A stretch of 62,570 bases of DNA from Arthrobacter sp. H14 (GTDB taxonomy: Bacteria > Actinomycetota > Actinomycetes > Actinomycetales > Micrococcaceae), in the NCBI RefSeq assembly GCF_000520495.1, contig NZ_KI914622.1, forward strand, positions 23,652 to 86,221, given 5' to 3'. Position 1 is the stretch's first letter. Every line of letters begins with the position of its first letter. The notes below the pieces were generated by a model that saw only the letters and a program-made list of their open reading frames with translations, did no database searches and was not told where the DNA came from. Of this stretch, positions 1 through 62,570 are shown piece after piece. Position numbers and translations under genes: made by a program.

Positions 1-622
1 GGCCCGCCTGCTCCAGCCCCTGCCGGTAACCTTCGGTCCGGACCTGGGCTGACGCCGAGTTACGGTGGTCCGTGGTACCGAGAACCGCGATCCGGCGCCT
101 TCCGTCAGCGGCCAAGGTGAGGGTCATGTCCCGCGCCGCGGCCAGGTTGTCGACCCATACTCGGTCCGTGATGTGCTGGTTGACTTCGCCCAGCAGGACC
201 ACAGGAGGCAGGGCCACGCCCAACTTAACCGCGCTCTCGTCCAGCACAACAGGATTGAGAATCAAGCCGTCGATGATGTTGGTGCGGGCTTTGGACATCA
301 GCTCAAATTCGCGCTGCGGATCGAAGCCGGTTTCTTCGATCTGTACTCCCCAGCCGCGTTCGTGCGCGACTTCGACCACGTGGTGGGCAAGCTCCGCCGA
401 GTATGGGGTGCTGAGATCCGGCAGCGCCAACCCGATCAGGCCCGAACGGCCATTTCGCAGACTCCGGGCCGAGTGGTTCGGCACGTAATTGAGTTCCTGC
501 AGCGCTTTTTCCACCCTGGCGCGCGTACCGGGGCTGACCGTGATGATCCCCGTGACCACATTGGATACTGTCTTCGGAGAAACTCCCGCTCGCTGGGCCA
601 CGTCCTTGACCGTTGGTCGCAC
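1..622 (-). CDS. LacI-family transcriptional regulator (C-terminus outside window)
   Basis: DNA-binding repressor of sugar or other catabolic genes. The protein starts VRPTVKDVAQRAGVSPKTVS, the helix-turn-helix typical of LacI/PurR, followed by the hinge (ELNYVPNHSARSLR) and the first half of a periplasmic-binding-protein-like effector domain (GLIGLALPDLSTPYSAEL, LILNPVVLDES, VDNLAAARDMTLTL). About 207 residues are present; the family is usually 330-350, so the C-terminal third is cut off by the window start. The start is GTG at 622: an in-frame TGA lies at 638-640 and a GGGGAGGG ribosome-binding site precedes the GTG by about 7 nt. An operator-like palindrome lies about 65 bp upstream. The regulated genes are not in view. 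Confidence 0.93.
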   Translation of the reverse strand, partial: MRPTVKDVAQRAGVSPKTVSNVVTGIITVSPGTRARVEKALQELNYVPNHSARSLRNGRSGLIGLALPDLSTPYSAELAHHVVEVAHERGWGVQIEETGFDPQREFELMSKARTNIIDGLILNPVVLDESAVKLGVALPPVVLLGEVNQHITDRVWVDNLAAARDMTLTLAADGRRRIAVLGTTDHRNSASAQVRTEGYRQGLEQAG

Positions 623-686
623 TTGCCCACCCTCCCCTCAAGCGTCAGCGTTGGCTGCACCCGCTCTTCTGTCCAGTCAACCTGTA

Positions 687-698
687 TGTAATGCTACA
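687..698. promoter_or_regulatory. Candidate LacI-family operator (TGTAATGCTACA)
   Basis: A 12-bp near-palindrome with TGTA and TACA arms sits 65 bp upstream of the lacI-type start. Size, symmetry and position fit an autoregulatory LacI-family site. No experimental link; a single copy is seen. Confidence 0.35.
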
Positions 699-776
699 AG
701 AGTCAACCAGCTGAGCCCGCGTCCGGGCGTCCCTGAAGGTGGAACTGGAGACCGAATCCGAGTAGAAGTTTCTTTG

Positions 777-1283
777 TCAGGCGCAAGTGACCGTCCGGCT
801 GAGGGACGACCCATTCCACACATTGTTTGACCCGGGGACCGCGTAAGAACCATGAATTCCATATGTCCACGTTCCGGTCATTAAACGCGAATTCATGCGG
901 ACTACATGCTGCGTCTGACCGGTTCCTGCAAGAACCTTGGTTGGGGCAGGTGTGCCCGCCGGAGAGATGGCTGTTATTACGTGTCTGTTAGCGCCGGGAA
1001 CCTTTGCATGTGAGTCGACGGTAATCGTCAGCACGGACTCACCCTGGGTGCTTCTCTCGCAGGTTGCAGACCATACAGTTTGTGTGGCATTGGGCGCTGT
1101 GAGCCGGGCCGTGGTGGCCGACATGGCCTGGCTGGTTGAGCCGGAGAAAACGGCCTCCGCAACGGTGGGAGTCAGAAGCATGGATATCAGCACAATTACA
1201 CCCATGGCAGAGCGCCACGCTCCGCTCTTAATCCTCCCCCGCCGCCTCGTGTAGGGAACGGGACAGGGCTTCCGCTTCAACAC
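777..1283 (-). CDS. Small secreted protein of the SipW/TasA-like cluster
   Basis: About 168 residues, function not recognised. It has a basic N-terminus (KRKPCPVPYTRRRGR), a hydrophobic export segment at about residues 27-43 and an AEA-type processing site, then a Ser/Thr/Ala-rich mature part starting AVFSGSTSQAMSATTARL. This opening resembles proteins with SipW-type signal peptides. Two cysteines in the mature part (TVWSATC and the C-terminal TVTCA) could form a disulphide. The start is GTG at 1283, overlapping the TGA of the upstream Hpt-like gene by 7 nt, which suggests translational coupling. As the last gene of the unit it is a plausible second substrate of the neighbouring signal peptidase; that is inference. 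Confidence 0.75.
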   Translation of the reverse strand: MLKRKPCPVPYTRRRGRIKSGAWRSAMGVIVLISMLLTPTVAEAVFSGSTSQAMSATTARLTAPNATQTVWSATCERSTQGESVLTITVDSHAKVPGANRHVITAISPAGTPAPTKVLAGTGQTQHVVRMNSRLMTGTWTYGIHGSYAVPGSNNVWNGSSLSRTVTCA

Positions 1284-1657
1284 AGCTGGTCGTCGGGTTG
1301 GGAATCGGGCGGCACGAATCCGAAGGACCTAGTGGCATTGGTTAGTTCGGCTGCTGCCTGACTCTTGTCGACCGGGTTACCGTTCTTGATGGCTGCTTCC
1401 AGTCGCACACACACGTCTGCCATGGTGTGCGCACCGGCCATGACCGAAGTTACCTTCAGGCTCAGTACAGCCTCCATGGCCCCCAGGTCGTTATTGCTCC
1501 GAATCGCTTGGAGGATCCGTGCGACCCGCCGAGGCAATAGTTCCAAAAATGTCGATATGAAATGCACGGCACCGGAGATGTTGTCCAAATCATCGGCCAA
1601 CCTGCAGAAGGTTGCCGGAGAGAGGGCTCCCAGAGCCACATTAGGTGGCGGAAACAT
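1277..1657 (-). CDS. Hpt-like four-helix protein lacking the phospho-histidine
   Basis: About 126 residues. The pattern FISTFLELLPRRVARILQAI ... AVLSLKVTSVMAGA ... VRLEAAI matches histidine-containing phosphotransfer (Hpt) domains, where the central motif is normally A-A-H-S-L-K. Here the His position (about residue 65) is Leu, so phosphotransfer by the usual route is not possible. The start is taken as ATG 1657, with GAGGG about 8 nt upstream. A longer frame exists upstream but would run about 100 nt into the signal peptidase gene. It overlaps the end of the signal peptidase gene by 17 bp and the start of the next gene by 7 bp, so all three are probably co-translated. It may be a regulatory or scaffolding partner of the export system. 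Confidence 0.72.
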   Translation of the reverse strand: MFPPPNVALGALSPATFCRLADDLDNISGAVHFISTFLELLPRRVARILQAIRSNNDLGAMEAVLSLKVTSVMAGAHTMADVCVRLEAAIKNGNPVDKSQAAAELTNATRSFGFVPPDSQPDDQLC

Positions 1658-2210
1658 TGGCTGCCCTCGCCGCTTGCGTGCCGTCGCCGTCAGTCGTCTC
1701 AGGACTCTTGCGCCAGATAGCCGTAAGCATGCCGGCAACCAATATCGTCGGTGCGCCATATAACAGAGTCTTCATCAAGACAGGCTGCTGGAAGGTCCGG
1801 ATTGCTGTCCCCAGGTAGGGAATTGTCAGTGCATGCCGGTCGACCTGGTCGCCCTCGAGAACCGCCGTCCAAGGATCCGCGCTATCGTTCGCATCGCCCT
1901 TGGTCCGTACGGCCGTCGAACCATCAGGTTTCTCGATGACCTCGACGATGCGGTGGGTCTCGACCCGGTGATCGTCAATAGGGATGTGGTAAGTGATGAT
2001 GTCTCCAACTTCAACGTCTCTGACGTCGGTTGGGACGCTTACGACGACGTCGCCGGAGTTGATCAGCGGCGCCATCGAACCGGTAAGCATGGTGTAGGTC
2101 TGATACCCGAATACCCTCGGCCCGATGGCCAGGAGCAGGAATGCGAGGACCGCTAAGGTCAAGAGGCCCCATCCGAGGAAAGTGGCTGAGTATCGCAACA
2201 CTGTCCGCAT
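1641..2210 (-). CDS. Signal peptidase I, ER/archaeal (SipW-like) type
   Basis: Membrane serine protease that removes signal peptides from a few dedicated substrates. An N-terminal transmembrane segment lies at about residues 10-33 and a second near 150-170. The nucleophile motif MLTGSMAPLINSGDVVV (Ser of GSM, about residue 45) is followed by ETHRIVEV, where His replaces the general-base Lys of the bacterial type; this is diagnostic of the SipW/ER class. TKGDANDSADPW supplies the conserved GD..N..D box. The length of 189 residues is normal. The gene lies 29 bp downstream of the TasA-like gene, the usual partner of SipW. The C-terminal tail is Ala/Thr-rich and of unknown role. Confidence 0.93.
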   Translation of the reverse strand: MRTVLRYSATFLGWGLLTLAVLAFLLLAIGPRVFGYQTYTMLTGSMAPLINSGDVVVSVPTDVRDVEVGDIITYHIPIDDHRVETHRIVEVIEKPDGSTAVRTKGDANDSADPWTAVLEGDQVDRHALTIPYLGTAIRTFQQPVLMKTLLYGAPTILVAGMLTAIWRKSPETTDGDGTQAARAANVSAT

Positions 2211-2239
2211 GATTCCGTCCCTCCCCCGGCCGGCCGTGC

Positions 2240-2833
2240 TTACTTGGTCTTCGCTGCCCGCTGGACCGCGTCGAACGTGAATGCTAGGTTGCTCTTGGCG
2301 CCCTGGTACTCGTTGCCTGCGTCCTTGGAGAGGGTGGCGGCAATTCTCAATTGGTCGGATTTGCCGGAATCAACGGCGGTCAGTTTGGTGAGCGCCTGCT
2401 TGGTGACGGCGAGCGTCGGACTGGTCAACACGGGTGTAATGGTTCCGCTGCAGGAATCCGCAGCGCCCGTGACGGGTGCCCAGGTTCCGGAGCAGGAGTC
2501 GATGGCGAAGCTGACAACGCTGCTGAGATCCAGTCCGGTCGCGGCTGTGCTGGTCGTGGTGAGGCTGATGGATGCCAGGTCGGAGCCGCCCTCATTGGAT
2601 AGGGTAACCAGACGCTCGATCGTGTCACCGGGGAGCACATCTGCAAAAGCGACGCTTACACCCTCGTCGGCCCCCAAAGTGATGTCTACAGTCCCAGTGG
2701 AAACCTCGGCGTTTGCAGCCGTAGTGTCAGTGAAGGTTCCGTAGGTTCCAAGTCCTGCTACGGCCGCGGCGGTGCCGAGAAGTGCTGCCGATGCAAGGAG
2801 CTTGCCGGATGTGGTCTTCATGCTGATGCCCAT
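2240..2833 (-). CDS. TasA/camelysin-like exported protein (SipW substrate)
   Basis: Predicted secreted surface or fibre-forming protein. The N-terminus KTTSGKLLASAALLGTAAAV then GLGTYGTFTDTTAANAE is the SipW-type signal with the characteristic T(F/Y)xDT after cleavage. The mature part (STGTVDITLGADEGVSVAFA, LPGDTIERLVTLSNEGGSDL) is a beta-sandwich like TasA/CalY; a CSGTW...CSGT pair of cysteines is present. It has 197 residues, or 193 if the internal ATG at 2821 is used; neither start has a strong ribosome-binding site. It is the first gene of a four-gene minus-strand unit with the signal peptidase directly behind it. Family members build biofilm fibres or act as proteases; which applies here cannot be told from sequence. 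Confidence 0.88.
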   Translation of the reverse strand: MGISMKTTSGKLLASAALLGTAAAVAGLGTYGTFTDTTAANAEVSTGTVDITLGADEGVSVAFADVLPGDTIERLVTLSNEGGSDLASISLTTTSTAATGLDLSSVVSFAIDSCSGTWAPVTGAADSCSGTITPVLTSPTLAVTKQALTKLTAVDSGKSDQLRIAATLSKDAGNEYQGAKSNLAFTFDAVQRAAKTK

Positions 2834-2854
2834 TAGAGTCTCGTTTCAGTAAGC

Positions 2855-2886
2855 GGTTCCACCCCATCCCCCAACGGGGTGGAACC
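2855..2886 (-). promoter_or_regulatory. Stem-loop in the 5' leader of the TasA-like gene
   Basis: Perfect 11-bp inverted repeat GGTTCCACCCC / GGGGTGGAACC with a 10-nt loop, ending 22 bp upstream of the ATG. There is no U-run, so it is not a standard terminator. It may stabilise the mRNA or control access to the weak ribosome-binding site. Confidence 0.6.
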
Positions 2887-3015
2887 GGGAACCGATTCTC
2901 TTCAGCCTCTTTAGCTGACATCTGCAACATTGCCTGAGGATGCTCAAGGAACGTTTGTTTACAGATAAAGAAGCGCTCAGGATTCAGGAAATTTCATCCA
3001 AAGCTCAAGATTCCA

Positions 3016-3960
3016 TCAAGGCAGGAAGCGGCGGGCACGAGTGGACTCCGCACGGGACAGCATCTCCTGTTCGCCCGGGTAGCCGACTTCTTCGAAGACC
3101 AGGGGATGCGCCGGGGACATTTTCGCCTGGGCGTCACGTTTCCTGGCGAGCAGACGTTCGGTCAGCCATTCGGCCGACCTATCGCCGGAACCGACAAGCA
3201 GGGCTGCACCGACCAGACAGCGCACCATGTTGTGGCAGAAGGCGTCGGCCTGGACCGTTGCGACGATAACGCCGTCGTCGTTCCGGACAAATTCGAAGCG
3301 CTGCAGTTCCCGTATGGTCGTACGGCCCTCGCGCGGTTTACAGAAAGCCTTGAAGTCCTGCAGCCCCAGCAACGCCTTGGCGGCCTCGTTCATCCCATCG
3401 ACGCCGAGAGCGCCCTTGTGCCAGAGCGTCAGGTGGCGGGTCAGCGGATCCCAGCTGCCGGCGTCGTCGGCAATGCGGTAGCTGTAGCGGCGCCAGAGCG
3501 CGGAGAACCTGGCGTCGAAGCCCTCCGGTGCCAGAACGGCGTCGTGTACTTGGATGGCATTGACGCTGCTGTTGGCCCCGTGCCTATCGGTTCGGACAGC
3601 GGCGCCGGAGAAACCGATATGCAGGATCTTGTTCATGACACCGCGGAGCCGGCGCTGTAGCGCCTCCCCCGGTTCGAGGTCCTTGCCGCGGCTGAGTCCG
3701 TACCACTCATCGGGCGACAGATCGAAATGGACCACCTGGCCGCGGGCGTGGACTCCGGCGTCGGTCCGGCCGGCGACGGTGGCCCGGACGGGTCGGCGGA
3801 TCAACGTGGCGAGCCCCTCTTCCAGGACGCCCTGCACTGTGATGCGGCCGGGCTGGATTGCCCAACCGGAGAAGGGACCGCCGTCGTACGCTACCCGCAT
3901 TTTGACACGCAAAAGCCCGCTGTCCCCGGCATGGGGTACAGCGGGCTCTGGCGTTGTCAT
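3016..3960 (-). CDS. truA: tRNA pseudouridine(38-40) synthase TruA
   Basis: Converts U38-U40 of tRNA anticodon arms to pseudouridine in the cytoplasm. VAGRTDAGVHARGQVVHF carries the catalytic Asp; later motifs are FDARFSALWRRYSYRI, DFKAFCKP and DAFCHNMVRCLVGALL-like. The frame opens at ATG 3960 (314 residues). However, the family core begins at RVKMRVAYDGGPFSGWA, so a TTG about 17 codons in, directly before RVKMRVAYDG, is a credible start. The first codons of the long form coincide with a terminator-like hairpin. It follows rplQ by 14 bp, the usual actinobacterial order. Identification is secure; the exact start is not. Confidence 0.95.
   Translation of the reverse strand: MTTPEPAVPHAGDSGLLRVKMRVAYDGGPFSGWAIQPGRITVQGVLEEGLATLIRRPVRATVAGRTDAGVHARGQVVHFDLSPDEWYGLSRGKDLEPGEALQRRLRGVMNKILHIGFSGAAVRTDRHGANSSVNAIQVHDAVLAPEGFDARFSALWRRYSYRIADDAGSWDPLTRHLTLWHKGALGVDGMNEAAKALLGLQDFKAFCKPREGRTTIRELQRFEFVRNDDGVIVATVQADAFCHNMVRCLVGAALLVGSGDRSAEWLTERLLARKRDAQAKMSPAHPLVFEEVGYPGEQEMLSRAESTRARRFLP
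3911..3947 (-). terminator. Intrinsic terminator of the alpha cluster, inside the truA 5' end
   Basis: Minus-strand hairpin: AGCCCGCTGT then CCCC (one-base bulge) pairs with GGGGACAGCGGGCT across a 5-nt loop, followed by TTTT. It lies 28 bp beyond the rplQ stop and within the first codons of the longest truA reading frame. The U-run is short, so partial read-through is likely. Confidence 0.65.
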
Positions 3961-3974
3961 ATCAACAGGTGAAG

Positions 3975-4631
3975 CTAAGCCTTCTTTTCCGGCTCATCTT
4001 CTTCGTTGCCTTTTTCGACGTCGACGGCGGGTGCTTCCGCGGCCGGAGCGTCGGCGTCCACGGCAGGAGCCTCGGCGGGTGCTTCCGCGGCTGCCGTCTC
4101 GTCCTTGGCCGGTGCCTCGTCAGCCGAATCGGCGGACGTTGCGCTGTCTGCGGATTCCGGGGAATCAGCGGACTCGGCTGAATCGCCGCTGTCTGCGGAC
4201 TCGGCAACGGGGGCCGGGGCTGCGGACTTGGTGGCGGTCTCGGCTTCAGCAACAGTTGCCTGCTTGGCGCTGACCGGGTCCAGAATCAGTTCGATGACGG
4301 CCATGGGGGCGTTGTCGCCCTTGCGGTTGCCGATCTTGGTGATCCGGGTGTAACCGCCGTCGCGGCCTTCAACTGCGGACGCGATGTCGGTGAACAGCTC
4401 GTGCACAATCGACTTGTCGCGGATCTGGGCCAGCACGCGGCGGCGGCTGGTCAGGTCCCCGCGCTTGGCGAAGGTCACCATGCGCTCAGCGAAAGGACGC
4501 AGGCGCTTGGCTTTGGTAACTGTGGTGGTGATGCGCTTGTGCTCGAACAGAGCAGCGGAGAGGTTCGCGAGCATCAAACGCTCGTGTGAGGCTCCGCCTC
4601 CCAGGCGCTTACCCTTTGTGGGCGTAGGCAT
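3975..4631 (-). CDS. rplQ: 50S ribosomal protein L17 with long acidic tail
   Basis: Component of the large subunit near the peptide exit tunnel. Residues 1-120 are a normal L17 ([60 protein letters not shown]). Residues 121-218 are an Ala/Ser/Asp/Glu-rich extension with repeated SAD/SADS units, nearly doubling the protein. Actinobacterial L17 is often extended, but this tail is long. Last ribosomal gene of the alpha cluster; its stop is followed by a terminator hairpin. Confidence 0.98.
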
Positions 4632-4692
4632 TGTAGTTTCTCCTCAAATGGTGCTCTGCGAGGGAATATTCTCTCAGAGCGTCTGTCGCGAT

Positions 4693-5706
4693 TTAGAGTT
4701 GGTCGTCTTCGTCGCTGTAGTCGGCCTCGTCGTCTTTTTCTTCGGCGGCGCGTGCCAGGTCGAACCCTGGGGGCGAATCCTTGAGCGAAAGCCCAAGCTC
4801 GACCAGCTTTGCCTTGACCTCATCGATGGACTTCGCACCGAAGTTACGGATATCCATGAGGTCTGCCTCGGAGCGGGCAACGAGCTCACCCACGGAGTGG
4901 ATGCCCTCGCGCTTGAGGCAGTTGTAGGAACGGACGGTGAGGTCCAGATCCTCGATCGGCAGTGCCATGTCCGCTGCCAGTGCGGCGTCGGTCGGCGACG
5001 GACCAATCTCAATACCCTCGGCCGTGGTGTTCAGCTCACGGGCAAGACCAAACAACTCAACCAAGGTGGTGCCGGCGGAGGCGACGGCGTCGCGCGGTGC
5101 CATGGCTTCCTTGGTTTCGACGTCGACCACCAGGCGGTCGAAGTCGGTGCGCTGCTCAACACGGGTGGCTTCCACGCGGAAGGTCACCTTCAGGACCGGG
5201 GAGTAGATGGAGTCAACCGGAATACGGCCGATCTCTGCATCCGCGGACTTGTTCTGAGCAGCCGAAACGTAGCCGCGGCCGCGCTCGATGGTCAGCTCGA
5301 CCTCGAACTTGCCGTTCTCGTTCAACGTGGCGATGTGCTGTTCCGGGTTGTGGAACTCCACACCGGCCGGCGGAGCGATGTCGGCGGCCGTAACGACGCC
5401 GGGTCCCTGCTTGCGCAGGTAGGCGACCACGGGCTCGTCGTGCTCGGAGGACACAGCCAGGTTTTTGATGTTCAGGATGATCTCGGTGACATCTTCCTTC
5501 ACACCTGGAACGGTGGTGAACTCATGCAGTACGCCATCGATCCGGATGCTGGTGACAGCAGCTCCGGGGATGGAGGACAGCAGGGTTCGGCGAAGCGAGT
5601 TTCCCAGCGTGTAGCCGAAGCCGGGCTCCAGTGGTTCGATAACGAACCTGGACCGGTTATCTGCGACTACTTCTTCGGATAGGGTGGGGCGCTGTGCAAT
5701 GAGCAC
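4693..5706 (-). CDS. rpoA: DNA-directed RNA polymerase alpha subunit
   Basis: Assembles the RNA polymerase core and contacts UP elements and activators. The N-terminal dimerisation domain shows [20 protein letters not shown] and [15 protein letters not shown]; the C-terminal domain shows [19 protein letters not shown] and [20 protein letters not shown]. The 337 residues end in an acidic tail ([13 protein letters not shown]). The start is GTG at 5706 preceded by AAAGGAAA. A 185-bp leader with its own promoter candidate and a large inverted repeat separates it from rpsK, so it may be transcribed partly independently of the upstream ribosomal genes. Confidence 0.99.
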
Positions 5707-5727
5707 TTAGGTTTCCTTTCGGCGAGC

Positions 5728-5740
5728 ATCCGCTATATGA
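5728..5740 (-). repeat. rpo-leader motif, copy upstream of rpoA
   Basis: TCATATAGCGGAT on the coding strand, 22 bp before the rpoA start. The only other exact 11-mer copies noticed in the window are the two in the rpoB leader. Confidence 0.7.
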
Positions 5741-5762
5741 CGCAACACAGGGTTTGAAACAA
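5734..5762 (-). promoter_or_regulatory. Candidate rpoA promoter (TTGTTT -17 bp- CATATA)
   Basis: A -35-like TTGTTT and a -10-like CATATA are spaced by 17 bp and would start transcription about 20 nt before the GTG of rpoA. The -10 overlaps the TCATATAGCGG motif shared with the rpoB leader. Confidence 0.4.
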
Positions 5763-5807
5763 TCGTCTGGACTGACCGGCCAATAGCCCGGCCGTTAGCC
5801 AGCGCAG

Positions 5808-5874
5808 GCCGCCTGATCGGTACGGTGGTTCACGCTCATCTTTCGACGGCGGAACCGGCCCGTCATCAGGCGGC
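5808..5874 (-). promoter_or_regulatory. Large stem-loop in the rpsK-rpoA intercistronic region
   Basis: Perfect 10-bp inverted repeat GCCGCCTGAT / ATCAGGCGGC enclosing 47 nt, in a 185-bp gap inside an otherwise tight operon. The interior contains a further GGCC...GGCC pairing. It could be a ribosomal-protein binding site or a processing site separating rpoA from the ribosomal genes. Confidence 0.5.
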
Positions 5875-5891
5875 TGCGGCGGTTAGGTCAG

Positions 5892-6293
5892 TTAGACGCG
5901 ACGGCGCTTGGGAGGACGGCAACCGTTGTGGGCACTGGGGGTAACATCCGAAATGGATCCCACCTCGATACCAGTGGCCTGCAGCGAACGGATTGCGGTC
6001 TCGCGTCCCGACCCCGGACCCTTCACAAAAACGTCAACCTTCTTGACGCCATGCTCCTGGGCACGCTTGGCAGCAGCCTCGGCGGCCATCTGCGCAGCAT
6101 ACGGGGTGGACTTGCGTGAGCCCTTGAACCCAACCTCACCGGCCGAAGCCCATGCGATGACAGCACCGGACGGGTCCGTGATGGACACGATGGTGTTGTT
6201 AAAGGTGCTCTTAATGTGGGCCTGTCCGACCGCTACATTCTTTTTATCCTTGCGACGCGGCTTACGAACCGCTCCACGAGTCTTTGGGGGCAT
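5892..6293 (-). CDS. rpsK: 30S ribosomal protein S11
   Basis: Small-subunit platform protein lining the mRNA exit region. Recognised from [38 protein letters not shown] and the C-terminal [17 protein letters not shown]. The 133 residues are normal. It lies 55 bp downstream of rpsM; the stop precedes the rpoA leader. No rpsD gene lies between rpsK and rpoA, unlike the enterobacterial alpha operon. Confidence 0.98.
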
Positions 6294-6348
6294 TACATCT
6301 CCTACAAAAGGTCATCGGATCCCGTTGGGAATAACGGGTTCACGGGAT

Positions 6349-6717
6349 CTACTTCTTCCGGCCAGCGACCGTACGCTTGGGGCCCTTGCGGGTGCGGGCA
6401 TTGGTTTTGGTGCGCTGACCACGTACCGGCAGTCCGCGGCGGTGGCGGATACCCTGGTAGCTGCCAATTTCCACCTTGCGGCGGATATCGGCTGCCACCT
6501 CGCGGCGGAGGTCACCCTCAACCTGGAAGGTAGCTTCAATGTAGTCACGCAGCTGAACGAGCTGATCGTCAGAGAGATCCTTGACGCGGACGTCGGCGCT
6601 GATGCCGGTGTCTGCAAGAGTCTTCAGTGCACGGGTTTTGCCCACGCCGTAAATGTATGTAAGCGCTACTTCCAACCGCTTTTCGCGGGGAAGGTCTACG
6701 CCAGCGAGACGAGCCAT
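6349..6717 (-). CDS. rpsM: 30S ribosomal protein S13
   Basis: Head protein of the small subunit contacting the P-site t[37 protein letters not shown] and the C-terminal [20 protein letters not shown] are diagnostic. The 122 residues are normal. A 170-bp gap separates it from rpmJ; in it, 6781-6799 forms a hairpin (CCCCGG / CCGGGG, 7-nt loop) without a U-run. Confidence 0.98.
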
Positions 6718-6887
6718 TATGGCCTCACTCCTTGGATAAACCGGAGGTCGTAAGCAATCACATCCCTGCGTTCAGCAGGGCCCCGGCCTCCGACCGGGGG
6801 TTTCCAACTCTGGTCCTTGCGGGCCGGCTGGTGCGTTGCCTTCTATTTAGTTACTACTGCACAAACTGTGCGTGGGCTAAGAAAAAA

Positions 6888-7001
6888 TCAGCCCTGGCGT
6901 TGTTTGTGACGCACGTTGTCGCAGATCACCATGACGCGCCCGTTGCGGCGAATCACCTTGCACTTTTCGCAGATCGGCTTAACGCTCGGCTGTACCTTCA
7001 T
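6888..7001 (-). CDS. rpmJ: 50S ribosomal protein L36 (zinc-binding form)
   Basis: Very small large-subunit protein, 37 residues, beginning [20 protein letters not shown] and ending VRHKQRQG. Cys11, Cys14, Cys27 and His32 are the zinc ligands, so this is the C+ (zinc) paralogue. It lies 41 bp downstream of infA, the standard infA-rpmJ-rpsM-rpsK order. Confidence 0.97.
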
Positions 7002-7042
7002 GGGGTTCCTTTGCGTTCTTGCAGGTGTGCTTGGTTAGAGCA

Positions 7043-7264
7043 TTACTTGTAGCGGTATACGATCCGGCCACGGGTCAGGTCGTACGGGCTCAACTCGACA
7101 ACCACCCGGTCCTCGGGAAGGATTCGGATGTAGTGTTGCCGCATCTTGCCTGAGATATGAGCGAGCACAATGTGTCCGTTGCTCAGCTCAACACGAAACA
7201 TCGCATTGGGCAGCGCCTCGTTGACCGTGCCTTCAATCTCGATGACCCCGTCTTTCTTGGCCAT
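7043..7264 (-). CDS. infA: Translation initiation factor IF-1
   Basis: OB-fold factor that occupies the A site during initiation. The 73-residue protein begins [20 protein letters not shown] and ends RGRIVYRYK, exactly the family size. ATG 7264 is preceded by GGAGGAT; a longer upstream frame has no support. First gene of the alpha cluster here; no other gene of the cluster lies upstream, because an accessory block separates it from map. Confidence 0.98.
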
Positions 7265-7487
7265 ATCCTCCGCTAACTTTTTGTTGCCTCCGCTGACGCG
7301 AAGAGCGTATTTACTACTGATTTGGTGTAATACTTGCCTGTTTCGCGCCGCCAGAATGGGCGCAAGAGCATAGACAACCAACAGACAACTCTACGTTAAG
7401 CACCGGGATAAGTGAAATCGGTGTACACTGGCGGACCTTCCAATCCGCTGCGCCCCCGCTGCCGCGGCGGGTCACACGGCTGCAACG
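7265..7487 (-). other. Leader/promoter region of infA
   Basis: 222 bp without a gene. A possible minus-strand promoter is TTCTGG with TATTAC 18 bp further on, about 55-60 bp before infA. An 8-bp palindrome GTGTACAC lies near 7420. None is strong enough to be called firmly. Confidence 0.3.
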
Positions 7488-8429
7488 TTATCCCGGCCAC
7501 CGCGGCAAATCGATCACGCCATTATTGACAGCCTCGGCATGTTCGACGGCGTCACGCACCGCTAGTTCGACGGCGTCGGCGGCCGCCGCCTGCAGCTGCA
7601 TGACTGATTGCACGACGGCGGCACCGTCGCCTGACAGCGCCCGCTCCCCTGTCGCGAGAGTGAAGATGGTGTCCCCATCGGCAAGCGTATGGACGGGGTT
7701 GAGCGATCTGGCCAGGCCGGCGTGTGCGGCCGTGGCTGTGCGTTTGCACTGGGCAGGATCCAGGACGGCGTTGGTGGCCACGACGACCAGGGTGGTGTTG
7801 AGCGACCCGCCGGTTCCGGCGCCATCCGCTTCCAGCGGGCTGCTACCGATTGGGGAACCGACGGCATTGACGACCGCGATGGCTCCGATGACTATCCCGG
7901 TGTTATTGCCGTCGAGGCGAACGGATGCCGTTCCGGTTCCGCCCTTGTACTTACCCTGCGCCAGTACCGCGCCGGTGCCGCCGCCCACATTGCCGCGGTC
8001 GACGTCGTGTCTGTCCTTTTCGGCAGCCGCCGCGACCACAGCCGCATAGCCCATACCGGCGTCGGGCCTGTTTCCAAACTCCCCGCCGCGGCCCAGGTCG
8101 AAGATGGCCGCGGCTGGAACAATCGGCACGACGCCGCCGGGAACCGGAAAACCCTTGCCTTGTTCTTCGCACCAGCGCTGGACGCCCTGAGCGGTGGCGA
8201 GCCCGTAGGCACTGCCGCCGGTGAGTACGACGGCGTCGACGGTCGGGACGAGGGTGGTGGGATCGAGGGCGTCGGTCTCATGCGTTCCGGGGCCTCCCCC
8301 GCGCACGTCCACGGAGCCGACCGTTCCCGGTGGCGGCAGCACGACGGTCACGCCAGTAAGCCAGCCTGGATCAGTTCGTTGGGCGTGGCCGACGCGGATG
8401 CCTGGGACGTCGGTGATTGAGGAGACCAT
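7488..8429 (-). CDS. P1-family (S58, DmpA/NylC-like) self-processing peptidase or amidohydrolase
   Basis: Ntn-type hydrolase of the L-aminopeptidase/D-esterase group. The 313 residues contain SSITDVPGIRVGHAQ at the start, VLTGGSAYGLATAQGV, GNVGGGTGAVLAQGKYKGG and TGGSLNTTLVVVATNAVLD. By family analogy the precursor cleaves itself before Thr212 (LN/TTLVV), making Thr the N-terminal nucleophile. NylC-type members hydrolyse nylon oligomers; DmpA removes N-terminal residues from peptides; the substrate here is unknown. The protein is cytoplasmic (no signal peptide). It stands alone between infA and a divergently oriented toxin-antitoxin pair. Confidence 0.92.
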   Translation of the reverse strand: MVSSITDVPGIRVGHAQRTDPGWLTGVTVVLPPPGTVGSVDVRGGGPGTHETDALDPTTLVPTVDAVVLTGGSAYGLATAQGVQRWCEEQGKGFPVPGGVVPIVPAAAIFDLGRGGEFGNRPDAGMGYAAVVAAAAEKDRHDVDRGNVGGGTGAVLAQGKYKGGTGTASVRLDGNNTGIVIGAIAVVNAVGSPIGSSPLEADGAGTGGSLNTTLVVVATNAVLDPAQCKRTATAAHAGLARSLNPVHTLADGDTIFTLATGERALSGDGAAVVQSVMQLQAAAADAVELAVRDAVEHAEAVNNGVIDLPRWPG

Positions 8430-8590
8430 CCTCCGATTGTCCTCCTACCCCATGCCGTCGGATCGAAATGACCCAGTATGCTTCCCGTCTTTTCTATCAG
8501 GCATTTGCCGCGTGTACGGAGCCTGTCAGGGAGCCATGCAAGGACGTAAGTTCATTGCCAGCGTTGTGACAGGGGTGGCATGATTGTGGC

Positions 8591-8827
8591 ATGGCTCGCA
8601 CACGGCTCAGCACGACCGTAGACACGGAGCTCCTTGAAGGGGCGCGGCGCATAAGTTCAGGTATTACCGACGCCGCTCTCATCGATGCAGCCCTCGAAGC
8701 ATTGCTGGTCCGCCATCGCGCAGCGGAAGTGGACGCGAGCTACGCCGCCTACGACGAGCACCCGCTCGGTGAGCCGGATGAGTGGGGCGACCTGGCCTCG
8801 TTTCGACAAGCCGCCGCAGCATCGTGA
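8591..8827 (+). CDS. Type II antitoxin, ribbon-helix-helix type
   Basis: 78 residues. The N-terminus [20 protein letters not shown] with [17 protein letters not shown] looks like a ribbon-helix-helix DNA-binding domain. The acidic C-terminus ([18 protein letters not shown]) would wrap around the toxin. Its TGA overlaps the GTG start of the following MazF-like gene (GTGA), the classic toxin-antitoxin arrangement. It is one of few plus-strand genes in this half of the window. The 161-bp upstream gap contains no recognised operator. Confidence 0.82.
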
Positions 8828-9153
8828 GCGCGCTGCCGGCTCGGGGAGAGCTGTGGTGGTGTGAGCTGGCCGGGGTCGGCCGGCGCCCCGTCGTCGTTTT
8901 GTCCCGTGACGTGGCGATCCCCAGACTTGGACGGACACTTGTCGCTCCGTGCACGACGACGATACGAGGGCTTCCCATTGAAGTCGTTCTTGAACCTGGA
9001 GACGACCCGGTGCCACGCCGCTCAGCCGTGAACCTCGACTCCGTCGAGAGCGTCTCGGTCTCCGTGCTCGTCATGAGGCTCGGTCGGCTGGCTGATTCCC
9101 GCATGCGCGAGATTTGCGCTGCTCTCGGGATCGCGGTCGACTGTCGAGGTTGA
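8824..9153 (+). CDS. Type II toxin, MazF/PemK family endoribonuclease
   Basis: Sequence-specific mRNA interferase. 109 residues from GTG 8824: [70 protein letters not shown] and the C-terminal [16 protein letters not shown] match the CcdB/MazF fold and length. The start is fixed by the 4-nt overlap with the antitoxin stop; an upstream in-frame ATG at 8782 would lie deep in the antitoxin gene. It should be neutralised by the upstream antitoxin. Confidence 0.88.
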
Positions 9154-9230
9154 CGATGTGAGCGCGCTTCAGGCGGTCCCCGTCATATCGAGGTCATGCC
9201 GCTCACCGCAGACGCCGCTTTTCCAACTGC

Positions 9231-9398
9231 TTACTGGCGCTCCAGGAGCTCCGCGACGTCGATCGTATTGGGCCGCATGTCGACGGTGGGGCAGAATTCC
9301 CTGCTGCTGACCGGTTCATCGCCCGGGGCGCGGAAGATAGCGTAGCGCCAGTCGTCCCGGATGCAGGTCACCATTGGCGGGGCCGGATTGACCGGAGG
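9231..9398 (-). pseudogene. Displaced 3' coding end of the membrane protein gene
   Basis: If one 35-bp repeat copy is removed, the preceding reading frame continues through this stretch as CIRDDWRYAIFRAPGDEPVS ... EFCPTVDMRP ... AELLERQ and stops at TAA 9231. As it stands this part is out of frame and lacks its own start, so about 50 residues of the ancestral protein are lost. Confidence 0.75.
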
Positions 9399-9433
9399 CA
9401 GGTCACCATTGGCGGGGCCGGATTGACCGGAGG
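9364..9433. repeat. Perfect 35-bp tandem duplication
   Basis: Two identical 35-bp units (9364-9398 and 9399-9433), each beginning CAGGTCACCATTGGCGG and ending GACCGGAGG. 35 is not a multiple of three, so the second copy shifts the reading frame of the minus-strand gene. Confidence 0.97.
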
Positions 9434-9823
9434 CAGGAACTCGCCCGGATTGGTTGGATCGTCAAAACCGGCTTCCCAGACGGTTGCACAGCGCTCCTGC
9501 GGGTCGATGGAGTCAATGGCTCCGGAGTCGTCGAGAACCGGATTGCCCTGGTCGTCCCGGCCCGTCATTTCGCCCTCGTGCAGGACGTAAACCTCTGCCT
9601 GCGGGGCGTCGGGAGTGGAGCCGGCGTAGCAAATGGCCGAGAAGTTTGCCTGTTCCTCGGTCATATTCAGCAGCGCGAATCCGGCTGTAGCAGTGACGGC
9701 CGCCAGGGGCGCGGCCACAAACACACCAAGTTGCTTGCGGCGCTTCCGCCGTCGTTTGTCTTCGCCGATGCGGGTCCGCAGCCGGTTCCGCACGCGGTCC
9801 TTGGCGGAAGAAATCTCGTCCAT
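9368..9823 (-). CDS. Single-pass membrane protein downstream of an ECF sigma factor (frameshifted)
   Basis: The cytoplasmic N-terminus is rich in Arg/Lys (DRVRNRLRTRIGEDKRRRKR), followed by one transmembrane helix at about residues 33-53 and an extracytoplasmic part with conserved-looking cysteines. By position (stop of the sigma gene is 13 bp upstream) it may be an anti-sigma or sensor partner, but no zinc-finger anti-sigma motif is seen. The 35-bp duplication makes the end read LRSIRPRQW and stop early. The undisturbed frame would give about 185 residues and end at 9231. ATG 9823 is chosen because GAGGGGG sits 9 nt upstream; GTG/ATG at 9832/9829 are alternatives. Confidence 0.8.
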   Translation of the reverse strand: MDEISSAKDRVRNRLRTRIGEDKRRRKRRKQLGVFVAAPLAAVTATAGFALLNMTEEQANFSAICYAGSTPDAPQAEVYVLHEGEMTGRDDQGNPVLDDSGAIDSIDPQERCATVWEAGFDDPTNPGEFLPPVNPAPPMVTCLRSIRPRQW

Positions 9824-9836
9824 GTCCATCACCCCC

Positions 9837-10430
9837 TCAGCTGGTCGTCATATCGGTAAAAGTAGATTGAAGTTTCGCCCTCAGGCGGAAGATGCGGCTC
9901 TTGGCCGCGGACCGGCTGATGCCCAAGTCCTTGGCAATCCGGGCATGCGAAGCACCTTCGATGAAGTGGATGACGAAGATGTGGTGGTCCTCGGCGGGCA
10001 TCGTCCGGACTGTTTCAAGTACGCGCTGGACGGCGTCCCTGGACGCCACCGTTTCCTCCACATGGCTGTGCGAAAGGTAGCGCTCGACGTCGTGCTCATG
10101 GATGTCGAGCATTGCCTGATTGCCCATCTTGCGATTGTGGTTGTAGATCAGGAACTTTGCCGTGGTGAACAACCAGGGCCAAGCCGTTCCGTCCGCAATC
10201 GTGACCTTTTTGGCCTTCGACCATAGAGTGAAGAATGCTTCCTGCGCGATGTCTTCGGCCGCCGACATATCTCCGGACATTCGGCGGCAGACCCGGAGCA
10301 GGTTGCCCGCGTACCGTTCGTACAGGACGTCGAACGCGGCGTCGTCACGTTTCGCGCACCGATGGAGCAACTCCTCGTCGGTCCTCGGGTCGGCCCCGGC
10401 ACCATCCGTCCGGCGGCCGTCCTCCGGCAT
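9837..10430 (-). CDS. RNA polymerase ECF-type sigma factor
   Basis: Directs RNA polymerase to a small regulon. Region 2 is DAAFDVLYERYAGNLLRVCR with SAAEDIAQEAFFTLWSKA and WPWLFTTAKFLIYNHNRK. Region 4 is MPAEDHHIFVIHFIEGASHA with IAKDLGISRSAAKSRIFRLR. The 197 residues are normal for the sigma-70 ECF group. The ATG shares one base with the TGA of the upstream secreted-protein gene (TGATG), so translation is coupled; a membrane protein follows directly. This suggests the factor and the secreted beta/gamma-crystallin-like protein belong to one envelope-related response. Confidence 0.93.
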   Translation of the reverse strand: MPEDGRRTDGAGADPRTDEELLHRCAKRDDAAFDVLYERYAGNLLRVCRRMSGDMSAAEDIAQEAFFTLWSKAKKVTIADGTAWPWLFTTAKFLIYNHNRKMGNQAMLDIHEHDVERYLSHSHVEETVASRDAVQRVLETVRTMPAEDHHIFVIHFIEGASHARIAKDLGISRSAAKSRIFRLRAKLQSTFTDMTTS

Positions 10431-11026
10431 CAGCCAGCGATGAACCGGGCCGACGATGCCCGGTCATTGAGGTTTCCGACGTAACTCGAGCTCCGGAAGT
10501 GTCCGTAGAAGGATCCGCTGAGGTCCGAGTCGTCATAGAGCCCGATGCGGCATCCCGATCCTGCTATGAATGACGAGACGGTGTCATTCCAGCCTGGGTA
10601 ACCGCTCAGGTCCGCAATATGTGTTCCGCTGCTGCAACCTCCGCTGCGCGAAATGATCAGGTATCCGCCTTCGTACCCGGCGTCGCGGTAAAAACGGCCG
10701 ACGACCCGCTGGTCTGAAGTGGCACTTCCCGTCTGCAGTTGTGGTGTGGGTTCCGACCCGGAGCCTGCGGCTTTGAGCTGCGGTTCCTGCGTGGCCTCCA
10801 GTGCAGGTTGCTGCATCGCGGTGTTCATTTCCGCTTCCGAGGTGAAGCACTGCATGGAGCCGGAATCGCCATTGAGCCAGCAGTACTCCTGACCTGCACT
10901 TGGCTGGTCTCCCGGAGTCGGCTGGGCCCCGGGCGCCGGCACTGCGCCGGCAGTCAGCACCGCCGAAAGCATCAGGGCGGAGGCGAATGTACTTCCCAGC
11001 TTCCATGTTCTGAAATTACGCACCAT
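10430..11026 (-). CDS. Secreted beta/gamma-crystallin-like (peptidase-inhibitor I36 type) protein
   Basis: 198 residues. A signal peptide (SALMLSAVLTAGAVPAPGAQ) is followed by a Pro/Gln-rich linker with two cysteines (about residues 30-105), then two crystallin-type motifs: FYRDAGYEGGYLIISRSGG ... GYPGWNDTVSSFIAG and IGLYDDSDLSGSFYG ... LNDRASSARF. This fold binds calcium or inhibits metalloproteases in actinobacterial homologues. It is the first gene of a three-gene unit with an ECF sigma factor, an uncommon pairing. GGAGGAATGGTG allows either ATG 11026 or GTG 11023 as start. Confidence 0.82.
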   Translation of the reverse strand: MVRNFRTWKLGSTFASALMLSAVLTAGAVPAPGAQPTPGDQPSAGQEYCWLNGDSGSMQCFTSEAEMNTAMQQPALEATQEPQLKAAGSGSEPTPQLQTGSATSDQRVVGRFYRDAGYEGGYLIISRSGGCSSGTHIADLSGYPGWNDTVSSFIAGSGCRIGLYDDSDLSGSFYGHFRSSSYVGNLNDRASSARFIAG

Positions 11027-11047
11027 TCCTCCACCATAACCAACTCC

Positions 11048-11076
11048 TTATCCAACAGAAGAAAAAAGACGTGCAA
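11048..11076 (-). promoter_or_regulatory. Candidate promoter of the crystallin-sigma unit
   Basis: TTGCAC (-35) and GGATAA (-10) with a 17-bp spacer on the minus strand, about 25 bp upstream of the start codon. It is only moderately close to the consensus; an ECF-type promoter is also possible. Confidence 0.33.
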
Positions 11077-11387
11077 CGCGGCGGCCTGCAAGGCGATTGA
11101 CCGCGACCGGCCAGTATCCAGTCAGCGACGCCTTGCAGCCCACCCCATCCGGGTCGGGGGACCGCCCGGCGGCCAGCCGAACCTGCAGCTCCCAACAAAC
11201 CTTGGTTCAGCAGCGTTGACGATGGCCGGCCACGCAATACTTTTGTGGAAGCGGAAGCCGTTCGCTCCCCCGCTTTCACCATTGCCGCGGTGGCCATCTA
11301 CTTGGTTAATGTCGCCGGATGCGGAAAGGTTGCGCCGGTTTTCAAAGTTTTTTCGACTTTTTTAGATTCAGCCGGAAATCGCCGTTC
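11077..11387. other. Gene-free stretch downstream of map
   Basis: About 310 bp with no convincing gene on either strand. It contains short A/T runs close to the map stop (near 11350-11375) and a weak AAAGT/ACTTT inverted repeat that might aid termination of map. Nothing else is recognised. Confidence 0.5.
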
Positions 11388-12212
11388 TCAGCCGGCGATT
11401 GGAGCGGGGGTAATGCCTAAGGGAGCCAGTTCGGCTGCGCCGCCGTCGGGGGCAGTCAGTACCCAGATTCCGCCGCTGTGCACGGCTACGGAATGTTCCC
11501 AGTGTGCCGCGCGGGCGCCGTCGGCCGTGACAACGGTCCAGTCGTCGTCGAGCACCTCTGTTTCGAGGCGTCCGCGCACGAGCATCGGCTCGATCGCCAG
11601 GCACATGCCGGGCTTGACCTTGGGGCCGAGGTTGCGGCTGCGGAAGTTGACCACGTCCGGTGCCTGATGCATCTCTGATCCGATGCCGTGGCCGACGTAT
11701 TCCTCGAGGATGCCGTACTTGTGCCCAACGGTGGTGTTCACATAGTCGTCGATGGCGCAGCCGATCTCGCCGACGCGGCTGGCCTTGGCCAACGCGGCGA
11801 TGCCATGCCACAGCGAGGCGCGGGTGACGTCGGACAGCGCTTGGTCCTCCGGGTCCGCCTCCCCGACGATGACGGTGCGGGCCGAGTCGCCATGCCAGCC
11901 GTTGACGATGGCGCCACCGTCGATCGAGACCATGTCGCCGTCCTTGAGGACGTAGCTGCCCGGGATGCCGTGCACGACCTGCTCGTTCACCGAGGTGCAG
12001 ATCGTCGCGGGGAAACCGTAATAGCCGAGGAAGTTCGAGGTTGCTCCGGCTTCCTTGAGGACACTGGCTGCAGCGTCGTTCAGGTCAGCCGTGGTGGCAC
12101 CGCCGCCGGCGGCCGCGACGGCAGCGTCGAGCGCATCGCTGGTGACCTTGCCGGCGTCGACCATATGGCGCATCTGCGCTGCCGATTTGTACTCGATGGA
12201 GCGACCAAACAT
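11388..12212 (-). CDS. map: Type I methionine aminopeptidase
   Basis: Removes the initiator Met from new proteins; dinuclear-metal enzyme. Conserved blocks: TSVNEQVVHGIPGSYVLKDG, DMVSIDGGAIVNGWHGDSAR (metal Asp residues), EEYVGHGIGSEMHQAPDVVN (His), CLAIEPMLV (Glu) and HWEHSVAV (Glu). ATG 12212 is chosen over an upstream TTG because GGAAGG lies 7 nt before it; this gives 274 residues, normal size, without an SH3-type N-terminal extension. It follows adk, but a strong hairpin terminator lies between them. Confidence 0.97.
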   Translation of the reverse strand: MFGRSIEYKSAAQMRHMVDAGKVTSDALDAAVAAAGGGATTADLNDAAASVLKEAGATSNFLGYYGFPATICTSVNEQVVHGIPGSYVLKDGDMVSIDGGAIVNGWHGDSARTVIVGEADPEDQALSDVTRASLWHGIAALAKASRVGEIGCAIDDYVNTTVGHKYGILEEYVGHGIGSEMHQAPDVVNFRSRNLGPKVKPGMCLAIEPMLVRGRLETEVLDDDWTVVTADGARAAHWEHSVAVHSGGIWVLTAPDGGAAELAPLGITPAPIAG

Positions 12213-12225
12213 GTTCAAACCTTCC

Positions 12226-12270
12226 AAAATACGAATGGCCCTCCTGCTATGGGTGCAGGAGGGCCATTCG
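12226..12270 (-). terminator. Terminator between adk and map
   Basis: Perfect 16-bp inverted repeat (CGAATGGCCCTCCTGC, 7-nt loop) followed by TATTTT on the minus strand, 9 bp after the adk stop. The T-run ends 14 bp before the map start, so map transcription needs read-through or an unseen promoter. Confidence 0.88.
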
Positions 12271-12278
12271 GTAAGTAA

Positions 12279-12851
12279 TTACTGCACGTCTTTGAGAGCG
12301 GTCATGACGCGGTCGGTGACTTCGTCGATTCCGCCGATGCCGTCCACCTTCGCCACAATCCCGCGGTCAGCGTACTTGGACACCACCTCTTCGGTTTTCT
12401 CGTGATAGAGGTCCAACCGGTGCCGGACGACCTCTTCGGTGTCATCCGTGCGGCCATCCTGCGCCGCCCGGCCGAGCAGCCGCTTGACGAGTTCCTCGTC
12501 GTCGGCCGTCAACTGCAGGACTGCGTCGAGCTGCTGATCAATGCTGGCCAGGATGTCATCCAGCTCATCGACCTGGGCCGTGGTCCGCGGGTAGCCATCA
12601 AGCAGGAAGCCGTCCTCGACGTCCGCCTCCTTGAGCCGGTCGCGCACCATCTTGTTGGTGACGCTGTCTTGAACATAGTCGCCGGCGTCCATGTAGCTCT
12701 TGGCCTCAACGCCCAGCGGAGTCATTTCCTTGACGTTGGCACGGAAGATGTCGCCAGTGGAGATCGCCACGATGCCGAGACGGTCCGAGATGCGTGCCGC
12801 CTGGGTACCTTTTCCGGATCCCGGAGGACCAATGATCAGCATTCTCGTCAT
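12279..12851 (-). CDS. adk: Adenylate kinase, short-lid type
   Basis: Interconverts ATP + AMP and 2 ADP. Walker A MLIIGPPGSGKGTQAARI; NMP-binding STGDIFRANVKE; FLLDGYPRTTAQVDEL. The lid region GRAAQDGRTDDTEEVVRHRL is short and lacks zinc cysteines, as in other actinobacterial enzymes. The 190 residues fit. Its ATG overlaps the secY stop by 4 nt (ATGA), so the two are translationally coupled. Confidence 0.98.
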   Translation of the reverse strand: MTRMLIIGPPGSGKGTQAARISDRLGIVAISTGDIFRANVKEMTPLGVEAKSYMDAGDYVQDSVTNKMVRDRLKEADVEDGFLLDGYPRTTAQVDELDDILASIDQQLDAVLQLTADDEELVKRLLGRAAQDGRTDDTEEVVRHRLDLYHEKTEEVVSKYADRGIVAKVDGIGGIDEVTDRVMTALKDVQ

Positions 12852-14161
12852 CGCAATAACCCTTCGTAGTGCCGTTGTTGTAGCTGAGCGTCGATCTGCT
12901 TGACGGTCTCAAGACCGACACCCACGATAATCAGTATCGCCGCACCTCCGAAGGGGAAGTTGGCGTTGGCGCCGATCAGCACCAGCGCAATGAGCGGAAT
13001 CAGTGCGATCAGACCCAGGTAGAGGGCACCGGCGGCCGTGATCCGGCTGATGACGTACTGCAGGTACTCCGCCGTCGGACGCCCGGCACGGATGCCCGGG
13101 ATGAATCCGCCGTACTTCTTCATGTTCTCCGATACCTCGTCGGGGTTGAACGTGATCGAAACGTAGAAATACGTGAAGAAGATGATCAAAAGGAAGTACA
13201 TCAACATGTAGAGCGGGGAGTCACCGCTGACCAGGTTGTTCTGGATCCACTGCGCCCATTCCGGCGGCGGGGTGGTGCCGTCCGTGGGGGTATTGAACTG
13301 CACCAGCAGACCCGGCAGGTAGAGCATGGAGGACGCAAAGATCACAGGGATCACGCCGGCCATGTTGACCTTGATGGGGATATAGGTGGTGGTGCCGCCC
13401 ATGGTGCGGCGGCCGACCATACGCTTCGCGTACTGGACCGGAATGCGGCGCTGGGACTGCTCCACGAAGACCACCAGGGCCACGATGACGAGGCCGATGG
13501 CGAGCACACTGAGGAATACCGTCCAGCCCTGAGTGTTCAGGATTGCGCCCAGGGAGGTGGGGAAGCCCGCTGCGATGGAGATGAAGATCAGCAGCGACAT
13601 GCCGTTGCCGACGCCCTTTTCGGTGATCAGCTCGCCCATCCACATGATCAGGCCGGTACCGGCCGTCATAGTGAGAATGATCAGAATGATCGTGACCAGG
13701 GTGTCGTTCGGGATGATCGGAACGGGACACTGGCCCAGCAGGCTGCCAGAGCGGGCCAATGACACCAGCGTCGTTGCCTGCAGCAAGCCGAGGGCAATCG
13801 TGAGGTAACGCGTGTACTGCGTCAGCTTCGCCTGCCCCTGCTGCCCTTCCTTGTGCAGTTCCTCAAACCGGGGAATGACCACCCGGAGAAGTTGGGTAAT
13901 AATGCTGGCCGTAATGTACGGCATGATTCCGAGGGCGAAAATCGACACCTGGAGCAAGGCTCCGCCGCTGAAAAGGTTCACCAGGTCATAAACGCCGCCC
14001 TGGGTGTTGCCCAAGGCGAGACACTGCTGCACGTTTCCGTAATCGACGCCCGGGGAAGGAATGAACGTCCCGAGACGGTAGATGATGATAATTCCCAGCG
14101 TGAACAACAACTTGCGTCGTAGATCAGGCGTGCGGAAGGCCCGGCCAAATGCGCTAAGCAA
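12848..14161 (-). CDS. secY: Protein translocase subunit SecY
   Basis: Pore of the Sec translocon with ten transmembrane helices. RAFRTPDLRRKLLFTLGIII starts helix 1. The loops RRIPVQYAKRMVGRRTMGGT and ENMKKYGGFIPGIRAGRPTA (cytosolic C4 and C5 loops that touch SecA and the ribosome) are clear. The start is taken as TTG 14161 because AGGAGG ends 4 nt before it; the upstream ATG at 14197 has no ribosome-binding site and adds an atypical N-terminus. It is followed by adk with overlap and separated from rplO by a terminator hairpin, so it probably has its own promoter in 14162-14280. Confidence 0.97.
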   Translation of the reverse strand: MLSAFGRAFRTPDLRRKLLFTLGIIIIYRLGTFIPSPGVDYGNVQQCLALGNTQGGVYDLVNLFSGGALLQVSIFALGIMPYITASIITQLLRVVIPRFEELHKEGQQGQAKLTQYTRYLTIALGLLQATTLVSLARSGSLLGQCPVPIIPNDTLVTIILIILTMTAGTGLIMWMGELITEKGVGNGMSLLIFISIAAGFPTSLGAILNTQGWTVFLSVLAIGLVIVALVVFVEQSQRRIPVQYAKRMVGRRTMGGTTTYIPIKVNMAGVIPVIFASSMLYLPGLLVQFNTPTDGTTPPPEWAQWIQNNLVSGDSPLYMLMYFLLIIFFTYFYVSITFNPDEVSENMKKYGGFIPGIRAGRPTAEYLQYVISRITAAGALYLGLIALIPLIALVLIGANANFPFGGAAILIIVGVGLETVKQIDAQLQQRHYEGLLR

Positions 14162-14280
14162 TTGTCCTCCTGAAGGTCCTGAGTCGATGATGGGCACCGA
14201 CGATTCTCAACAACCGAGTCTAGCTGGTCACTATGCCAGGTTTGGACCGTTGACGTGCCCCGAGTCTTAACTGAATGAAA

Positions 14281-14317
14281 CTCTTGGTGGGCCGGAAGCT
14301 TTCCGACCCACCAAGAG
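14281..14317 (-). terminator. Terminator after rplO (end of spc cluster)
   Basis: Long hairpin: CTCTTGGTGGG pairs with CCCACCAAGAG, extended inward by CGGAA/TTCCG with one mismatch, followed by TTTCATT on the minus strand. It lies 23 bp after the rplO stop and 120 bp before secY. Confidence 0.82.
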
Positions 14318-14339
14318 TTCAATCATTTCCTGCGAAAAA

Positions 14340-14801
14340 TCACAGTGCAGTGGCGCTTCCGCCTGCTGCTGCGATCTTTTCTGCGGCACTGGCCGAGAAG
14401 GCATCTACCTTGACATCAACCTTGACGGCGATGTCGCCACTGCCAAGGACCTTCACGGGCTGGTTCTTGCGAACCGCGCCCTTGGCCACCAGGGATTCCA
14501 CGGTGACTTCGCCGCCGTCGGGGTACAGCTCGGAGAGCTTGTCCAGGTTCACGACCTGGAACTCCACCCGGAACGGGTTCTTGAAGCCGCGGAGCTTCGG
14601 CAGGCGCATATGCAGTGGCAGCTGGCCACCGGCAAATCCTGCCGACACCTGGTACCGGGCCTTTGTTCCCTTGGTACCGCGGCCTGCAGTCTTACCCTTG
14701 GATGCCTCGCCTCGACCTACGCGGGTCTTGGCAGTCTTGGCACCAGGGGCAGGACGCAGGTGGTGAACCTTGAGCGCGTGCTCTTTTTTCTCTTCCGCCA
14801 T
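14340..14801 (-). CDS. rplO: 50S ribosomal protein L15
   Basis: Large-subunit assembly protein. [40 protein letters not shown] and [20 protein letters not shown] are the typical Gly/Lys-rich N-terminal and core blocks; 153 residues. It sits 2 bp after rpmD. The hairpin downstream ends this transcription unit. Confidence 0.98.
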
Positions 14802-14803
14802 GA

Positions 14804-14998
14804 TTACTTCGCCTCCTCAACCTTCACGAGGTGAGAAACAGTGTTGATCATCCCGCGGGTGGAGTCTGTCGCATCCCGGACCACGGTGTGGCCGATCCGC
14901 TTCAAACCCAGTGACCGCAGGGTGTCTCGCTGGTTCTGCTTGCCGCCAATGGCGGACTTCGTCTGAGTGATCTTCAACTGCGTCGTGGTCTCAGCCAT
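14804..14998 (-). CDS. rpmD: 50S ribosomal protein L30
   Basis: Small large-subunit protein (64 residues): [20 protein letters not shown] with [20 protein letters not shown] and [14 protein letters not shown]. Its first base overlaps the last base of rpsE, tight coupling as usual in the spc operon. Confidence 0.98.
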
Positions 14999-15789
14999 TA
15001 CGCACCTGCCTTCTGCATGTTGCGCAGCAGTGCCGGCGGAACAACTTCATCCAACGGCAGACCACGGCGGGCCGCTACTGCTGCCGGCTCTTCCAGCCTG
15101 CGCAGAGCGTCAACGGTGGCGTGCACGATGTTGATGGCGTTGGCCGACCCGAGCGATTTGGACAGTACGTCGTGAACGCCGGCGCAGTCGAGTACGGCGC
15201 GGACCGGGCCACCGGCGATAACACCGGTACCGGGGGAAGCCGGACGCAGCAGGACAACGCCTGCTGCCGCCTCACCCTGGACCTGGTGCGGAATGGTGCC
15301 CTGGACCCGCGGGACCTTGAAGAAGGACTTCTTGGCCTCCTCGACGCCCTTGGAGATGGCCGAGGGAACTTCCTTGGCCTTTCCGTAACCGACGCCGACC
15401 ATGCCGTTGCCGTCGCCGACAACCACCAGTGCGGTGAAGCTGAAGCGGCGGCCGCCCTTGACGACCTTCGCTACGCGGTTAATAGCAACCACGCGCTCAA
15501 CGAACTTTTCCTTCTCAGCGTCACGGCCGCCGTCGCGTCCGCCACGGCCACCGCCACGGCCACTATCGCGGCCACCGCGTTCTCCACGGCCACCACCACG
15601 CTCGCCACGGCCACCGCCGCGCTCGCCCCGACGACCGGCGTTGCGGTCCTCGGTGCTGCCGGTTGCAGTCTCGGTGCTCTTGTCGGCGTCAGAGGCGGTC
15701 CCGGTTGCTTCAGCAGCGCTACCTTCGGCCGCAGTCTGTTCAGGCTCCTGCTTCAAATCAGCTTCCTTTGCATTATTAGCTTCAGTCAC
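14998..15789 (-). CDS. rpsE: 30S ribosomal protein S5 with RGG-rich N-terminal extension
   Basis: S5 helps translational accuracy and mRNA unwinding at the entry channel. The core (about residue 95 on) is normal: [60 protein letters not shown]. Residues 1-90 form an extra tail: first acidic/Ala-rich, then repeated RGERGGG and GRGG units. GTG start at 15789 overlapping the rplR stop (GTGA). The 263 residues compare with about 165 in Escherichia coli. Confidence 0.97.
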
Positions 15790-16157
15790 AGCGACAACCC
15801 ACCTTCACGAGCGCCGTCTGCGATCGCTGCGACGCGGCCGTGGTACTTGTTACCACCGCGGTCGAAGACAACCGACTCGATGCCGGCAGCCTTGGCACGC
15901 TCTGCAACGAGCTCGCCAACGCGCTTTGATTTAGCCGTCTTGTCGCCGTCGAACGCGCGCAGGTCCGCTTCCATGGTCGAAGCCGACGCCACGGTCTTAC
16001 CCTGGCTGTCATCGACGACCTGAACGAACACGTGGCGCGCCGAGCGGTTGACCACCAGACGCGGACGGACCGCGGAACCGGTGATGCGCTTGCGTACACG
16101 GAGGTGACGGCGTCCGCGCGAAGCGGACTTGCTCTTACCCTTGATTGCGAGAGCCAT
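15786..16157 (-). CDS. rplR: 50S ribosomal protein L18
   Basis: Binds 5S rRNA in the central protuberance. [20 protein letters not shown] with [20 protein letters not shown] and the C-terminal [20 protein letters not shown] are diagnostic; 123 residues. It lies 2 bp downstream of rplF. Confidence 0.98.
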
Positions 16158-16159
16158 AA

Positions 16160-16696
16160 TTACTTACCAGCCTTTCCGACCTTGCGGCGGAGCTGCTCGC
16201 CTGCATAGCGGATACCCTTGCCCTTATAGGGATCGGGACGACGCAGCTTGCGGATGTTGGCAGCAACCTCACCTACACGCTGCTTGGAGATACCTGAGAC
16301 CGTGACCTTGGTAGGGCTTTCCACAGTCAAGGTGATGCCGTCCGGCGCCGCGACGGGCACTGGATGGCTGTAGCCGAGAGCGAACTCGAGGTCCGCGCCC
16401 TTGGCCACCACGCGGTAACCGGTACCGACGATTTCCAGGTCCTTCTTGTAGCCCTCGGTCACACCGGTGATCAGGTTGGAGATCAGGGTGCGGCTCAGAC
16501 CGTGCAATGACCGTGATTCGCGCTCGTCGTTGGGACGGGCGACGGTGATGACACCGTCGTCGAGCGTGGCGGTAATCGGACTGGGAACGGTAAGGCTCAA
16601 TTCGCCCTTGGGGCCCTTGACGGAGACATCGGCTCCATCAATGTTGACCTCAACGCCGGAAGGTACCGAGATAGGATGACGTCCAATACGTGACAT
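16160..16696 (-). CDS. rplF: 50S ribosomal protein L6
   Basis: Located near the factor-binding centre of the large subunit. [34 protein letters not shown] and the C-terminal [20 protein letters not shown] identify it; 178 residues, two repeated domains. It follows rpsH by 18 bp. Confidence 0.98.
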
Positions 16697-16714
16697 GTCT
16701 TCTCTTCCTTCCTT

Positions 16715-17113
16715 CTACCAGACGTAGGCGAGGACTTCCCCACCCACGCCTTTCTTTGCGGCTTGGCGGTCGGTCAGCAGACCTGACGACGTCGACAAGA
16801 TGGCGATGCCCAAACCACCCAGCACATGCGGCAGGTTGGTCGACTTGGCGTAAACGCGCAGTCCGGGCTTGGAGATACGACGGACGCCGGCGATGGAACG
16901 CTCGCGGTTCGGACCGAATTTCAGCTCAATCATCAGCTTTTTGCTGACACCTTCGTCTTCAGCCTTCCAGGAGGCGATGTACCCCTCGGCTTTCAGGATG
17001 TCGGCGATGTGTGCCTTGAGCTTGCTGTAAGGCATGCCCACGGATTCGTGGTATGCCGAGTTTGCATTGCGCAGACGCGTAAGCATGTCTGCGACAGGGT
17101 CTGTCATTGTCAT
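16715..17113 (-). CDS. rpsH: 30S ribosomal protein S8
   Basis: Central-domain assembly protein; in other bacteria S8 represses the spc operon by binding its m[38 protein letters not shown] and [20 protein letters not shown] are typical; 132 residues. The usual rpsN gene is absent between rplE and rpsH (71-bp gap), so S14 must be encoded elsewhere. Confidence 0.98.
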
Positions 17114-17184
17114 TGGGCTTCAGCCCCTCCTCGTAACGGTTTCCGCGGCCGCATTTGATGCGGTCCGGACCTGCAACGTAGTAA

Positions 17185-17760
17185 TTAGTCGGTCTTGAAC
17201 GGGAAGCCGAGCGCCTTGAGCAGCGCGCGTCCCTCGTCGTCGGTCTTGGCTGTGGTCACTACCGTGATGTCCATACCGCGGACGCGGTCGATCTTGTCCT
17301 GATCGATTTCATGGAACATCGACTGCTCGGTCAGACCGAACGTGTAGTTGCCATTGCCATCGAACTGGCGGGGGCTGAGCCCACGGAAGTCACGGATACG
17401 CGGCAGTGCCAGGGAGACCAGGCGGTCCACGAATTCCCACATCCGGTTGTTACGCAGCGTGGTGTGCGCACCAATCGGCATACCTTCACGCAGCTTGAAC
17501 TGAGCGATGGATTTGCGTGCCTTGGTCACCTGCGGCTTCTGCCCGGTGATCAGGGTCAGATCCTTGACGGCGCCGTCGATGAGCTTGGAGTCCTTGGCGG
17601 CATCTCCAACACCCATGTTCACAACAACCTTGACCAGGCCGGGGACCTGGTTCACGTTAGTGTAATTGAATTCGCTCTGCAGCGAGGACTTGATCTCCTC
17701 GTTGTAACGGGTCTTCAGGCGCGGAGCGATCTTGGCTGAGGTTTCTACTGTTTCAGTCAT
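17185..17760 (-). CDS. rplE: 50S ribosomal protein L5
   Basis: 5S rRNA-binding protein of the central protuberance. [60 protein letters not shown] and [20 protein letters not shown] fit; 191 residues. The start overlaps the rplX stop by one base. Confidence 0.98.
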
Positions 17761-18119
17761 TAGATGTCCTTCCCGGAGCCCTTGGCGATGCGGACGCGAA
17801 CGTTGCGCTCACGGCCATCGCGCTCGACAGTCTCCGTGCGGTAGCCGACGCGGGTCGGCTTTTTGGTCTCAGGGTCGACGACGGCGATGTTGCTGATGTG
17901 TATCGAGGCCTCAATGGTCTCGATACCACCTGTCTTCGCGCCGCTCTGCGACTGGCCCGCCCGGGTATGCTTGGTCACCCGGTTGATGCCCTCAACCAAC
18001 ACGCGGTCGGACTCGGGGAAGACCCGCAGAACTTTGCCCTGCTTGCCGCGGTCTCCGCCGCGGTCCTGCGTGGCGCCGGTGATGACCTGAACGAGGTCAC
18101 CCTTCTTAATCTTTGCCAT
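17760..18119 (-). CDS. rplX: 50S ribosomal protein L24
   Basis: Assembly initiator near the exit tunnel, KOW fold. [20 protein letters not shown] with [20 protein letters not shown] and [20 protein letters not shown] are clear. The 119 residues include a slightly extended C-terminus ([16 protein letters not shown]). Confidence 0.98.
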
Positions 18120-18122
18120 GGG

Positions 18123-18491
18123 CTACAGCACCTCCGGAGCCAGCGAGATGATCTTCATGAACTTCTTGTCACGAAGTTCGCGGCCGACGGGGCCGAAGAT
18201 ACGGGTACCGCGGGGGTCGCCGTCGGTCTTCAAGATCACCGCTGCGTTCTCGTCGAACTTAATGTAGGAACCGTCTGAACGACGGCGTTCCTTCTTCGTG
18301 CGGACGATGACGGCTTTAACGACGTCGCCCTTCTTGACGTTGCCGCCGGGGATTGCATCCTTGACGGTGGCAACAATGGTGTCGCCGATGCCTGCGTAGC
18401 GACGGCCAGAGCCACCGAGAACACGAATGGTGAGAATTTCCTTCGCACCCGTGTTGTCGGCGATCTTCAGTCGCGACTCCTGCTGAATCAC
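18123..18491 (-). CDS. rplN: 50S ribosomal protein L14
   Basis: Large-subunit protein at the subunit interface (bridge B8). [40 protein letters not shown] and [20 protein letters not shown]; exactly 122 residues. A 127-bp gap to rpsQ interrupts the otherwise tight spacing; nothing recognisable lies in it. Confidence 0.98.
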
Positions 18492-18618
18492 TTATTTCTC
18501 CTGTCGTCGCGCCGGTTCTCCTGGTGGAGCCTTGCGGAACGGATATGGTGGGCCCGTTGTCCAGGCGGCTGAGGTGGATAGTCTCCCCCGCCCGGACGGG
18601 CATGATATTGAACAGGCC

Positions 18619-18924
18619 TTACTTGGCCTTCTCCAAAATTTCGACCAGACGCCACCGCTTGGTAGCGGACAGCGGGCGGGTCTCACTAATGACGACCAGG
18701 TCGCCGATACCGGCGCTGTTCTGCTCATCGTGGACCTTCACGCGGGATGAACGGCGCAGCACCTTGCCGTAGAGCGCGTGCTTGACGCGGTCCTCGACCT
18801 TGACCACTACGGTCTTGTCCATCTTGTCCGAGACGACGTAGCCGCGCCGCGTCTTGCGGTAGTGGCGGGCGTCCTCGGCACTGGTATCTGAACTCACAGT
18901 TTCTTCCTTGATGTTTTCGCTCAT
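18619..18924 (-). CDS. rpsQ: 30S ribosomal protein S17
   Basis: Primary 16S rRNA-binding protein with OB fold. [40 protein letters not shown] and [20 protein letters not shown]; 101 residues including a short acidic N-terminal extension. Overlaps rpmC by 4 nt. Confidence 0.98.
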
Positions 18925-19283
18925 TTGGCATCATCCTCAGAAACTTCCGATTTTTCCGTTTCGGCCTTGTCGGCGTCGCCGGAATCATTTTTGGCAGTCT
19001 TCTTCTTGGACTTCTTCGTGTCCGCCTTGGCGCCCTTGGCCTCTTCAACCGGAGCAACGACGTCGGGACGGATGCCCAGCTCGCGCTCACGAAGGACCGT
19101 GTAAATACGGGCGATGTCACGCTTGACGGACTTCAGCCGTCCATGGCTCTCCAGCTGCCCGGTGGCGGACTGGAAACGGAGGTTGAACAGTTCCTCCTTG
19201 GCCTTGCGCAGCTCTTCGACCAGACGGTCCTTATCGAACCCGTCCAGCTGGCTGGAAGTCAGTTCTTTAGATCCAACAGCCAT
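18921..19283 (-). CDS. rpmC: 50S ribosomal protein L29 with Lys/Asp/Glu tail
   Basis: Located at the exit of the peptide tunnel, docking site for trigger factor and SRP in other bacteria. The core is residues 1-75 ([40 protein letters not shown]). Residues 76-120 are an extra charged tail ([15 protein letters not shown], then acidic). A typical L29 has 60-80 residues. It overlaps the rpsQ start. Confidence 0.97.
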
Positions 19284-19285
19284 CT

Positions 19286-19702
19286 CTATTCACCACCTTC
19301 GCGTCGCACAATGCGAGCCTTCAACGGGAGCTTGTGGACAGCCAGGCGGAGCGCTTCTTTCGCGATCTCGTCGGAGACACCGGACAGTTCGAAGAGAACG
19401 CGTCCGGGCTTGACGTTGGCTACCCACCACTCGGGGGAACCCTTACCGGAACCCATACGGGTTTCAGCGGGCTTTTTGGTCAACGGGCGGTCCGGGTAAA
19501 TGTTGATCCAGACCTTACCGCCACGCTTGATGTGGCGGGTCATGGCGATACGTGCAGCCTCAATCTGACGGTTGGTCACGTATGCCGGAGTCAGCGCCTG
19601 GATTCCCCATTCACCGAAGCTGACCGTGGTGCCGCCTGTTGCCTGCCCCGAACGCTTCGGGTGGTGCTGCTTGCGGAACTTAACTCGACGTGGGATAAGC
19701 AT
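19286..19702 (-). CDS. rplP: 50S ribosomal protein L16
   Basis: Helps position the acceptor arms of A- and P-site t[42 protein letters not shown] and [20 protein letters not shown] are diagnostic; 138 residues. Directly adjacent to rpsC. Confidence 0.98.
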
Positions 19703-20590
19703 CTACTTGTCTCCACCTTCTGCTGAAGCACCAGTTGCTGCCGCGGGCGTTGCGTCTGCGGCCGGAGCCTCAGGTGCGGTCTGAGCTGCATTGCCCCTCG
19801 GAGCTGCAGCGCGGTCATTACGACGACGGTCTCCGCCGCCAGCGCCGCCGCGTCCTCCGCGGTCGCCACCGGCTCCACCGGGGCCTCGGCCCGGGCGGTC
19901 GGAACCACGTCCACGGGACGGAGCAGCTGCCTGTGCCGCTGCCAGTTCCTTGGAGGTCACATCGCCCTTGTAGATCCAGACCTTCACGCCGATGCGGCCG
20001 AAGGTGGTCTTGGCTTCGAAGAAGCCATAGTCGATGTTCGCACGGAGGGTGTGCAGGGGCACACGGCCTTCGCGGTAGAACTCCGAGCGGCTCATTTCGG
20101 CGCCACCCAGGCGGCCGGAGCACTGGATACGGATACCCTTGGCTCCCCCGCGCTGTGCGGACTGCATGGCCTTCTTCATCGCACGGCGGAACGCCACGCG
20201 GGAAGTCAGCTGCTCTGCAACACCCTGGGCAACCAGCTGCGCTTCGATCTCCGGGTTCTTGACCTCGAGAATGTTCAGCTGCACCTGCTTGTTGGTGAGC
20301 TTCTCGAGCTCGCCACGGATGCGGTCCGCTTCGGCTCCACGGCGTCCGATCACAATGCCGGGACGGGCGGTGTGGATGTCAACGCGTACACGGTCACGGG
20401 TGCGCTCGATCTCAACCTTGGCAATACCGGCGCGGTCCATGCCCGTGGACATGAGCTGACGGATCTTGATGTCCTCGCGGACGAAGTCCCGGTAGCGCTG
20501 TCCGGCCTTGTTGCCATCCGCAAACCAGTGCGAGATGTGGTCGGTGGTGATGCCGAGTCGGAACCCGTGCGGGTTAATCTTCTGTCCCAC
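19703..20590 (-). CDS. rpsC: 30S ribosomal protein S3 with Arg/Gly- and Ala-rich tail
   Basis: mRNA-entry and helicase protein with a KH domain. [40 protein letters not shown] and [20 protein letters not shown] identify the core (about 1-218). Residues 220-295 are an extra tail: repeated [14 protein letters not shown] units then Ala/Pro-rich. The 295 residues compare with about 233 in Escherichia coli. It shares one base with the rplV stop. Confidence 0.98.
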
Positions 20591-20991
20591 TATCGGTTCC
20601 CGCCTTTCTTGTTAGCCGAAGCGCCCGCGAGAGCTGCTTCTTCCTCGGGGGTGGCGAGCACAACCGTGATGTGGCTGGTCCGCTTGAGAATACGGTACGC
20701 GCGGCCTTGGGCACGCGGCTGGAACCGTTTCATTGTCGGGCCTTGATCCACGAATGCTTCGCTGATGAACAGGTCGTCCTCGTCAAAGGCGACACCGTCG
20801 CGGTCCGCCAGTACGCGGGCATTTGCCATAGCGGACTGAACTACCTTGAATACCGGCTCCGAAGCTGCCTGGGGGGCAAACTTCAGAATTGCCAGAGCCT
20901 CATTCGCCTGCTTGCCACGAATCAGGTTGACGACGCGCCGGGCCTTCATAGGCGTTACGCGGACGTGGCGCGCAATTGCCTTGGCTTCCAT
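20590..20991 (-). CDS. rplV: 50S ribosomal protein L22
   Basis: Lines the exit tunnel with its beta-hairpin. [39 protein letters not shown] and [20 protein letters not shown] fit. ATG 20991 is chosen because the homologous sequence begins here and AAGGA precedes it; upstream in-frame sequence is not homologous. 133 residues. Confidence 0.97.
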
Positions 20992-21047
20992 TGCTTTCCT
21001 TCTCTCGTCTTCTATGCCGTAAGAACTTACGTCGTTGAGCCGGGGGC

Positions 21048-21335
21048 TCAGCGGCGCTTGCCCTTGCGGTCGTCCTTCACATGGCCGCGGAATGTCCGCG
21101 TGATGGCAAATTCGCCGAGCTTGTGCCCGACCATCGACTCGGTAATGAACACCGGGATGTGCTTGCGCCCGTCGTGTACGGCGATCGTGTGCCCGAGCAT
21201 GTCGGGAATGATCATCGAACGGCGGGACCACGTCTTGATGACGCTCTTGTTCTTAGTGGCCTTCTCGTTTTCTTTAGCGACCTTCACAAAGAGGTGCTGG
21301 TCAACGAAAGGACCTTTCTTCAGGCTGCGTGGCAT
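21048..21335 (-). CDS. rpsS: 30S ribosomal protein S19
   Basis: Small-subunit head protein. [40 protein letters not shown] and [16 protein letters not shown]; 95 residues. It follows rplB by 12 bp. Confidence 0.98.
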
Positions 21336-21347
21336 GTTTCCAGGCTC

Positions 21348-22187
<840 letters not shown>

Positions 22188-22218
22188 AATTCATTTCCTC
22201 GTTAAAGTGGTCTCCGCC

Positions 22219-22524
22219 CTAGCTGAGCGGACCGCCGAAGATGTCGATTGTGCCTTCTTTGAGAGTCACGATGGCACGCTTGGTGTCCTTACGCTGACCC
22301 CAGCCAAAGCGGGTGCGCTTGCGCTTACCGGCACGGTTGATGGTGTTGATCGAGTCCACCTTGACCGAGAAGATTTTCTCGATCGCGAACTTGATCTCGG
22401 TCTTGTTCGAGCGGGGGTCAACCAGGAAGGTGTACTTACCCTCGTCGATCAAGCCATAGCTCTTCTCCGACACGACGGGTGAATACACTACGTCGCGGGG
22501 ATCCTTGATAGCGGTCGCGCTCAC
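22219..22524 (-). CDS. rplW: 50S ribosomal protein L23
   Basis: Exit-tunnel rim protein and trigger-factor dock. [40 protein letters not shown] and [17 protein letters not shown]; 101 residues. Its start overlaps the rplD stop (4 nt). Confidence 0.98.
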
Positions 22525-23189
22525 TTGGCGGTCTCCTCTTCCTTCTCAGTAGCCGCAGCTGACGTCTCGCCGGACGTATTCGCTGCACCGGCTGACCGGG
22601 CTGCGACGAACGCCTCGTAGGCCGCATTGGTGAAGATCACGTCGTCGGAGACGAGCACGTCGTAGGTGTTCAGCTGATCCGCGTACAGAACGTGGATGTT
22701 GTCCAGGTTCCGCAGCGACAGGGCTGCAACATCGTTGGCGCGCTCGAGAACGACGAGCAGGTTCTTGCGCTCGGACACGTTGCGCAGTGCCGTCATGGCT
22801 TCCTTGGTGGAAGGCTTGGTGCCTGCAACCAGCTCGGAAACCACATGGATGCGGCCGTTGCGTGCCCGGTCAGAGAGGGCTCCACGCAGGGCGGCTGCCT
22901 TCATCTTCTTGGGCGTCCGCTGCGAGTAGTCACTCGGCGTCGGGCCGTGGACAATGCCACCACCGGTCATCTGAGGAGCGCGGATCGAACCCTGACGGGC
23001 GCGGCCGGTGCCCTTCTGCTTGAACGGCTTGCGGCCGGCTCCACTGACCTCGGCGCGGGTCTTGGTCTTGTGCGTGCCCTGGCGGGCGGCAGCGAGCTGC
23101 GCGACGACGACCTGGTGCAACAGCGGCACGTTGGTCTGTACGTCGAAGATCTCTGCAGGCAGGTCGACTTTTACGGTCTTGGTTGCCAT
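22521..23189 (-). CDS. rplD: 50S ribosomal protein L4
   Basis: Exit-tunnel protein; in enterobacteria it autoregulates the S10 operon. [40 protein letters not shown] and [20 protein letters not shown] are the conserved loop. The 222 residues end in a short Glu/Ala-rich tail. It follows rplC by 4 bp. Confidence 0.98.
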
Positions 23190-23193
23190 GAGC

Positions 23194-23850
23194 TTATGCT
23201 CCCTTCACGGCGGTACGGACGAGAACGACCGAGTTGCGGGGACCAGGGACAGCGCCCTTGATCAGGAGCAGGCCCTTCTCAGCGTCAACGGCATGAACGG
23301 TCAGGTTCAGCGTGGTGTGGCGGACGCCACCCATACGACCGGACATCTTCATACCCTTGAAGACACGGCTCGGAGTGGATGCTCCACCGATCGAACCGGG
23401 CTTGCGGTGGTTCTTGTGGGCACCGTGGGAAGCGCCGACGCCGTGGAAGCCGTGACGCTTCATCACACCGGCGAAGCCCTTACCCTTGGTGGTCCCGACG
23501 ACGTCGACCAGCTGGCCGGCCTCGAAGAGTTCCACTGAGAGTTCCTGGCCCAGCTCGTAGGTGTCGGCATCCGCGGTGCGGAGCTCGACAATATGGCGGC
23601 GGGGGGTGACGCCGGCCTTCTCGAAGTGACCAGCCAGCGGCTTGGTGACTTTCCGAGGGTCGATCGCACCGTAGCCGATCTGGACGGCAGAGTAGCCGTC
23701 GGTATCCTGTGCGCGCAGCTGGGTGATGACGTTGGAGTCTGCCTGGACGACGGTTACCGGTATGAAGCGGTTGTTCTCGTCCCAGACCTGGGTCATGCCG
23801 AGCTTCTTGCCCAGCAGGCCCTTCACCTGGCGCGTAGTTAAGGTAGACAT
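23194..23850 (-). CDS. rplC: 50S ribosomal protein L3
   Basis: Early assembly protein whose loop reaches the peptidyl-transferase centre. [40 protein letters not shown] and [20 protein letters not shown] (the methylated-Gln region is replaced as in actinobacteria). 218 residues. Confidence 0.98.
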
Positions 23851-23865
23851 TACGATGCGATCCTT

Positions 23866-24174
23866 CTACAGCTTGATTTCGATGTTCACGTCGGCGGGCA
23901 GGTCGAGTCGCATCAGCGAGTCAACAGCCTTGGGCGTGGGGTCGATGATGTCGATCAGACGCTTGTGAGTACGCATCTCGAAGTGCTCACGGCTGTCCTT
24001 GTACTTGTGCGGCGAGCGGATTACACAGTAAATGTTCTTCTCCGTCGGCAGCGGCACAGGGCCAACAACCGTAGCGCCTGCGCGCGTCACCGTCTCAACG
24101 ATCTTCCGCGCTGAAGAATCAATGACCTCGTGGTCATATGACTTCAGCCGGATGCGGATTTTTTGTCCCGCCAT
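23866..24174 (-). CDS. rpsJ: 30S ribosomal protein S10
   Basis: Head protein; as NusE it also joins NusB and NusG in transcription-translation coupling. [40 protein letters not shown] and [20 protein letters not shown]; 102 residues, the family length, which fixes the ATG at 24174. First gene of the S10 cluster with a long leader upstream. Confidence 0.98.
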
Positions 24175-24600
24175 GGCGTCGTGACTCTCTTTCTGAAGTA
24201 CGGCTTCTCTATGGAAATACATCCCTTACGCGCGGCCCTGGGCGATTTCCCGCGTCCAGTCCGGCTCTTCTTCCAACAAGCTGAATCCGGAATATTCCGG
24301 GTTCCTCACCCTGCCGAAGCTCCGACCCCCGAAGTCGGGCGTGTCGTTTCGTCCAAGTGGACTCACACGCATATTCTCAAGGAGGTGGGTTATATATGGG
24401 CCTCGCCCCGGGACCCTGCACCAAGCATTATCTTGGTCGGGACACGGCGCATCGAAGCGCTTGAACAACTCCACTAGTCTGCCACGGCCGGCCTGCTGAT
24501 AGCAAACCGGGATGAGCGGCCCAGCGCACATGTGAGCAGCACCACCAGCGCACCCTCCCTGTCCCGCGACGGGTGCACCAAAAAGCTCCTGCCAGGTGTC
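24175..24600 (-). other. S10-cluster leader and promoter region
   Basis: About 426 bp without a convincing annotated gene. Features on the transcribed (minus) strand: an AT-rich TATATAA block near 24390, immediately followed by CCCACCTCCTT (perfect match to the anti-Shine-Dalgarno end of 16S rRNA), a 14-bp palindrome CCGGAATATTCCGG at 24287-24300, and a short CCCGA/TCGGG pairing at 24328-24339. A clear -35 box is not seen. On the plus strand, AAGGAGGTGG precedes a 22-codon frame (24396-24464). Confidence 0.45.
24287..24300. repeat. 14-bp perfect palindrome in the S10 leader
   Basis: CCGGAATATTCCGG reads the same on both strands, about 115 bp upstream of rpsJ and within the presumed leader RNA. 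It could be a protein-binding site or a small RNA hairpin. Confidence 0.6.
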
Positions 24601-27600
24601 CTAGTCGCTTCGCGCGCGCAGCCGGGACAAGCGCCATACCGCCAGGGCGATGAGTCCTGCAGCCAAAGCTGCAAGCAGCAGGAATGTATATCCACGCAAG
24701 TACCACAGAACCGCCACACCAATTCCGGCTGCTCCCCACCATACGAATAGTCGACGATTGGCCTGCAAGCCGAAAACCAGCAGCACCGCATGGCCAGCCA
24801 ACGTCCAAACGGTCTGCACGCTGTCTTGGAATAATGCGGGCACCAGTCCACTGAGCGAAAGCAATGCGGAACCTGCAATTGCGACATAGTCGCCGCGGCC
24901 GCTTCGTTGACGGAAGTATTCGAAGGACGCGAGCAGGGCCAGGATGACAACCCAGTATTGGGCCTGCCAAAACAAGTCGACGGACCCAGCGCTGAGCAGC
25001 CACACCCGATGAATGCAGCCTGCCACAACGATGGATGCCACTTCGGCCGCCAGCTCCCGCCAAGGTTGCGGCCATTCCAATACCGCGGCTGCAGCGGACA
25101 CGGCGAGCGCCAAACATCCTGCGTATGCCAGCCAGTCGATGCCGCGGACGTTGGCCGACACTGCGGCGAATCCAAGAACGGCCAGCGAGCCACCCGACAG
25201 GACAGCGGCGTGTGCCCAGACCCATCCCGGCCCGGCATCCCCAAGGAGCATCTTCACTGCCACCTCTGAGTCCGGGCGCGGCGTAGTGAACCGTCGTCCA
25301 ACAACCGCTGTGATGACATACAGCACCACGGCAGCCGCGGCCAGGGACACCGGAAATACCCACGCCTCCTGGGACAGTGATGGCACACCGGATAGGTCGA
25401 ATAGCTCCGTTGCCGCCGCGTAGAAGGCACCCGGAACAGCAATCACACACCCGATGAGCAGGGCGGCGATACCTGTCGTCATGCTGAAGATGACAAACCC
25501 GCCCGCTGCGATCAACAAGATCAGCGCATGCCAGCCCATCTCATCAGCCGGAGCAACTGCGACTGCAGCCCCAATAAAGAGCGCACAGGAAACCGCGCGC
25601 GGGCCGCTGCCGGCCATGTTGACGGCCCGACGGGCCCATAGCCACGGGCCTTCGTTGCTGTTTCCCACAGATCTGCCGGCGAAGTATTCTGCAGCGATCA
25701 CCATGGCGGATATGACCAGGAGGATCACAGCGGCTGCGGGACGGTTCCACAACGGCTCAGGCAGCCATCCACCGGTGCGCAACCCCATTACGCCAGATGG
25801 CACGGAGGCCAGGCCGACTACTGCGAAGGCGACCGGCAACGCCCGCCAACCATGGCCGGCGGCCCCGCCTGCGGAAGGAACGCCGGCACCACTCAGCCAC
25901 CATGCCAAGCCATACACTGTCAGCATCGACAGTTGCACAAGCAGGGCTGCTTGGTCTGCACCGCTTGCATTCACCGACAGATTGAATAGGGTACCGCCGG
26001 CCACCATGGCATAACCAAACGGCAGCAGGACCAGGGCGGCCAATACCGCCCAGCCGGTGACCGACCGAAATGCAACTCCTTGCAAAGGCCGCCCGGATCG
26101 GTCCAGGTACAGCCGGGCAAGCTGACCAGCCGTCAGGGTGACCGCGAAGACGGCCGCTCCGGCGTGCCAGTCGGCGTCAAACAATTCAAGCATCTGCAAT
26201 GCTCCGAGAACCAGACAGACCTGGGCGGCGACTGCATAACTGCCGCGCACGCTTCGGCTTCCATCGGATACTGCCCGCAGTCCGGTATAGATCACTCCAA
26301 TTCCAAGCACCAACTCGGCTGCCCAGTCTGCCGAGTTCACCTCCACCAGCAGCGCTGCACCAGCGATGCCGAGCAGTCCGGCACTGTGCGCCCAAGGACG
26401 CACATTACCAATGCGCGCATTGAGGTGCCCGTGGATACTTGACTTGGCTCCATTCCGTCCCAGCACAAGGGTTGCTGATACGACTGCCACACCGAGTGTT
26501 GTCCAGGTCAGCAGTTCAGCCCAATCCGGCAGTACCCAGATGAACCCGGTTAGCCCTTCCGCGCCTCCACCCTCTGCTCCGCCAGTGGCTCGTTCCGTCC
26601 GGTCGAGAAGGAGAGCAGAGCCAAGGCCTATTGTCACACCGACCGGCAGAAGAAGTGCGCGCGCACCGGCACCTCGGGGATGAACGGCCCTCCGCCGCAG
26701 CGCCATGGCCGAGCCCGCCACATTGGCCAGCCACAGCAGTGCAAGGACTGCCACCCCCGCTTGTTCCGCTGCCAATGGATTACCAGCGGAGTCGCTGGGG
26801 AATGTCCCGGCGGCATCCGGGAAGTAACCGGAAGCCGCCCATGAGGCCACCGATCCACCGGCGAGCGGCAAGACCACAAGCACGCCCATCCTCAGGAACG
26901 CCCTGTTAAGTCTTGATTCGAAGCGCATAGCCACAGTGGTGGCGAGCACCGACAGTGACAGGAGGATTGCCTGGCGCCACGGCGCTGGTCCGGCCTGTTC
27001 AAACAGCGCACATAACCCTCCGGCCAGCACCAGCCATGCCATCTGACGGCGTTCCCGAAATGCTACGACGCCCATTGCTGCTATTACGAGGAGCAACGCC
27101 CAATTGAATGACGACCAGATATTCGCTTGATCCGACAGTCCCGGACTGTCAGGCTGGACCAGCCGCCCATTGCCAATCACGGCCAGGGCAAGCGCCGTCA
27201 GACCCACGCACCAAATTTCGGTCCGGATGAAGCTTTCGGCTGTCGTCCTTTTCCAGCCAGGCAGTTGTGGACCTGCCGGGCCTTCCAGCAGTCGACCGTA
27301 GGAAGCCTTGAGCATGCTGACCAAAACCGCTTGAAGTGCGAGCAACACACCGACAATGCCGATCGTTTCATCTACTCCCGCGCCGAGTTCGTACGCGCCG
27401 AAAGCCAGTGCCAATGTGGCCGTGACCCGGCCGGCAGTCAGGTCCAGGGGACGGTCGTCGGGCGACCCGGCCATAGTAGAGGCAGCGTAGTAGAGAGTGG
27501 CCGCTGTAAAGAGGACGAGGTAGTCGACCGAATCGAGTATTGGCGCTGCGACCACGGCCGCGGCCAAGGTTGCCGGAACCACAAAGCGATGTGCGGCCTG

Positions 27601-28542
27601 GAATGTCTTCAGGTAAATGTTCGCCAACCAGGCGGGGCGCCTGTACACGAGAAAGGTGGATACCGCGGCCAGCATCATTGTCATGATGAAATACCAGATG
27701 ACCCCTTGGTTCACCATTGCGCCACCGGACCACGACGTCGAGACCAGGAACGTCAGCGCGAGCGCCGCCAACACCTTGCTCTGCAGCCTGCTCCCCGCAT
27801 GGATGAATGCGGCGGTTCCAATCAATGAGGTAGCGAACCAAGCCAACGGGATGTCGTGCACGACGAGCAGATGCAGTGCCAGCCCCGTGACAGGTATCAG
27901 GGCGAGTCCCGTGCCGGTAAAGGCTGTGGCAGAGGGCCGCAACCTCTCACTCCGCGCATGGATGACCAGCCCACCGGTGTAGAAGAGGGCAGCGACGAGT
28001 ACCAAACCGATAAATTTCACAGCGGCCGGGACCGCCAAACCGATGGAAAGCGATGCAGCAGATATCAATAGCAGCGCCGCCGCGTAGAGCGTTATGTTGA
28101 TGTTGCGCAGGGTGCGCTGCTCGGCCGTTTTCTCCTTCGCTGCTGGATCCCGGGCAGGGCGCGATGGTTGTGCAGAGCCCGAACCCTGAATCTGTCGAAA
28201 CCCGTCCGCCGGTGACCGCACGTGGGACGGTGCCTGCTCAGGGAACGGTGTCTTCGATGGCGTCGTTTTCGGACCTGTAACGGAAGCAATTTGTTCCGGC
28301 GCCACCGGCGCTTCCCGGGTCTTGGCAGGTGCCACCCGGGTTCTTCCCGTCCGGTTCCGTCCTGCCGTGAAGCCATCCCGCCATGCCTGGCCAGCCGCCA
28401 CGGTGTGGGGGTGGCTGGTAATCAGCTGGGCGGCACGGCGGCTCTTGCTGCGCTGCCTTGCGCCACCGGCCCACCAGCCAAGGCTAAAGATCACGGCTGC
28501 GGGAATCGACAACATCAACAGGATGAACAACAGTAAGCCCAA
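24601..28542 (-). CDS. Giant polytopic membrane protein (SCO7613 C-terminal-like)
   Basis: 1313 residues. One N-terminal membrane helix (GLLLFILLMLSIPAAVIFSL), a Lys/Arg/Pro-rich cytoplasmic linker (about residues 30-140), then some thirty or more hydrophobic helices to the C-terminus, in blocks of two or three with short loops. No enzyme motif is recognised. The overall layout resembles large actinobacterial membrane proteins of the SCO7613 type, whose function is unknown. It lies between tuf and rpsJ on the same strand but is separated from tuf by a terminator. The C-terminus is basic (RLSRLRARSD). Composition and GC are like the neighbours, so recent transfer is not suggested. Confidence 0.85.
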   Translation of the reverse strand: MGLLLFILLMLSIPAAVIFSLGWWAGGARQRSKSRRAAQLITSHPHTVAAGQAWRDGFTAGRNRTGRTRVAPAKTREAPVAPEQIASVTGPKTTPSKTPFPEQAPSHVRSPADGFRQIQGSGSAQPSRPARDPAAKEKTAEQRTLRNINITLYAAALLLISAASLSIGLAVPAAVKFIGLVLVAALFYTGGLVIHARSERLRPSATAFTGTGLALIPVTGLALHLLVVHDIPLAWFATSLIGTAAFIHAGSRLQSKVLAALALTFLVSTSWSGGAMVNQGVIWYFIMTMMLAAVSTFLVYRRPAWLANIYLKTFQAAHRFVVPATLAAAVVAAPILDSVDYLVLFTAATLYYAASTMAGSPDDRPLDLTAGRVTATLALAFGAYELGAGVDETIGIVGVLLALQAVLVSMLKASYGRLLEGPAGPQLPGWKRTTAESFIRTEIWCVGLTALALAVIGNGRLVQPDSPGLSDQANIWSSFNWALLLVIAAMGVVAFRERRQMAWLVLAGGLCALFEQAGPAPWRQAILLSLSVLATTVAMRFESRLNRAFLRMGVLVVLPLAGGSVASWAASGYFPDAAGTFPSDSAGNPLAAEQAGVAVLALLWLANVAGSAMALRRRAVHPRGAGARALLLPVGVTIGLGSALLLDRTERATGGAEGGGAEGLTGFIWVLPDWAELLTWTTLGVAVVSATLVLGRNGAKSSIHGHLNARIGNVRPWAHSAGLLGIAGAALLVEVNSADWAAELVLGIGVIYTGLRAVSDGSRSVRGSYAVAAQVCLVLGALQMLELFDADWHAGAAVFAVTLTAGQLARLYLDRSGRPLQGVAFRSVTGWAVLAALVLLPFGYAMVAGGTLFNLSVNASGADQAALLVQLSMLTVYGLAWWLSGAGVPSAGGAAGHGWRALPVAFAVVGLASVPSGVMGLRTGGWLPEPLWNRPAAAVILLVISAMVIAAEYFAGRSVGNSNEGPWLWARRAVNMAGSGPRAVSCALFIGAAVAVAPADEMGWHALILLIAAGGFVIFSMTTGIAALLIGCVIAVPGAFYAAATELFDLSGVPSLSQEAWVFPVSLAAAAVVLYVITAVVGRRFTTPRPDSEVAVKMLLGDAGPGWVWAHAAVLSGGSLAVLGFAAVSANVRGIDWLAYAGCLALAVSAAAAVLEWPQPWRELAAEVASIVVAGCIHRVWLLSAGSVDLFWQAQYWVVILALLASFEYFRQRSGRGDYVAIAGSALLSLSGLVPALFQDSVQTVWTLAGHAVLLVFGLQANRRLFVWWGAAGIGVAVLWYLRGYTFLLLAALAAGLIALAVWRLSRLRARSD

Positions 28543-28664
28543 CTCATGATCCCCTCAGCCCGGATGAAATACCTCCATTAGCTTAGACAAGCAAGGGGGC
28601 CTTTGGAGTACAGACGGGCCGGCCTGTGGATAACCACTTCACCGCTCCCCCGCCCGGGCATGGG

Positions 28665-28692
28665 AAAAGCCCCGCTGCCGGAGCAACGGGGC
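28665..28692 (-). terminator. Terminator after tuf
   Basis: GCCCCG ... CGGGGC stem with 12-nt loop, flanked by AAGG on the 5' side and followed by TTTT on the minus strand, 87 bp beyond the tuf stop. Confidence 0.82.
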
Positions 28693-28778
28693 CTTTCTCG
28701 AATGCGGTTCCGTCGGACAGATCTGCTGCCCCAGGCCGTGCCTGAGACGTCAGTCCGCGGAGCGCGTGTAGCCGAAGA

Positions 28779-29969
<1,191 letters not shown>

Positions 29970-30005
29970 TGGTTCCTCCTAGAACGTTTGGTAGTAAAAC
30001 TTACA

Positions 30006-30030
30006 TTCAGTGCCGCTTCTCGCCACTGAA
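30006..30030 (-). promoter_or_regulatory. Hairpin in the tuf leader
   Basis: TTCAGTG / CACTGAA perfect 7-bp inverted repeat with an 11-nt loop, about 37 bp upstream of the tuf start and downstream of the predicted promoter. Confidence 0.45.
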
Positions 30031-30039
30031 ACCCATGCA

Positions 30040-30069
30040 AGTCTACTGGGGGCTTCTAATTTGTTTAAA
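30040..30069 (-). promoter_or_regulatory. Candidate tuf promoter (TTTAAA -18 bp- TAGACT)
   Basis: A TAGACT -10 box and TTTAAA -35 box with 18-bp spacing lie in the fusA-tuf gap. Transcription would begin about 65 bp upstream of tuf. Confidence 0.42.
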
Positions 30070-30121
30070 TTTCTTCGATGGTTCGCCGCTTCCGGCACGG
30101 AGCCGGTTGCTGGCAGGTAGC

Positions 30122-30150
30122 GGTTGGCACCTGGAGTGCAGGTGCCAACC
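30122..30150 (-). terminator. Hairpin after fusA, without U-run
   Basis: Perfect 11-bp inverted repeat GGTTGGCACCT / AGGTGCCAACC, 7-nt loop, 11 bp after the fusA stop. No T-run follows, so it may be a processing or mRNA-stabilising element that lets some transcription reach tuf. Confidence 0.5.
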
Positions 30151-30160
30151 AATGGTGCTG

Positions 30161-32275
30161 CTACTCGCCGCGGACCTTCTGAATGATCTCCTCGGCCACC
30201 GCTTTGGGGACCTCGGAGTAGCTATCAAACTGCATGGAGTACACAGCGCGGCCCTGAGTCTTCGACCGAAGGTCACCGATGTATCCAAACATACCGGACA
30301 GTGGAACATGCGCGCGAATGACCTTCACACCGCTTGCATCCTCCATGGACTGCATCTGGCCGCGCCGGGAGTTCAGGTCACCGATAACTTCGCCCATGTA
30401 TTCCTCAGGCGTGCGGACCTCAACATCCATCAGCGGTTCGAGCAGAACCGGCTTTGCCATCCGCGCAGCTTCCTTGAAAGCCATCCGGCCGGCAATCTTG
30501 AACGCCATCTCCGAGGAGTCGACGTCGTGGTAGGAACCATCAAGCAGAGTCGCCTTGATACCGACAACGGGGTAACCGGCGAGCACACCGTCGTTGAGGG
30601 CATCCTGGATGCCGGCGTCAACGCTGGGAATGTACTCACGGGGCACGCGGCCACCAGTAATCTTGTTGTCGAATTCGTACATCGCACCTTCGGCAGTATC
30701 CAGGGGTTCGATCTTGATCTGGATCTTCGCGAACTGGCCGGAGCCACCGGTCTGCTTCTTGTGCGTGTAGTCGTGCTTGGCAACGGTGCCCTTGATGGTT
30801 TCGCGGTACGCAACCTGGGGCTTGCCCACGTTGGCGTCAACCTTGAACTCGCGGCGCATCCGGTCCACCAGGATGTCCAGGTGCAACTCGCCCATACCGG
30901 CGATCACCGTCTGGCCAGTGTCCTCGTTGAGGGAGACCTGGAATGTCGGGTCTTCTTCGGCGAGCTTCTGGATGGCGATGGAAAGCTTTTCCTGGTCACC
31001 CTTGGTCTTGGGCTCGATCGCGACGTCGATCACCGGCGTCGGGAAGGTCATGGCCTCAAGGATGATCTGGTTCTGGGAGTCACACAGGGTGTCACCTGTA
31101 GTGGTGTCCTTCAGCCCGATCGCCGCATAGATGTGACCAGTGGTGATCTCATCAACGGGGTTTTCCTTGTTGGCATGCATCTGGAAGAGCTTTCCGATGC
31201 GCTCCTTCTTACCCTTGGTGGAGTTGACCACCTGGGCGCCCGAAGCTGCCTTGCCGGAGTAAACGCGGATGTAGGTCAAACGCCCGAAGAACGGGTGCGT
31301 GACGACCTTGAACGCCAGCGCCGAGAACGGTGCGGTCGAATTGGCCGGCCGGGTGATGGTCGCCTCGAGATCGTTGACCGGGTGGCCTTCGATATCCGGG
31401 ACGTCCAGCGGGGACGGCAGGTAATCGACGACGGCGTCCAGCATCGGCTGGACTCCGCGGTTCTTGAATGCGGAACCACACAGTACCGGGTAGATCTCGG
31501 AGTTGATGGTGAGCTTGCGGATGCCCGCCTTGATCTCGTCGATCGTCAGCTCTTCACCCTCAAGGTACTTCTCCATCAGGGACTCGTCGGCCTCGGCAAC
31601 TGCCTCGACCAGTGCAACGCGGTATTCTGCGGCGCGTTCCTTCAGGTCTTCCGGGATCTCTTCAATCTCGTACTTGGCTCCCATGGTGACGTCACCCTTG
31701 GAGTCGCCGCGCCAGGTGAGTGCACGCATATGGATCAGGTCGACAACACCCTCGAACTCGCTCTCGGAGCCGATCGGCAGCTGGAGAACCACCGGCTTGG
31801 CCTTGAGGCGGTTAATGATGGTGTCCACGGTGAAGTAGAAGTCGGCGCCGAGCTTGTCCATCTTGTTGACGAAGCAGATACGCGGAACGTCGTACTTGTC
31901 GGCCTGGCGCCAGACAGTCTCGGACTGCGGCTCAACGCCCTCTTTACCGTCGAAAACTGCGACGGCGCCATCGAGCACGCGCAGTGAACGCTCCACCTCA
32001 ACGGTGAAGTCCACGTGGCCCGGGGTGTCGATGATGTTGATCTGGTTGTCGTCCCAGAAACAGGTGGTGGCGGCGGAGGTGATGGTGATACCACGCTCCT
32101 GCTCCTGTGCCATCCAGTCCATCGTCGAGGCACCGTCGTGGGTCTCGCCGATCTTGTGGTTGATACCGGTGTAGAACAGGATTCGCTCAGTAGTAGTGGT
32201 CTTACCGGCATCGATGTGGGCCATGATGCCGATATTGCGGACCTTGTTGAGGTCGGTAAGCACGTCAAGTGCCAC
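30161..32275 (-). CDS. fusA: Translation elongation factor G
   Basis: Translocation GTPase. G1 [21 protein letters not shown]2/switch [21 protein letters not shown]3 [21 protein letters not shown]4 NKMDKLGAD. The C-terminal domain IV has [20 protein letters not shown]. 704 residues. A 99-bp gap with a long inverted repeat separates it from rpsG. Confidence 0.99.
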
Positions 32276-32300
32276 GGTGTCTGCCTTTCAGGTTGGCCAA

Positions 32301-32365
32301 GTACGACGGCGGTTATTGCGGTTGTCCCGCTCCGGCAGGACCGGTGCGGGCCGCCGTCGTCGTAC
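32301..32365 (-). promoter_or_regulatory. Long inverted repeat between rpsG and fusA
   Basis: GTACGACGGCGG pairs with CCGCCGTCGTCGTAC (three extra bases on one side) across about 38 nt. This could fold the entire intercistronic mRNA into one stem and modulate fusA translation or processing. Confidence 0.5.
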
Positions 32366-32374
32366 GTCGGTTTT

Positions 32375-32845
32375 CTACCAGCGGTAGTGGGCGAAGGCCT
32401 TGTTGGACTCGGCCATCTTGTGGGTGTCTTCGCGACGCTTCACAGCGGCACCGAGACCGTTCGAGGCGTCCAGAATCTCGTTCTGGAGACGCTCGGTCAT
32501 GGTCTTCTCGCGGCGGGCCTTGGAGTAGCCAACCAACCAGCGCAGGGCCAGGGCGGTTGAACGGCCGGGCTTGACCTCGACGGGAACCTGGTAGGTGGCG
32601 CCACCGACACGGCGGGAGCGGACCTCAAGGGCCGGCTTCACGTTTTCCATGGCTTTCTTCAAAGCCGCAACGGGGTCGCCGCCGGACTTCGTCTGGACAC
32701 CTTCGAGGGCACCGTAAACGATGCGCTCAGCGGTCGACTTCTTGCCGTCAACAAGGACCTTGTTGATCAGCTGCGTGACCAGCGGGGATCCGTGAACCGG
32801 ATCAATAACTAGTGGGCGCTTGGGCGCCGGGCCTTTACGAGGCAT
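32375..32845 (-). CDS. rpsG: 30S ribosomal protein S7
   Basis: Head assembly protein; autoregulates the str operon in enterobacteria. [40 protein letters not shown] and [20 protein letters not shown]; 156 residues. The start overlaps the rpsL stop by one base. Confidence 0.98.
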
Positions 32846-33219
32846 TACTTCTTCTCCTTCTTCGCGCCGTACAGGCTGCGGGCCTGCTGGCGGTTCTTGA
32901 CACCCTGGGTATCAAGCGCACCGCGCACGATCTTGTAACGGACACCGGGCAGGTCCTTCACGCGTCCGCCGCGCACCAGCACGATGGAGTGTTCCTGCAG
33001 GTTGTGTCCCACACCGGGGATGTAGGCGGTAACTTCAATGCCACCATTGAGGCGTACACGGGCAACCTTGCGCAGAGCCGAGTTCGGCTTCTTCGGGGTG
33101 GTGGTGTACACACGGGTGCAGACGCCACGGCGCATGGGGCTGCCCTGCAGCGCGGGGGCGTCCGTCTTGGAGGCCTTGGGGGTGCGGCCCTTACGGACCA
33201 GCTGGTTAATCGTAGGCAC
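32845..33219 (-). CDS. rpsL: 30S ribosomal protein S12
   Basis: Decoding-centre protein and streptomycin target. [36 protein letters not shown] (Lys43 equivalent unchanged) and [20 protein letters not shown] (Lys88 equivalent unchanged), i.e. the streptomycin-sensitive form at these positions. 124 residues; first gene of the str cluster. Confidence 0.98.
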
Positions 33220-33633
33220 TTTCGTGTTCTCCGTATTTTCTCGAGATAATTCTCATTCACTCGGCCCCCGCGGCCCTGTCCCGTCCAAGTCGTATCGACC
33301 GGACAATGGCGGACTGCCGAAGCAAAGCACTGTTGACTCAATCTGCACACTTTGCGGTGGTCCATTCGCAGAAGGAGCCTAGGCACGCAAAAACGTGGCA
33401 TTCGTTGCACAAGAACCCTGCAACCCGGAAACAGGCACCGGCTTCACTCTCAGATCAGAGATCCGGGTTGAAATCGGCCTTCATCCACTGCCACACAAAC
33501 AATTGACTACTAGCCTAGCAGACTTTCCAATCCACCCGGAGGTCGGCAGCCCGCATCCCGCGCACGACATCGGCCGGCACCTCCACAATGGAGCCGCCAG
33601 CCGGTGCGTGCAGTTCAGGTATGGAACGCCGGG
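33220..33633. other. str-cluster leader and gap before a DoxX gene
   Basis: About 414 bp without a gene. It should contain the rpsL promoter on the minus strand, but no pair of good -35/-10 boxes was found. A short GTTGCA/TGCAAC inverted repeat (about 33403-33423) and small palindromic AT-rich pieces near 33500-33520 are the only visible structures. Confidence 0.45.
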
Positions 33634-34080
33634 TTAGGCCAGCGCGTTCAGCTTCGAGCCCTTCCGGGCGAAGATCGCATTGTCCAGCGACAGGCGGCCC
33701 GGACCAACCAAGGCCACAGCCAGTGCTGCTGCACCGAGCATGAGGACCAGCTCGAAGCCGCCCGCTGTCACGAACACTCCTGCGGGGGCATGGACCAGGA
33801 CGATGGCGCCGAGCATGTTCAGGGTAAGCAGGATGGCGAATGGCCGCGCCAGCAGACCAAGAATCAGTGCGATTCCGCCAACGAGCTCAAGAGTGGCTAC
33901 AACCGGGGCCACGATGTCCGCTGCGGGAACGCCCATCTCGGCAAATGCCCCCTGGGTGCCCGCAATAGTGAACTCGTTGAATTTCTGCCAGCCGTGTGCG
34001 GCAAAAAGGAAGCCGGCAACGACGCGGAGGACAGTCCGGGCAGCAGCGGTCAGGGAAGAGTTGTTCATAGGTTTCGCCAT
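33634..34080 (-). CDS. DoxX-family membrane protein
   Basis: About 148 residues with four transmembrane helices: AARTVLRVVAGFLFAAHGWQ, VAPVVATLELVGGIALILGL, PFAILLTLNMLGAIVLVHAP and LVLMLGAAALAVALVGPGRL. GWQKFNEF after helix 1 is the family signature. DoxX proteins are quinone- or redox-linked and in mycobacteria associate with thiol stress defence. The start at ATG 34080 is chosen by similarity of the N-terminus; no strong ribosome-binding site precedes it. Divergent from the AAA ATPase gene. Confidence 0.9.
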   Translation of the reverse strand: MAKPMNNSSLTAAARTVLRVVAGFLFAAHGWQKFNEFTIAGTQGAFAEMGVPAADIVAPVVATLELVGGIALILGLLARPFAILLTLNMLGAIVLVHAPAGVFVTAGGFELVLMLGAAALAVALVGPGRLSLDNAIFARKGSKLNALA

Positions 34081-34239
34081 TCGGTAGAAATTCAGTTGGT
34101 CACAGCGTGCGAATGTAGCCGCTTCGCGCCTAATTGGTTGACGCTTCAATATAAAGTGTTCCAGCCGAGAGTTGAACTGTCAACTAAGTGACCAAGTATT
34201 TCAGCCGAACAGCCACAAGAGCGCTGGTAATGTCATGCC

Positions 34240-35709
34240 ATGACGGAGAATCTGGGGAAGTTCATGGACGATTTCGCCGAGTTGGTGCAGCTGGTACAGG
34301 CGAAGCAGCAGCGGTATCCCAGAGGTGAGCAGTTGCTTGCCACCCTCGCTGAGCACCTCGGCCATCCGGCGCATGAAATTCCGGTCGTGGTGGAGGAGAT
34401 TCCGGCACACCGGTTCGTCGACGTTGACATCCTGCTGGCAGAGCTGACAGCTGAGGACCCGGACAAGCGGCTGGTCGGTATAGGCGGCGGTGATCAACGC
34501 CACCACTCCTCCTTGAGCGATATGCTCCAGCAGGCCCAGATTTTCCCGCAGTTTCCGCTCGCCCAACCGGACTATGCAAACCTGGCCATCGGCCCCAATG
34601 AACAGCGGCAGGCAGTAGCCCTCGGGATCTGGTTGTTCAGGTATGCGGGCGTACCGCTGGCCGTGCTGCAGCGGAAGGCAAGTCCCGGTTTCGACCGTCC
34701 GACGGCATTGCTGGAAGTGCTTTCACCCGATTCGGCCGTCGTCGCGGACTTCCTTGCGGTAGTGCGGACCAGGATGCAAACGCGAAGCGTGCTAAAGGGC
34801 CAGGTGGTGTCACTGACCGTGGACGAATATGGATCGATGGGTGCTGGGGTGACTTTCCACGCCAGGCCCGGCTTGACGCCGTCGGACGTTATTTTGCCCG
34901 AGGGGCTGCTGCAGAAGGTCGCGGACCACGCTGTTGGAATGGCGGAGCACCGGACGGCGCTCAAGTCCCTGGGCCAACATCTCAAACGCGGCATTTTGCT
35001 CTATGGACCGCCGGGAACCGGCAAAACGCACACCGTGCGCTACCTGTTGAGCCAAAGTCAGGGTACGACGGCGATTATCCTCTCCGGCGGTTCGCTCGCC
35101 TTCATTTCCGAGGCCGCGCGAATGGCCCGTGCATTGCAGCCATCCATGGTCATCCTCGAGGACTGCGACCTGATCGCAGAAGACCGCAGCTTTGGGCATG
35201 GACCGCAGCCGCTCCTCTTCGAGGTTCTCGATGCCATGGACGGTCTCGACGACGACGCGGACGTAGCCTTCATCCTCACCACCAACCGGGTGGACATGCT
35301 GGAACGGGCGCTCGCCCAGCGTCCGGGCAGGGTGGATCTGGCGGTCGAGATTCCCCTGCCGGAGACTGTGGAGCGGGCGGCCCTGCTGAAACTTTACGCG
35401 CGGCATATTGCTTTCAGTCCGGAGGCCATCACAGAGGCGGCGCAACGCACTGCCGGAACAACCGCATCCTTTGCCAAGGAACTGGTGCGCCGCTCCGTCG
35501 TTGCCGCGACCCTTGAAGGAACGGACATTGCTGAGAGGCACCTGTTCGCTGCAGTCGACGAGCTGATGGCTGACACCGCTGCCCTCAACCGGAGCCTGCT
35601 GGGCAGCGGTACCGGGAGCCTGGATGGTTTCGGTGGAGGCGATGACGACGATGAGGATTCCGGGCCGTATCCACTGCCCGGGACCGGACGGGGCTACCCC
35701 GGTCCCTGA
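34240..35709 (+). CDS. AAA+ ATPase, BCS1-like
   Basis: 489 residues. An N-terminal domain of about 250 residues without recognised similarity is followed by an AAA module: Walker A LLYGPPGTGKTHTVRY, Walker B MVILEDCDLIAED (with E-D order as in BCS1-type ATPases), sensor 1 FILTTNRVDMLERALAQRPG and arginine finger RPGRVDLAVEIPL. The C-terminus is a disordered Gly/Asp-rich tail. Bacterial relatives are poorly characterised; roles as unfoldase or disassembly factor are possible. Single plus-strand gene between DoxX and the tct cluster. Confidence 0.87.
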   Translation: MTENLGKFMDDFAELVQLVQAKQQRYPRGEQLLATLAEHLGHPAHEIPVVVEEIPAHRFVDVDILLAELTAEDPDKRLVGIGGGDQRHHSSLSDMLQQAQIFPQFPLAQPDYANLAIGPNEQRQAVALGIWLFRYAGVPLAVLQRKASPGFDRPTALLEVLSPDSAVVADFLAVVRTRMQTRSVLKGQVVSLTVDEYGSMGAGVTFHARPGLTPSDVILPEGLLQKVADHAVGMAEHRTALKSLGQHLKRGILLYGPPGTGKTHTVRYLLSQSQGTTAIILSGGSLAFISEAARMARALQPSMVILEDCDLIAEDRSFGHGPQPLLFEVLDAMDGLDDDADVAFILTTNRVDMLERALAQRPGRVDLAVEIPLPETVERAALLKLYARHIAFSPEAITEAAQRTAGTTASFAKELVRRSVVAATLEGTDIAERHLFAAVDELMADTAALNRSLLGSGTGSLDGFGGGDDDDEDSGPYPLPGTGRGYPGP

Positions 35710-35737
35710 TCGTCTCGCGTAAGGGTCCGGGGTAGCC
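35692..35737. terminator. Bidirectional terminator between the AAA ATPase and tctA
   Basis: GGCTACCCCGG / CCGGGGTAGCC 11-bp stem extended by CCCT/AGGG, 16-18-nt loop. It overlaps the last codons of the ATPase gene and lies 13 bp from the tctA stop, serving the two convergent genes. Confidence 0.75.
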
Positions 35738-35749
35738 GTCTTGACAAAT

Positions 35750-37255
35750 TTACTTCTGGTTCGTGTTTTCCACTTCTTCCGACAACTCCTTGCGGCCCTT
35801 CTTAGCCCGCCAGAGTGAGAAGAACAGCGATGCCGCGCCGAGTGCGAGCAGCACGAAGGGCAGTGGCTGGAGCATCCAGCTGTAACTGCCGCCGTACTGG
35901 ATCATGGCCAGGCGGAAATTGTCTTCCGCCAGCGGCCCGACGATCACGCCAATAAGCAGTGGCGCAATCGGGAATCCACCCTTCATCATGAAGTAGCCCA
36001 GCACACCGGCCACCAACATCACGAGAACGTCGAACGGATTGGTCCGCACCGCGTACGCGCCCACGATGGACAGAATCAAAACAATTGGCCAAAGCAGTGC
36101 CGGTGGTATCCGGATGACCTGGGCCCATGCCCTGATACCGACAGCGCCGACAACCAGCAGAACCACGAAACCAACGAGGATCGCAATAAACGAACCGTAG
36201 ACAAGGTCCGGATTCGATTCGAACAGCTGCGGACCTGGCCGTAAACCCTGGACCAGCAGGGCGCCGATCAAGACCGCTGCCGCTGTATTTCCGGGAATGC
36301 CGAGGGTCAGCGTCGGCACCAGACCGCCAACCTGGGCCGAGTTGTTGGCCGATTCCGCTGCCGCCACACCTCTCGGATCGCCCTGGCCGAACTGCTTTTT
36401 GTCGCCACGGGCGAACCGCCGCGTCTCGTTGTAGGCAACGTAGCCGCCGATATCGCCCCCGACTCCAGGAAGTGCTCCGATGAAGAAGCCCAGCACACCG
36501 CTGCCTATCGTCGTCGGTCCCATATACCGCAGCTGGGCCAGCTTTAGCCTGAAGCTTCCCATTGTGGACACGCGGTTTTCCTTGTGCATGTGTTCAATCT
36601 GGAACAATGCCTCCGCAGCGCCGAAGAGCCCCACCAGCAAGGCGATGAGTTCGATGCCGCCGCTGAGTTCCGTATTACCGAAAGTAAAGCGTTGAGCACC
36701 GGAAATCCCATCCAGTCCGACCATCGCGATCAGCACGCCAATCGCGGCGCTGATAACGCCTTTGGCCAGCGCACCCTCGCCCAGCGAGGCGATGATCGTC
36801 AGGGCAAGGACTGCCAACGCGAAGTACTCTGCGGGTCCGAACTGGAGCGCAACTTCGGCGACGGCGGGTGCCGAGACGATCAGCATCACCGTCGCCAGAA
36901 TTCCACCAACAACGGACGCGACCAGTGACACACTGAGGGCGTAGCCCGCCTGCCCCTTGCGAGTCATCGGATACCCATCCAAAACCGTCGCCGCCGAGGC
37001 GGGCGTACCCGGTGTCCTCAGCAGGATGGCCGGAATGGAACCGGCATAACAGGCACCGTTGTAGATTCCCAGCAGCAGCACCAGGCCGGGCAGCGGATCC
37101 AGCGTGAAGGTGAAGGGGAGAAATACCGCGATGCCCACGGTTGCGGACAAGCCTGGCATCGCTCCAACGACGACGCCGAGCAGAATCCCCAGGACCGTCA
37201 GGATCAGTACCGACGGGTCCAGGACAGCTTCCATCCCTGCGAGCCAATTACTCAT
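35750..37255 (-). CDS. tctA: Tripartite tricarboxylate transporter, large membrane subunit
   Basis: Permease that imports organic acids with the partner TctB and the periplasmic-type binding protein TctC. 501 residues with about 12 helices; LGVVVGAMPGLSATVGIAVF, GIYNGACYAGSIPAILLRTP and FIGALPGVGGDIGGYVAYNE are TctA signatures. Its start overlaps the tctB stop (4 nt). Last gene of the unit; the substrate is likely a carboxylate used by the upstream enzymes. Confidence 0.95.
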   Translation of the reverse strand: MSNWLAGMEAVLDPSVLILTVLGILLGVVVGAMPGLSATVGIAVFLPFTFTLDPLPGLVLLLGIYNGACYAGSIPAILLRTPGTPASAATVLDGYPMTRKGQAGYALSVSLVASVVGGILATVMLIVSAPAVAEVALQFGPAEYFALAVLALTIIASLGEGALAKGVISAAIGVLIAMVGLDGISGAQRFTFGNTELSGGIELIALLVGLFGAAEALFQIEHMHKENRVSTMGSFRLKLAQLRYMGPTTIGSGVLGFFIGALPGVGGDIGGYVAYNETRRFARGDKKQFGQGDPRGVAAAESANNSAQVGGLVPTLTLGIPGNTAAAVLIGALLVQGLRPGPQLFESNPDLVYGSFIAILVGFVVLLVVGAVGIRAWAQVIRIPPALLWPIVLILSIVGAYAVRTNPFDVLVMLVAGVLGYFMMKGGFPIAPLLIGVIVGPLAEDNFRLAMIQYGGSYSWMLQPLPFVLLALGAASLFFSLWRAKKGRKELSEEVENTNQK

Positions 37256-37707
37256 ATCGGCAAACCTCCCAACCCACTGGTCGGCAACGCCACGCCGAGA
37301 AGCACCCGGAACAGGTAGAACAATCCCAGGCCGACTCCCAGCGGCATAACGATCAGCGTCACCGGCCGCCGGATTCCCAGCAACAACAGTTCCGCCAGGA
37401 TGAACAGCACGGTGGTAATGACAAAACCGATGACGTCGAGAACCAGGGCATATCCGATCAGCAGCAACACCGTGCCGATGATGCGCCAGGCGTTGCCGTC
37501 GCGGGGCAGCGCTTCACCGGGCTGCGGACGCAACAGGGGAACCAGGGCGAGCAGCCCGATCACCACTGCCAGTGCCCGTGGAAATGCTGCCACTCCGGGA
37601 TCCAGTTCCTGCACCGGATCAGGCAGCGTGAAGCTGTACACGAACACGAATACCGCCAGTGCCAGTAGCAGCACTCCCGCTATCCGGTCACCAAGATTGG
37701 TTGTCAT
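37252..37707 (-). CDS. tctB: Tripartite tricarboxylate transporter, small membrane subunit
   Basis: 151 residues, four hydrophobic helices (GVLLLALAVFVFVYSFTLPD, ALAVVIGLLALVPLL, IIGTVLLLIGYALVLDVIGF, LGVGLGLFYLFRVLLGVALP), the size and pattern of TctB. Six bp downstream of tctC and overlapping tctA. Confidence 0.92.
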   Translation of the reverse strand: MTTNLGDRIAGVLLLALAVFVFVYSFTLPDPVQELDPGVAAFPRALAVVIGLLALVPLLRPQPGEALPRDGNAWRIIGTVLLLIGYALVLDVIGFVITTVLFILAELLLLGIRRPVTLIVMPLGVGLGLFYLFRVLLGVALPTSGLGGLPI

Positions 37708-37713
37708 AGAGGG

Positions 37714-38754
37714 TTACTCCGCGCCTATTCCGACTTCATCGATCACCTGGGAGTACTGCTCTGTGAGTCCCTGCAGGTAGTCTGAAAACTCCTTCGGGGG
37801 AAGGTAGTCGAGCGTCAGATTCTGCTCGGCCATGGACTGCTGGAAATCCTCGGACTGGATTGCTTCATGAAGACAGTCATCCAGTTTTTGGACAGTAGCG
37901 TCTTCGGTTTCCGCCGGCACTGCGAGCCCCAGGTGTGAAGCGGAAGTCCAGTCGATGCCGATTTCCGACAAGGTTGGAGTATCCGGAATGGCATCCAGGC
38001 GCTCTTCTCCCGCAACCGCGAGTGGACGCAACCTGCCGGATTCGACCTGGCCAATGGCTTCATTAAGCACCACAACGGTCAGATCCGCCTGGCCACCAAT
38101 AGTTGCCTGCACAGCCGCAGCCCCGCCTTCGAACGGCAAATACCCGAAGGAGTCCTCCACGCCCGCTTCGACAGCGAGCCCAGCGGCAGCCAAGTGGTAG
38201 ACGGAACCGGTTCCGCTGGTGGCCGCATTGATCGTTTCACCATCTTCAGCCGCCGCAATGAGCTCCTCCATCGTCTCGTATGGGGAGTCAGCGGGAACGA
38301 AGTAAACATGCGGATTGAGTGCATACCTCATGACGCCCTTGACGTCTTCGGGACTGACCTCTGTAGTGCCCAGTTTGTACAGATAGGCCAGCTCCGTGGC
38401 TGTGGCGCCAACGGTGTAACCGTCCGGCTCGGCATTCGCGGTTGCGGTGAACCCGACAGCTCCGGCGCTGCCCGTCTGGTTACTCGCAATAATGTTCGTG
38501 CCGCAAGTCTCCTCTGCAATGGCAGCCATCCCGCGGACGCTGACATCGGTACTGCCGCCGGCGGAATACGGAATAATCATTTCGATGGTCTCGGAAGGAA
38601 ATTCACTTCCTCCTCCGCCGCCGCTGCCACAAGCAGTCAAGCCGAGCAGGCTCACGGCGGCAGCCGCAGTACCAGTCACGCGCAATGCGCGCTTTTTCAA
38701 GTTCGGTCCGTGGTTCGGCACTGATCCACCTTTTCCCTGCTTGAGCATTTGCAT
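37714..38754 (-). CDS. tctC: Tripartite tricarboxylate transporter substrate-binding lipoprotein
   Basis: Extracytoplasmic binding protein. The signal with lipobox AAVSLLGLTAC places the mature protein on the membrane; the fold shows EMIIPYSAGGSTDVSVRGMA, NQTGSAGAVGFTATANAEPD and PFEGGAAAVQATIGGQADLT. ATG 38754 is preceded by AAAGGAG; an in-frame ATG 24 bp upstream has no such site. 346 residues. Substrate specificity of this family is not readable from sequence. A 245-bp gap separates it from the flavoprotein gene. Confidence 0.93.
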   Translation of the reverse strand: MQMLKQGKGGSVPNHGPNLKKRALRVTGTAAAAVSLLGLTACGSGGGGGSEFPSETIEMIIPYSAGGSTDVSVRGMAAIAEETCGTNIIASNQTGSAGAVGFTATANAEPDGYTVGATATELAYLYKLGTTEVSPEDVKGVMRYALNPHVYFVPADSPYETMEELIAAAEDGETINAATSGTGSVYHLAAAGLAVEAGVEDSFGYLPFEGGAAAVQATIGGQADLTVVVLNEAIGQVESGRLRPLAVAGEERLDAIPDTPTLSEIGIDWTSASHLGLAVPAETEDATVQKLDDCLHEAIQSEDFQQSMAEQNLTLDYLPPKEFSDYLQGLTEQYSQVIDEVGIGAE

Positions 38755-38998
38755 GGTCGGCTCCTTTGTCTCACACATTTCATTGTCGTTATGTCAGTCC
38801 GCCGACAGACGCCCCCACATCCCCCGCCCACATCTGCCGGCACGAAGGTCCGGCTCCAGCTCTTGAACGGTATGCGCACACATGTACGAATTGCGAACGT
38901 TTGTAGTTTAGCTCACAGACAGTGACGTGTGCAACAGATTTGCGGCGAGTCTTTGCTGATCCGGGTTCCAACCAGGCAGGAGCACCCAGGGAAATGGA

Positions 38999-40762
38999 TT
39001 AGCCCAGTGCGGCGTCGTCATCCTCATAGGCCGTGGCACCTGCCAGGTGGCGGCCAGCGACATAGCCGAATGTCATGGCCGGGCCGATGTTGATGCCGCC
39101 AGAGGGGTAATGTCCGCCGAAGACGGATGCCTGGTCGGTCCCCACCGCGTAGAGTCCGGCGATGGGTTTGCCACCGTCGTCGACCACCCGCGCCTCGGCA
39201 TCCGTTTCCAGCCCCATGAATGTGCCGAAGCTTCCCGGAACAACCTTCACCGCGTAGAAGGGCCCGGTTTCGATCGGCGCAAGGGACGGATTTGGCGTGA
39301 CCGTGGGATCACCGGAATACCTGTTGAACTGCGTCTCACCGCGTTCAAAATCCGGATCGACGCCCTCACGCGCATGGACGTTGAACCGGGCAACCGTGGT
39401 GGCAAGGCCGACCGGATCGATTCCGCATTTGCGGGCTAGTTCTTCGATCGTCCGGCCCCTGGTCAGGTAGCCGTTCCGGACATAAAGGAATGTGGGGATG
39501 GGACGCGGCTTTGACATGCCCAATGGATAACGCCGCTGGAACGTATGGTCGGCGATGAGCCATGACTCGACGGGTTCGCCCTCCGGTACAGCGTTAACCA
39601 TTCCGAGGACGTAATCGTGATACCCGTTGGCCTCGTTGACGAAACGCCGACCGTTGCGCAGCACCCCGATGATTCCGGGCTTTCCCCGGTCCGCGATATG
39701 CGGGAAAACGCCGGTCTTGCCGTTGGCGTACGGCACAAGCGATACAGGGCACCACGCCACGGGTGAGGCGAGGGAACGGTCGATGTGTCCTCCGGCCCGT
39801 TCGCCCAGCGTCAGCCCGTCGCCCTCGGTCGACGCTGGCGCAAGCGTATGGTGGTCCGCGCCGGTTTCGTGCGGGAAAAGCTCAATCCGGCGCGCCTTGT
39901 CGTTCGGGAAGCCTCCGGTTGCGAGCACGGTACCGCGGGCGGCATGAATCCTCACCGGCCCCTCCGGGGTGTCCACCGTCGCTCCCACGACCCGGCCGCC
40001 GTCGTCGTGGATTAATTCCCGCGCCGGGGCGTTGACCCGGATGTCAACGCCGAGGTCATCTGCCGATTTCATCAACCGGCCGATCAGTGCGGTGCCATTG
40101 ACAAGCTGCGTCCCTGCCCTGTGGGTCAACAGGTCCCAGAGGTGGAAGCTCACGCGCCATGCTGCATGGAGGATGCCTTTGATATCCCCGCGGGAGGCCC
40201 GGAGGAACTTCTGCAGATCCGGACCGGCCATGATGCCCATTCCCAGGAACGATGTTTCGTAAAGTTGCTTGCGCATCTTGGCCTGCAGTTCCTTGCTGAA
40301 GCTGCGCTTGTTGATCGGTTTTGGTGCCACCGAGCGGTGTCCAGTGCCCGCGCCCGGTGCCTTGCCATGGATATCCGCGACCCATTTCCCGGGCGTGAAT
40401 TGCAGCGATGTCTTGCTCTCGAAGAAGCCAACCATACGAGGAGCCGCCTCGAGCAGGGCATCGACCTTGTCGGCCCGGAAGTTCCCGTCGAGCTGGCTCT
40501 CGAGATAGGTCCGCGGTTCCTGGACGTCCTCGTTGACCCCGTCTGCGCGGGCCAGGGGGTTCCGCGGAGCCCACATCCACCCTCCGGACCAGGAAGTCGC
40601 CCCGCCACAAACAGGAGCCTTTTCGACGACGACGACGTTCAGCCCGTGATATGCGGCAGTCACCGCTGCCGAAAGGCCGCCGGCACCCGCACCGACGATA
40701 AGTACATCGCAGTTGATCTCGTGGGTGGAGCTTTTTTCAGGCGACGAAGCAATTGAGGTCAT
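38999..40762 (-). CDS. FAD-dependent dehydrogenase of the KstD/fumarate-reductase family
   Basis: About 587 residues. FAD site DVLIVGAGAGGLSAAVTAAY, second dinucleotide element GTVLATGGFPND, C-terminal GLYAVGTDQASVFGGHYPSG and GGINIGPAMTFGYVAGRHLA. The stretch GPFYAVKVVPGSFGT, with Tyr near residue 503, aligns with the catalytic Tyr region of 3-ketosteroid delta1-dehydrogenases, suggesting alpha,beta-desaturation of a ketone. No signal peptide. ATG 40762 overlaps the stop of the TIM-barrel gene (ATGA); an ATG 9 bp upstream is also possible. Substrate unknown. Confidence 0.9.
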   Translation of the reverse strand: MTSIASSPEKSSTHEINCDVLIVGAGAGGLSAAVTAAYHGLNVVVVEKAPVCGGATSWSGGWMWAPRNPLARADGVNEDVQEPRTYLESQLDGNFRADKVDALLEAAPRMVGFFESKTSLQFTPGKWVADIHGKAPGAGTGHRSVAPKPINKRSFSKELQAKMRKQLYETSFLGMGIMAGPDLQKFLRASRGDIKGILHAAWRVSFHLWDLLTHRAGTQLVNGTALIGRLMKSADDLGVDIRVNAPARELIHDDGGRVVGATVDTPEGPVRIHAARGTVLATGGFPNDKARRIELFPHETGADHHTLAPASTEGDGLTLGERAGGHIDRSLASPVAWCPVSLVPYANGKTGVFPHIADRGKPGIIGVLRNGRRFVNEANGYHDYVLGMVNAVPEGEPVESWLIADHTFQRRYPLGMSKPRPIPTFLYVRNGYLTRGRTIEELARKCGIDPVGLATTVARFNVHAREGVDPDFERGETQFNRYSGDPTVTPNPSLAPIETGPFYAVKVVPGSFGTFMGLETDAEARVVDDGGKPIAGLYAVGTDQASVFGGHYPSGGINIGPAMTFGYVAGRHLAGATAYEDDDAALG

Positions 40763-41616
40763 GGTTTCCATTCGATTCCGGTTTTCTCTTGCCGCTGCAG
40801 TCCGGCCGCGGCCAGGAGCACGTCGTCGGCCGCGGTCTTCAACTGGCGGGCAAATTCGCTTGGGCCGAGATCGGCCTTCAGCGAGTCGGCCGCAACCTCC
40901 ACGCTGACGGGCAGCGAAGGGTCCAACGCCGCGGCCAAAGCTGCCAGCGGGAAATCGCCATCGCCGGGAATGCGACGGTTTGACCGGGATTCAAAGATCA
41001 GCGCCTCCCTGTCCGGCGGGGGCACGCCGGGCCCGTCGCACAACTGCAGCATCGGAATGTAACCGGCCGCGCTGCGCACCTGGTCGAGGGTGCCGCCGAA
41101 CCGGGCGAAGTGCAGCGCGTCAAGCAGGACCGAACATCCTGCCTGTTCCGCCATGCCGGTTGCCGCGGGCAGGGAGGCGACCTGTTGGTAGGAGATTGGC
41201 TCAAGGGTTGGGATGATGCCGTGACAGGCCGCATCCTCCGTAAGCGCGGCCAGCGTGTCGAGCAACCGGTGGCGGTCCGGATCGGCGGCCGCGACGGTCA
41301 TGTACCGCGCCCCGAGTTCGGCGCCCGCTTCCAGCATCGGTCCCCACTCCTGAGGACCGGCATACCCATCGAGCAGCAGGAATTCGATATCCATCACCTC
41401 GATCCCGGTATCGGCCATCCGCTGCCGGGTCTCGGCGAGCAGCGGTGACCCCGGTGCCAGATTGTAGGATCTCTCTCTGGTGGTGACGGGCCGTACCCGC
41501 ACGCCAATGAAATCGAAACCCGCATCTGCGGCGGTTGCCACCAGTTCTGGCGGTGACGTGTCCAGCAGCGACAGCTGGGCCAGTCCAATCCGGCGCTTAG
41601 TGTGCGGATTATTCAT
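40759..41616 (-). CDS. Sugar-phosphate isomerase/epimerase-like TIM-barrel protein
   Basis: 285 residues of the xylose-isomerase-like / AP-endonuclease-2 superfamily: IGLAQLSLLDTSPPELVATA, DFIGVRVRPV, EVMDIEFLLLDG, GARYMTVAAADPD, IIPTLEPIS, VLLDALHFAR and SVEVAA mark successive strands with metal-binding acidic and His residues. Members include epimerases, hydroxypyruvate isomerases and 3-dehydroshikimate dehydratases. It overlaps the genes on both sides, so it clearly acts in the same pathway as the flavoprotein and the Gfo/Idh enzyme. Confidence 0.9.
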   Translation of the reverse strand: MNNPHTKRRIGLAQLSLLDTSPPELVATAADAGFDFIGVRVRPVTTRERSYNLAPGSPLLAETRQRMADTGIEVMDIEFLLLDGYAGPQEWGPMLEAGAELGARYMTVAAADPDRHRLLDTLAALTEDAACHGIIPTLEPISYQQVASLPAATGMAEQAGCSVLLDALHFARFGGTLDQVRSAAGYIPMLQLCDGPGVPPPDREALIFESRSNRRIPGDGDFPLAALAAALDPSLPVSVEVAADSLKADLGPSEFARQLKTAADDVLLAAAGLQRQEKTGIEWKP

Positions 41617-42676
41617 CGCCTATCCTTACCGGCATGCCGCGGACCGCGGACTCATACACAGCCGTCACTATCTGCAGCGATTTCAAGGCTTCCCGTCCGG
41701 TGACGGCCGGCTCCCTGCCGGAACGGATGGCGTCGACAAAATCGGCGATTTGCAGGGCATGGAAGGGAGCCAGCCGGGCATTTATCTGCGACAGCGGCAC
41801 ATTAGGCTCCACGCCGTCGTCGTAAACGGGGGCATAATGGGCCTCCCCCGGCACCGCCCACAGATCATTGGCCCCCGGCTCGCCTTCCGGATACTCGGAC
41901 ACGCTCGCTGAGGCACCATTTCGGCCGGTGACCCGCACCTGAACACCTAGGTTTGGGGTCACCGCCGTGGAAGCCTGCACAGTAGCCAGCGCGCCGGATT
42001 CGAACAGCAGCGTGGCCACCGCCGAATCCTCCACCTCGATATGTTCGCCGTGCTTGAAGGTACCGACCCGGCCGGTCACCTCGGCCACTGGGCCCATGAA
42101 CCACTGCAGCAGATCGATGTAATGGATCCCCTGGGTCATCAATACCCCTCCTCCATCGGTGGCCCACATTCCGCGCCAGGCGTCGGCCGAGTAGTACTCC
42201 GGCTCGCGGTGCAGCAGCACCGAACAGTGGCCGAGCACCGGGTCGCCGAGCGTGCCGTCGTCGATCGCGGCCCGGAGCCGCTGGGCTGCCGGCCAGAACC
42301 GGCGCTGGAACAAGACCCCGAGGACGACACCGGCATCCTCACAGGCGTCGATCATCCGCCGGGCGGAAGCGGAGTCGACGGCGATCGGCTTTTCGCACAA
42401 CACATGCACTCCGCGTGACGCCGCGGCGACGACGACGGATTCATGAGTGGGATGCGGGGTGCAAACGCTGACCACGTCCAGCCCCAGGTCCAGCAACTCG
42501 TCCACGGTTTCCACTGCAGAGGAAATGCCGGCTGATGCGGCAAAGGACGTGGCACGGTCAGTATCCACGTCGCAACAGCCAACGACGACGGCACCTTCCG
42601 CGGCCAGGTAGGCTTCGGCGTGGTTGCCGGCAATCGCCCCACATCCGACGATTCCCACACGTAACTGTTCAGTCAT
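41609..42676 (-). CDS. Gfo/Idh/MocA-family NAD(P)-dependent oxidoreductase
   Basis: Oxidises or reduces a hydroxyl/keto group on a sugar- or cyclitol-like substrate. Rossmann fold VGIVGCGAIAGNHAEAY; the catalytic EKP motif in VHVLCEKPIAVDSA; GGGVLMTQGIHYIDLLQWF with the conserved His. 355 residues. ATG 42676 has AGGAGG 7 nt upstream, so the ATG 21 bp further upstream is rejected. First gene of the five- to six-gene unit behind the LysR gene. Confidence 0.94.
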   Translation of the reverse strand: MTEQLRVGIVGCGAIAGNHAEAYLAAEGAVVVGCCDVDTDRATSFAASAGISSAVETVDELLDLGLDVVSVCTPHPTHESVVVAAASRGVHVLCEKPIAVDSASARRMIDACEDAGVVLGVLFQRRFWPAAQRLRAAIDDGTLGDPVLGHCSVLLHREPEYYSADAWRGMWATDGGGVLMTQGIHYIDLLQWFMGPVAEVTGRVGTFKHGEHIEVEDSAVATLLFESGALATVQASTAVTPNLGVQVRVTGRNGASASVSEYPEGEPGANDLWAVPGEAHYAPVYDDGVEPNVPLSQINARLAPFHALQIADFVDAIRSGREPAVTGREALKSLQIVTAVYESAVRGMPVRIGDE

Positions 42677-42757
42677 GACTGGCCTCCTGCAAGACATTCT
42701 CCAATGGCAAAGGCGCGGGTCATCGCCGAACCGAGGGCTGTTCCGTTGCCGGAACGG

Positions 42758-42787
42758 GCATCGCGGAACATTGCCAGTGTGTCAACC
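42758..42787 (-). promoter_or_regulatory. Candidate promoter of the catabolic unit
   Basis: A perfect TTGACA -35 box is followed after 17 bp by GATGCC, a poor -10, as expected for an activator-dependent promoter. It lies about 80 bp upstream of the Gfo/Idh gene. Confidence 0.42.
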
Positions 42788-42819
42788 GAATTATGGCTCG
42801 TCCAACACTAAATCAGTCA

Positions 42820-42830
42820 TAAGTTATGTA
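42820..42830. promoter_or_regulatory. Operator-like palindrome CATAAGTTATG
   Basis: 11-bp perfect palindrome about 33 bp upstream of the candidate -35, i.e. roughly -70 relative to the expected start, the usual location of a LysR-type recognition site. It lies between the lysR-type gene and its presumed target. Confidence 0.42.
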
Positions 42831-42982
42831 CCTTACGCACATAGTTGCTGAAGATCTGCTCAGTCGTCGCTTCCTGATGAATGGGAGAGCACTCCCCCGG
42901 CCAGTTGCGGTGGGGTGGGCAGCACTTCGGCAGCCACCTCCAATACCGCCTGGAGCGCCTCAGAGGAGTGCTCGGGATTCCA

Positions 42983-43801
42983 TCAAATTCCACTTGCATG
43001 GCGTGGTGGATTCTCCCCTGACAACGGTACGAACACAGCACCGGCCGGAGCTATGGACTGCAGGCACTCCGGGACGAGACTGATCCCCACACCGGCAGCC
43101 ACCAGGGAAAGGATCAGGAACGGGTCCACCACTTCCTGCACAATGCGGGGATGGAAGCCGGCGTTGGCGCCGGCCCGGCCCATCGTTTCGCGCAAGACCG
43201 ACCCCGGATAGCGGGGCATCGCCACGAAATCGTCATCCGCCAGCTCGGCCAAGTCGACTTCGGCGTCCGCTGCAAGTGGATGGTCCAGCGGCAGCACCGC
43301 TTTGAGTGTCTCTATGGAGATGGCACGGTGCTGCACCACCGACGTCTCCATCGGCAGACCGACGAAGGCCAAATCGAGGCTTCCATGGGACAACTGCTGG
43401 ACCGCCTCGTCCGTCATTACCCGGTCCACCAGTGAGAGTGCGATGTTGGGATGCTTTGTCCGCAGTGCCCGGGTCAGCGGCGGCAAAGTGAGGTGGTTCA
43501 GGGCTCCGGAGAAACCGATTGCTACGCGTCCGTAGACTTCGTGCTCGGTAGCACCTGCGGCCCGGCGGGCCAGATCCAGTTCGTCGACAATCCTGCGAGC
43601 ATGAGGGAGGAACGAGTGGCCAGCCGCGGTCAGCGAGACCGTACGCGTATTGCGGTCGAAAAGCGGGCTTCCCAGCGACCGTTCCAGTTTCTTGATCGTT
43701 TGGCTCAGTGGCGATTGGGCCATCCGGAGCCGTTCCGCCGCCCTGCCGAAGTGAAGCTCTTCGGCCACTGCGATGAATGCCTCGATCCATCGAAGTTCCA
43801 T
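42983..43801 (-). CDS. LysR-family regulator with premature stop
   Basis: Winged-helix N-terminus (RWIEAFIAVAEELHFGRAAE, RMAQSPLSQTIKKLERSLGS) and LysR effector domain. 272 residues up to an in-frame TGA (42983-42985); family members have about 295-310. Beyond the TGA the same frame continues WNPEHSSEALQAVLEVAAEV ... SHSSGSDD to a second TGA at 42860, and the joined sequence HASGI-x-WNPEHSSEAL looks like a normal LysR C-terminus with Arg (CGA) at the stop position. So a single C-to-T change or sequencing error probably truncated it by about 40 residues. It would regulate the following catabolic genes. Confidence 0.88.
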   Translation of the reverse strand: MELRWIEAFIAVAEELHFGRAAERLRMAQSPLSQTIKKLERSLGSPLFDRNTRTVSLTAAGHSFLPHARRIVDELDLARRAAGATEHEVYGRVAIGFSGALNHLTLPPLTRALRTKHPNIALSLVDRVMTDEAVQQLSHGSLDLAFVGLPMETSVVQHRAISIETLKAVLPLDHPLAADAEVDLAELADDDFVAMPRYPGSVLRETMGRAGANAGFHPRIVQEVVDPFLILSLVAAGVGISLVPECLQSIAPAGAVFVPLSGENPPRHASGI

Positions 43802-43897
43802 TGTCGCTCCTCCACAGACCTGATACGGGAAAGCCTAGTATGGGCTTCCGGCAATGGCTAAAAGGAGACGACAGCAAGACCCTTCCCCACGCACACG

Positions 43898-43926
43898 AAA
43901 AGCCCCGCACCTTTCGGTACGGGGCT
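43898..43926 (-). terminator. Terminator after rpoC
   Basis: AGCCCCGTACC stem, GAAA tetraloop, GGTGCGGGGCT (one G-U pair), followed by TTTT on the minus strand; 28 bp after the rpoC stop. Confidence 0.9.
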
Positions 43927-43953
43927 CTTCGTTGGGGTGAATCCGGTTAGTGG

Positions 43954-46900
43954 TTACCGGTATTCGGTGCCCATGTCGTAGTCATCGAGCGGGATGGCGT
44001 GGAACTCGGGGTTCACGTCTCCGCCGACTCCGGCGTAGTCGAAGTCGCTGAAGGCGCTCGGGCCGGTGTACAGATTCGCCTTCGCTTCCTCAGTCGGTTC
44101 GACCTTAACGTCGTTGTAGCGTGCCAGGCCGGTACCGGCCGGGATCAGCTTACCGATGATGACGTTTTCCTTCAGGCCGAGCAGCGGATCGGACTTGCCT
44201 TCCATGGCCGCCTGGGTCAGGACCCGGGTGGTTTCCTGGAAGGAAGCCGCGGACAGCCAGGAATCGGTCGCCAGCGAAGCCTTGGTGATACCCATCAGCT
44301 CCGGACGGCCCGATGCCGGGGTCTGACCCTCGGACACCACGCGCCGGTTCTCCTCTTCGAAACGGCCACGCTCGGCCAGCTCGCCGGGGAGCAGCTTGGA
44401 GTCGCCGGATTCGATGATGGTGATACGGCGCAGCATCTGGCGAACGATAACCTCGACGTGCTTGTCGTGGATACCAACGCCCTGGCTGCGGTACACGCCC
44501 TGAACCTGGTCAACCAGGTGCTTCTGGGCGGCACGCGGGCCAAGGATACGCAGAACCTGCTTCGGGTCCACGGCACCGACAACCATCTGCTGGCCGACGT
44601 CGACATGGTCGCCGTCCTCAACCAACAGGCGGGCACGGCGCAGAACCGGGTAGGCCTGCTCCTCGGATCCGTCATCGGGGGTGACGATGAGGCGCAGCTG
44701 GCGCTCGGTCTCCTCGATGGTGACCCGGCCCGCGGACTCTGCGATCGGCGCGACACCCTTGGGCGTACGTGCTTCGAACAGCTCCTGAATACGGGGCAGA
44801 CCCTGGGTGATGTCGTCGCCGCGGGAAGCGGAAACAGCACCACCGGTGTGGAACGTACGCATCGTCAGCTGGGTACCCGGCTCACCGATGGACTGTGCGG
44901 CGATAATGCCGACGGCCTCGCCGATGTCCACGGTCTTACCCGTGGCCAGGGAGCGGCCGTAGCACTGCGCACAGGTTCCCACCCGTGATTCACAAGTCAG
45001 CACGGAGCGGATCTTGATCTCGGTGACCCCGGCCTTGAACAGCCGGTCGATGAGGACATCGCCGACGTCGGCGCCGCCTTCTGCAAGCACCTCACCATTG
45101 GCATCGACGACGTCGGTTGCCAAAGTACGGGCGTACACACTGGATGCAACATCCTCGTGCAGCGTCCGCTCGCCTCCAACTTCGAGGGCGATCGGCAACG
45201 TCAGGCCGCGCTCGGTGCCACAGTCGTCTTCGCGGACGATGACATCCTGCGACACGTCGACCAGACGACGGGTCAGGTAACCGGAGTTAGCGGTACGCAG
45301 AGCCGTATCGGCCAGACCCTTACGGGCACCGTGGGTGGCGATGAAGTATTCCAGCACCGACAGGCCCTCGCGGTAGGAGGACTTGATCGGACGCGGGATG
45401 ATTTCACCCTTGGGGTTCGCCACCAGTCCACGGATACCGGCAATCTGACGGACCTGCATCCAGTTACCACGTGCACCGGAGGAGACCATGCGGTTAATCG
45501 TGTTCGACGCCGAAAGGTTCTTCTGCATCGCCTCCGCAACCTCATTGGTGGCCTTATTCCAGATGTCGATCAGTTCCTGGCGCCGCTCGTCGTCAGCAAT
45601 CAGGCCCTTCTCGTACTGGCTTTCCACCTTGGCGGCCTGGCCCTCGTAGTTCTCGAGAATGGCGGGCTTCTCCGCCGGCTTGGCGATGTCCGAAATCGCA
45701 ACGGTCACACCGGAACGGGTTGCCCAGTAGAAACCGGAGTCCTTCAGGTTGTCCAGCGTCTGCGCGACGATGACCTTCGGGTAGCGCTCGGCAAGGTCGT
45801 TGACGATTGTCGAGAGCTGGCCCTTGTCTGCCACGGCGTCGACCCACGGGTAGTCATCAGGCAGGGTCTCGTTGAAGAGCACCTGTCCCAGCGACGTCTC
45901 GACGGTAACCGGCTGACCCGGCTCCCAGCCTTCGGGCGCCTGCCATCCCTCGTTCGGGGTGAAGTCCGTCAGGCGGATCTTCACCGTCGAGTTCAGGTGC
46001 AGCGAGCCCTGATCGTGGGCCATGATCGCCTCGGCCAATGAACCGAACTGGCGGCCTTCGCCGGCGGAGCCGACGCGCTTGGTCGTCAGGTGGTACAGAC
46101 CGATGATCATGTCCTGCGAAGGCAGGGTGACCGGACGTCCGTCGGACGGCTTCAGGATGTTGTTCGAGGACAGCATCAGGATGCGGGCCTCGGCCTGCGC
46201 CTCCGGGGAGAGCGGCAGGTGGACAGCCATCTGGTCGCCGTCGAAGTCAGCATTGAACGCGCCACAGACCAGCGGGTGCAGCTGGACAGCCTTACCCTCA
46301 ACGAGCTGTGGTTCGAATGCCTGGATACCGAGACGGTGCAGGGTTGGCGCACGGTTGAGCAGCACCGGGTGTTCGGTGATGATCTCTTCGAGCACGTCCC
46401 AGACCTGCGGGCGGTAACGCTCGACCATCCGCTTGGCGCTCTTGATGTTCTGTGCGTGGTTGAGGTCAACCAGGCGCTTCATCACGAACGGCTTGAACAG
46501 CTCCAGCGCCATCTGCTTGGGCAGACCACACTGGTGCAGCTTCAGCTGCGGACCGACGACGATGACCGAACGGCCGGAGTAGTCAACACGCTTACCCAGC
46601 AGGTTCTGGCGGAACCGGCCCTGCTTACCCTTGAGCATGTCGGACAGCGACTTCAGCGGACGGTTGCCCGGTCCGGTGACAGGACGGCCGCGGCGGCCGT
46701 TGTCGAAGAGGCTGTCGACCGCTTCCTGGAGCATCCGCTTCTCGTTGTTCACGATGATCTCGGGTGCACCGAGATCAAGCAGGCGCTTCAGGCGGTTGTT
46801 GCGGTTGATCACGCGGCGGTACAGGTCGTTGAGGTCCGACGTCGCGAACCGGCCGCCGTCGAGCTGGACCATTGGGCGCAGTTCCGGCGGGATCACCGGG

Positions 46901-47853
46901 ACAGCGTCCAGCACCATGCCCAGCGGGCTGTTGGTGGTGGTCAGGAACGCGTTGACAACCTTCAGGCGCTTCAGGGCACGCGTCTTGCGCTGGCCCTTGC
47001 CGTTCTGGATGATGTCGCGCAGGTGCTCGGCTTCGGCGTGCATGTCGAAGTTCTCAAGGCGGGCCTTGATCGCGTCGGCGCCCATGGCACCTTCGAAGAA
47101 CAGGCCGTAGCGGTCGCGCAGTTCGCGGTACAGTCCCTCATCACCTTCAAGGTCGGCGACCTTGAGGTTCTTGAAGCGGTCCCAGACCTGCTCGAGGCGC
47201 TCGATCTCGGCGTCGGCACGCTTGCGCACGTTCGCCATCTGGCGGTCGGCGGCGTCGCGGGCCTTCTTCTTCTCCGCAGCCTTCGCGCCGTCGGCCTCCA
47301 ACTTGCCGAGGTCATCCTCGAGCTGACGTGCGATCGCGGCGATGTCGGAGTCGCGGGTGTCGACCTTATTCTTCTTCTCGATGTCGTGCTCGGTCTGCAG
47401 GTTCGGCAGCTCGGCGTGACGTGCTTCGTCGTCGACACTGGTGATCATGTAGGCGGCGAAGTAGATGATCTTCTCAAGGTCCTTCGGCGCCAGGTCCAGC
47501 AGGTAGCCCAGGCGGGAAGGAACACCCTTGAAGTACCAGATGTGCGTGACCGGGGCGGCGAGCTCAATGTGGCCCATCCGCTCACGGCGCACCTTGGCAC
47601 GGGTTACTTCAACGCCGCAACGCTCACAAATGATGCCCTTGAAACGGACACGCTTGTACTTGCCGCAGTAGCATTCCCAGTCGCGGGAAGGTCCGAAGAT
47701 CTTCTCGCAGAACAGACCGTCCTTCTCAGGCTTGAGGGTACGGTAATTGATGGTTTCGGGCTTCTTGACTTCGCCATAGGACCAATCGCGGATCTGGTCC
47801 GCGGTGGCCAGGCCGATGCGCATGTGGCCGAAGGAAGATTCTTCGTTGGACAT
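43954..47853 (-). CDS. rpoC: DNA-directed RNA polymerase beta' subunit
   Basis: 1299 residues. N-terminal zinc ribbon ([20 protein letters not shown] with [10 protein letters not shown]), clamp coil with [20 protein letters not shown], catalytic magnesium motif [16 protein letters not shown], bridge/trigger region ([20 protein letters not shown]), second zinc site [15 protein letters not shown], and C-terminal [19 protein letters not shown]. Sixty bp downstream of rpoB; a strong terminator follows. Confidence 0.99.
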
Positions 47854-47913
47854 AGGGTCCCTGTTCTCTCTTTGTCTCTAAATCTAAAGTCGTTTCGGGT
47901 TACGGAAAGAGGA

Positions 47914-50900
47914 TCAGACCTCTTCGACGGAGCTGGGTTCGGCCCTGGACAGGTCGATACCGAGTTCCTCCGCGGCCCGGAAGACTTCTTCATCCGAGTC
48001 ACGCATATCAAGCGAGTTGCCGTCCTGCGACAGCACCTCGACGTTCAGGCAAAGGGACTGCATTTCCTTGATCAGCACCTTGAAGGATTCAGGGATGCCG
48101 GGCTCGGGAATGTTCTCACCCTTGACGATGGCCTCGTAAACCTTCACGCGGCCGTGGATGTCATCGGACTTGATCGTCAGCAGTTCCTGCAGCGTGTAGG
48201 CGGAGCCGTACGCTTCCAGGGCCCAGACTTCCATCTCACCGAAGCGCTGGCCACCGAACTGTGCCTTACCACCAAGCGGCTGCTGGGTGATCATGGAGTA
48301 CGGACCGGTGGAGCGGGCGTGGATCTTGTCATCGACCAAGTGGTGCAGCTTCAGGATGTACATGTAGCCGACCGAGATCGGGTCCGGGAACGGCTCGCCG
48401 GAGCGGCCGTCGTAGACCAGGGCCTTGCCGGAGGAACCGATCAGGCGGTTGCCGTCGCGGGTGACGTTGGTCGAATCCAGCAGTCCGGTGATTTCCTCTT
48501 CGCGGGCACCGTCGAAGACCGGGGTGGCGACGTTGGTCGGACCGGTTTCGCGCGGCATGTTCGGCAGCGCCTGGACCCAGTCCGGGTCTCCCTCGATCTT
48601 CCAGCCCTGCTTGGCGACCCAGCCGAGGTGTGTTTCCAGCACCTGGCCGACGTTCATACGTCCGGGAACACCCAGCGGGTTGAGCACGATGTCGACCGGG
48701 GTGCCGTCTTCCAGGAACGGCATGTCCTCGATCGGCAGAATCTTGGAGATGACGCCCTTGTTACCGTGGCGGCCGGCAAGCTTGTCACCGTCCGTGATCT
48801 TGCGCTTGTTGGCCACGTAGACGCGAACCAGCTGGTTCACGCCCGGGGGCAGCTCGTCGTCGTTGTCGCGGTCGAAGACGCGGACGCCGATGACGGTGCC
48901 GGACTCGCCGTGCGGAACCTTCAGGGACGTGTCGCGGACCTCGCGGGACTTCTCGCCGAAGATTGCACGCAGCAGGCGCTCTTCCGGAGTCAGTTCGGTT
49001 TCACCCTTCGGGGTGACCTTTCCGACCAGGATGTCGCCGGCCTCAACCTCCGCACCGATGTGGATGATGCCGCGCTCGTCCAGTCCTGCCAGGATCTCCT
49101 CGGAGACGTTCGGGATGTCCCGGGTGATCTCCTCGGCACCGAGCTTGGTGTCGCGGGCATCGATCTCGTGCTCTTCGATGTGGATCGAGGACAGTACGTC
49201 ATCGGAGACAACGCGCTGCGAGAGGATGATGGCGTCCTCGAAGTTGTGGCCTTCCCAGGACATGAATGCCACGAGCAGGTTCTTACCGAGGGCAAGTTCT
49301 CCGTGGTCGGTCGAAGGACCGTCCGCGATGATGCCGCCAACCTCGAGGCGCTGGCCTTCGGTGACCAGCACGCGCTGGTTGTAGGCCGTGCCCTGGTTGG
49401 AACGGTTGAACTTGGCGATGCGGTAGTTGGTCTCCGTGCCGTCGTCGTTCAGCATCACAACGACATCAGCGGAAACTTCGGAGACGACGCCCGCCTTGGC
49501 GGCAATAACGACGTCGCCGGCGTCAACAGCTGCCGAGCGCTCCATGCCGGTGCCGACGTACGGCGCTTCCGACTGAATCAGCGGGACAGCCTGACGCTGC
49601 ATGTTCGCACCCATCAAGGCGCGGTTGGCGTCGTCGTGCTCGAGGAACGGGATCAGGGCCGTCGCGACCGACACCATCTGGCGCGGGGAAACGTCCATGA
49701 ACTCGACCTCGGCGGCCGGGATCAGCACCGGCTCGCCGCCACCGCCGCGCTGGCGCACCAGGACCATGTCCTCGGCGAAGCGCTCGTCGTCGGTCAGCGG
49801 GGCATTCGCCTGGGCAATAACGACGTCGATCTCGTCATCGGCGGTCAGGTAAACAACCTCGTCGGTCACCTGGCCATCGTGCACCTTGCGGTACGGGGTC
49901 TCGATGAAGCCGAACGCGTTGATGCGGCCGTAGGATGCCAGCGAACCGATCAGGCCGATGTTCGGGCCTTCAGGCGTTTCGATGGGGCACATACGTCCGT
50001 AGTGCGAGGGGTGGACGTCACGGACTTCCATGCCGGCGCGGTCACGGGACAGACCACCCGGGCCCAGCGCGGAAAGACGACGCTTGTGCGTCAGACCGGC
50101 CAGCGGGTTGTTCTGGTCCATGAACTGCGAGAGCTGGGAGGTTCCGAAGAACTCCTTGATCGCGGCCACGACGGGACGGATGTTGATCAGCGTCTGCGGG
50201 GTGATTGCCTCGACGTCCTGGGTGGTCATCCGCTCGCGGACAACACGCTCCATACGGGACAGACCGGTGCGGACCTGGTTCTCGATCAGCTCGCCGACCG
50301 CACGGATGCGGCGGTTTCCGAAGTGGTCGATGTCGTCGACCTCGACGCGGATCTCGTGGTCCTGGCCGTCGCGCTTGCCGGAAACGGTCTTGCCGCCGGC
50401 GTGCAGGGTGACGAGGAACTTGATCATCGCGACGATGTCCTCGGTGTTCAGCACGGACGAGTTCGGCTGGCCCAGCGGGATCTCGGTGCCAAGCTTGCGG
50501 TTGACCTTGTAGCGGCCGACCTTGGCCAGGTCGTATCGCTTCGGGTTGAAGTACAGGTTGTCCAGCAGGGACTGCGCTGCTTCAACTGTCGGCGGCTCGC
50601 CCGGACGGAGCTTGCGGTAGATGTCCAGCAGGGCATCTTCCTTGGTTTCGGTGGTGTCCTTCTCCATGGTGGCGCGGATGGAGTCGAACTCGCCGAACTC
50701 TTCCAGGATCATGGATTCGGTCCAGCCAAGCGCCTTGAGCAGCACCGTGACGGACTGCTTGCGCTTGCGGTCCAGACGGACACCGACCTGGTCGCGCTTG
50801 TCGATCTCCAGCTCGAACCATGCACCGCGGGACGGGATGATCTTGGCGGTGAAGATGTCCTTGTCGCTGGTCTTGTCGGCGGCGCGCTCGAAGTAGGCGC

Positions 50901-51435
50901 CCGGCGAACGGACCAGCTGGGAGACGACGACGCGCTCGGTGCCGTTAATGACGAACGTGCCCTTTTCGGTCATCAACGGGAAGTCGCCCATGAACACGGT
51001 CTGCTGCTTGATTTCGCCCGTGTTGTTGTTCATGAACTCCGCCTTGACGTAAAGCGGGGCGGCGTAGGTGGCGTCGCGGTCCTTGCACTCCTCCATGGTG
51101 TACTTGGGATCGGCGAATTCCGGCTCCGAGAAGCTCAGGGACATGGTGCCCTGGAAGTCCTCAATCGGAGAGATCTCTTCGAAGATGTCGGAGAGTCCGG
51201 AAGTGACAGGCAGGTCCTGACGACCCTCGGCAAGAGCTTGTTCAATCCGCTCCTGCCAGCGCTCATTGCCGACCAGCCAGTCAAAGCTGTCGGTTTGCAG
51301 GCCGAGCAGATTCGGTACATCCAGCGGTTCGTGAATCTTCGCGAATGAAAGCCGGCGTGACGCTCCGTCCGTTGCCAGAGAATTGTCAGCCGCGCTGTTA
51401 GCGGTTTCGTTATTTGGGGTGCTCGAGGCGACCAA
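47914..51435 (-). CDS. rpoB: DNA-directed RNA polymerase beta subunit
   Basis: 1173 residues. The rifampicin region reads [20 protein letters not shown] then [20 protein letters not shown]: the Asp, His and Ser residues at the commonest resistance positions are the sensitive type. [20 protein letters not shown] and [20 protein letters not shown] are universal. The start is taken as TTG 51435 ([14 protein letters not shown]) because AAGGAT precedes it; a GTG 15 bp upstream is the alternative. A leader of about 210 nt with two copies of the TCATATAGCGG motif lies upstream. Confidence 0.99.
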
Positions 51436-51515
51436 GAGGGATCCTTCCACAGACCTTCAGGCGTGTCCGCGCTTCCCGACGATACTGGGGTAGTCTCGTT
51501 GCACTACCTTGCCGG

Positions 51516-51528
51516 ATCCGCTATATGA
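51516..51528 (-). repeat. rpo-leader motif, copy in rpoB leader (proximal)
   Basis: TCATATAGCGGAT on the coding strand, identical over 13 bp to the copy upstream of rpoA (5728-5740). About 81 bp before the rpoB start. Confidence 0.7.
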
Positions 51529-51601
51529 TCCGCCGCCAGCGGCGAGGCGCTGCGGAAAAGCCCATTCAGGCTGGTCCAACAACGTGCCGCGGCGAAGCCC
51601 A

Positions 51602-51612
51602 CCGCTATATGA
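51602..51612 (-). repeat. rpo-leader motif, copy in rpoB leader (distal)
   Basis: TCATATAGCGG on the coding strand, 167 bp before the rpoB start and about 30 bp downstream of the predicted transcription start; preceded by the CTTAAACCCTTTAAG inverted repeat. Confidence 0.7.
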
Positions 51613-51649
51613 AGGCTTAAAGGGTTTAAGAGGGAAGACGCAAATATCT

Positions 51650-51678
51650 ACTGTACGCCAGAAGGCGTCCAGAGTCCA
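51650..51678 (-). promoter_or_regulatory. Predicted rpoB promoter (TGGACT -17 bp- TACAGT)
   Basis: TGGACT and TACAGT at 17-bp spacing on the minus strand; the -10 box fits the actinobacterial consensus well. Places the start of the rpoBC transcript about 210 nt upstream of rpoB. Confidence 0.52.
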
Positions 51679-51875
51679 GCGCTCGACGCATTACCTTTAC
51701 CGGCCTGCGGGGCCGGGAACCGAGGTAGCGGAGCATTTCCTGCAGTAACTGTACATCAAGCTTCCAGCCAAACCTGTTAGATTCGATACAAAAGCTGTAA
51801 CTGTGCGGTTGCGGCCCTTTTCCGGCACGCCCCCGCGGCACCGGGAACTCATATCGAAAGAGGGATCTGATCAAC

Positions 51876-53069
51876 ATGAGTGCCAACCCAAATGATGTGG
51901 TCATCCTGTCGGCGGCGCGTACCCCGCAGGGCCGCCTGAACGGGCAGCTGGCCAGCTTTACCGCCGTCGAACTCGGCGCCAAGGCCGTTGCCGCCGCACT
52001 GGAGAAGTCCGGCGTCGGCGCTGACAGGGTCGACGCCGTCATCATGGGCCAGGTGGTCCAGGCCGGTGCCGGTCAAAACCCGGCGCGGCAGACCGCCATC
52101 GCGGCCGGAATTGGCTGGAACGTTCCGACCGTGACCATCAACAAGGTGTGCCTCTCCGGCCTCGCCGCCGTGTCCGACGCCGCCCGGCTGATCCGCGCCG
52201 GTGACGCCACCGTCGTCGTCGCAGGTGGCCAGGAATCGATGTCCCGCGGACCGCACCTGCTGCCCGGGGTCCGGCAGGGCTGGACCTACGGCAACATGGC
52301 CGCCGTCGACTCGGTCGCACGCGACGGGCTGACGGATGCGTTCGACGACGAGTCAATGGGCGCTTCCACCGAACGCAAAAACGGCGTGCTCGGTATCGAC
52401 CGCACGTCCCAGGATGAGGTGGCCGCAGCCTCTCACGAGCGCGCCGCCAAGGCGGCCAAAGACGGCGTGTTCGACGACGAGATCACCCCGGTCTCGGTGC
52501 CGCAGCGCAAGGGCGACCCGATTGTGGTCAAAACCGACGAGGGCATCCGCCCGGACACATCCGTCGAATCGTTGAGCAAACTTCGTCCGGCCTTCGACAA
52601 GGAAGGCAGCATCACTGCAGGCAACTCCTCCCCGCTCAGCGACGGCGCTGCTGCCCTGGTGCTGACGAGCCGCGCAAACGCCGAGGCACTCGGGCTCGAC
52701 TACCTCGCCGTCGTAGGAGCTCCCGGGCAGGTGGCCGGACCGGATAACTCACTGCATTCACAGCCGTCGAACGCCATCAAGGCCGCACTGGAGAAAGCCG
52801 GCTGGAGCAAGGACGATCTGGACTTCATCGAGATCAACGAAGCTTTCGGGTCCGTCGCCGTGCAGTCCCTGAAGGACCTGGACATCAGCCTGGACAAGTG
52901 CAACCTGCACGGCGGAGCGATCGCGCTGGGCCATCCGATCGGTGCTTCCGGCGCCCGGCTGGCCGGACATGCTGCGCACGAACTGAGCCGCCGCGGCACC
53001 GGCAAGGCCGCCGTCTCGCTGTGCGGCGGCGGCGGGCAGGGCGAAGCGCTCCTCCTCTACCGCGACTGA
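51876..53069 (+). CDS. Acetyl-CoA acetyltransferase (thiolase)
   Basis: Condenses or cleaves acetoacetyl-CoA. 397 residues: nucleophile Cys92 in TVTINKVCLSGLAAV, NEAFGSVAVQ (Asn321), GGAIALGHPIGASGARL (His353) and AVSLCGGGGQGEALLL (Cys383), all catalytic residues present. It is a biosynthetic/degradative type II thiolase by length; the exact pathway cannot be told. The only plus-strand gene between rpoB and rplL, sharing a terminator with rplL. Confidence 0.95.
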   Translation: MSANPNDVVILSAARTPQGRLNGQLASFTAVELGAKAVAAALEKSGVGADRVDAVIMGQVVQAGAGQNPARQTAIAAGIGWNVPTVTINKVCLSGLAAVSDAARLIRAGDATVVVAGGQESMSRGPHLLPGVRQGWTYGNMAAVDSVARDGLTDAFDDESMGASTERKNGVLGIDRTSQDEVAAASHERAAKAAKDGVFDDEITPVSVPQRKGDPIVVKTDEGIRPDTSVESLSKLRPAFDKEGSITAGNSSPLSDGAAALVLTSRANAEALGLDYLAVVGAPGQVAGPDNSLHSQPSNAIKAALEKAGWSKDDLDFIEINEAFGSVAVQSLKDLDISLDKCNLHGGAIALGHPIGASGARLAGHAAHELSRRGTGKAAVSLCGGGGQGEALLLYRD

Positions 53070-53079
53070 CCCAATTCAT

Positions 53080-53234
53080 CCCCAACCACTACGGCCCCCA
53101 CTACGCCGAGTCGCTGACTCACCCCAACCACTACGCCGAGTCAGCCCCTTACCCGCCAGTCAGGTAGCTGCAGTGGGCTGACTCACGGCCAAGGGGCTGA
53201 CTGGGCGGCCGGAACCGCGGCCAAGGGGCTGACT
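53080..53234. repeat. Cluster of short direct and inverted repeats after the thiolase gene
   Basis: CCCCAACCACTACG at 53080 and 53122; CACTACGCCGAGTC at 53099 and 53129; CGGCCAAGGGGCTGACT at 53186 and 53218; and AGTCAGCCCCTT (inverse of AAGGGGCTGACT) near 53140-53151. The spacing of about 30-32 bp between copies is similar, but units differ, so this is not a CRISPR. It resembles a REP-like intergenic element. Confidence 0.7.
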
Positions 53235-53292
53235 CCCCAGGACAGTCGACACCCCTCGACATGCCGGAGCCGTCAATCGCTCCCCAGACGCA

Positions 53293-53326
53293 AAGAAGCC
53301 CGCGTGAATCATCACGCGGGCTTCTT
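53293..53326. terminator. Bidirectional terminator between thiolase and rplL
   Basis: Perfect 15-bp inverted repeat AAGAAGCCCGCGTGA / TCACGCGGGCTTCTT with a 4-nt loop, T-rich on the minus side; 37 bp after the rplL stop. Confidence 0.88.
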
Positions 53327-53362
53327 GCTGCCACCGAACAGTGGCGGGTGTCTTGAGAAAGA

Positions 53363-53737
53363 CTACTTCAGGGTCACCGTGGCGCCGGCGCCCTCGAGGG
53401 ACTCCTTGGCCTTCTCGGCGGCGTCCTTGGAGGCGCCTTCCAGAACAGCCTTCGGTGCACCGTCGACCAGGTCCTTGGCTTCCTTGAGGCCGAGGGAGGT
53501 CAGCGAGCGCACCTCCTTGATGACCTGGATCTTCTTGTCGCCGGCAGCTTCGAGAATAACGTCGAATTCGGTCTGCTCTTCGGCTTCTTCAACAGCGGCG
53601 CCGCCGCCTGCAGCAGCAACCGGAGCAGCAGCGGTGACGTCGAAGGTCTCCTCGAACTGCTTGACGAACTCAGAGAGCTCGACGATGGTCAATTCCTTGA
53701 AAGCTTCGATGAGCTCGTCGTTGGTGAGCTTAGCCAT
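53363..53737 (-). CDS. rplL: 50S ribosomal protein L7/L12
   Basis: Stalk protein recruiting translational GTPases. [20 protein letters not shown] (dimerisation), flexible Ala-rich hinge, [20 protein letters not shown] and [20 protein letters not shown] (C-terminal domain). 124 residues; ATG 53737 has AAGGAG upstream. 93 bp downstream of rplJ; the gap carries CCGTTATATGCGG, a loose variant of the rpo-leader motif. Confidence 0.98.
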
Positions 53738-53830
53738 GAGTGGCGCTCCTTTTCTTTGTGGTGGCCGCATATAACGGCCGGGATCGTCAGTCCTGCTCCC
53801 GTCGGAAGTCAGGGATGGTGCTGTGAGGAA

Positions 53831-54460
53831 CTAGTCCTTCGTGGTCTCAGCATCCGCTTCGGGTGCGGCATCGGCGGCCGGGGCCTCCGTGCTTTCCGTC
53901 TCGGCGGGGACTTCGGCTGCGGGAGTCTCCTCGGCGGGAGCGTCCTCAGCGGCGGCGGGAGCCTCTGAAGCAGGGGCTCCTTCTTCGCGCTTGAGCCGCA
54001 GTGCTTCAACCGTGCGGACCAGCTGACCCATCGGGGCCTTCAGGACGCCCGCGACGCGTGCAAGCTGGTGCTCGCGCGACTCGAGGGCGGCCAGTGCGTT
54101 AACTCCGTCGGCGTCCATGGACTTGCCTTCGAAGTAACCGGTCTTGATAACGAGCTGTGGGTTGGCCTTCGCGAAGTCCGTCAAACCCTTGGCAGCCTTG
54201 ACTGCGTCACCCTTGATGAAGGCAACCGCGGTGGGTCCGGCAAGCTGGCCGTCGAATGCATCGACACCGGCTTCCTTCGCCGCGAGTGCAGTCAGGGTGT
54301 TCTTCACGACCGAGTAACTTGTGTCCTCGCCCAGTGATCGACGCAGCTCCTGGAGCTGTGCAACGGTAAGCCCACGGTATTCGGTTAGGACTGCCGCGTT
54401 CGACGTACGGAAGTTTTCCGTAAGCTCTTCAACTGCGGACACCTTGATTGGCGTTGCCAT
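53831..54460 (-). CDS. rplJ: 50S ribosomal protein L10 with acidic tail
   Basis: Base of the L7/L12 stalk and, in many bacteria, autorepressor of its own m[39 protein letters not shown] and [16 protein letters not shown] identify it. The core is about residues 1-160; 161-209 is Ala/Glu/Pro-rich. ATG 54460 is preceded by GGAAGGAGGG; longer in-frame sequence upstream is leader RNA. Confidence 0.97.
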
Positions 54461-54522
54461 AACCCTCCTTCCGGGAATAATGCCGGTCGTTTCGGGTCCG
54501 TACCCGCGATGCGGGTTGGCAC

Positions 54523-54551
54523 AAAAAACGCCCCGCACAGATGTACGGGGC
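54523..54551 (-). terminator. Terminator/attenuator in the rplJL leader
   Basis: GCCCCG ... CGGGGC with a 10-nt partly paired loop followed by GTTTTTT on the minus strand, 63 bp upstream of the rplJ start and about 150 bp downstream of the predicted promoter. It fits transcription attenuation. Confidence 0.75.
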
Positions 54552-54707
54552 TTCGCCTCTACAGTGACGGCCATGTTGGACACGGCTGCACATTGGAGGA
54601 AATGCTTCGTTCACCTGCGCAGGCCGCCCCTGGTGCGGGGACTTTCGACCAGGTTTTATCCACTCAACTGAATGGGAACCTGATGACCGACGGTCTTTGG
54701 TTCTCCA
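54552..54707 (-). promoter_or_regulatory. L10 leader candidate
   Basis: The predicted leader begins close to ACCAAAGACCGTCGGTC (54685-54701), similar to the conserved segment of known L10 leader RNAs that bind L10(L12)4, and contains later AG-rich pieces before the terminator hairpin. Inferred from position and short similarity only. Confidence 0.45.
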
Positions 54708-54737
54708 AGCTTACGGGATCGCCGGTGAACACAACAA
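54708..54737 (-). promoter_or_regulatory. Predicted rplJL promoter (TTGTTG -18 bp- TAAGCT)
   Basis: TTGTTG and TAAGCT at 18-bp spacing on the minus strand, upstream of the L10 leader candidate and downstream of the GNAT gene. Confidence 0.45.
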
Positions 54738-54808
54738 ATCGCCTATGTCGCGGGGCCGGCTGCCTGGTATACCGTCGAGGCTCCGGTCGACCGCGCTACC
54801 GCCCGCCC

Positions 54809-55972
54809 TCAGGCGTCGAACTGCTTCCGCCACTCCCCCGTATAGCCCGCCGTGGTGAAACCGAGGGCATCATTGACCACGGCCATATAGTCTTTCTCGG
54901 CGGCGTTCCAAGCGTAGAGCCGCCGCGCCGCGGGCTGCTCGAGGGCGAGCCGTTCCAGATTGCAGACCCGGATCAGCATGCCGAGTTTCCGGCCGCGGTG
55001 TTCCTGCAGCACCAGAGTATCGTCCTGGAAAACGACGTCGTCACGGTGGCCCAGGATGCTGATGGCGGTGAATCCGACCAGCCGGCCGGTGGGGCGGTGC
55101 TCGACGGCGCACACCATGGTCTGCCGGCCGCTGCCACTGGCCAGTGTCTCCGCCTCGCGGACACGGGCGTCATCACCACGGGTGTCGTCGCCGCGGACAT
55201 CATCACCACCGACGTCACTGATCCGTGCGTCCTCAGCCTGCCCGCCGCCATCGCCGGAACCGTACGCGCTGAATGACTCCTCGCCGCCCATCAGGTCCTC
55301 GAGAACGGCCATATCGTGGACCCACTCCGCGGGGCAGGTGTTCGTCCACGTATGGATAGCATAGTCCGGCCCGGAAACCTCCACCGCCTGCTGTTTCAAC
55401 TGCTGCAGCAGAGCCGCATCGAGCGGCAGCGCACAGGAGCTGAACCGCTCGACCTGCTGCAGCTCGTAGCCGGTCCTCCGCGCGAAGGCCACTTCCCTGC
55501 TGGCCAACGGAAGGACGCCGTCGCCGTGGGCCGCTGCCACTACGCGTCCGTCAGTGTCTTCCAGCATCGCGCCCGGGTGATGCGTCTCGACCAGGACGGT
55601 CCGCCGCATCTCTCCACGGGCGAAGTGTTCGGCCGCATCCAACAGTTCCCGCCCGACGCCGCCACCCTGGTAACGGGGCAGAATCTCCAGCGAGACGATC
55701 GCCATTTCGGTATTTTCGGCCAACGGCATGGAGATACCGGCGCGGCCGACGATGTTTGGACCGATTTTGGCCAGCAGCACTACCAGCCGCTCGTACGGGT
55801 CGTTGAACGCCTCGAGGAACTCCTCCGGCGTGTAGGCGAGATCATCATTGCCCCACGTTTGCACGCGCACCTGCCGGGCCACATCCACAGCAGCGAGAAA
55901 GTCTGCTGCACCTTCCTCATCAAGTGAGTCCGGCACCCACAGTTGCTCGACCTGCACGGACAGCGTCTTCAT
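54809..55972 (-). CDS. Double-GNAT-domain acetyltransferase
   Basis: 387 residues with two GNAT modules: first LVVLLAKIGPNIVGRAGISM ... LEILPRYQGGGVGRELLDAA (Q/R-x-x-G-x-G/A acetyl-CoA loop), second VGFTAISILGHRDDVVFQDD ... LVLQEHRGRKLGMLIRVCNL. An Asp/Gly/Arg-rich insert (GGDDVRGDDTRGDDARV, about residues 253-275) is unique to this copy. The architecture is like mycothiol synthase or other actinobacterial tandem GNATs, substrate unknown. Paralogue of the next gene (RRLYAWNAAEKDYM versus RRLYTWNAAENAHM). ATG 55972 follows GGGGA. Confidence 0.88.
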   Translation of the reverse strand: MKTLSVQVEQLWVPDSLDEEGAADFLAAVDVARQVRVQTWGNDDLAYTPEEFLEAFNDPYERLVVLLAKIGPNIVGRAGISMPLAENTEMAIVSLEILPRYQGGGVGRELLDAAEHFARGEMRRTVLVETHHPGAMLEDTDGRVVAAAHGDGVLPLASREVAFARRTGYELQQVERFSSCALPLDAALLQQLKQQAVEVSGPDYAIHTWTNTCPAEWVHDMAVLEDLMGGEESFSAYGSGDGGGQAEDARISDVGGDDVRGDDTRGDDARVREAETLASGSGRQTMVCAVEHRPTGRLVGFTAISILGHRDDVVFQDDTLVLQEHRGRKLGMLIRVCNLERLALEQPAARRLYAWNAAEKDYMAVVNDALGFTTAGYTGEWRKQFDA

Positions 55973-56066
55973 TAAATCCCCACGTAAAATCAGCGTATCG
56001 CCGCATTGCTTGAGCGCGCGTCTATCCACTGTAATACCGATGTGGCGCAGAGCACGAAGCGCAGGC

Positions 56067-57161
56067 CTAGCGGATCTTCTTCTGCCAGGCTCCGACGTAG
56101 CCGGCCGGAACAAAGCCCAGGGCGATGTTGATGTCGAGCATGTGAGCGTTTTCGGCGGCATTCCAGGTGTAAAGGCGGCGGCTCTCCGGCCCGAGTTCCT
56201 GCAGCCGGAGCAGGTTGTGCGCCTTCAGCAGCATGCCCAGCCGGTGGCCGCGGTGTGAGTTCAGCACCAAAGTATCCTCCTGGTGGACGACCTCTGGCCG
56301 TTCCGGAAAAAACTCCACGATAGTGTGTCCGGCAAGCTGATTGGACGGGCGGTGCCGTACGGCAGCCACCAGGCTGTGTCCGGTCTGTTTGAGCAGCTTC
56401 TCCTCCGATTCCCGCACCCGCGCCTTATCCCATACTTCCGGCTTGCTCTCCAACTCCCCGAGCGGAATGTCGATGCTCATCAGCCGGCGCAGCTCCGCGT
56501 ACTGATCGACGACGTCGTCCGGGCAGCGGTCCTGCCAGACCAGTAGTTCATAATCGCCGCCCGCAACCCGCTGCGTCTCCCGCTCGGCCGCCGCGACGGC
56601 ATCCCGGTCAATCGGCAGGTACAGGACCCCGAACCACTCCACTTGCTCAAGCTCATAGCCAAGGCTCTGGCAGAAACGTACGACGCCGGAATCCTCCGGC
56701 AGTCTTCCGGGACCGCTGTGTGGCCGGACTCCCCCGGCGGCGTCGACGTCGAAATCCGCCACATGATCGCTCCACGCCATGAATACCCTGCGCGATGCCG
56801 TCTTCATGCATTCTTCGAGGGCAGCATAAAGCTCAGAACCGAGACTCTGGCGCTGATATTCGGGATGAACAATCACGTAAGGGTAGGCAACGTCCTCATT
56901 GTCCGTGAGGGGAAGTTCGACGTCGGCATGGCCCACCACCCGTCCGTCCACCTTCGCAACGAAACCTTGACGTCCGGTGTAGGGGCTCGGCTGGGCTGCG
57001 GCCAACCGGACCCCGGGACTCACCCAATGATCGTTGTTTCCCCAGCGCAACCCCTCCACCAGATTGCTCAGGTCGCCGGCGGCGATGAAATCCGTTGCGT
57101 CATCCGCCTCGAGGGAAGCGGGAACATGGAGGCGCTCAATCCGCCAGGGTGCCGTCGTCAT
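56067..57161 (-). CDS. Double-GNAT-domain acetyltransferase (paralogue)
   Basis: 364 residues; the first module GFVAKVDGRVVGHADVELPL with VIVHPEYQRQSLGSELYAAL, the second LAGHTIVEFFPERPEVVHQE with LVLNSHRGHRLGMLLKAHNL; C-terminus LGFVPAGYVGAWQKKIR matches the neighbour's LGFTTAGYTGEWRKQFDA. The two arose by tandem duplication and sit between rplA and the rplJL promoter. Lacks the Asp/Gly insert of its sister. Confidence 0.88.
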   Translation of the reverse strand: MTTAPWRIERLHVPASLEADDATDFIAAGDLSNLVEGLRWGNNDHWVSPGVRLAAAQPSPYTGRQGFVAKVDGRVVGHADVELPLTDNEDVAYPYVIVHPEYQRQSLGSELYAALEECMKTASRRVFMAWSDHVADFDVDAAGGVRPHSGPGRLPEDSGVVRFCQSLGYELEQVEWFGVLYLPIDRDAVAAAERETQRVAGGDYELLVWQDRCPDDVVDQYAELRRLMSIDIPLGELESKPEVWDKARVRESEEKLLKQTGHSLVAAVRHRPSNQLAGHTIVEFFPERPEVVHQEDTLVLNSHRGHRLGMLLKAHNLLRLQELGPESRRLYTWNAAENAHMLDINIALGFVPAGYVGAWQKKIR

Positions 57162-57191
57162 GGCAGACAGTTTAACCCCGGCTTAAGCGCC

Positions 57192-57227
57192 AAAGGATCC
57201 GTGCAGCAATTGCTGCACGGACCCTTT
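57192..57227 (-). terminator. Terminator after rplA
   Basis: 24-bp perfect palindrome TCCGTGCAGCAATTGCTGCACGGA-type (57198-57221) flanked by AAAGG / CCTTT, with TTT on the minus strand; 58 bp beyond the rplA stop. Confidence 0.75.
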
Positions 57228-57285
57228 GCTCAACGTCTCCGCCGGTCGATCGTTATGACCGCACCGGTGGGTTCGTCAGGAGTTG

Positions 57286-57993
57286 TTACGCGTCGGCCAG
57301 AACCTTGGTGATGTTCGGGTCGACAGGGATGCCGGGGCCGAACGTGGTGCTGACGGTTGCCTTCGAGAGGTAGCGACCCTTGGAAGCGGAAGGCTTCAGG
57401 CGGAGGACTTCCTCCAGGGCTGCCGCGTAGTTCTCGGACAGCTTGTCGGCGTCGAATGAAACCTTGCCAATGATGAAGTGCAGGTTCGAGTGCTTGTCAA
57501 CGCGGAAGTCGATCTTTCCGCCCTTGATCTCCTCGACTGCCTTGGCAACATCCGGAGTCACCGTGCCCGTCTTCGGGTTTGGCATCAGGTTACGAGGACC
57601 GAGAACCTTACCGAGACGGCCGACCTTACCCATCATGTCCGGGGTGGCGACGGCGGCGTCGAAGTCCGTCCAACCGCCTTGGATCCGCTCGATCAGGTCA
57701 TCGGAACCAACGAAGTCGGCGCCGGCGGCAACTGCCGCGTCTGCCTTGTCGCCGGTTGCGAAAACCAGTACGCGTGCGGTCTTACCCGTTCCGTTCGGAA
57801 GCATGACCGTTCCTCGGACCATTTGGTCCGCCTTGCGGGGATCAACACCCAGGCGGAAGGCAACCTCAATGGTCGCGTCCGTCTTGGAAGGGTTGGATTC
57901 CTTCGCGAGCGTGATCGCCTCTACGGGCGTGTACTGCTTGTCGGCCTGAATCTTGGCCTCAGCTGCCCTGTATGCTTTGCTGCGCTTTGCCAT
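57286..57993 (-). CDS. rplA: 50S ribosomal protein L1
   Basis: L1-stalk protein; in many bacteria it represses its own operon. [40 protein letters not shown] and [20 protein letters not shown] are conserved. ATG 57993 is the homologous start; 235 residues. 112 bp downstream of rplK. Confidence 0.98.
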
Positions 57994-58105
57994 CTGCTTT
58001 TTCTCCTTGTGCAGTTGTGGTCTGCGGACCGCGCGCGGCCCTGCCACCCGCCGTCGTACTTCTTGAGCCGACGGCGTTTTAGGTTGATGTTTACCGTTTC
58101 AGGCT

Positions 58106-58540
58106 TTACTTGCCGTCGACGGTGATGCCCATGGAACGGGCGGTGCCTGCAACGATCTTGGCTGCCGCTTCCATGTTGTTGGCGTTGAGGTCTTCCATTT
58201 TCGTGGAGGCGATCTCCTCGACCTGGGCCCTGGAGAGGTTTGCGACCTTTACCGTGTGGGGAGTTGCCGAAGCCTTCTGGATGCCTGCAGCCTTCTTGAT
58301 CAGCTCGGCAGCCGGCGGGGTCTTCGTAACGAAGGTGAATGAACGGTCTTCGTAGACCGTGATTTCCACCGGGATAACGTTTCCGCGCTGGGATTCCGTA
58401 GCGGCGTTGTACGCCTTGCAGAATTCCATGATGTTGACACCGTGCTGACCAAGGGCAGGACCAATCGGAGGGGCTGGGTTAGCAGCACCTGCGTTGATCT
58501 GCAGCTTGATGAGGCCGGTGACCTTCTTCTTGGGAGCCAA
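58106..58540 (-). CDS. rplK: 50S ribosomal protein L11
   Basis: GTPase-centre protein and thiopeptide target; also needed for the stringent response. [40 protein letters not shown] and [20 protein letters not shown] fit; the prolines of the thiostrepton site are present. The start is TTG at 58540 with AGAAGGA 7 nt upstream; no in-frame ATG is close. 144 residues. Confidence 0.97.
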
Positions 58541-58669
58541 TTTCGGGTCCTTCTGTCATTGTCTTCCTCGGGCACAGGAGCGTACCTGAGGTTCTTTGAC
58601 CACCATGGCGAGGTGGTCGCCGCGCCGGCCGGACTAAGCGGGTCCGACTGACGCGAAGCATATTAAAAG

Positions 58670-59617
58670 CTAGATCTTGGCGACCTGGCCGAACGAGAGC
58701 GAGACCGGGGTTTCGCGCTCGAAGATCGAGACCAGGACGACCAGAGTCTGGGACTCCGGCTTGATCTCGGAAATGGTGGCCGGCAACGTCTCGAACGGGC
58801 CTTCCTTTACGATGACCGATTCGCCGACTTCGTAGTCGACGGTGATCGGTGCGGCAGGAGCCTTCGTTGCTGAGCCGGAAGCGTCGGGTGCAGTCTCGAA
58901 CACCGGAGCCAGCATCGAGAACACCTCGTCCAGGCGCAGCGGAACCGGGTTGTGCGCGTTGCCGACGAAGCCGGTTACGCCCGGCGTGTGCCGGACCGCG
59001 CCCCAGGACTCGTCCGTGAGGTACATACGGACCAGCACGTAACCCGGGATACGAACCCGGTTCACGATCTTGCGCTGGGCGTTCTTGACCTCAACGACCT
59101 CTTCCATCGGAACCTGAATTTCGAAGATTTCCTCTTCCATATTCAGCGACTGGATGCGGTTTTCCAGGTTGGTCTTAACCCGGTTCTCGTAGCCGGCGTA
59201 GGAGTGGATGACGTACCAGTCACCCTCCTGGCGGCGGAGTTTCGCCTTGAACTCCTCGGCAGGGTCGACCTCGTCCTCGGCCTCTTCGGCTTCCGGAGTT
59301 TCGCCGTCCGGAGTTTCGCCTTCCGGAGTTTCGCCTTCCGGAGTTTCGCCATCAGCCGCTTCGGCTTCCGGAGTTTCGCCGTCGGGAGTTTCGTCGTCCG
59401 GCGTCACCTCAACAGGAGCGTCAACGTCGGCGGTTTCCTCAGCAGGAGCGTCAACGTCCGCTGCGTCAACGGAAGCATCACCGGCAATAGCGGAATCCTC
59501 AGCGGATCCGGCATCGTCAGTCTGCGTTTGAGCGTCGGCGAACTCCACGTCTGAATCAGTCACCTGATCTTCGTTTTCGAGATTCCGGCTCTCTTTATCG
59601 AGCTCTTGCTCGGACAC
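58670..59617 (-). CDS. nusG: Transcription antitermination factor NusG with repeat-bearing N-terminal extension
   Basis: Links RNA polymerase with Rho or the ribosome (S10). The NGN domain ([20 protein letters not shown], about residue 132 on) and KOW domain ([20 protein letters not shown]) are normal. Residues 1-130 are acidic, with pentapeptide repeats [10 protein letters not shown] at about 73-110. The 315 residues compare with 181 in Escherichia coli. GTG start 59617 with AGGAAG upstream. Operon secE-nusG-rplK-rplA. Confidence 0.98.
59291..59400. repeat. 15-bp tandem repeats in nusG
   Basis: Four adjacent copies of a 15-bp unit TTCCGGAGTTTCGCC-like (59291-59350), a 15-bp interruption, then two to three more. 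They encode [10 protein letters not shown] units; 15-bp slippage keeps the frame, so copy number can vary between strains. Confidence 0.85.
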
Positions 59618-59708
59618 TTAGCTTCCTGCTTTCCTAAATGGGAATTTAAATGACTCAAAGCCACCGGCGCCATGCATCCCGCAGGATTGCCGGCGCGCGG
59701 CGACTTCG

Positions 59709-59996
59709 CTACTGCTCCGCGGGTTGGCCTGAGAATACCCAGATGGCGGCATTACCAAAGGCAAAGTCGAGAATGGTAACGATAATCATCATGATGATCA
59801 CAAACACCAGAACCACCAGCGTGTAGTTGATCAACTCTTTACGAGTCGGAGTCACTACCTTCTTTAGCTCGGCAATAACCTGCCGGATAAACAAGATGAT
59901 GCGCCCGATAAACCCCCGTTTCCGGGAGTCGTTACCACCGGACGGGCGGCCCTTGGAGCTGCTGGCAGCTGTTTCGGTCACCTGTGCCTCACTCAT
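59709..59996 (-). CDS. secE: Protein translocase subunit SecE
   Basis: Clamps SecY in the translocon. 95 residues: a basic N-terminal half, amphipathic helix IGRIILFIRQVIAELKKVVT and conserved PTRKELINYT, then one transmembrane helix LVVLVFVIIMMIIVTILDFA. One-helix type as in most bacteria. 68 bp after tRNA-Trp, 91 bp before nusG. Confidence 0.97.
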   Translation of the reverse strand: MSEAQVTETAASSSKGRPSGGNDSRKRGFIGRIILFIRQVIAELKKVVTPTRKELINYTLVVLVFVIIMMIIVTILDFAFGNAAIWVFSGQPAEQ

Positions 59997-60064
59997 CTAT
60001 CGCTGTCGTGACAGTGTCACCTGCCATGGATGTGGAATTGCTGACTTGTGTATACAGTCATGCG

Positions 60065-60137
60065 CAGGGCAGACAGGACTCGAACCTGCAACCTGCGGTT
60101 TTGGAGACCGCTGCGCTACCAATTGCGCCACTACCCT
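60065..60137 (-). tRNA. tRNA-Trp (anticodon CCA)
   Basis: 73 nt. Acceptor arm AGGGTAG / CTGCCCT, discriminator G, D-loop with AATTGGTAGC, anticodon stem GCGGT/ACCGC with loop CTCCAAA, T-loop GGTTCGAGTCC. No encoded CCA. Directly upstream of secE-nusG. Confidence 0.97.
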
Positions 60138-60436
60138 TCGAACGGTGATATCACCGGCCCGTCCTTTAACTGTAACCGCCAATCCGGTGTGGATTGGTGC
60201 AACTGTTCAAGGGCACGGGCCATCATGGTGATATCAACACCGAAGATATAGTCTACGCATTTGTCTCCGCTACGTCGAACCCACGCAGCTCAGCACCGGC
60301 GGTATCAGGGGAACAAGACGGGCACCGTCGCCGGGAGAAGTAAAAAACTGCCTGCGGCGACTGAAAAGCATAGAGTGGTCTGCATAAGCCCACCTCCTTA
60401 ACCGCGACCTTGACCGCGACGACGAACGGGAAGCCC
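60138..60436. other. Divergent region between tRNA-Trp and the aminotransferase
   Basis: About 300 bp. Plus side: CTGAAA -16 bp- CATAAG promoter candidate followed by CCCACCTCCTT (anti-Shine-Dalgarno) about 35 bp before the aminotransferase ATG. Minus side: the same element read on the other strand is a perfect ribosome-binding site before a 26-codon frame (60305-60385). The tRNA-Trp promoter should also lie here but was not recognised. Confidence 0.45.
60305..60385 (-). CDS. Possible small hydrophobic peptide
   Basis: 26 codons, [18 protein letters not shown] ending VPVLFP, preceded by AAGGAGGTGGGCTT, a near-ideal ribosome-binding site with correct spacing. The sequence is hydrophobic, like a short membrane peptide. 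It could equally be chance, since the same bases form an anti-Shine-Dalgarno element on the other strand. Confidence 0.28.
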
Positions 60437-61654
60437 ATGCCTGCAGACGCCCCTAAAGCCCGCACCAACCGCGTATCCCACCGGGTCGGCGCCATCGCCG
60501 AGTCCGCGACCCTCGCCGTGGATGCCAAGGCCAAGGCGTTGAAGGCAGCCGGACGGCCGGTCATCGGCTTCGGCGCCGGTGAACCGGATTTCCCAACACC
60601 GGACTATATCGTCGAGGAGGCCGCCAAGGCCGTCTTCGATCCGAAGAACCACCGCTACTCCCCCGCCGGCGGCCTTCCGGAACTCAAGACTGCTATCGTC
60701 GAAAAAACCATGCGTGATTCGGGCTATGAGATCGAACCGGCCCAAGTGATCGTGACCAACGGCGGCAAGCAGGCCGTGTTCGAGTCGTTCGCGACCCTGC
60801 TCGATCCGGGCGATGAGGTCCTCGTTCCGACCCCGTTCTGGACCACCTATCCCGAGGCCATCCGCCTCGCCGGCGGCGTACCCGTCGAGGTTTTCGCCGG
60901 CCCCGAACAGGGTTACCTGGTCACAACCGACCAGCTCGAAGCCGCGATGACGGAGCGCACCAAGGTCCTGCTCTTCGTCTCCCCCTCCAACCCCACGGGC
61001 GCCGTGTACAGCGAGGAAGAGACCCGCCGGATCGGTCAGTGGGCGGCGGCGAAGGGCCTGTGGGTGGTCAGCGATGAGATCTATGAACACTTAACGTACG
61101 ACGGCGTCCCGTTCACCTCGATCGCGACGGCGGCACCTGAACTCGGCGACCGGATGGTGATTGTGAACGGCGTCGCCAAGACCTACGCGATGACTGGCTG
61201 GCGGGTCGGCTGGATGATCGGGCCGAAGGACGTGATCAAGGGTGCGACGAACCTGCAGTCGCACCTGACCTCCAATGTCTCCAACGTTTCCCAGCGCGCT
61301 GCATTAGCCGCTGTGGCTGGACCGCTGACCGCTGTGGAGGACATGAAGAAGGCGTTCGACCGCCGTCGTAAGGCGATGGTGGAGGGTCTGAATGCAATCG
61401 ACGGCATCGAATGCCCGACCCCGCACGGTGCCTTCTACGCGTATGCCGATGTGCGGAATCTGCTTGGCAGGGAAATCGCCGGCGTCACGCCCTCCACCTC
61501 GGCCGAACTGGCGACCCTGATTCTGGAGCAGGCTGAAGTTGCGGTGGTTCCCGGCGAAGCCTTTGGACCCAGCGGATACATCCGGTTGTCCTACGCCCTT
61601 GGCGACGACGACCTCGCCGAAGGTGTCAGGCGGCTGCAGGACTTCCTCCGCTGA
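60437..61654 (+). CDS. PLP-dependent class I aminotransferase (aspartate aminotransferase type)
   Basis: Transfers the amino group of aspartate or a related amino acid to 2-oxoglutarate. [91 protein letters not shown] and [20 protein letters not shown] (PLP Lys in [10 protein letters not shown]). 405 residues from ATG 60437 with GGGAAG upstream; a TTG 27 bp upstream is possible. Fold-type I, subgroup Ib by length and motifs. Convergent with the next gene. Confidence 0.95.
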
Positions 61655-61719
61655 ACGGTTAGCTGGCGCGTTGCCGGCGTACGGGCTCTTCTTGACGACA
61701 TACGGCCCACTATGTAGCC

Positions 61720-62289
61720 CTATGACGTTTCCCAAGATTCCCGGATGGCAGCGTACAGCAACATATCCCGCCGCAAACCGCCGATTTCCTGGTGGCTGCG
61801 AAGCAACCCCTCACGCAGATATCCCGCACGTTCAGCAACTCGAATGGACGCGGTGTTCCATGGCTCAATGTACAACTCGACCCGGTAGAGCTGTGGAATG
61901 GTCCAGGCGAATTCCGTAAGTGCTGTCAACGCTGCTGCAGCGATCCTTTTTCCACGCTCCCGTGGTGCAAGACTGTATCCCGCCGTGGCCCGCCCTTCGC
62001 TGAGCTCCGCTACCCACAGGCCGATCCCGCCGAGAGCCCGATCCGTGACAAGGTCTGCGACGGCGGATGAAAAGCCGAACCCGTCCACGTGGCGTTGTCG
62101 CTGCCGCTGCACCCAGTCCAGTACTTCATCCATAGTCGCGTGAGATGGCAGAGTCCCGATGGTCGGAACGTATGGATCCTTAGCGAGATCCAGTGCCATG
62201 GAAACATCATGGTCTTCGAACTTACGAAGCCGCACGGAGCCATACACTGGCGCATTTGTTGGCCAAGGTGGAATCTCGCCGGCGCCCAT
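61720..62289 (-). CDS. GNAT-family N-acetyltransferase (RimJ/RimL-like)
   Basis: 189 residues. SVRLRKFEDHDVSMALDLAK at the N-terminus, ALGGIGLWVAELSEGRATAG, YSLAPRERGKRIAAAALTAL (acetyl-CoA loop RGKRIA) and LYRVELYIEPWNTASIRVAE, RAGYLREGLLRSHQEIGG are typical of ribosomal-protein or antibiotic acetyltransferases. Function not determined. The IS30 end lies about 140 bp upstream. Confidence 0.9.
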   Translation of the reverse strand: MGAGEIPPWPTNAPVYGSVRLRKFEDHDVSMALDLAKDPYVPTIGTLPSHATMDEVLDWVQRQRQRHVDGFGFSSAVADLVTDRALGGIGLWVAELSEGRATAGYSLAPRERGKRIAAAALTALTEFAWTIPQLYRVELYIEPWNTASIRVAERAGYLREGLLRSHQEIGGLRRDMLLYAAIRESWETS

Positions 62290-62396
62290 AATCCAAGTCT
62301 TACATGCGAATTCAGCTCAAACTCCAAAACGCTGCTCCCCACTCGCATCATGACCGGCAGTCCACGACCGCGGCTGGGAGGCCCATTTCCGGACTT

Positions 62397-62411
62397 GATT
62401 GCATTGCAATC
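62397..62411. repeat. 15-bp perfect palindrome near the IS30 end
   Basis: GATTGCATTGCAATC, symmetric around a central T, 19 bp from the element end and about 108 bp upstream of the GNAT start. Possible operator or preferred insertion region. Confidence 0.5.
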
Positions 62412-62430
62412 ACCCCGAGGCGGATTCTAG

Positions 62431-62570
62431 GGGTCGTTGCAACGCCGGTGGTTAGTTGGTTGTCAGTAAATCACGAAGTCGTTCGGCAGGGGTATCCCAG
62501 CCCAGCGTCTTGCGGGGTCTGCTGTTGAGTTCCTGGGCGACGTGTTCGAGGTCTTCTGGCCCGTAGGCGT
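62431..62570 (-). mobile_element. IS30-family insertion sequence, one end (rest outside window)
   Basis: A likely terminal inverted repeat GGGTCGTTGCAACGCCGG starts at about 62431, directly followed by the end of a transposase gene. The boundary is estimated from the similarity of the end sequence to IS30-type ends; the target duplication cannot be seen because the other end is missing. Confidence 0.8.
62452..62570 (-). CDS. IS30-family transposase, C-terminal part
   Basis: Frame runs off the window edge. YGPEDLEHVAQELNSRPRKT then LGWDTPAERLRDLLTTN and TAA at 62452: the LNxRPRKTLGWxTPAE block is the hallmark C-terminus of the DDE transposases of IS30. Too little is visible to say whether the gene is intact. 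Confidence 0.9.
   Translation of the reverse strand, partial: AYGPEDLEHVAQELNSRPRKTLGWDTPAERLRDLLTTN

Follow-up and report, generated by a model that had tools for sequence, protein, structure and literature searches.

Genes and features at the locus

The window, by which we mean the whole stretch of DNA that was analysed, comprises 62,570 bases of an 86,221-base contig in a draft assembly of 4,265,090 bases and 158 contigs. On its minus strand lies a conserved unit of three genes (9231-11026), encoding a secreted protein, an ECF sigma factor, and an unnamed membrane-type partner. The same unit is found in Arthrobacter castelli, Arthrobacter rhizosphaerae, and four more genomes, and the order of the three genes is the same in the window and in these six closer relatives. 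The product of the first gene weakly resembles I36 inhibitors (E 0.018, below the cut-off). The last gene of the unit is the subject of this analysis, as its reading frame is broken by a perfect tandem duplication of 35 bp. The coordinates of all features are collected in Table 1.

Table 1. Genes, reading frames, and repeats at the duplicated locus (window coordinates)
Feature	Position	Strand	Basis or remark
Probable secreted protein (first of the three genes in the conserved unit)	10430-11026	-	Signal peptide by eye
ECF sigma factor, 197 aa	9837-10430	-	Pfam Sigma70_r2 1.1e-14, Sigma70_r4_2 2.1e-11
Putative ECF-sigma partner gene, frame broken by the duplication	9231-9823	-	Start ATG at 9823, TAA end at 9231
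Truncated ORF, ending in LRSIRPRQW	9368-9832	-	151 aa counted from 9823
Downstream frame, 47 aa, containing the conserved CIRDDWRYA block	9231-9374	-	Read from the sequence
35-bp unit, copy closer to the 5' end of the gene	9398-9432	-	Exact self-match at shift 35
35-bp unit, copy closer to the 3' end of the gene	9363-9397	-	Exact self-match at shift 35
Direct repeat of 11 bp, 5' end of the duplication; coding strand CCTGCCTCCGG	9427-9437	-	
Third copy of the 11-bp direct repeat, across the junction	9392-9402		
Direct repeat of 11 bp, 3' end of the duplication; coding strand CCTGCATCCGG	9357-9367	-	

Next to the unit, the plus strand carries a VapB-like antitoxin/PemK-MazF-like toxin pair (8591-9153), located between a gene for an S58 peptidase and the broken gene. 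Some 37 bp separate the peptidase and partner genes in A. castelli, and the two are neighbours in A. rhizosphaerae as well. Since the two genes are adjacent in both relatives, insertion of the toxin-antitoxin pair in the window is the simplest reading.

The duplication and the broken frame

Comparison of the window with itself at a shift of 35 gives an exact match of 40 bases (9363-9402 against 9398-9437), which covers both perfect 35-bp units and a further matching GCAGG at 9433-9437. No other run of at least 20 matching bases occurs in the window at this shift. Tandem Repeats Finder returned eight rows for the window, with periods of 12, 15, 15, 21, 21, 21, 42, and 35, of which all but the last are divisible by three.

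The consequences for the gene can be read from its frames. The truncated minus-strand ORF has the C-terminal end ...VTCLRSIRPRQW, whereas the frame that stays open to the stop at 9231 reads ...PPVNPAPPMVTCIRDDWRYAIFRAPG...ELLERQ*. Past the duplication, this other frame runs on as ...VTCIRDDWRYAIFRAPG... until that same stop. The original prediction, that two perfect copies break a minus-strand gene, is thus borne out by the self-match and by the frames. It had placed the gene between 9231 and 9829; the end at 9231 stands, but the start had to be moved to the ATG at 9823, which corresponds to the MDEIS start conserved in the relatives (positions 9829 and 9832 are in-frame starts upstream of it). 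The premature stop (9370-9368) adjoins the ATG of the downstream frame (9374-9372) in the sequence ATGGTGA. Of the protein's four conserved cysteines, the first three are retained in the truncated ORF, and the fourth is lost together with the rest of the CIRDDWRYAV block.

Homologues and constraint

The nearest homologue, from A. castelli DSM 16402, is a single uninterrupted frame of 183 aa. Its DNA aligns to the window gene with a 35-column gap at the duplication and, apart from that, two 3-base indels within the gene. This agrees with the proposal that the one-copy state is an open frame to 9231. Searches at the genus level covered two of two genomes, A. castelli being the only other one, whereas at the family level 10 of 395 genomes matched (the genome under study included); A. 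rhizosphaerae was added from a named collection. All 10 homologues outside the own genome are uninterrupted over the match, four of them being distant (26-37% identity, with part of the query covered). None of the 10 ends naturally at LRSIRPRQW, which upholds the frame break. A contig search with the intact homologue as query gave four loci, three of them apparently on contigs already matched at the family level, and one with the truncated protein as query found no relative. In the four homologues taken from named records, the four cysteines and CIRDDWRYAV are invariant, the latter being the longest invariant run.

The gene directly upstream carries the Pfam sigma-70 region 2 and region 4 domains in all nine homologues tested, and in the tenth the upstream sigma factor was recognised by its sequence. 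With the same domains in the window's own sigma gene, the placement of the broken gene behind an ECF sigma factor was correct.

Compared with A. castelli, the partner gene has a pN/pS of 0.245 before the break (140 codons) and of 0.247 after it, the latter a rough estimate from only 42 codons; the sigma factor gives 0.208 over 164 codons. Equal constraint on either side means that the break, if real, is recent, and the claim of a recent event agrees with this, the DNA after the break being intact as well. The alternative of an older break whose 3' part is in decay was rejected on the same figures.

The partner protein and its putative role

In the partner, which is small, some 32 mostly basic residues are followed by a hydrophobic segment and then by an outer domain containing four cysteines; the segment and the topology were assigned by eye. 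Neither Pfam nor NCBIfam gave a family above the cut-off. An NCBIfam anti-sigma factor model matched six of the seven members weakly (best E 0.0009), the first family member reaching 13 bits where the cut-off is 100. A profile search of solved structures gave two matches (E 0.24 and 0.27), and the predicted structure of the intact homologue, with a mean pLDDT of 44.7, was too poor for a fold search. A limited literature search under the name of the weakly matching family found nothing. It is the constant gene neighbourhood from which we infer a putative role for the partner in controlling the neighbouring sigma factor.

End repeats and probable replication slippage

On the coding strand, the duplicated unit is bounded by CCTGCCTCCGG and CCTGCATCCGG, which lie 35 bp apart in each copy. 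The first 5 bp of these end repeats are identical and 10 of 11 positions agree overall. Among arbitrary abutted 35-bp copies, an end homology of at least 5 bases would arise by chance in 0.57%. Pairs of 11-mers lying 35 apart and matching at 10 or more of 11 positions occur at 22 of 1,310,480 N-free positions (all 80 assembly pieces sampled), and at 10/11 at none of 237,992 in a smaller subset of pieces; the 11-base span of this count was settled on only once the repeat had been seen. The end homology thus fits slippage.

At the site of the duplication, such 11-bp direct repeats are absent in all six of the closer homologues, which were the ones compared (best 8/11), so the site is not a slip-prone element that has been kept. 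Nor are repeats of this kind rare in themselves: of 1,495 90-bp stretches drawn at random from the window, 74 contain one with a spacing somewhere between 20 and 60. A one-off accident suffices to account for the duplication.

We consider a recent, one-off tandem duplication through replication slippage the best explanation, with a probability of about 0.62. In this scenario, the gene originally contained two nearly identical stretches of 11 bp at a distance of 35 bp. The growing strand would have slipped back from the second stretch to the first, so that 35 bp were copied twice. Thirty-five extra bases do not make up a whole number of codons, hence the shift of frame and the stop of translation inside the second copy. 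The shortened product would retain its N-terminus, which is short and basic, along with the hydrophobic (membrane) segment and the greater part of the outer domain, and it would lack most of the longest invariant block and the fourth conserved cysteine. Control of the neighbouring ECF sigma factor by its partner would then likely be lost or mis-set. For SigK/RskA, altered and truncated forms of the anti-sigma factor are described as able to inhibit or to enhance SigK activity (PMC7509140). As RskA variants act in either direction, the sign of the effect in the window gene is not predictable. Reversal by the same slip may be possible in principle, and nothing points to selection as a switch. 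A limited literature search found nothing on slipped-strand duplication and nothing relevant on duplication combined with anti-sigma factors.

Quality of the assembly

Perfect duplications can also be produced by assembly. We scanned 1,329,542 bases of the own assembly (80 pieces including the window, about 31% of the genome) alongside 1,212,001 bases of three relatives (412,001 + 400,000 + 400,000). The sample of the own assembly holds 105 runs of exactly 100 N and four single Ns, whereas the relatives' sequence holds no N at all. Withheld sequence also reads as N, but at 24 of these 109 N-runs, the end of the left flank is repeated exactly at the start of the right flank over 15-265 bp (most of them 18-32), which identifies them as scaffold gaps between overlapping contigs. 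If abutted, these 24 overlaps would each show at most 3 bases of extra homology. Gene counts and pseudogene calls in the sampled pieces L021-L059, L100-L119, and L140-L159 need care.

Perfect two-copy duplications of at least 17 bp number 16 in the own sample, 10 of which, all N-free, are not multiples of three; there are none, in or out of frame, in the 1,212,001 bases of the three relatives. Arrays with over two full extra copies were excluded from this count: A. castelli has one with a 25-bp unit, in about four copies, and 18-bp arrays occur both there and in the genome G184. Of imperfect duplications (at least 85% identity) with a length not divisible by three, the own assembly has 10 and the relatives have 4, 1, and 2. 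Four of the perfect duplications appear to break genes, which were named by eye: a 46-bp one in an aldo/keto reductase (L022:6382), a 239-bp one in a lipoate ligase (L045:14624), a 154-bp one in a response regulator (L109:11940), and a 50-bp one in a VOC-type protein (L111:1706). Another, of 20 bp with 6 bases of end homology (L143:4774-4820), possibly lies between genes.

The 16 duplications can be divided by their end homology. Six have at least three extra matching bases; they measure 18-36 bp, four of them are in frame, and none lies within 600 bp of a gap. The other ten have 0-2 extra bases and span 17-1004 bp, with two in frame and five within 600 bp of a gap (in fact, all five within 570 bp), where 10% of random positions would fall. 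The contrast in gap distance between the two groups (p = 0.09, for a grouping made after seeing the data) is suggestive, not strong. The 35-bp duplication, with its 5 bases, belongs to the first group. Its nearest gap in the scanned sequence is 29.7 kb away, the scan having run outside C2:20001-23651 (3,651 bases, at least 9 kb from the duplication).

Weighing the explanations

In the principal alternative, overlapping contig ends were joined without being merged, so that the overlap was written twice and the gene is intact in the organism. The abundance of N-runs, the exact repeats at their flanks, the frame-shifting perfect duplications, and the four apparently broken genes all speak for such an error. 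Given the unmerged overlaps and perfect duplications that are unseen in the sampled relatives, it is a serious rival, and more serious than expected. The absence of perfect duplications from the relatives also implies that their natural rate is low, so that slippage calls for a rare event. In addition, 35 bp falls within the size range of the N-run overlaps (15-265), and the same assembly contains other perfect, frame-shifting two-copy duplications without end homology, several of them in apparent genes. On the other side, an end homology of 5 bases is improbable for a join of this kind, as the chance figures given above indicate, and the short duplications that have end homology are mostly in frame, as expected of real slippage under selection. 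Half of the low-homology duplications sit next to a gap, far closer than the 35-bp one, but the other five are also more than 600 bp from any gap. Two of these (239 and 596 bp) are more than 5 kb away, and distance from a gap is thus no safeguard against an error. All in all, we regard an assembly error as possible and to be taken seriously, if on the unlikely side.

The original prediction went further and saw in the duplication, which can revert by slippage, a possible means of switching the putative sigma partner on and off. In such a switch, the duplication would be gained and lost often enough for the partner to be on in part of the population and off in the rest. A reversible 35-bp duplication would then toggle the ECF sigma partner in an Arthrobacter-type population, as a form of bet-hedging over the sigma regulon. 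Perfect adjacent copies of 35 bp can indeed be lost by slippage, and phase variation by tandem duplication was reportedly described in pneumococcal capsule genes by Waite in 2001 and 2003. The end repeats are, however, missing from the site in the six homologues, there are two copies and no array, and perfect duplications are unusually common across the own assembly; moreover, the species is represented by one genome. We therefore do not retain the switch, which seems to us very improbable. Slightly more improbable still is that the shortened protein is functional, or that the two parts are made separately, the 47-residue C-terminal piece through re-initiation. Altered and truncated anti-sigma proteins that can enhance sigma activity, as described for SigK/RskA (PMC7509140), would suit a functional short form, and the premature stop adjoining the downstream ATG might allow re-initiation. 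The constraint on the downstream frame is normal, but recency explains this equally well; the C-terminal piece would be devoid of a membrane anchor, and none of the 10 homologues is split.

If the duplication that we attribute to slippage is real, it would represent a natural and very recent loss of an ECF sigma partner, from a family without a Pfam or NCBIfam match above the cut-off. As no library model describes the family, a comparison of strains could then show the partner's role. If it is an assembly error, it teaches that frame-breaking perfect duplications in scaffolded drafts need to be checked against the assembly-wide rate before they are read as switches.

Comparison with known systems

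A study of vertebrates describes false duplications that arise when contig ends are left unmerged or gaps are filled incorrectly (PMC9516828). The duplication in the window is like them in consisting of exact adjacent copies in a gapped assembly, and unlike them in that its end homology and its distance from a gap argue against an error, without excluding it.

The gene pair itself resembles ECF sigma/membrane anti-sigma pairs of the SigK/RskA type, as the gene directly behind an ECF sigma gene encodes a small protein in which a single hydrophobic segment is seen by eye. It differs from them in that the partner family has only about 32 residues before the segment and no domain above the library cut-off.

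As for the duplication within a gene, the capsule genes of Streptococcus pneumoniae offer a parallel. Phase variation through duplications in the type 3 locus, cap8E, and tts is reported in works cited by one paper (PMC8406281), and another speaks of spontaneous, reversible sequence duplication (PMC4243769). Unlike these genes, for which phase variation is reported, the window offers one assembled genome only; like them, it presents a short duplication within a frame that inactivates the gene and that could revert.
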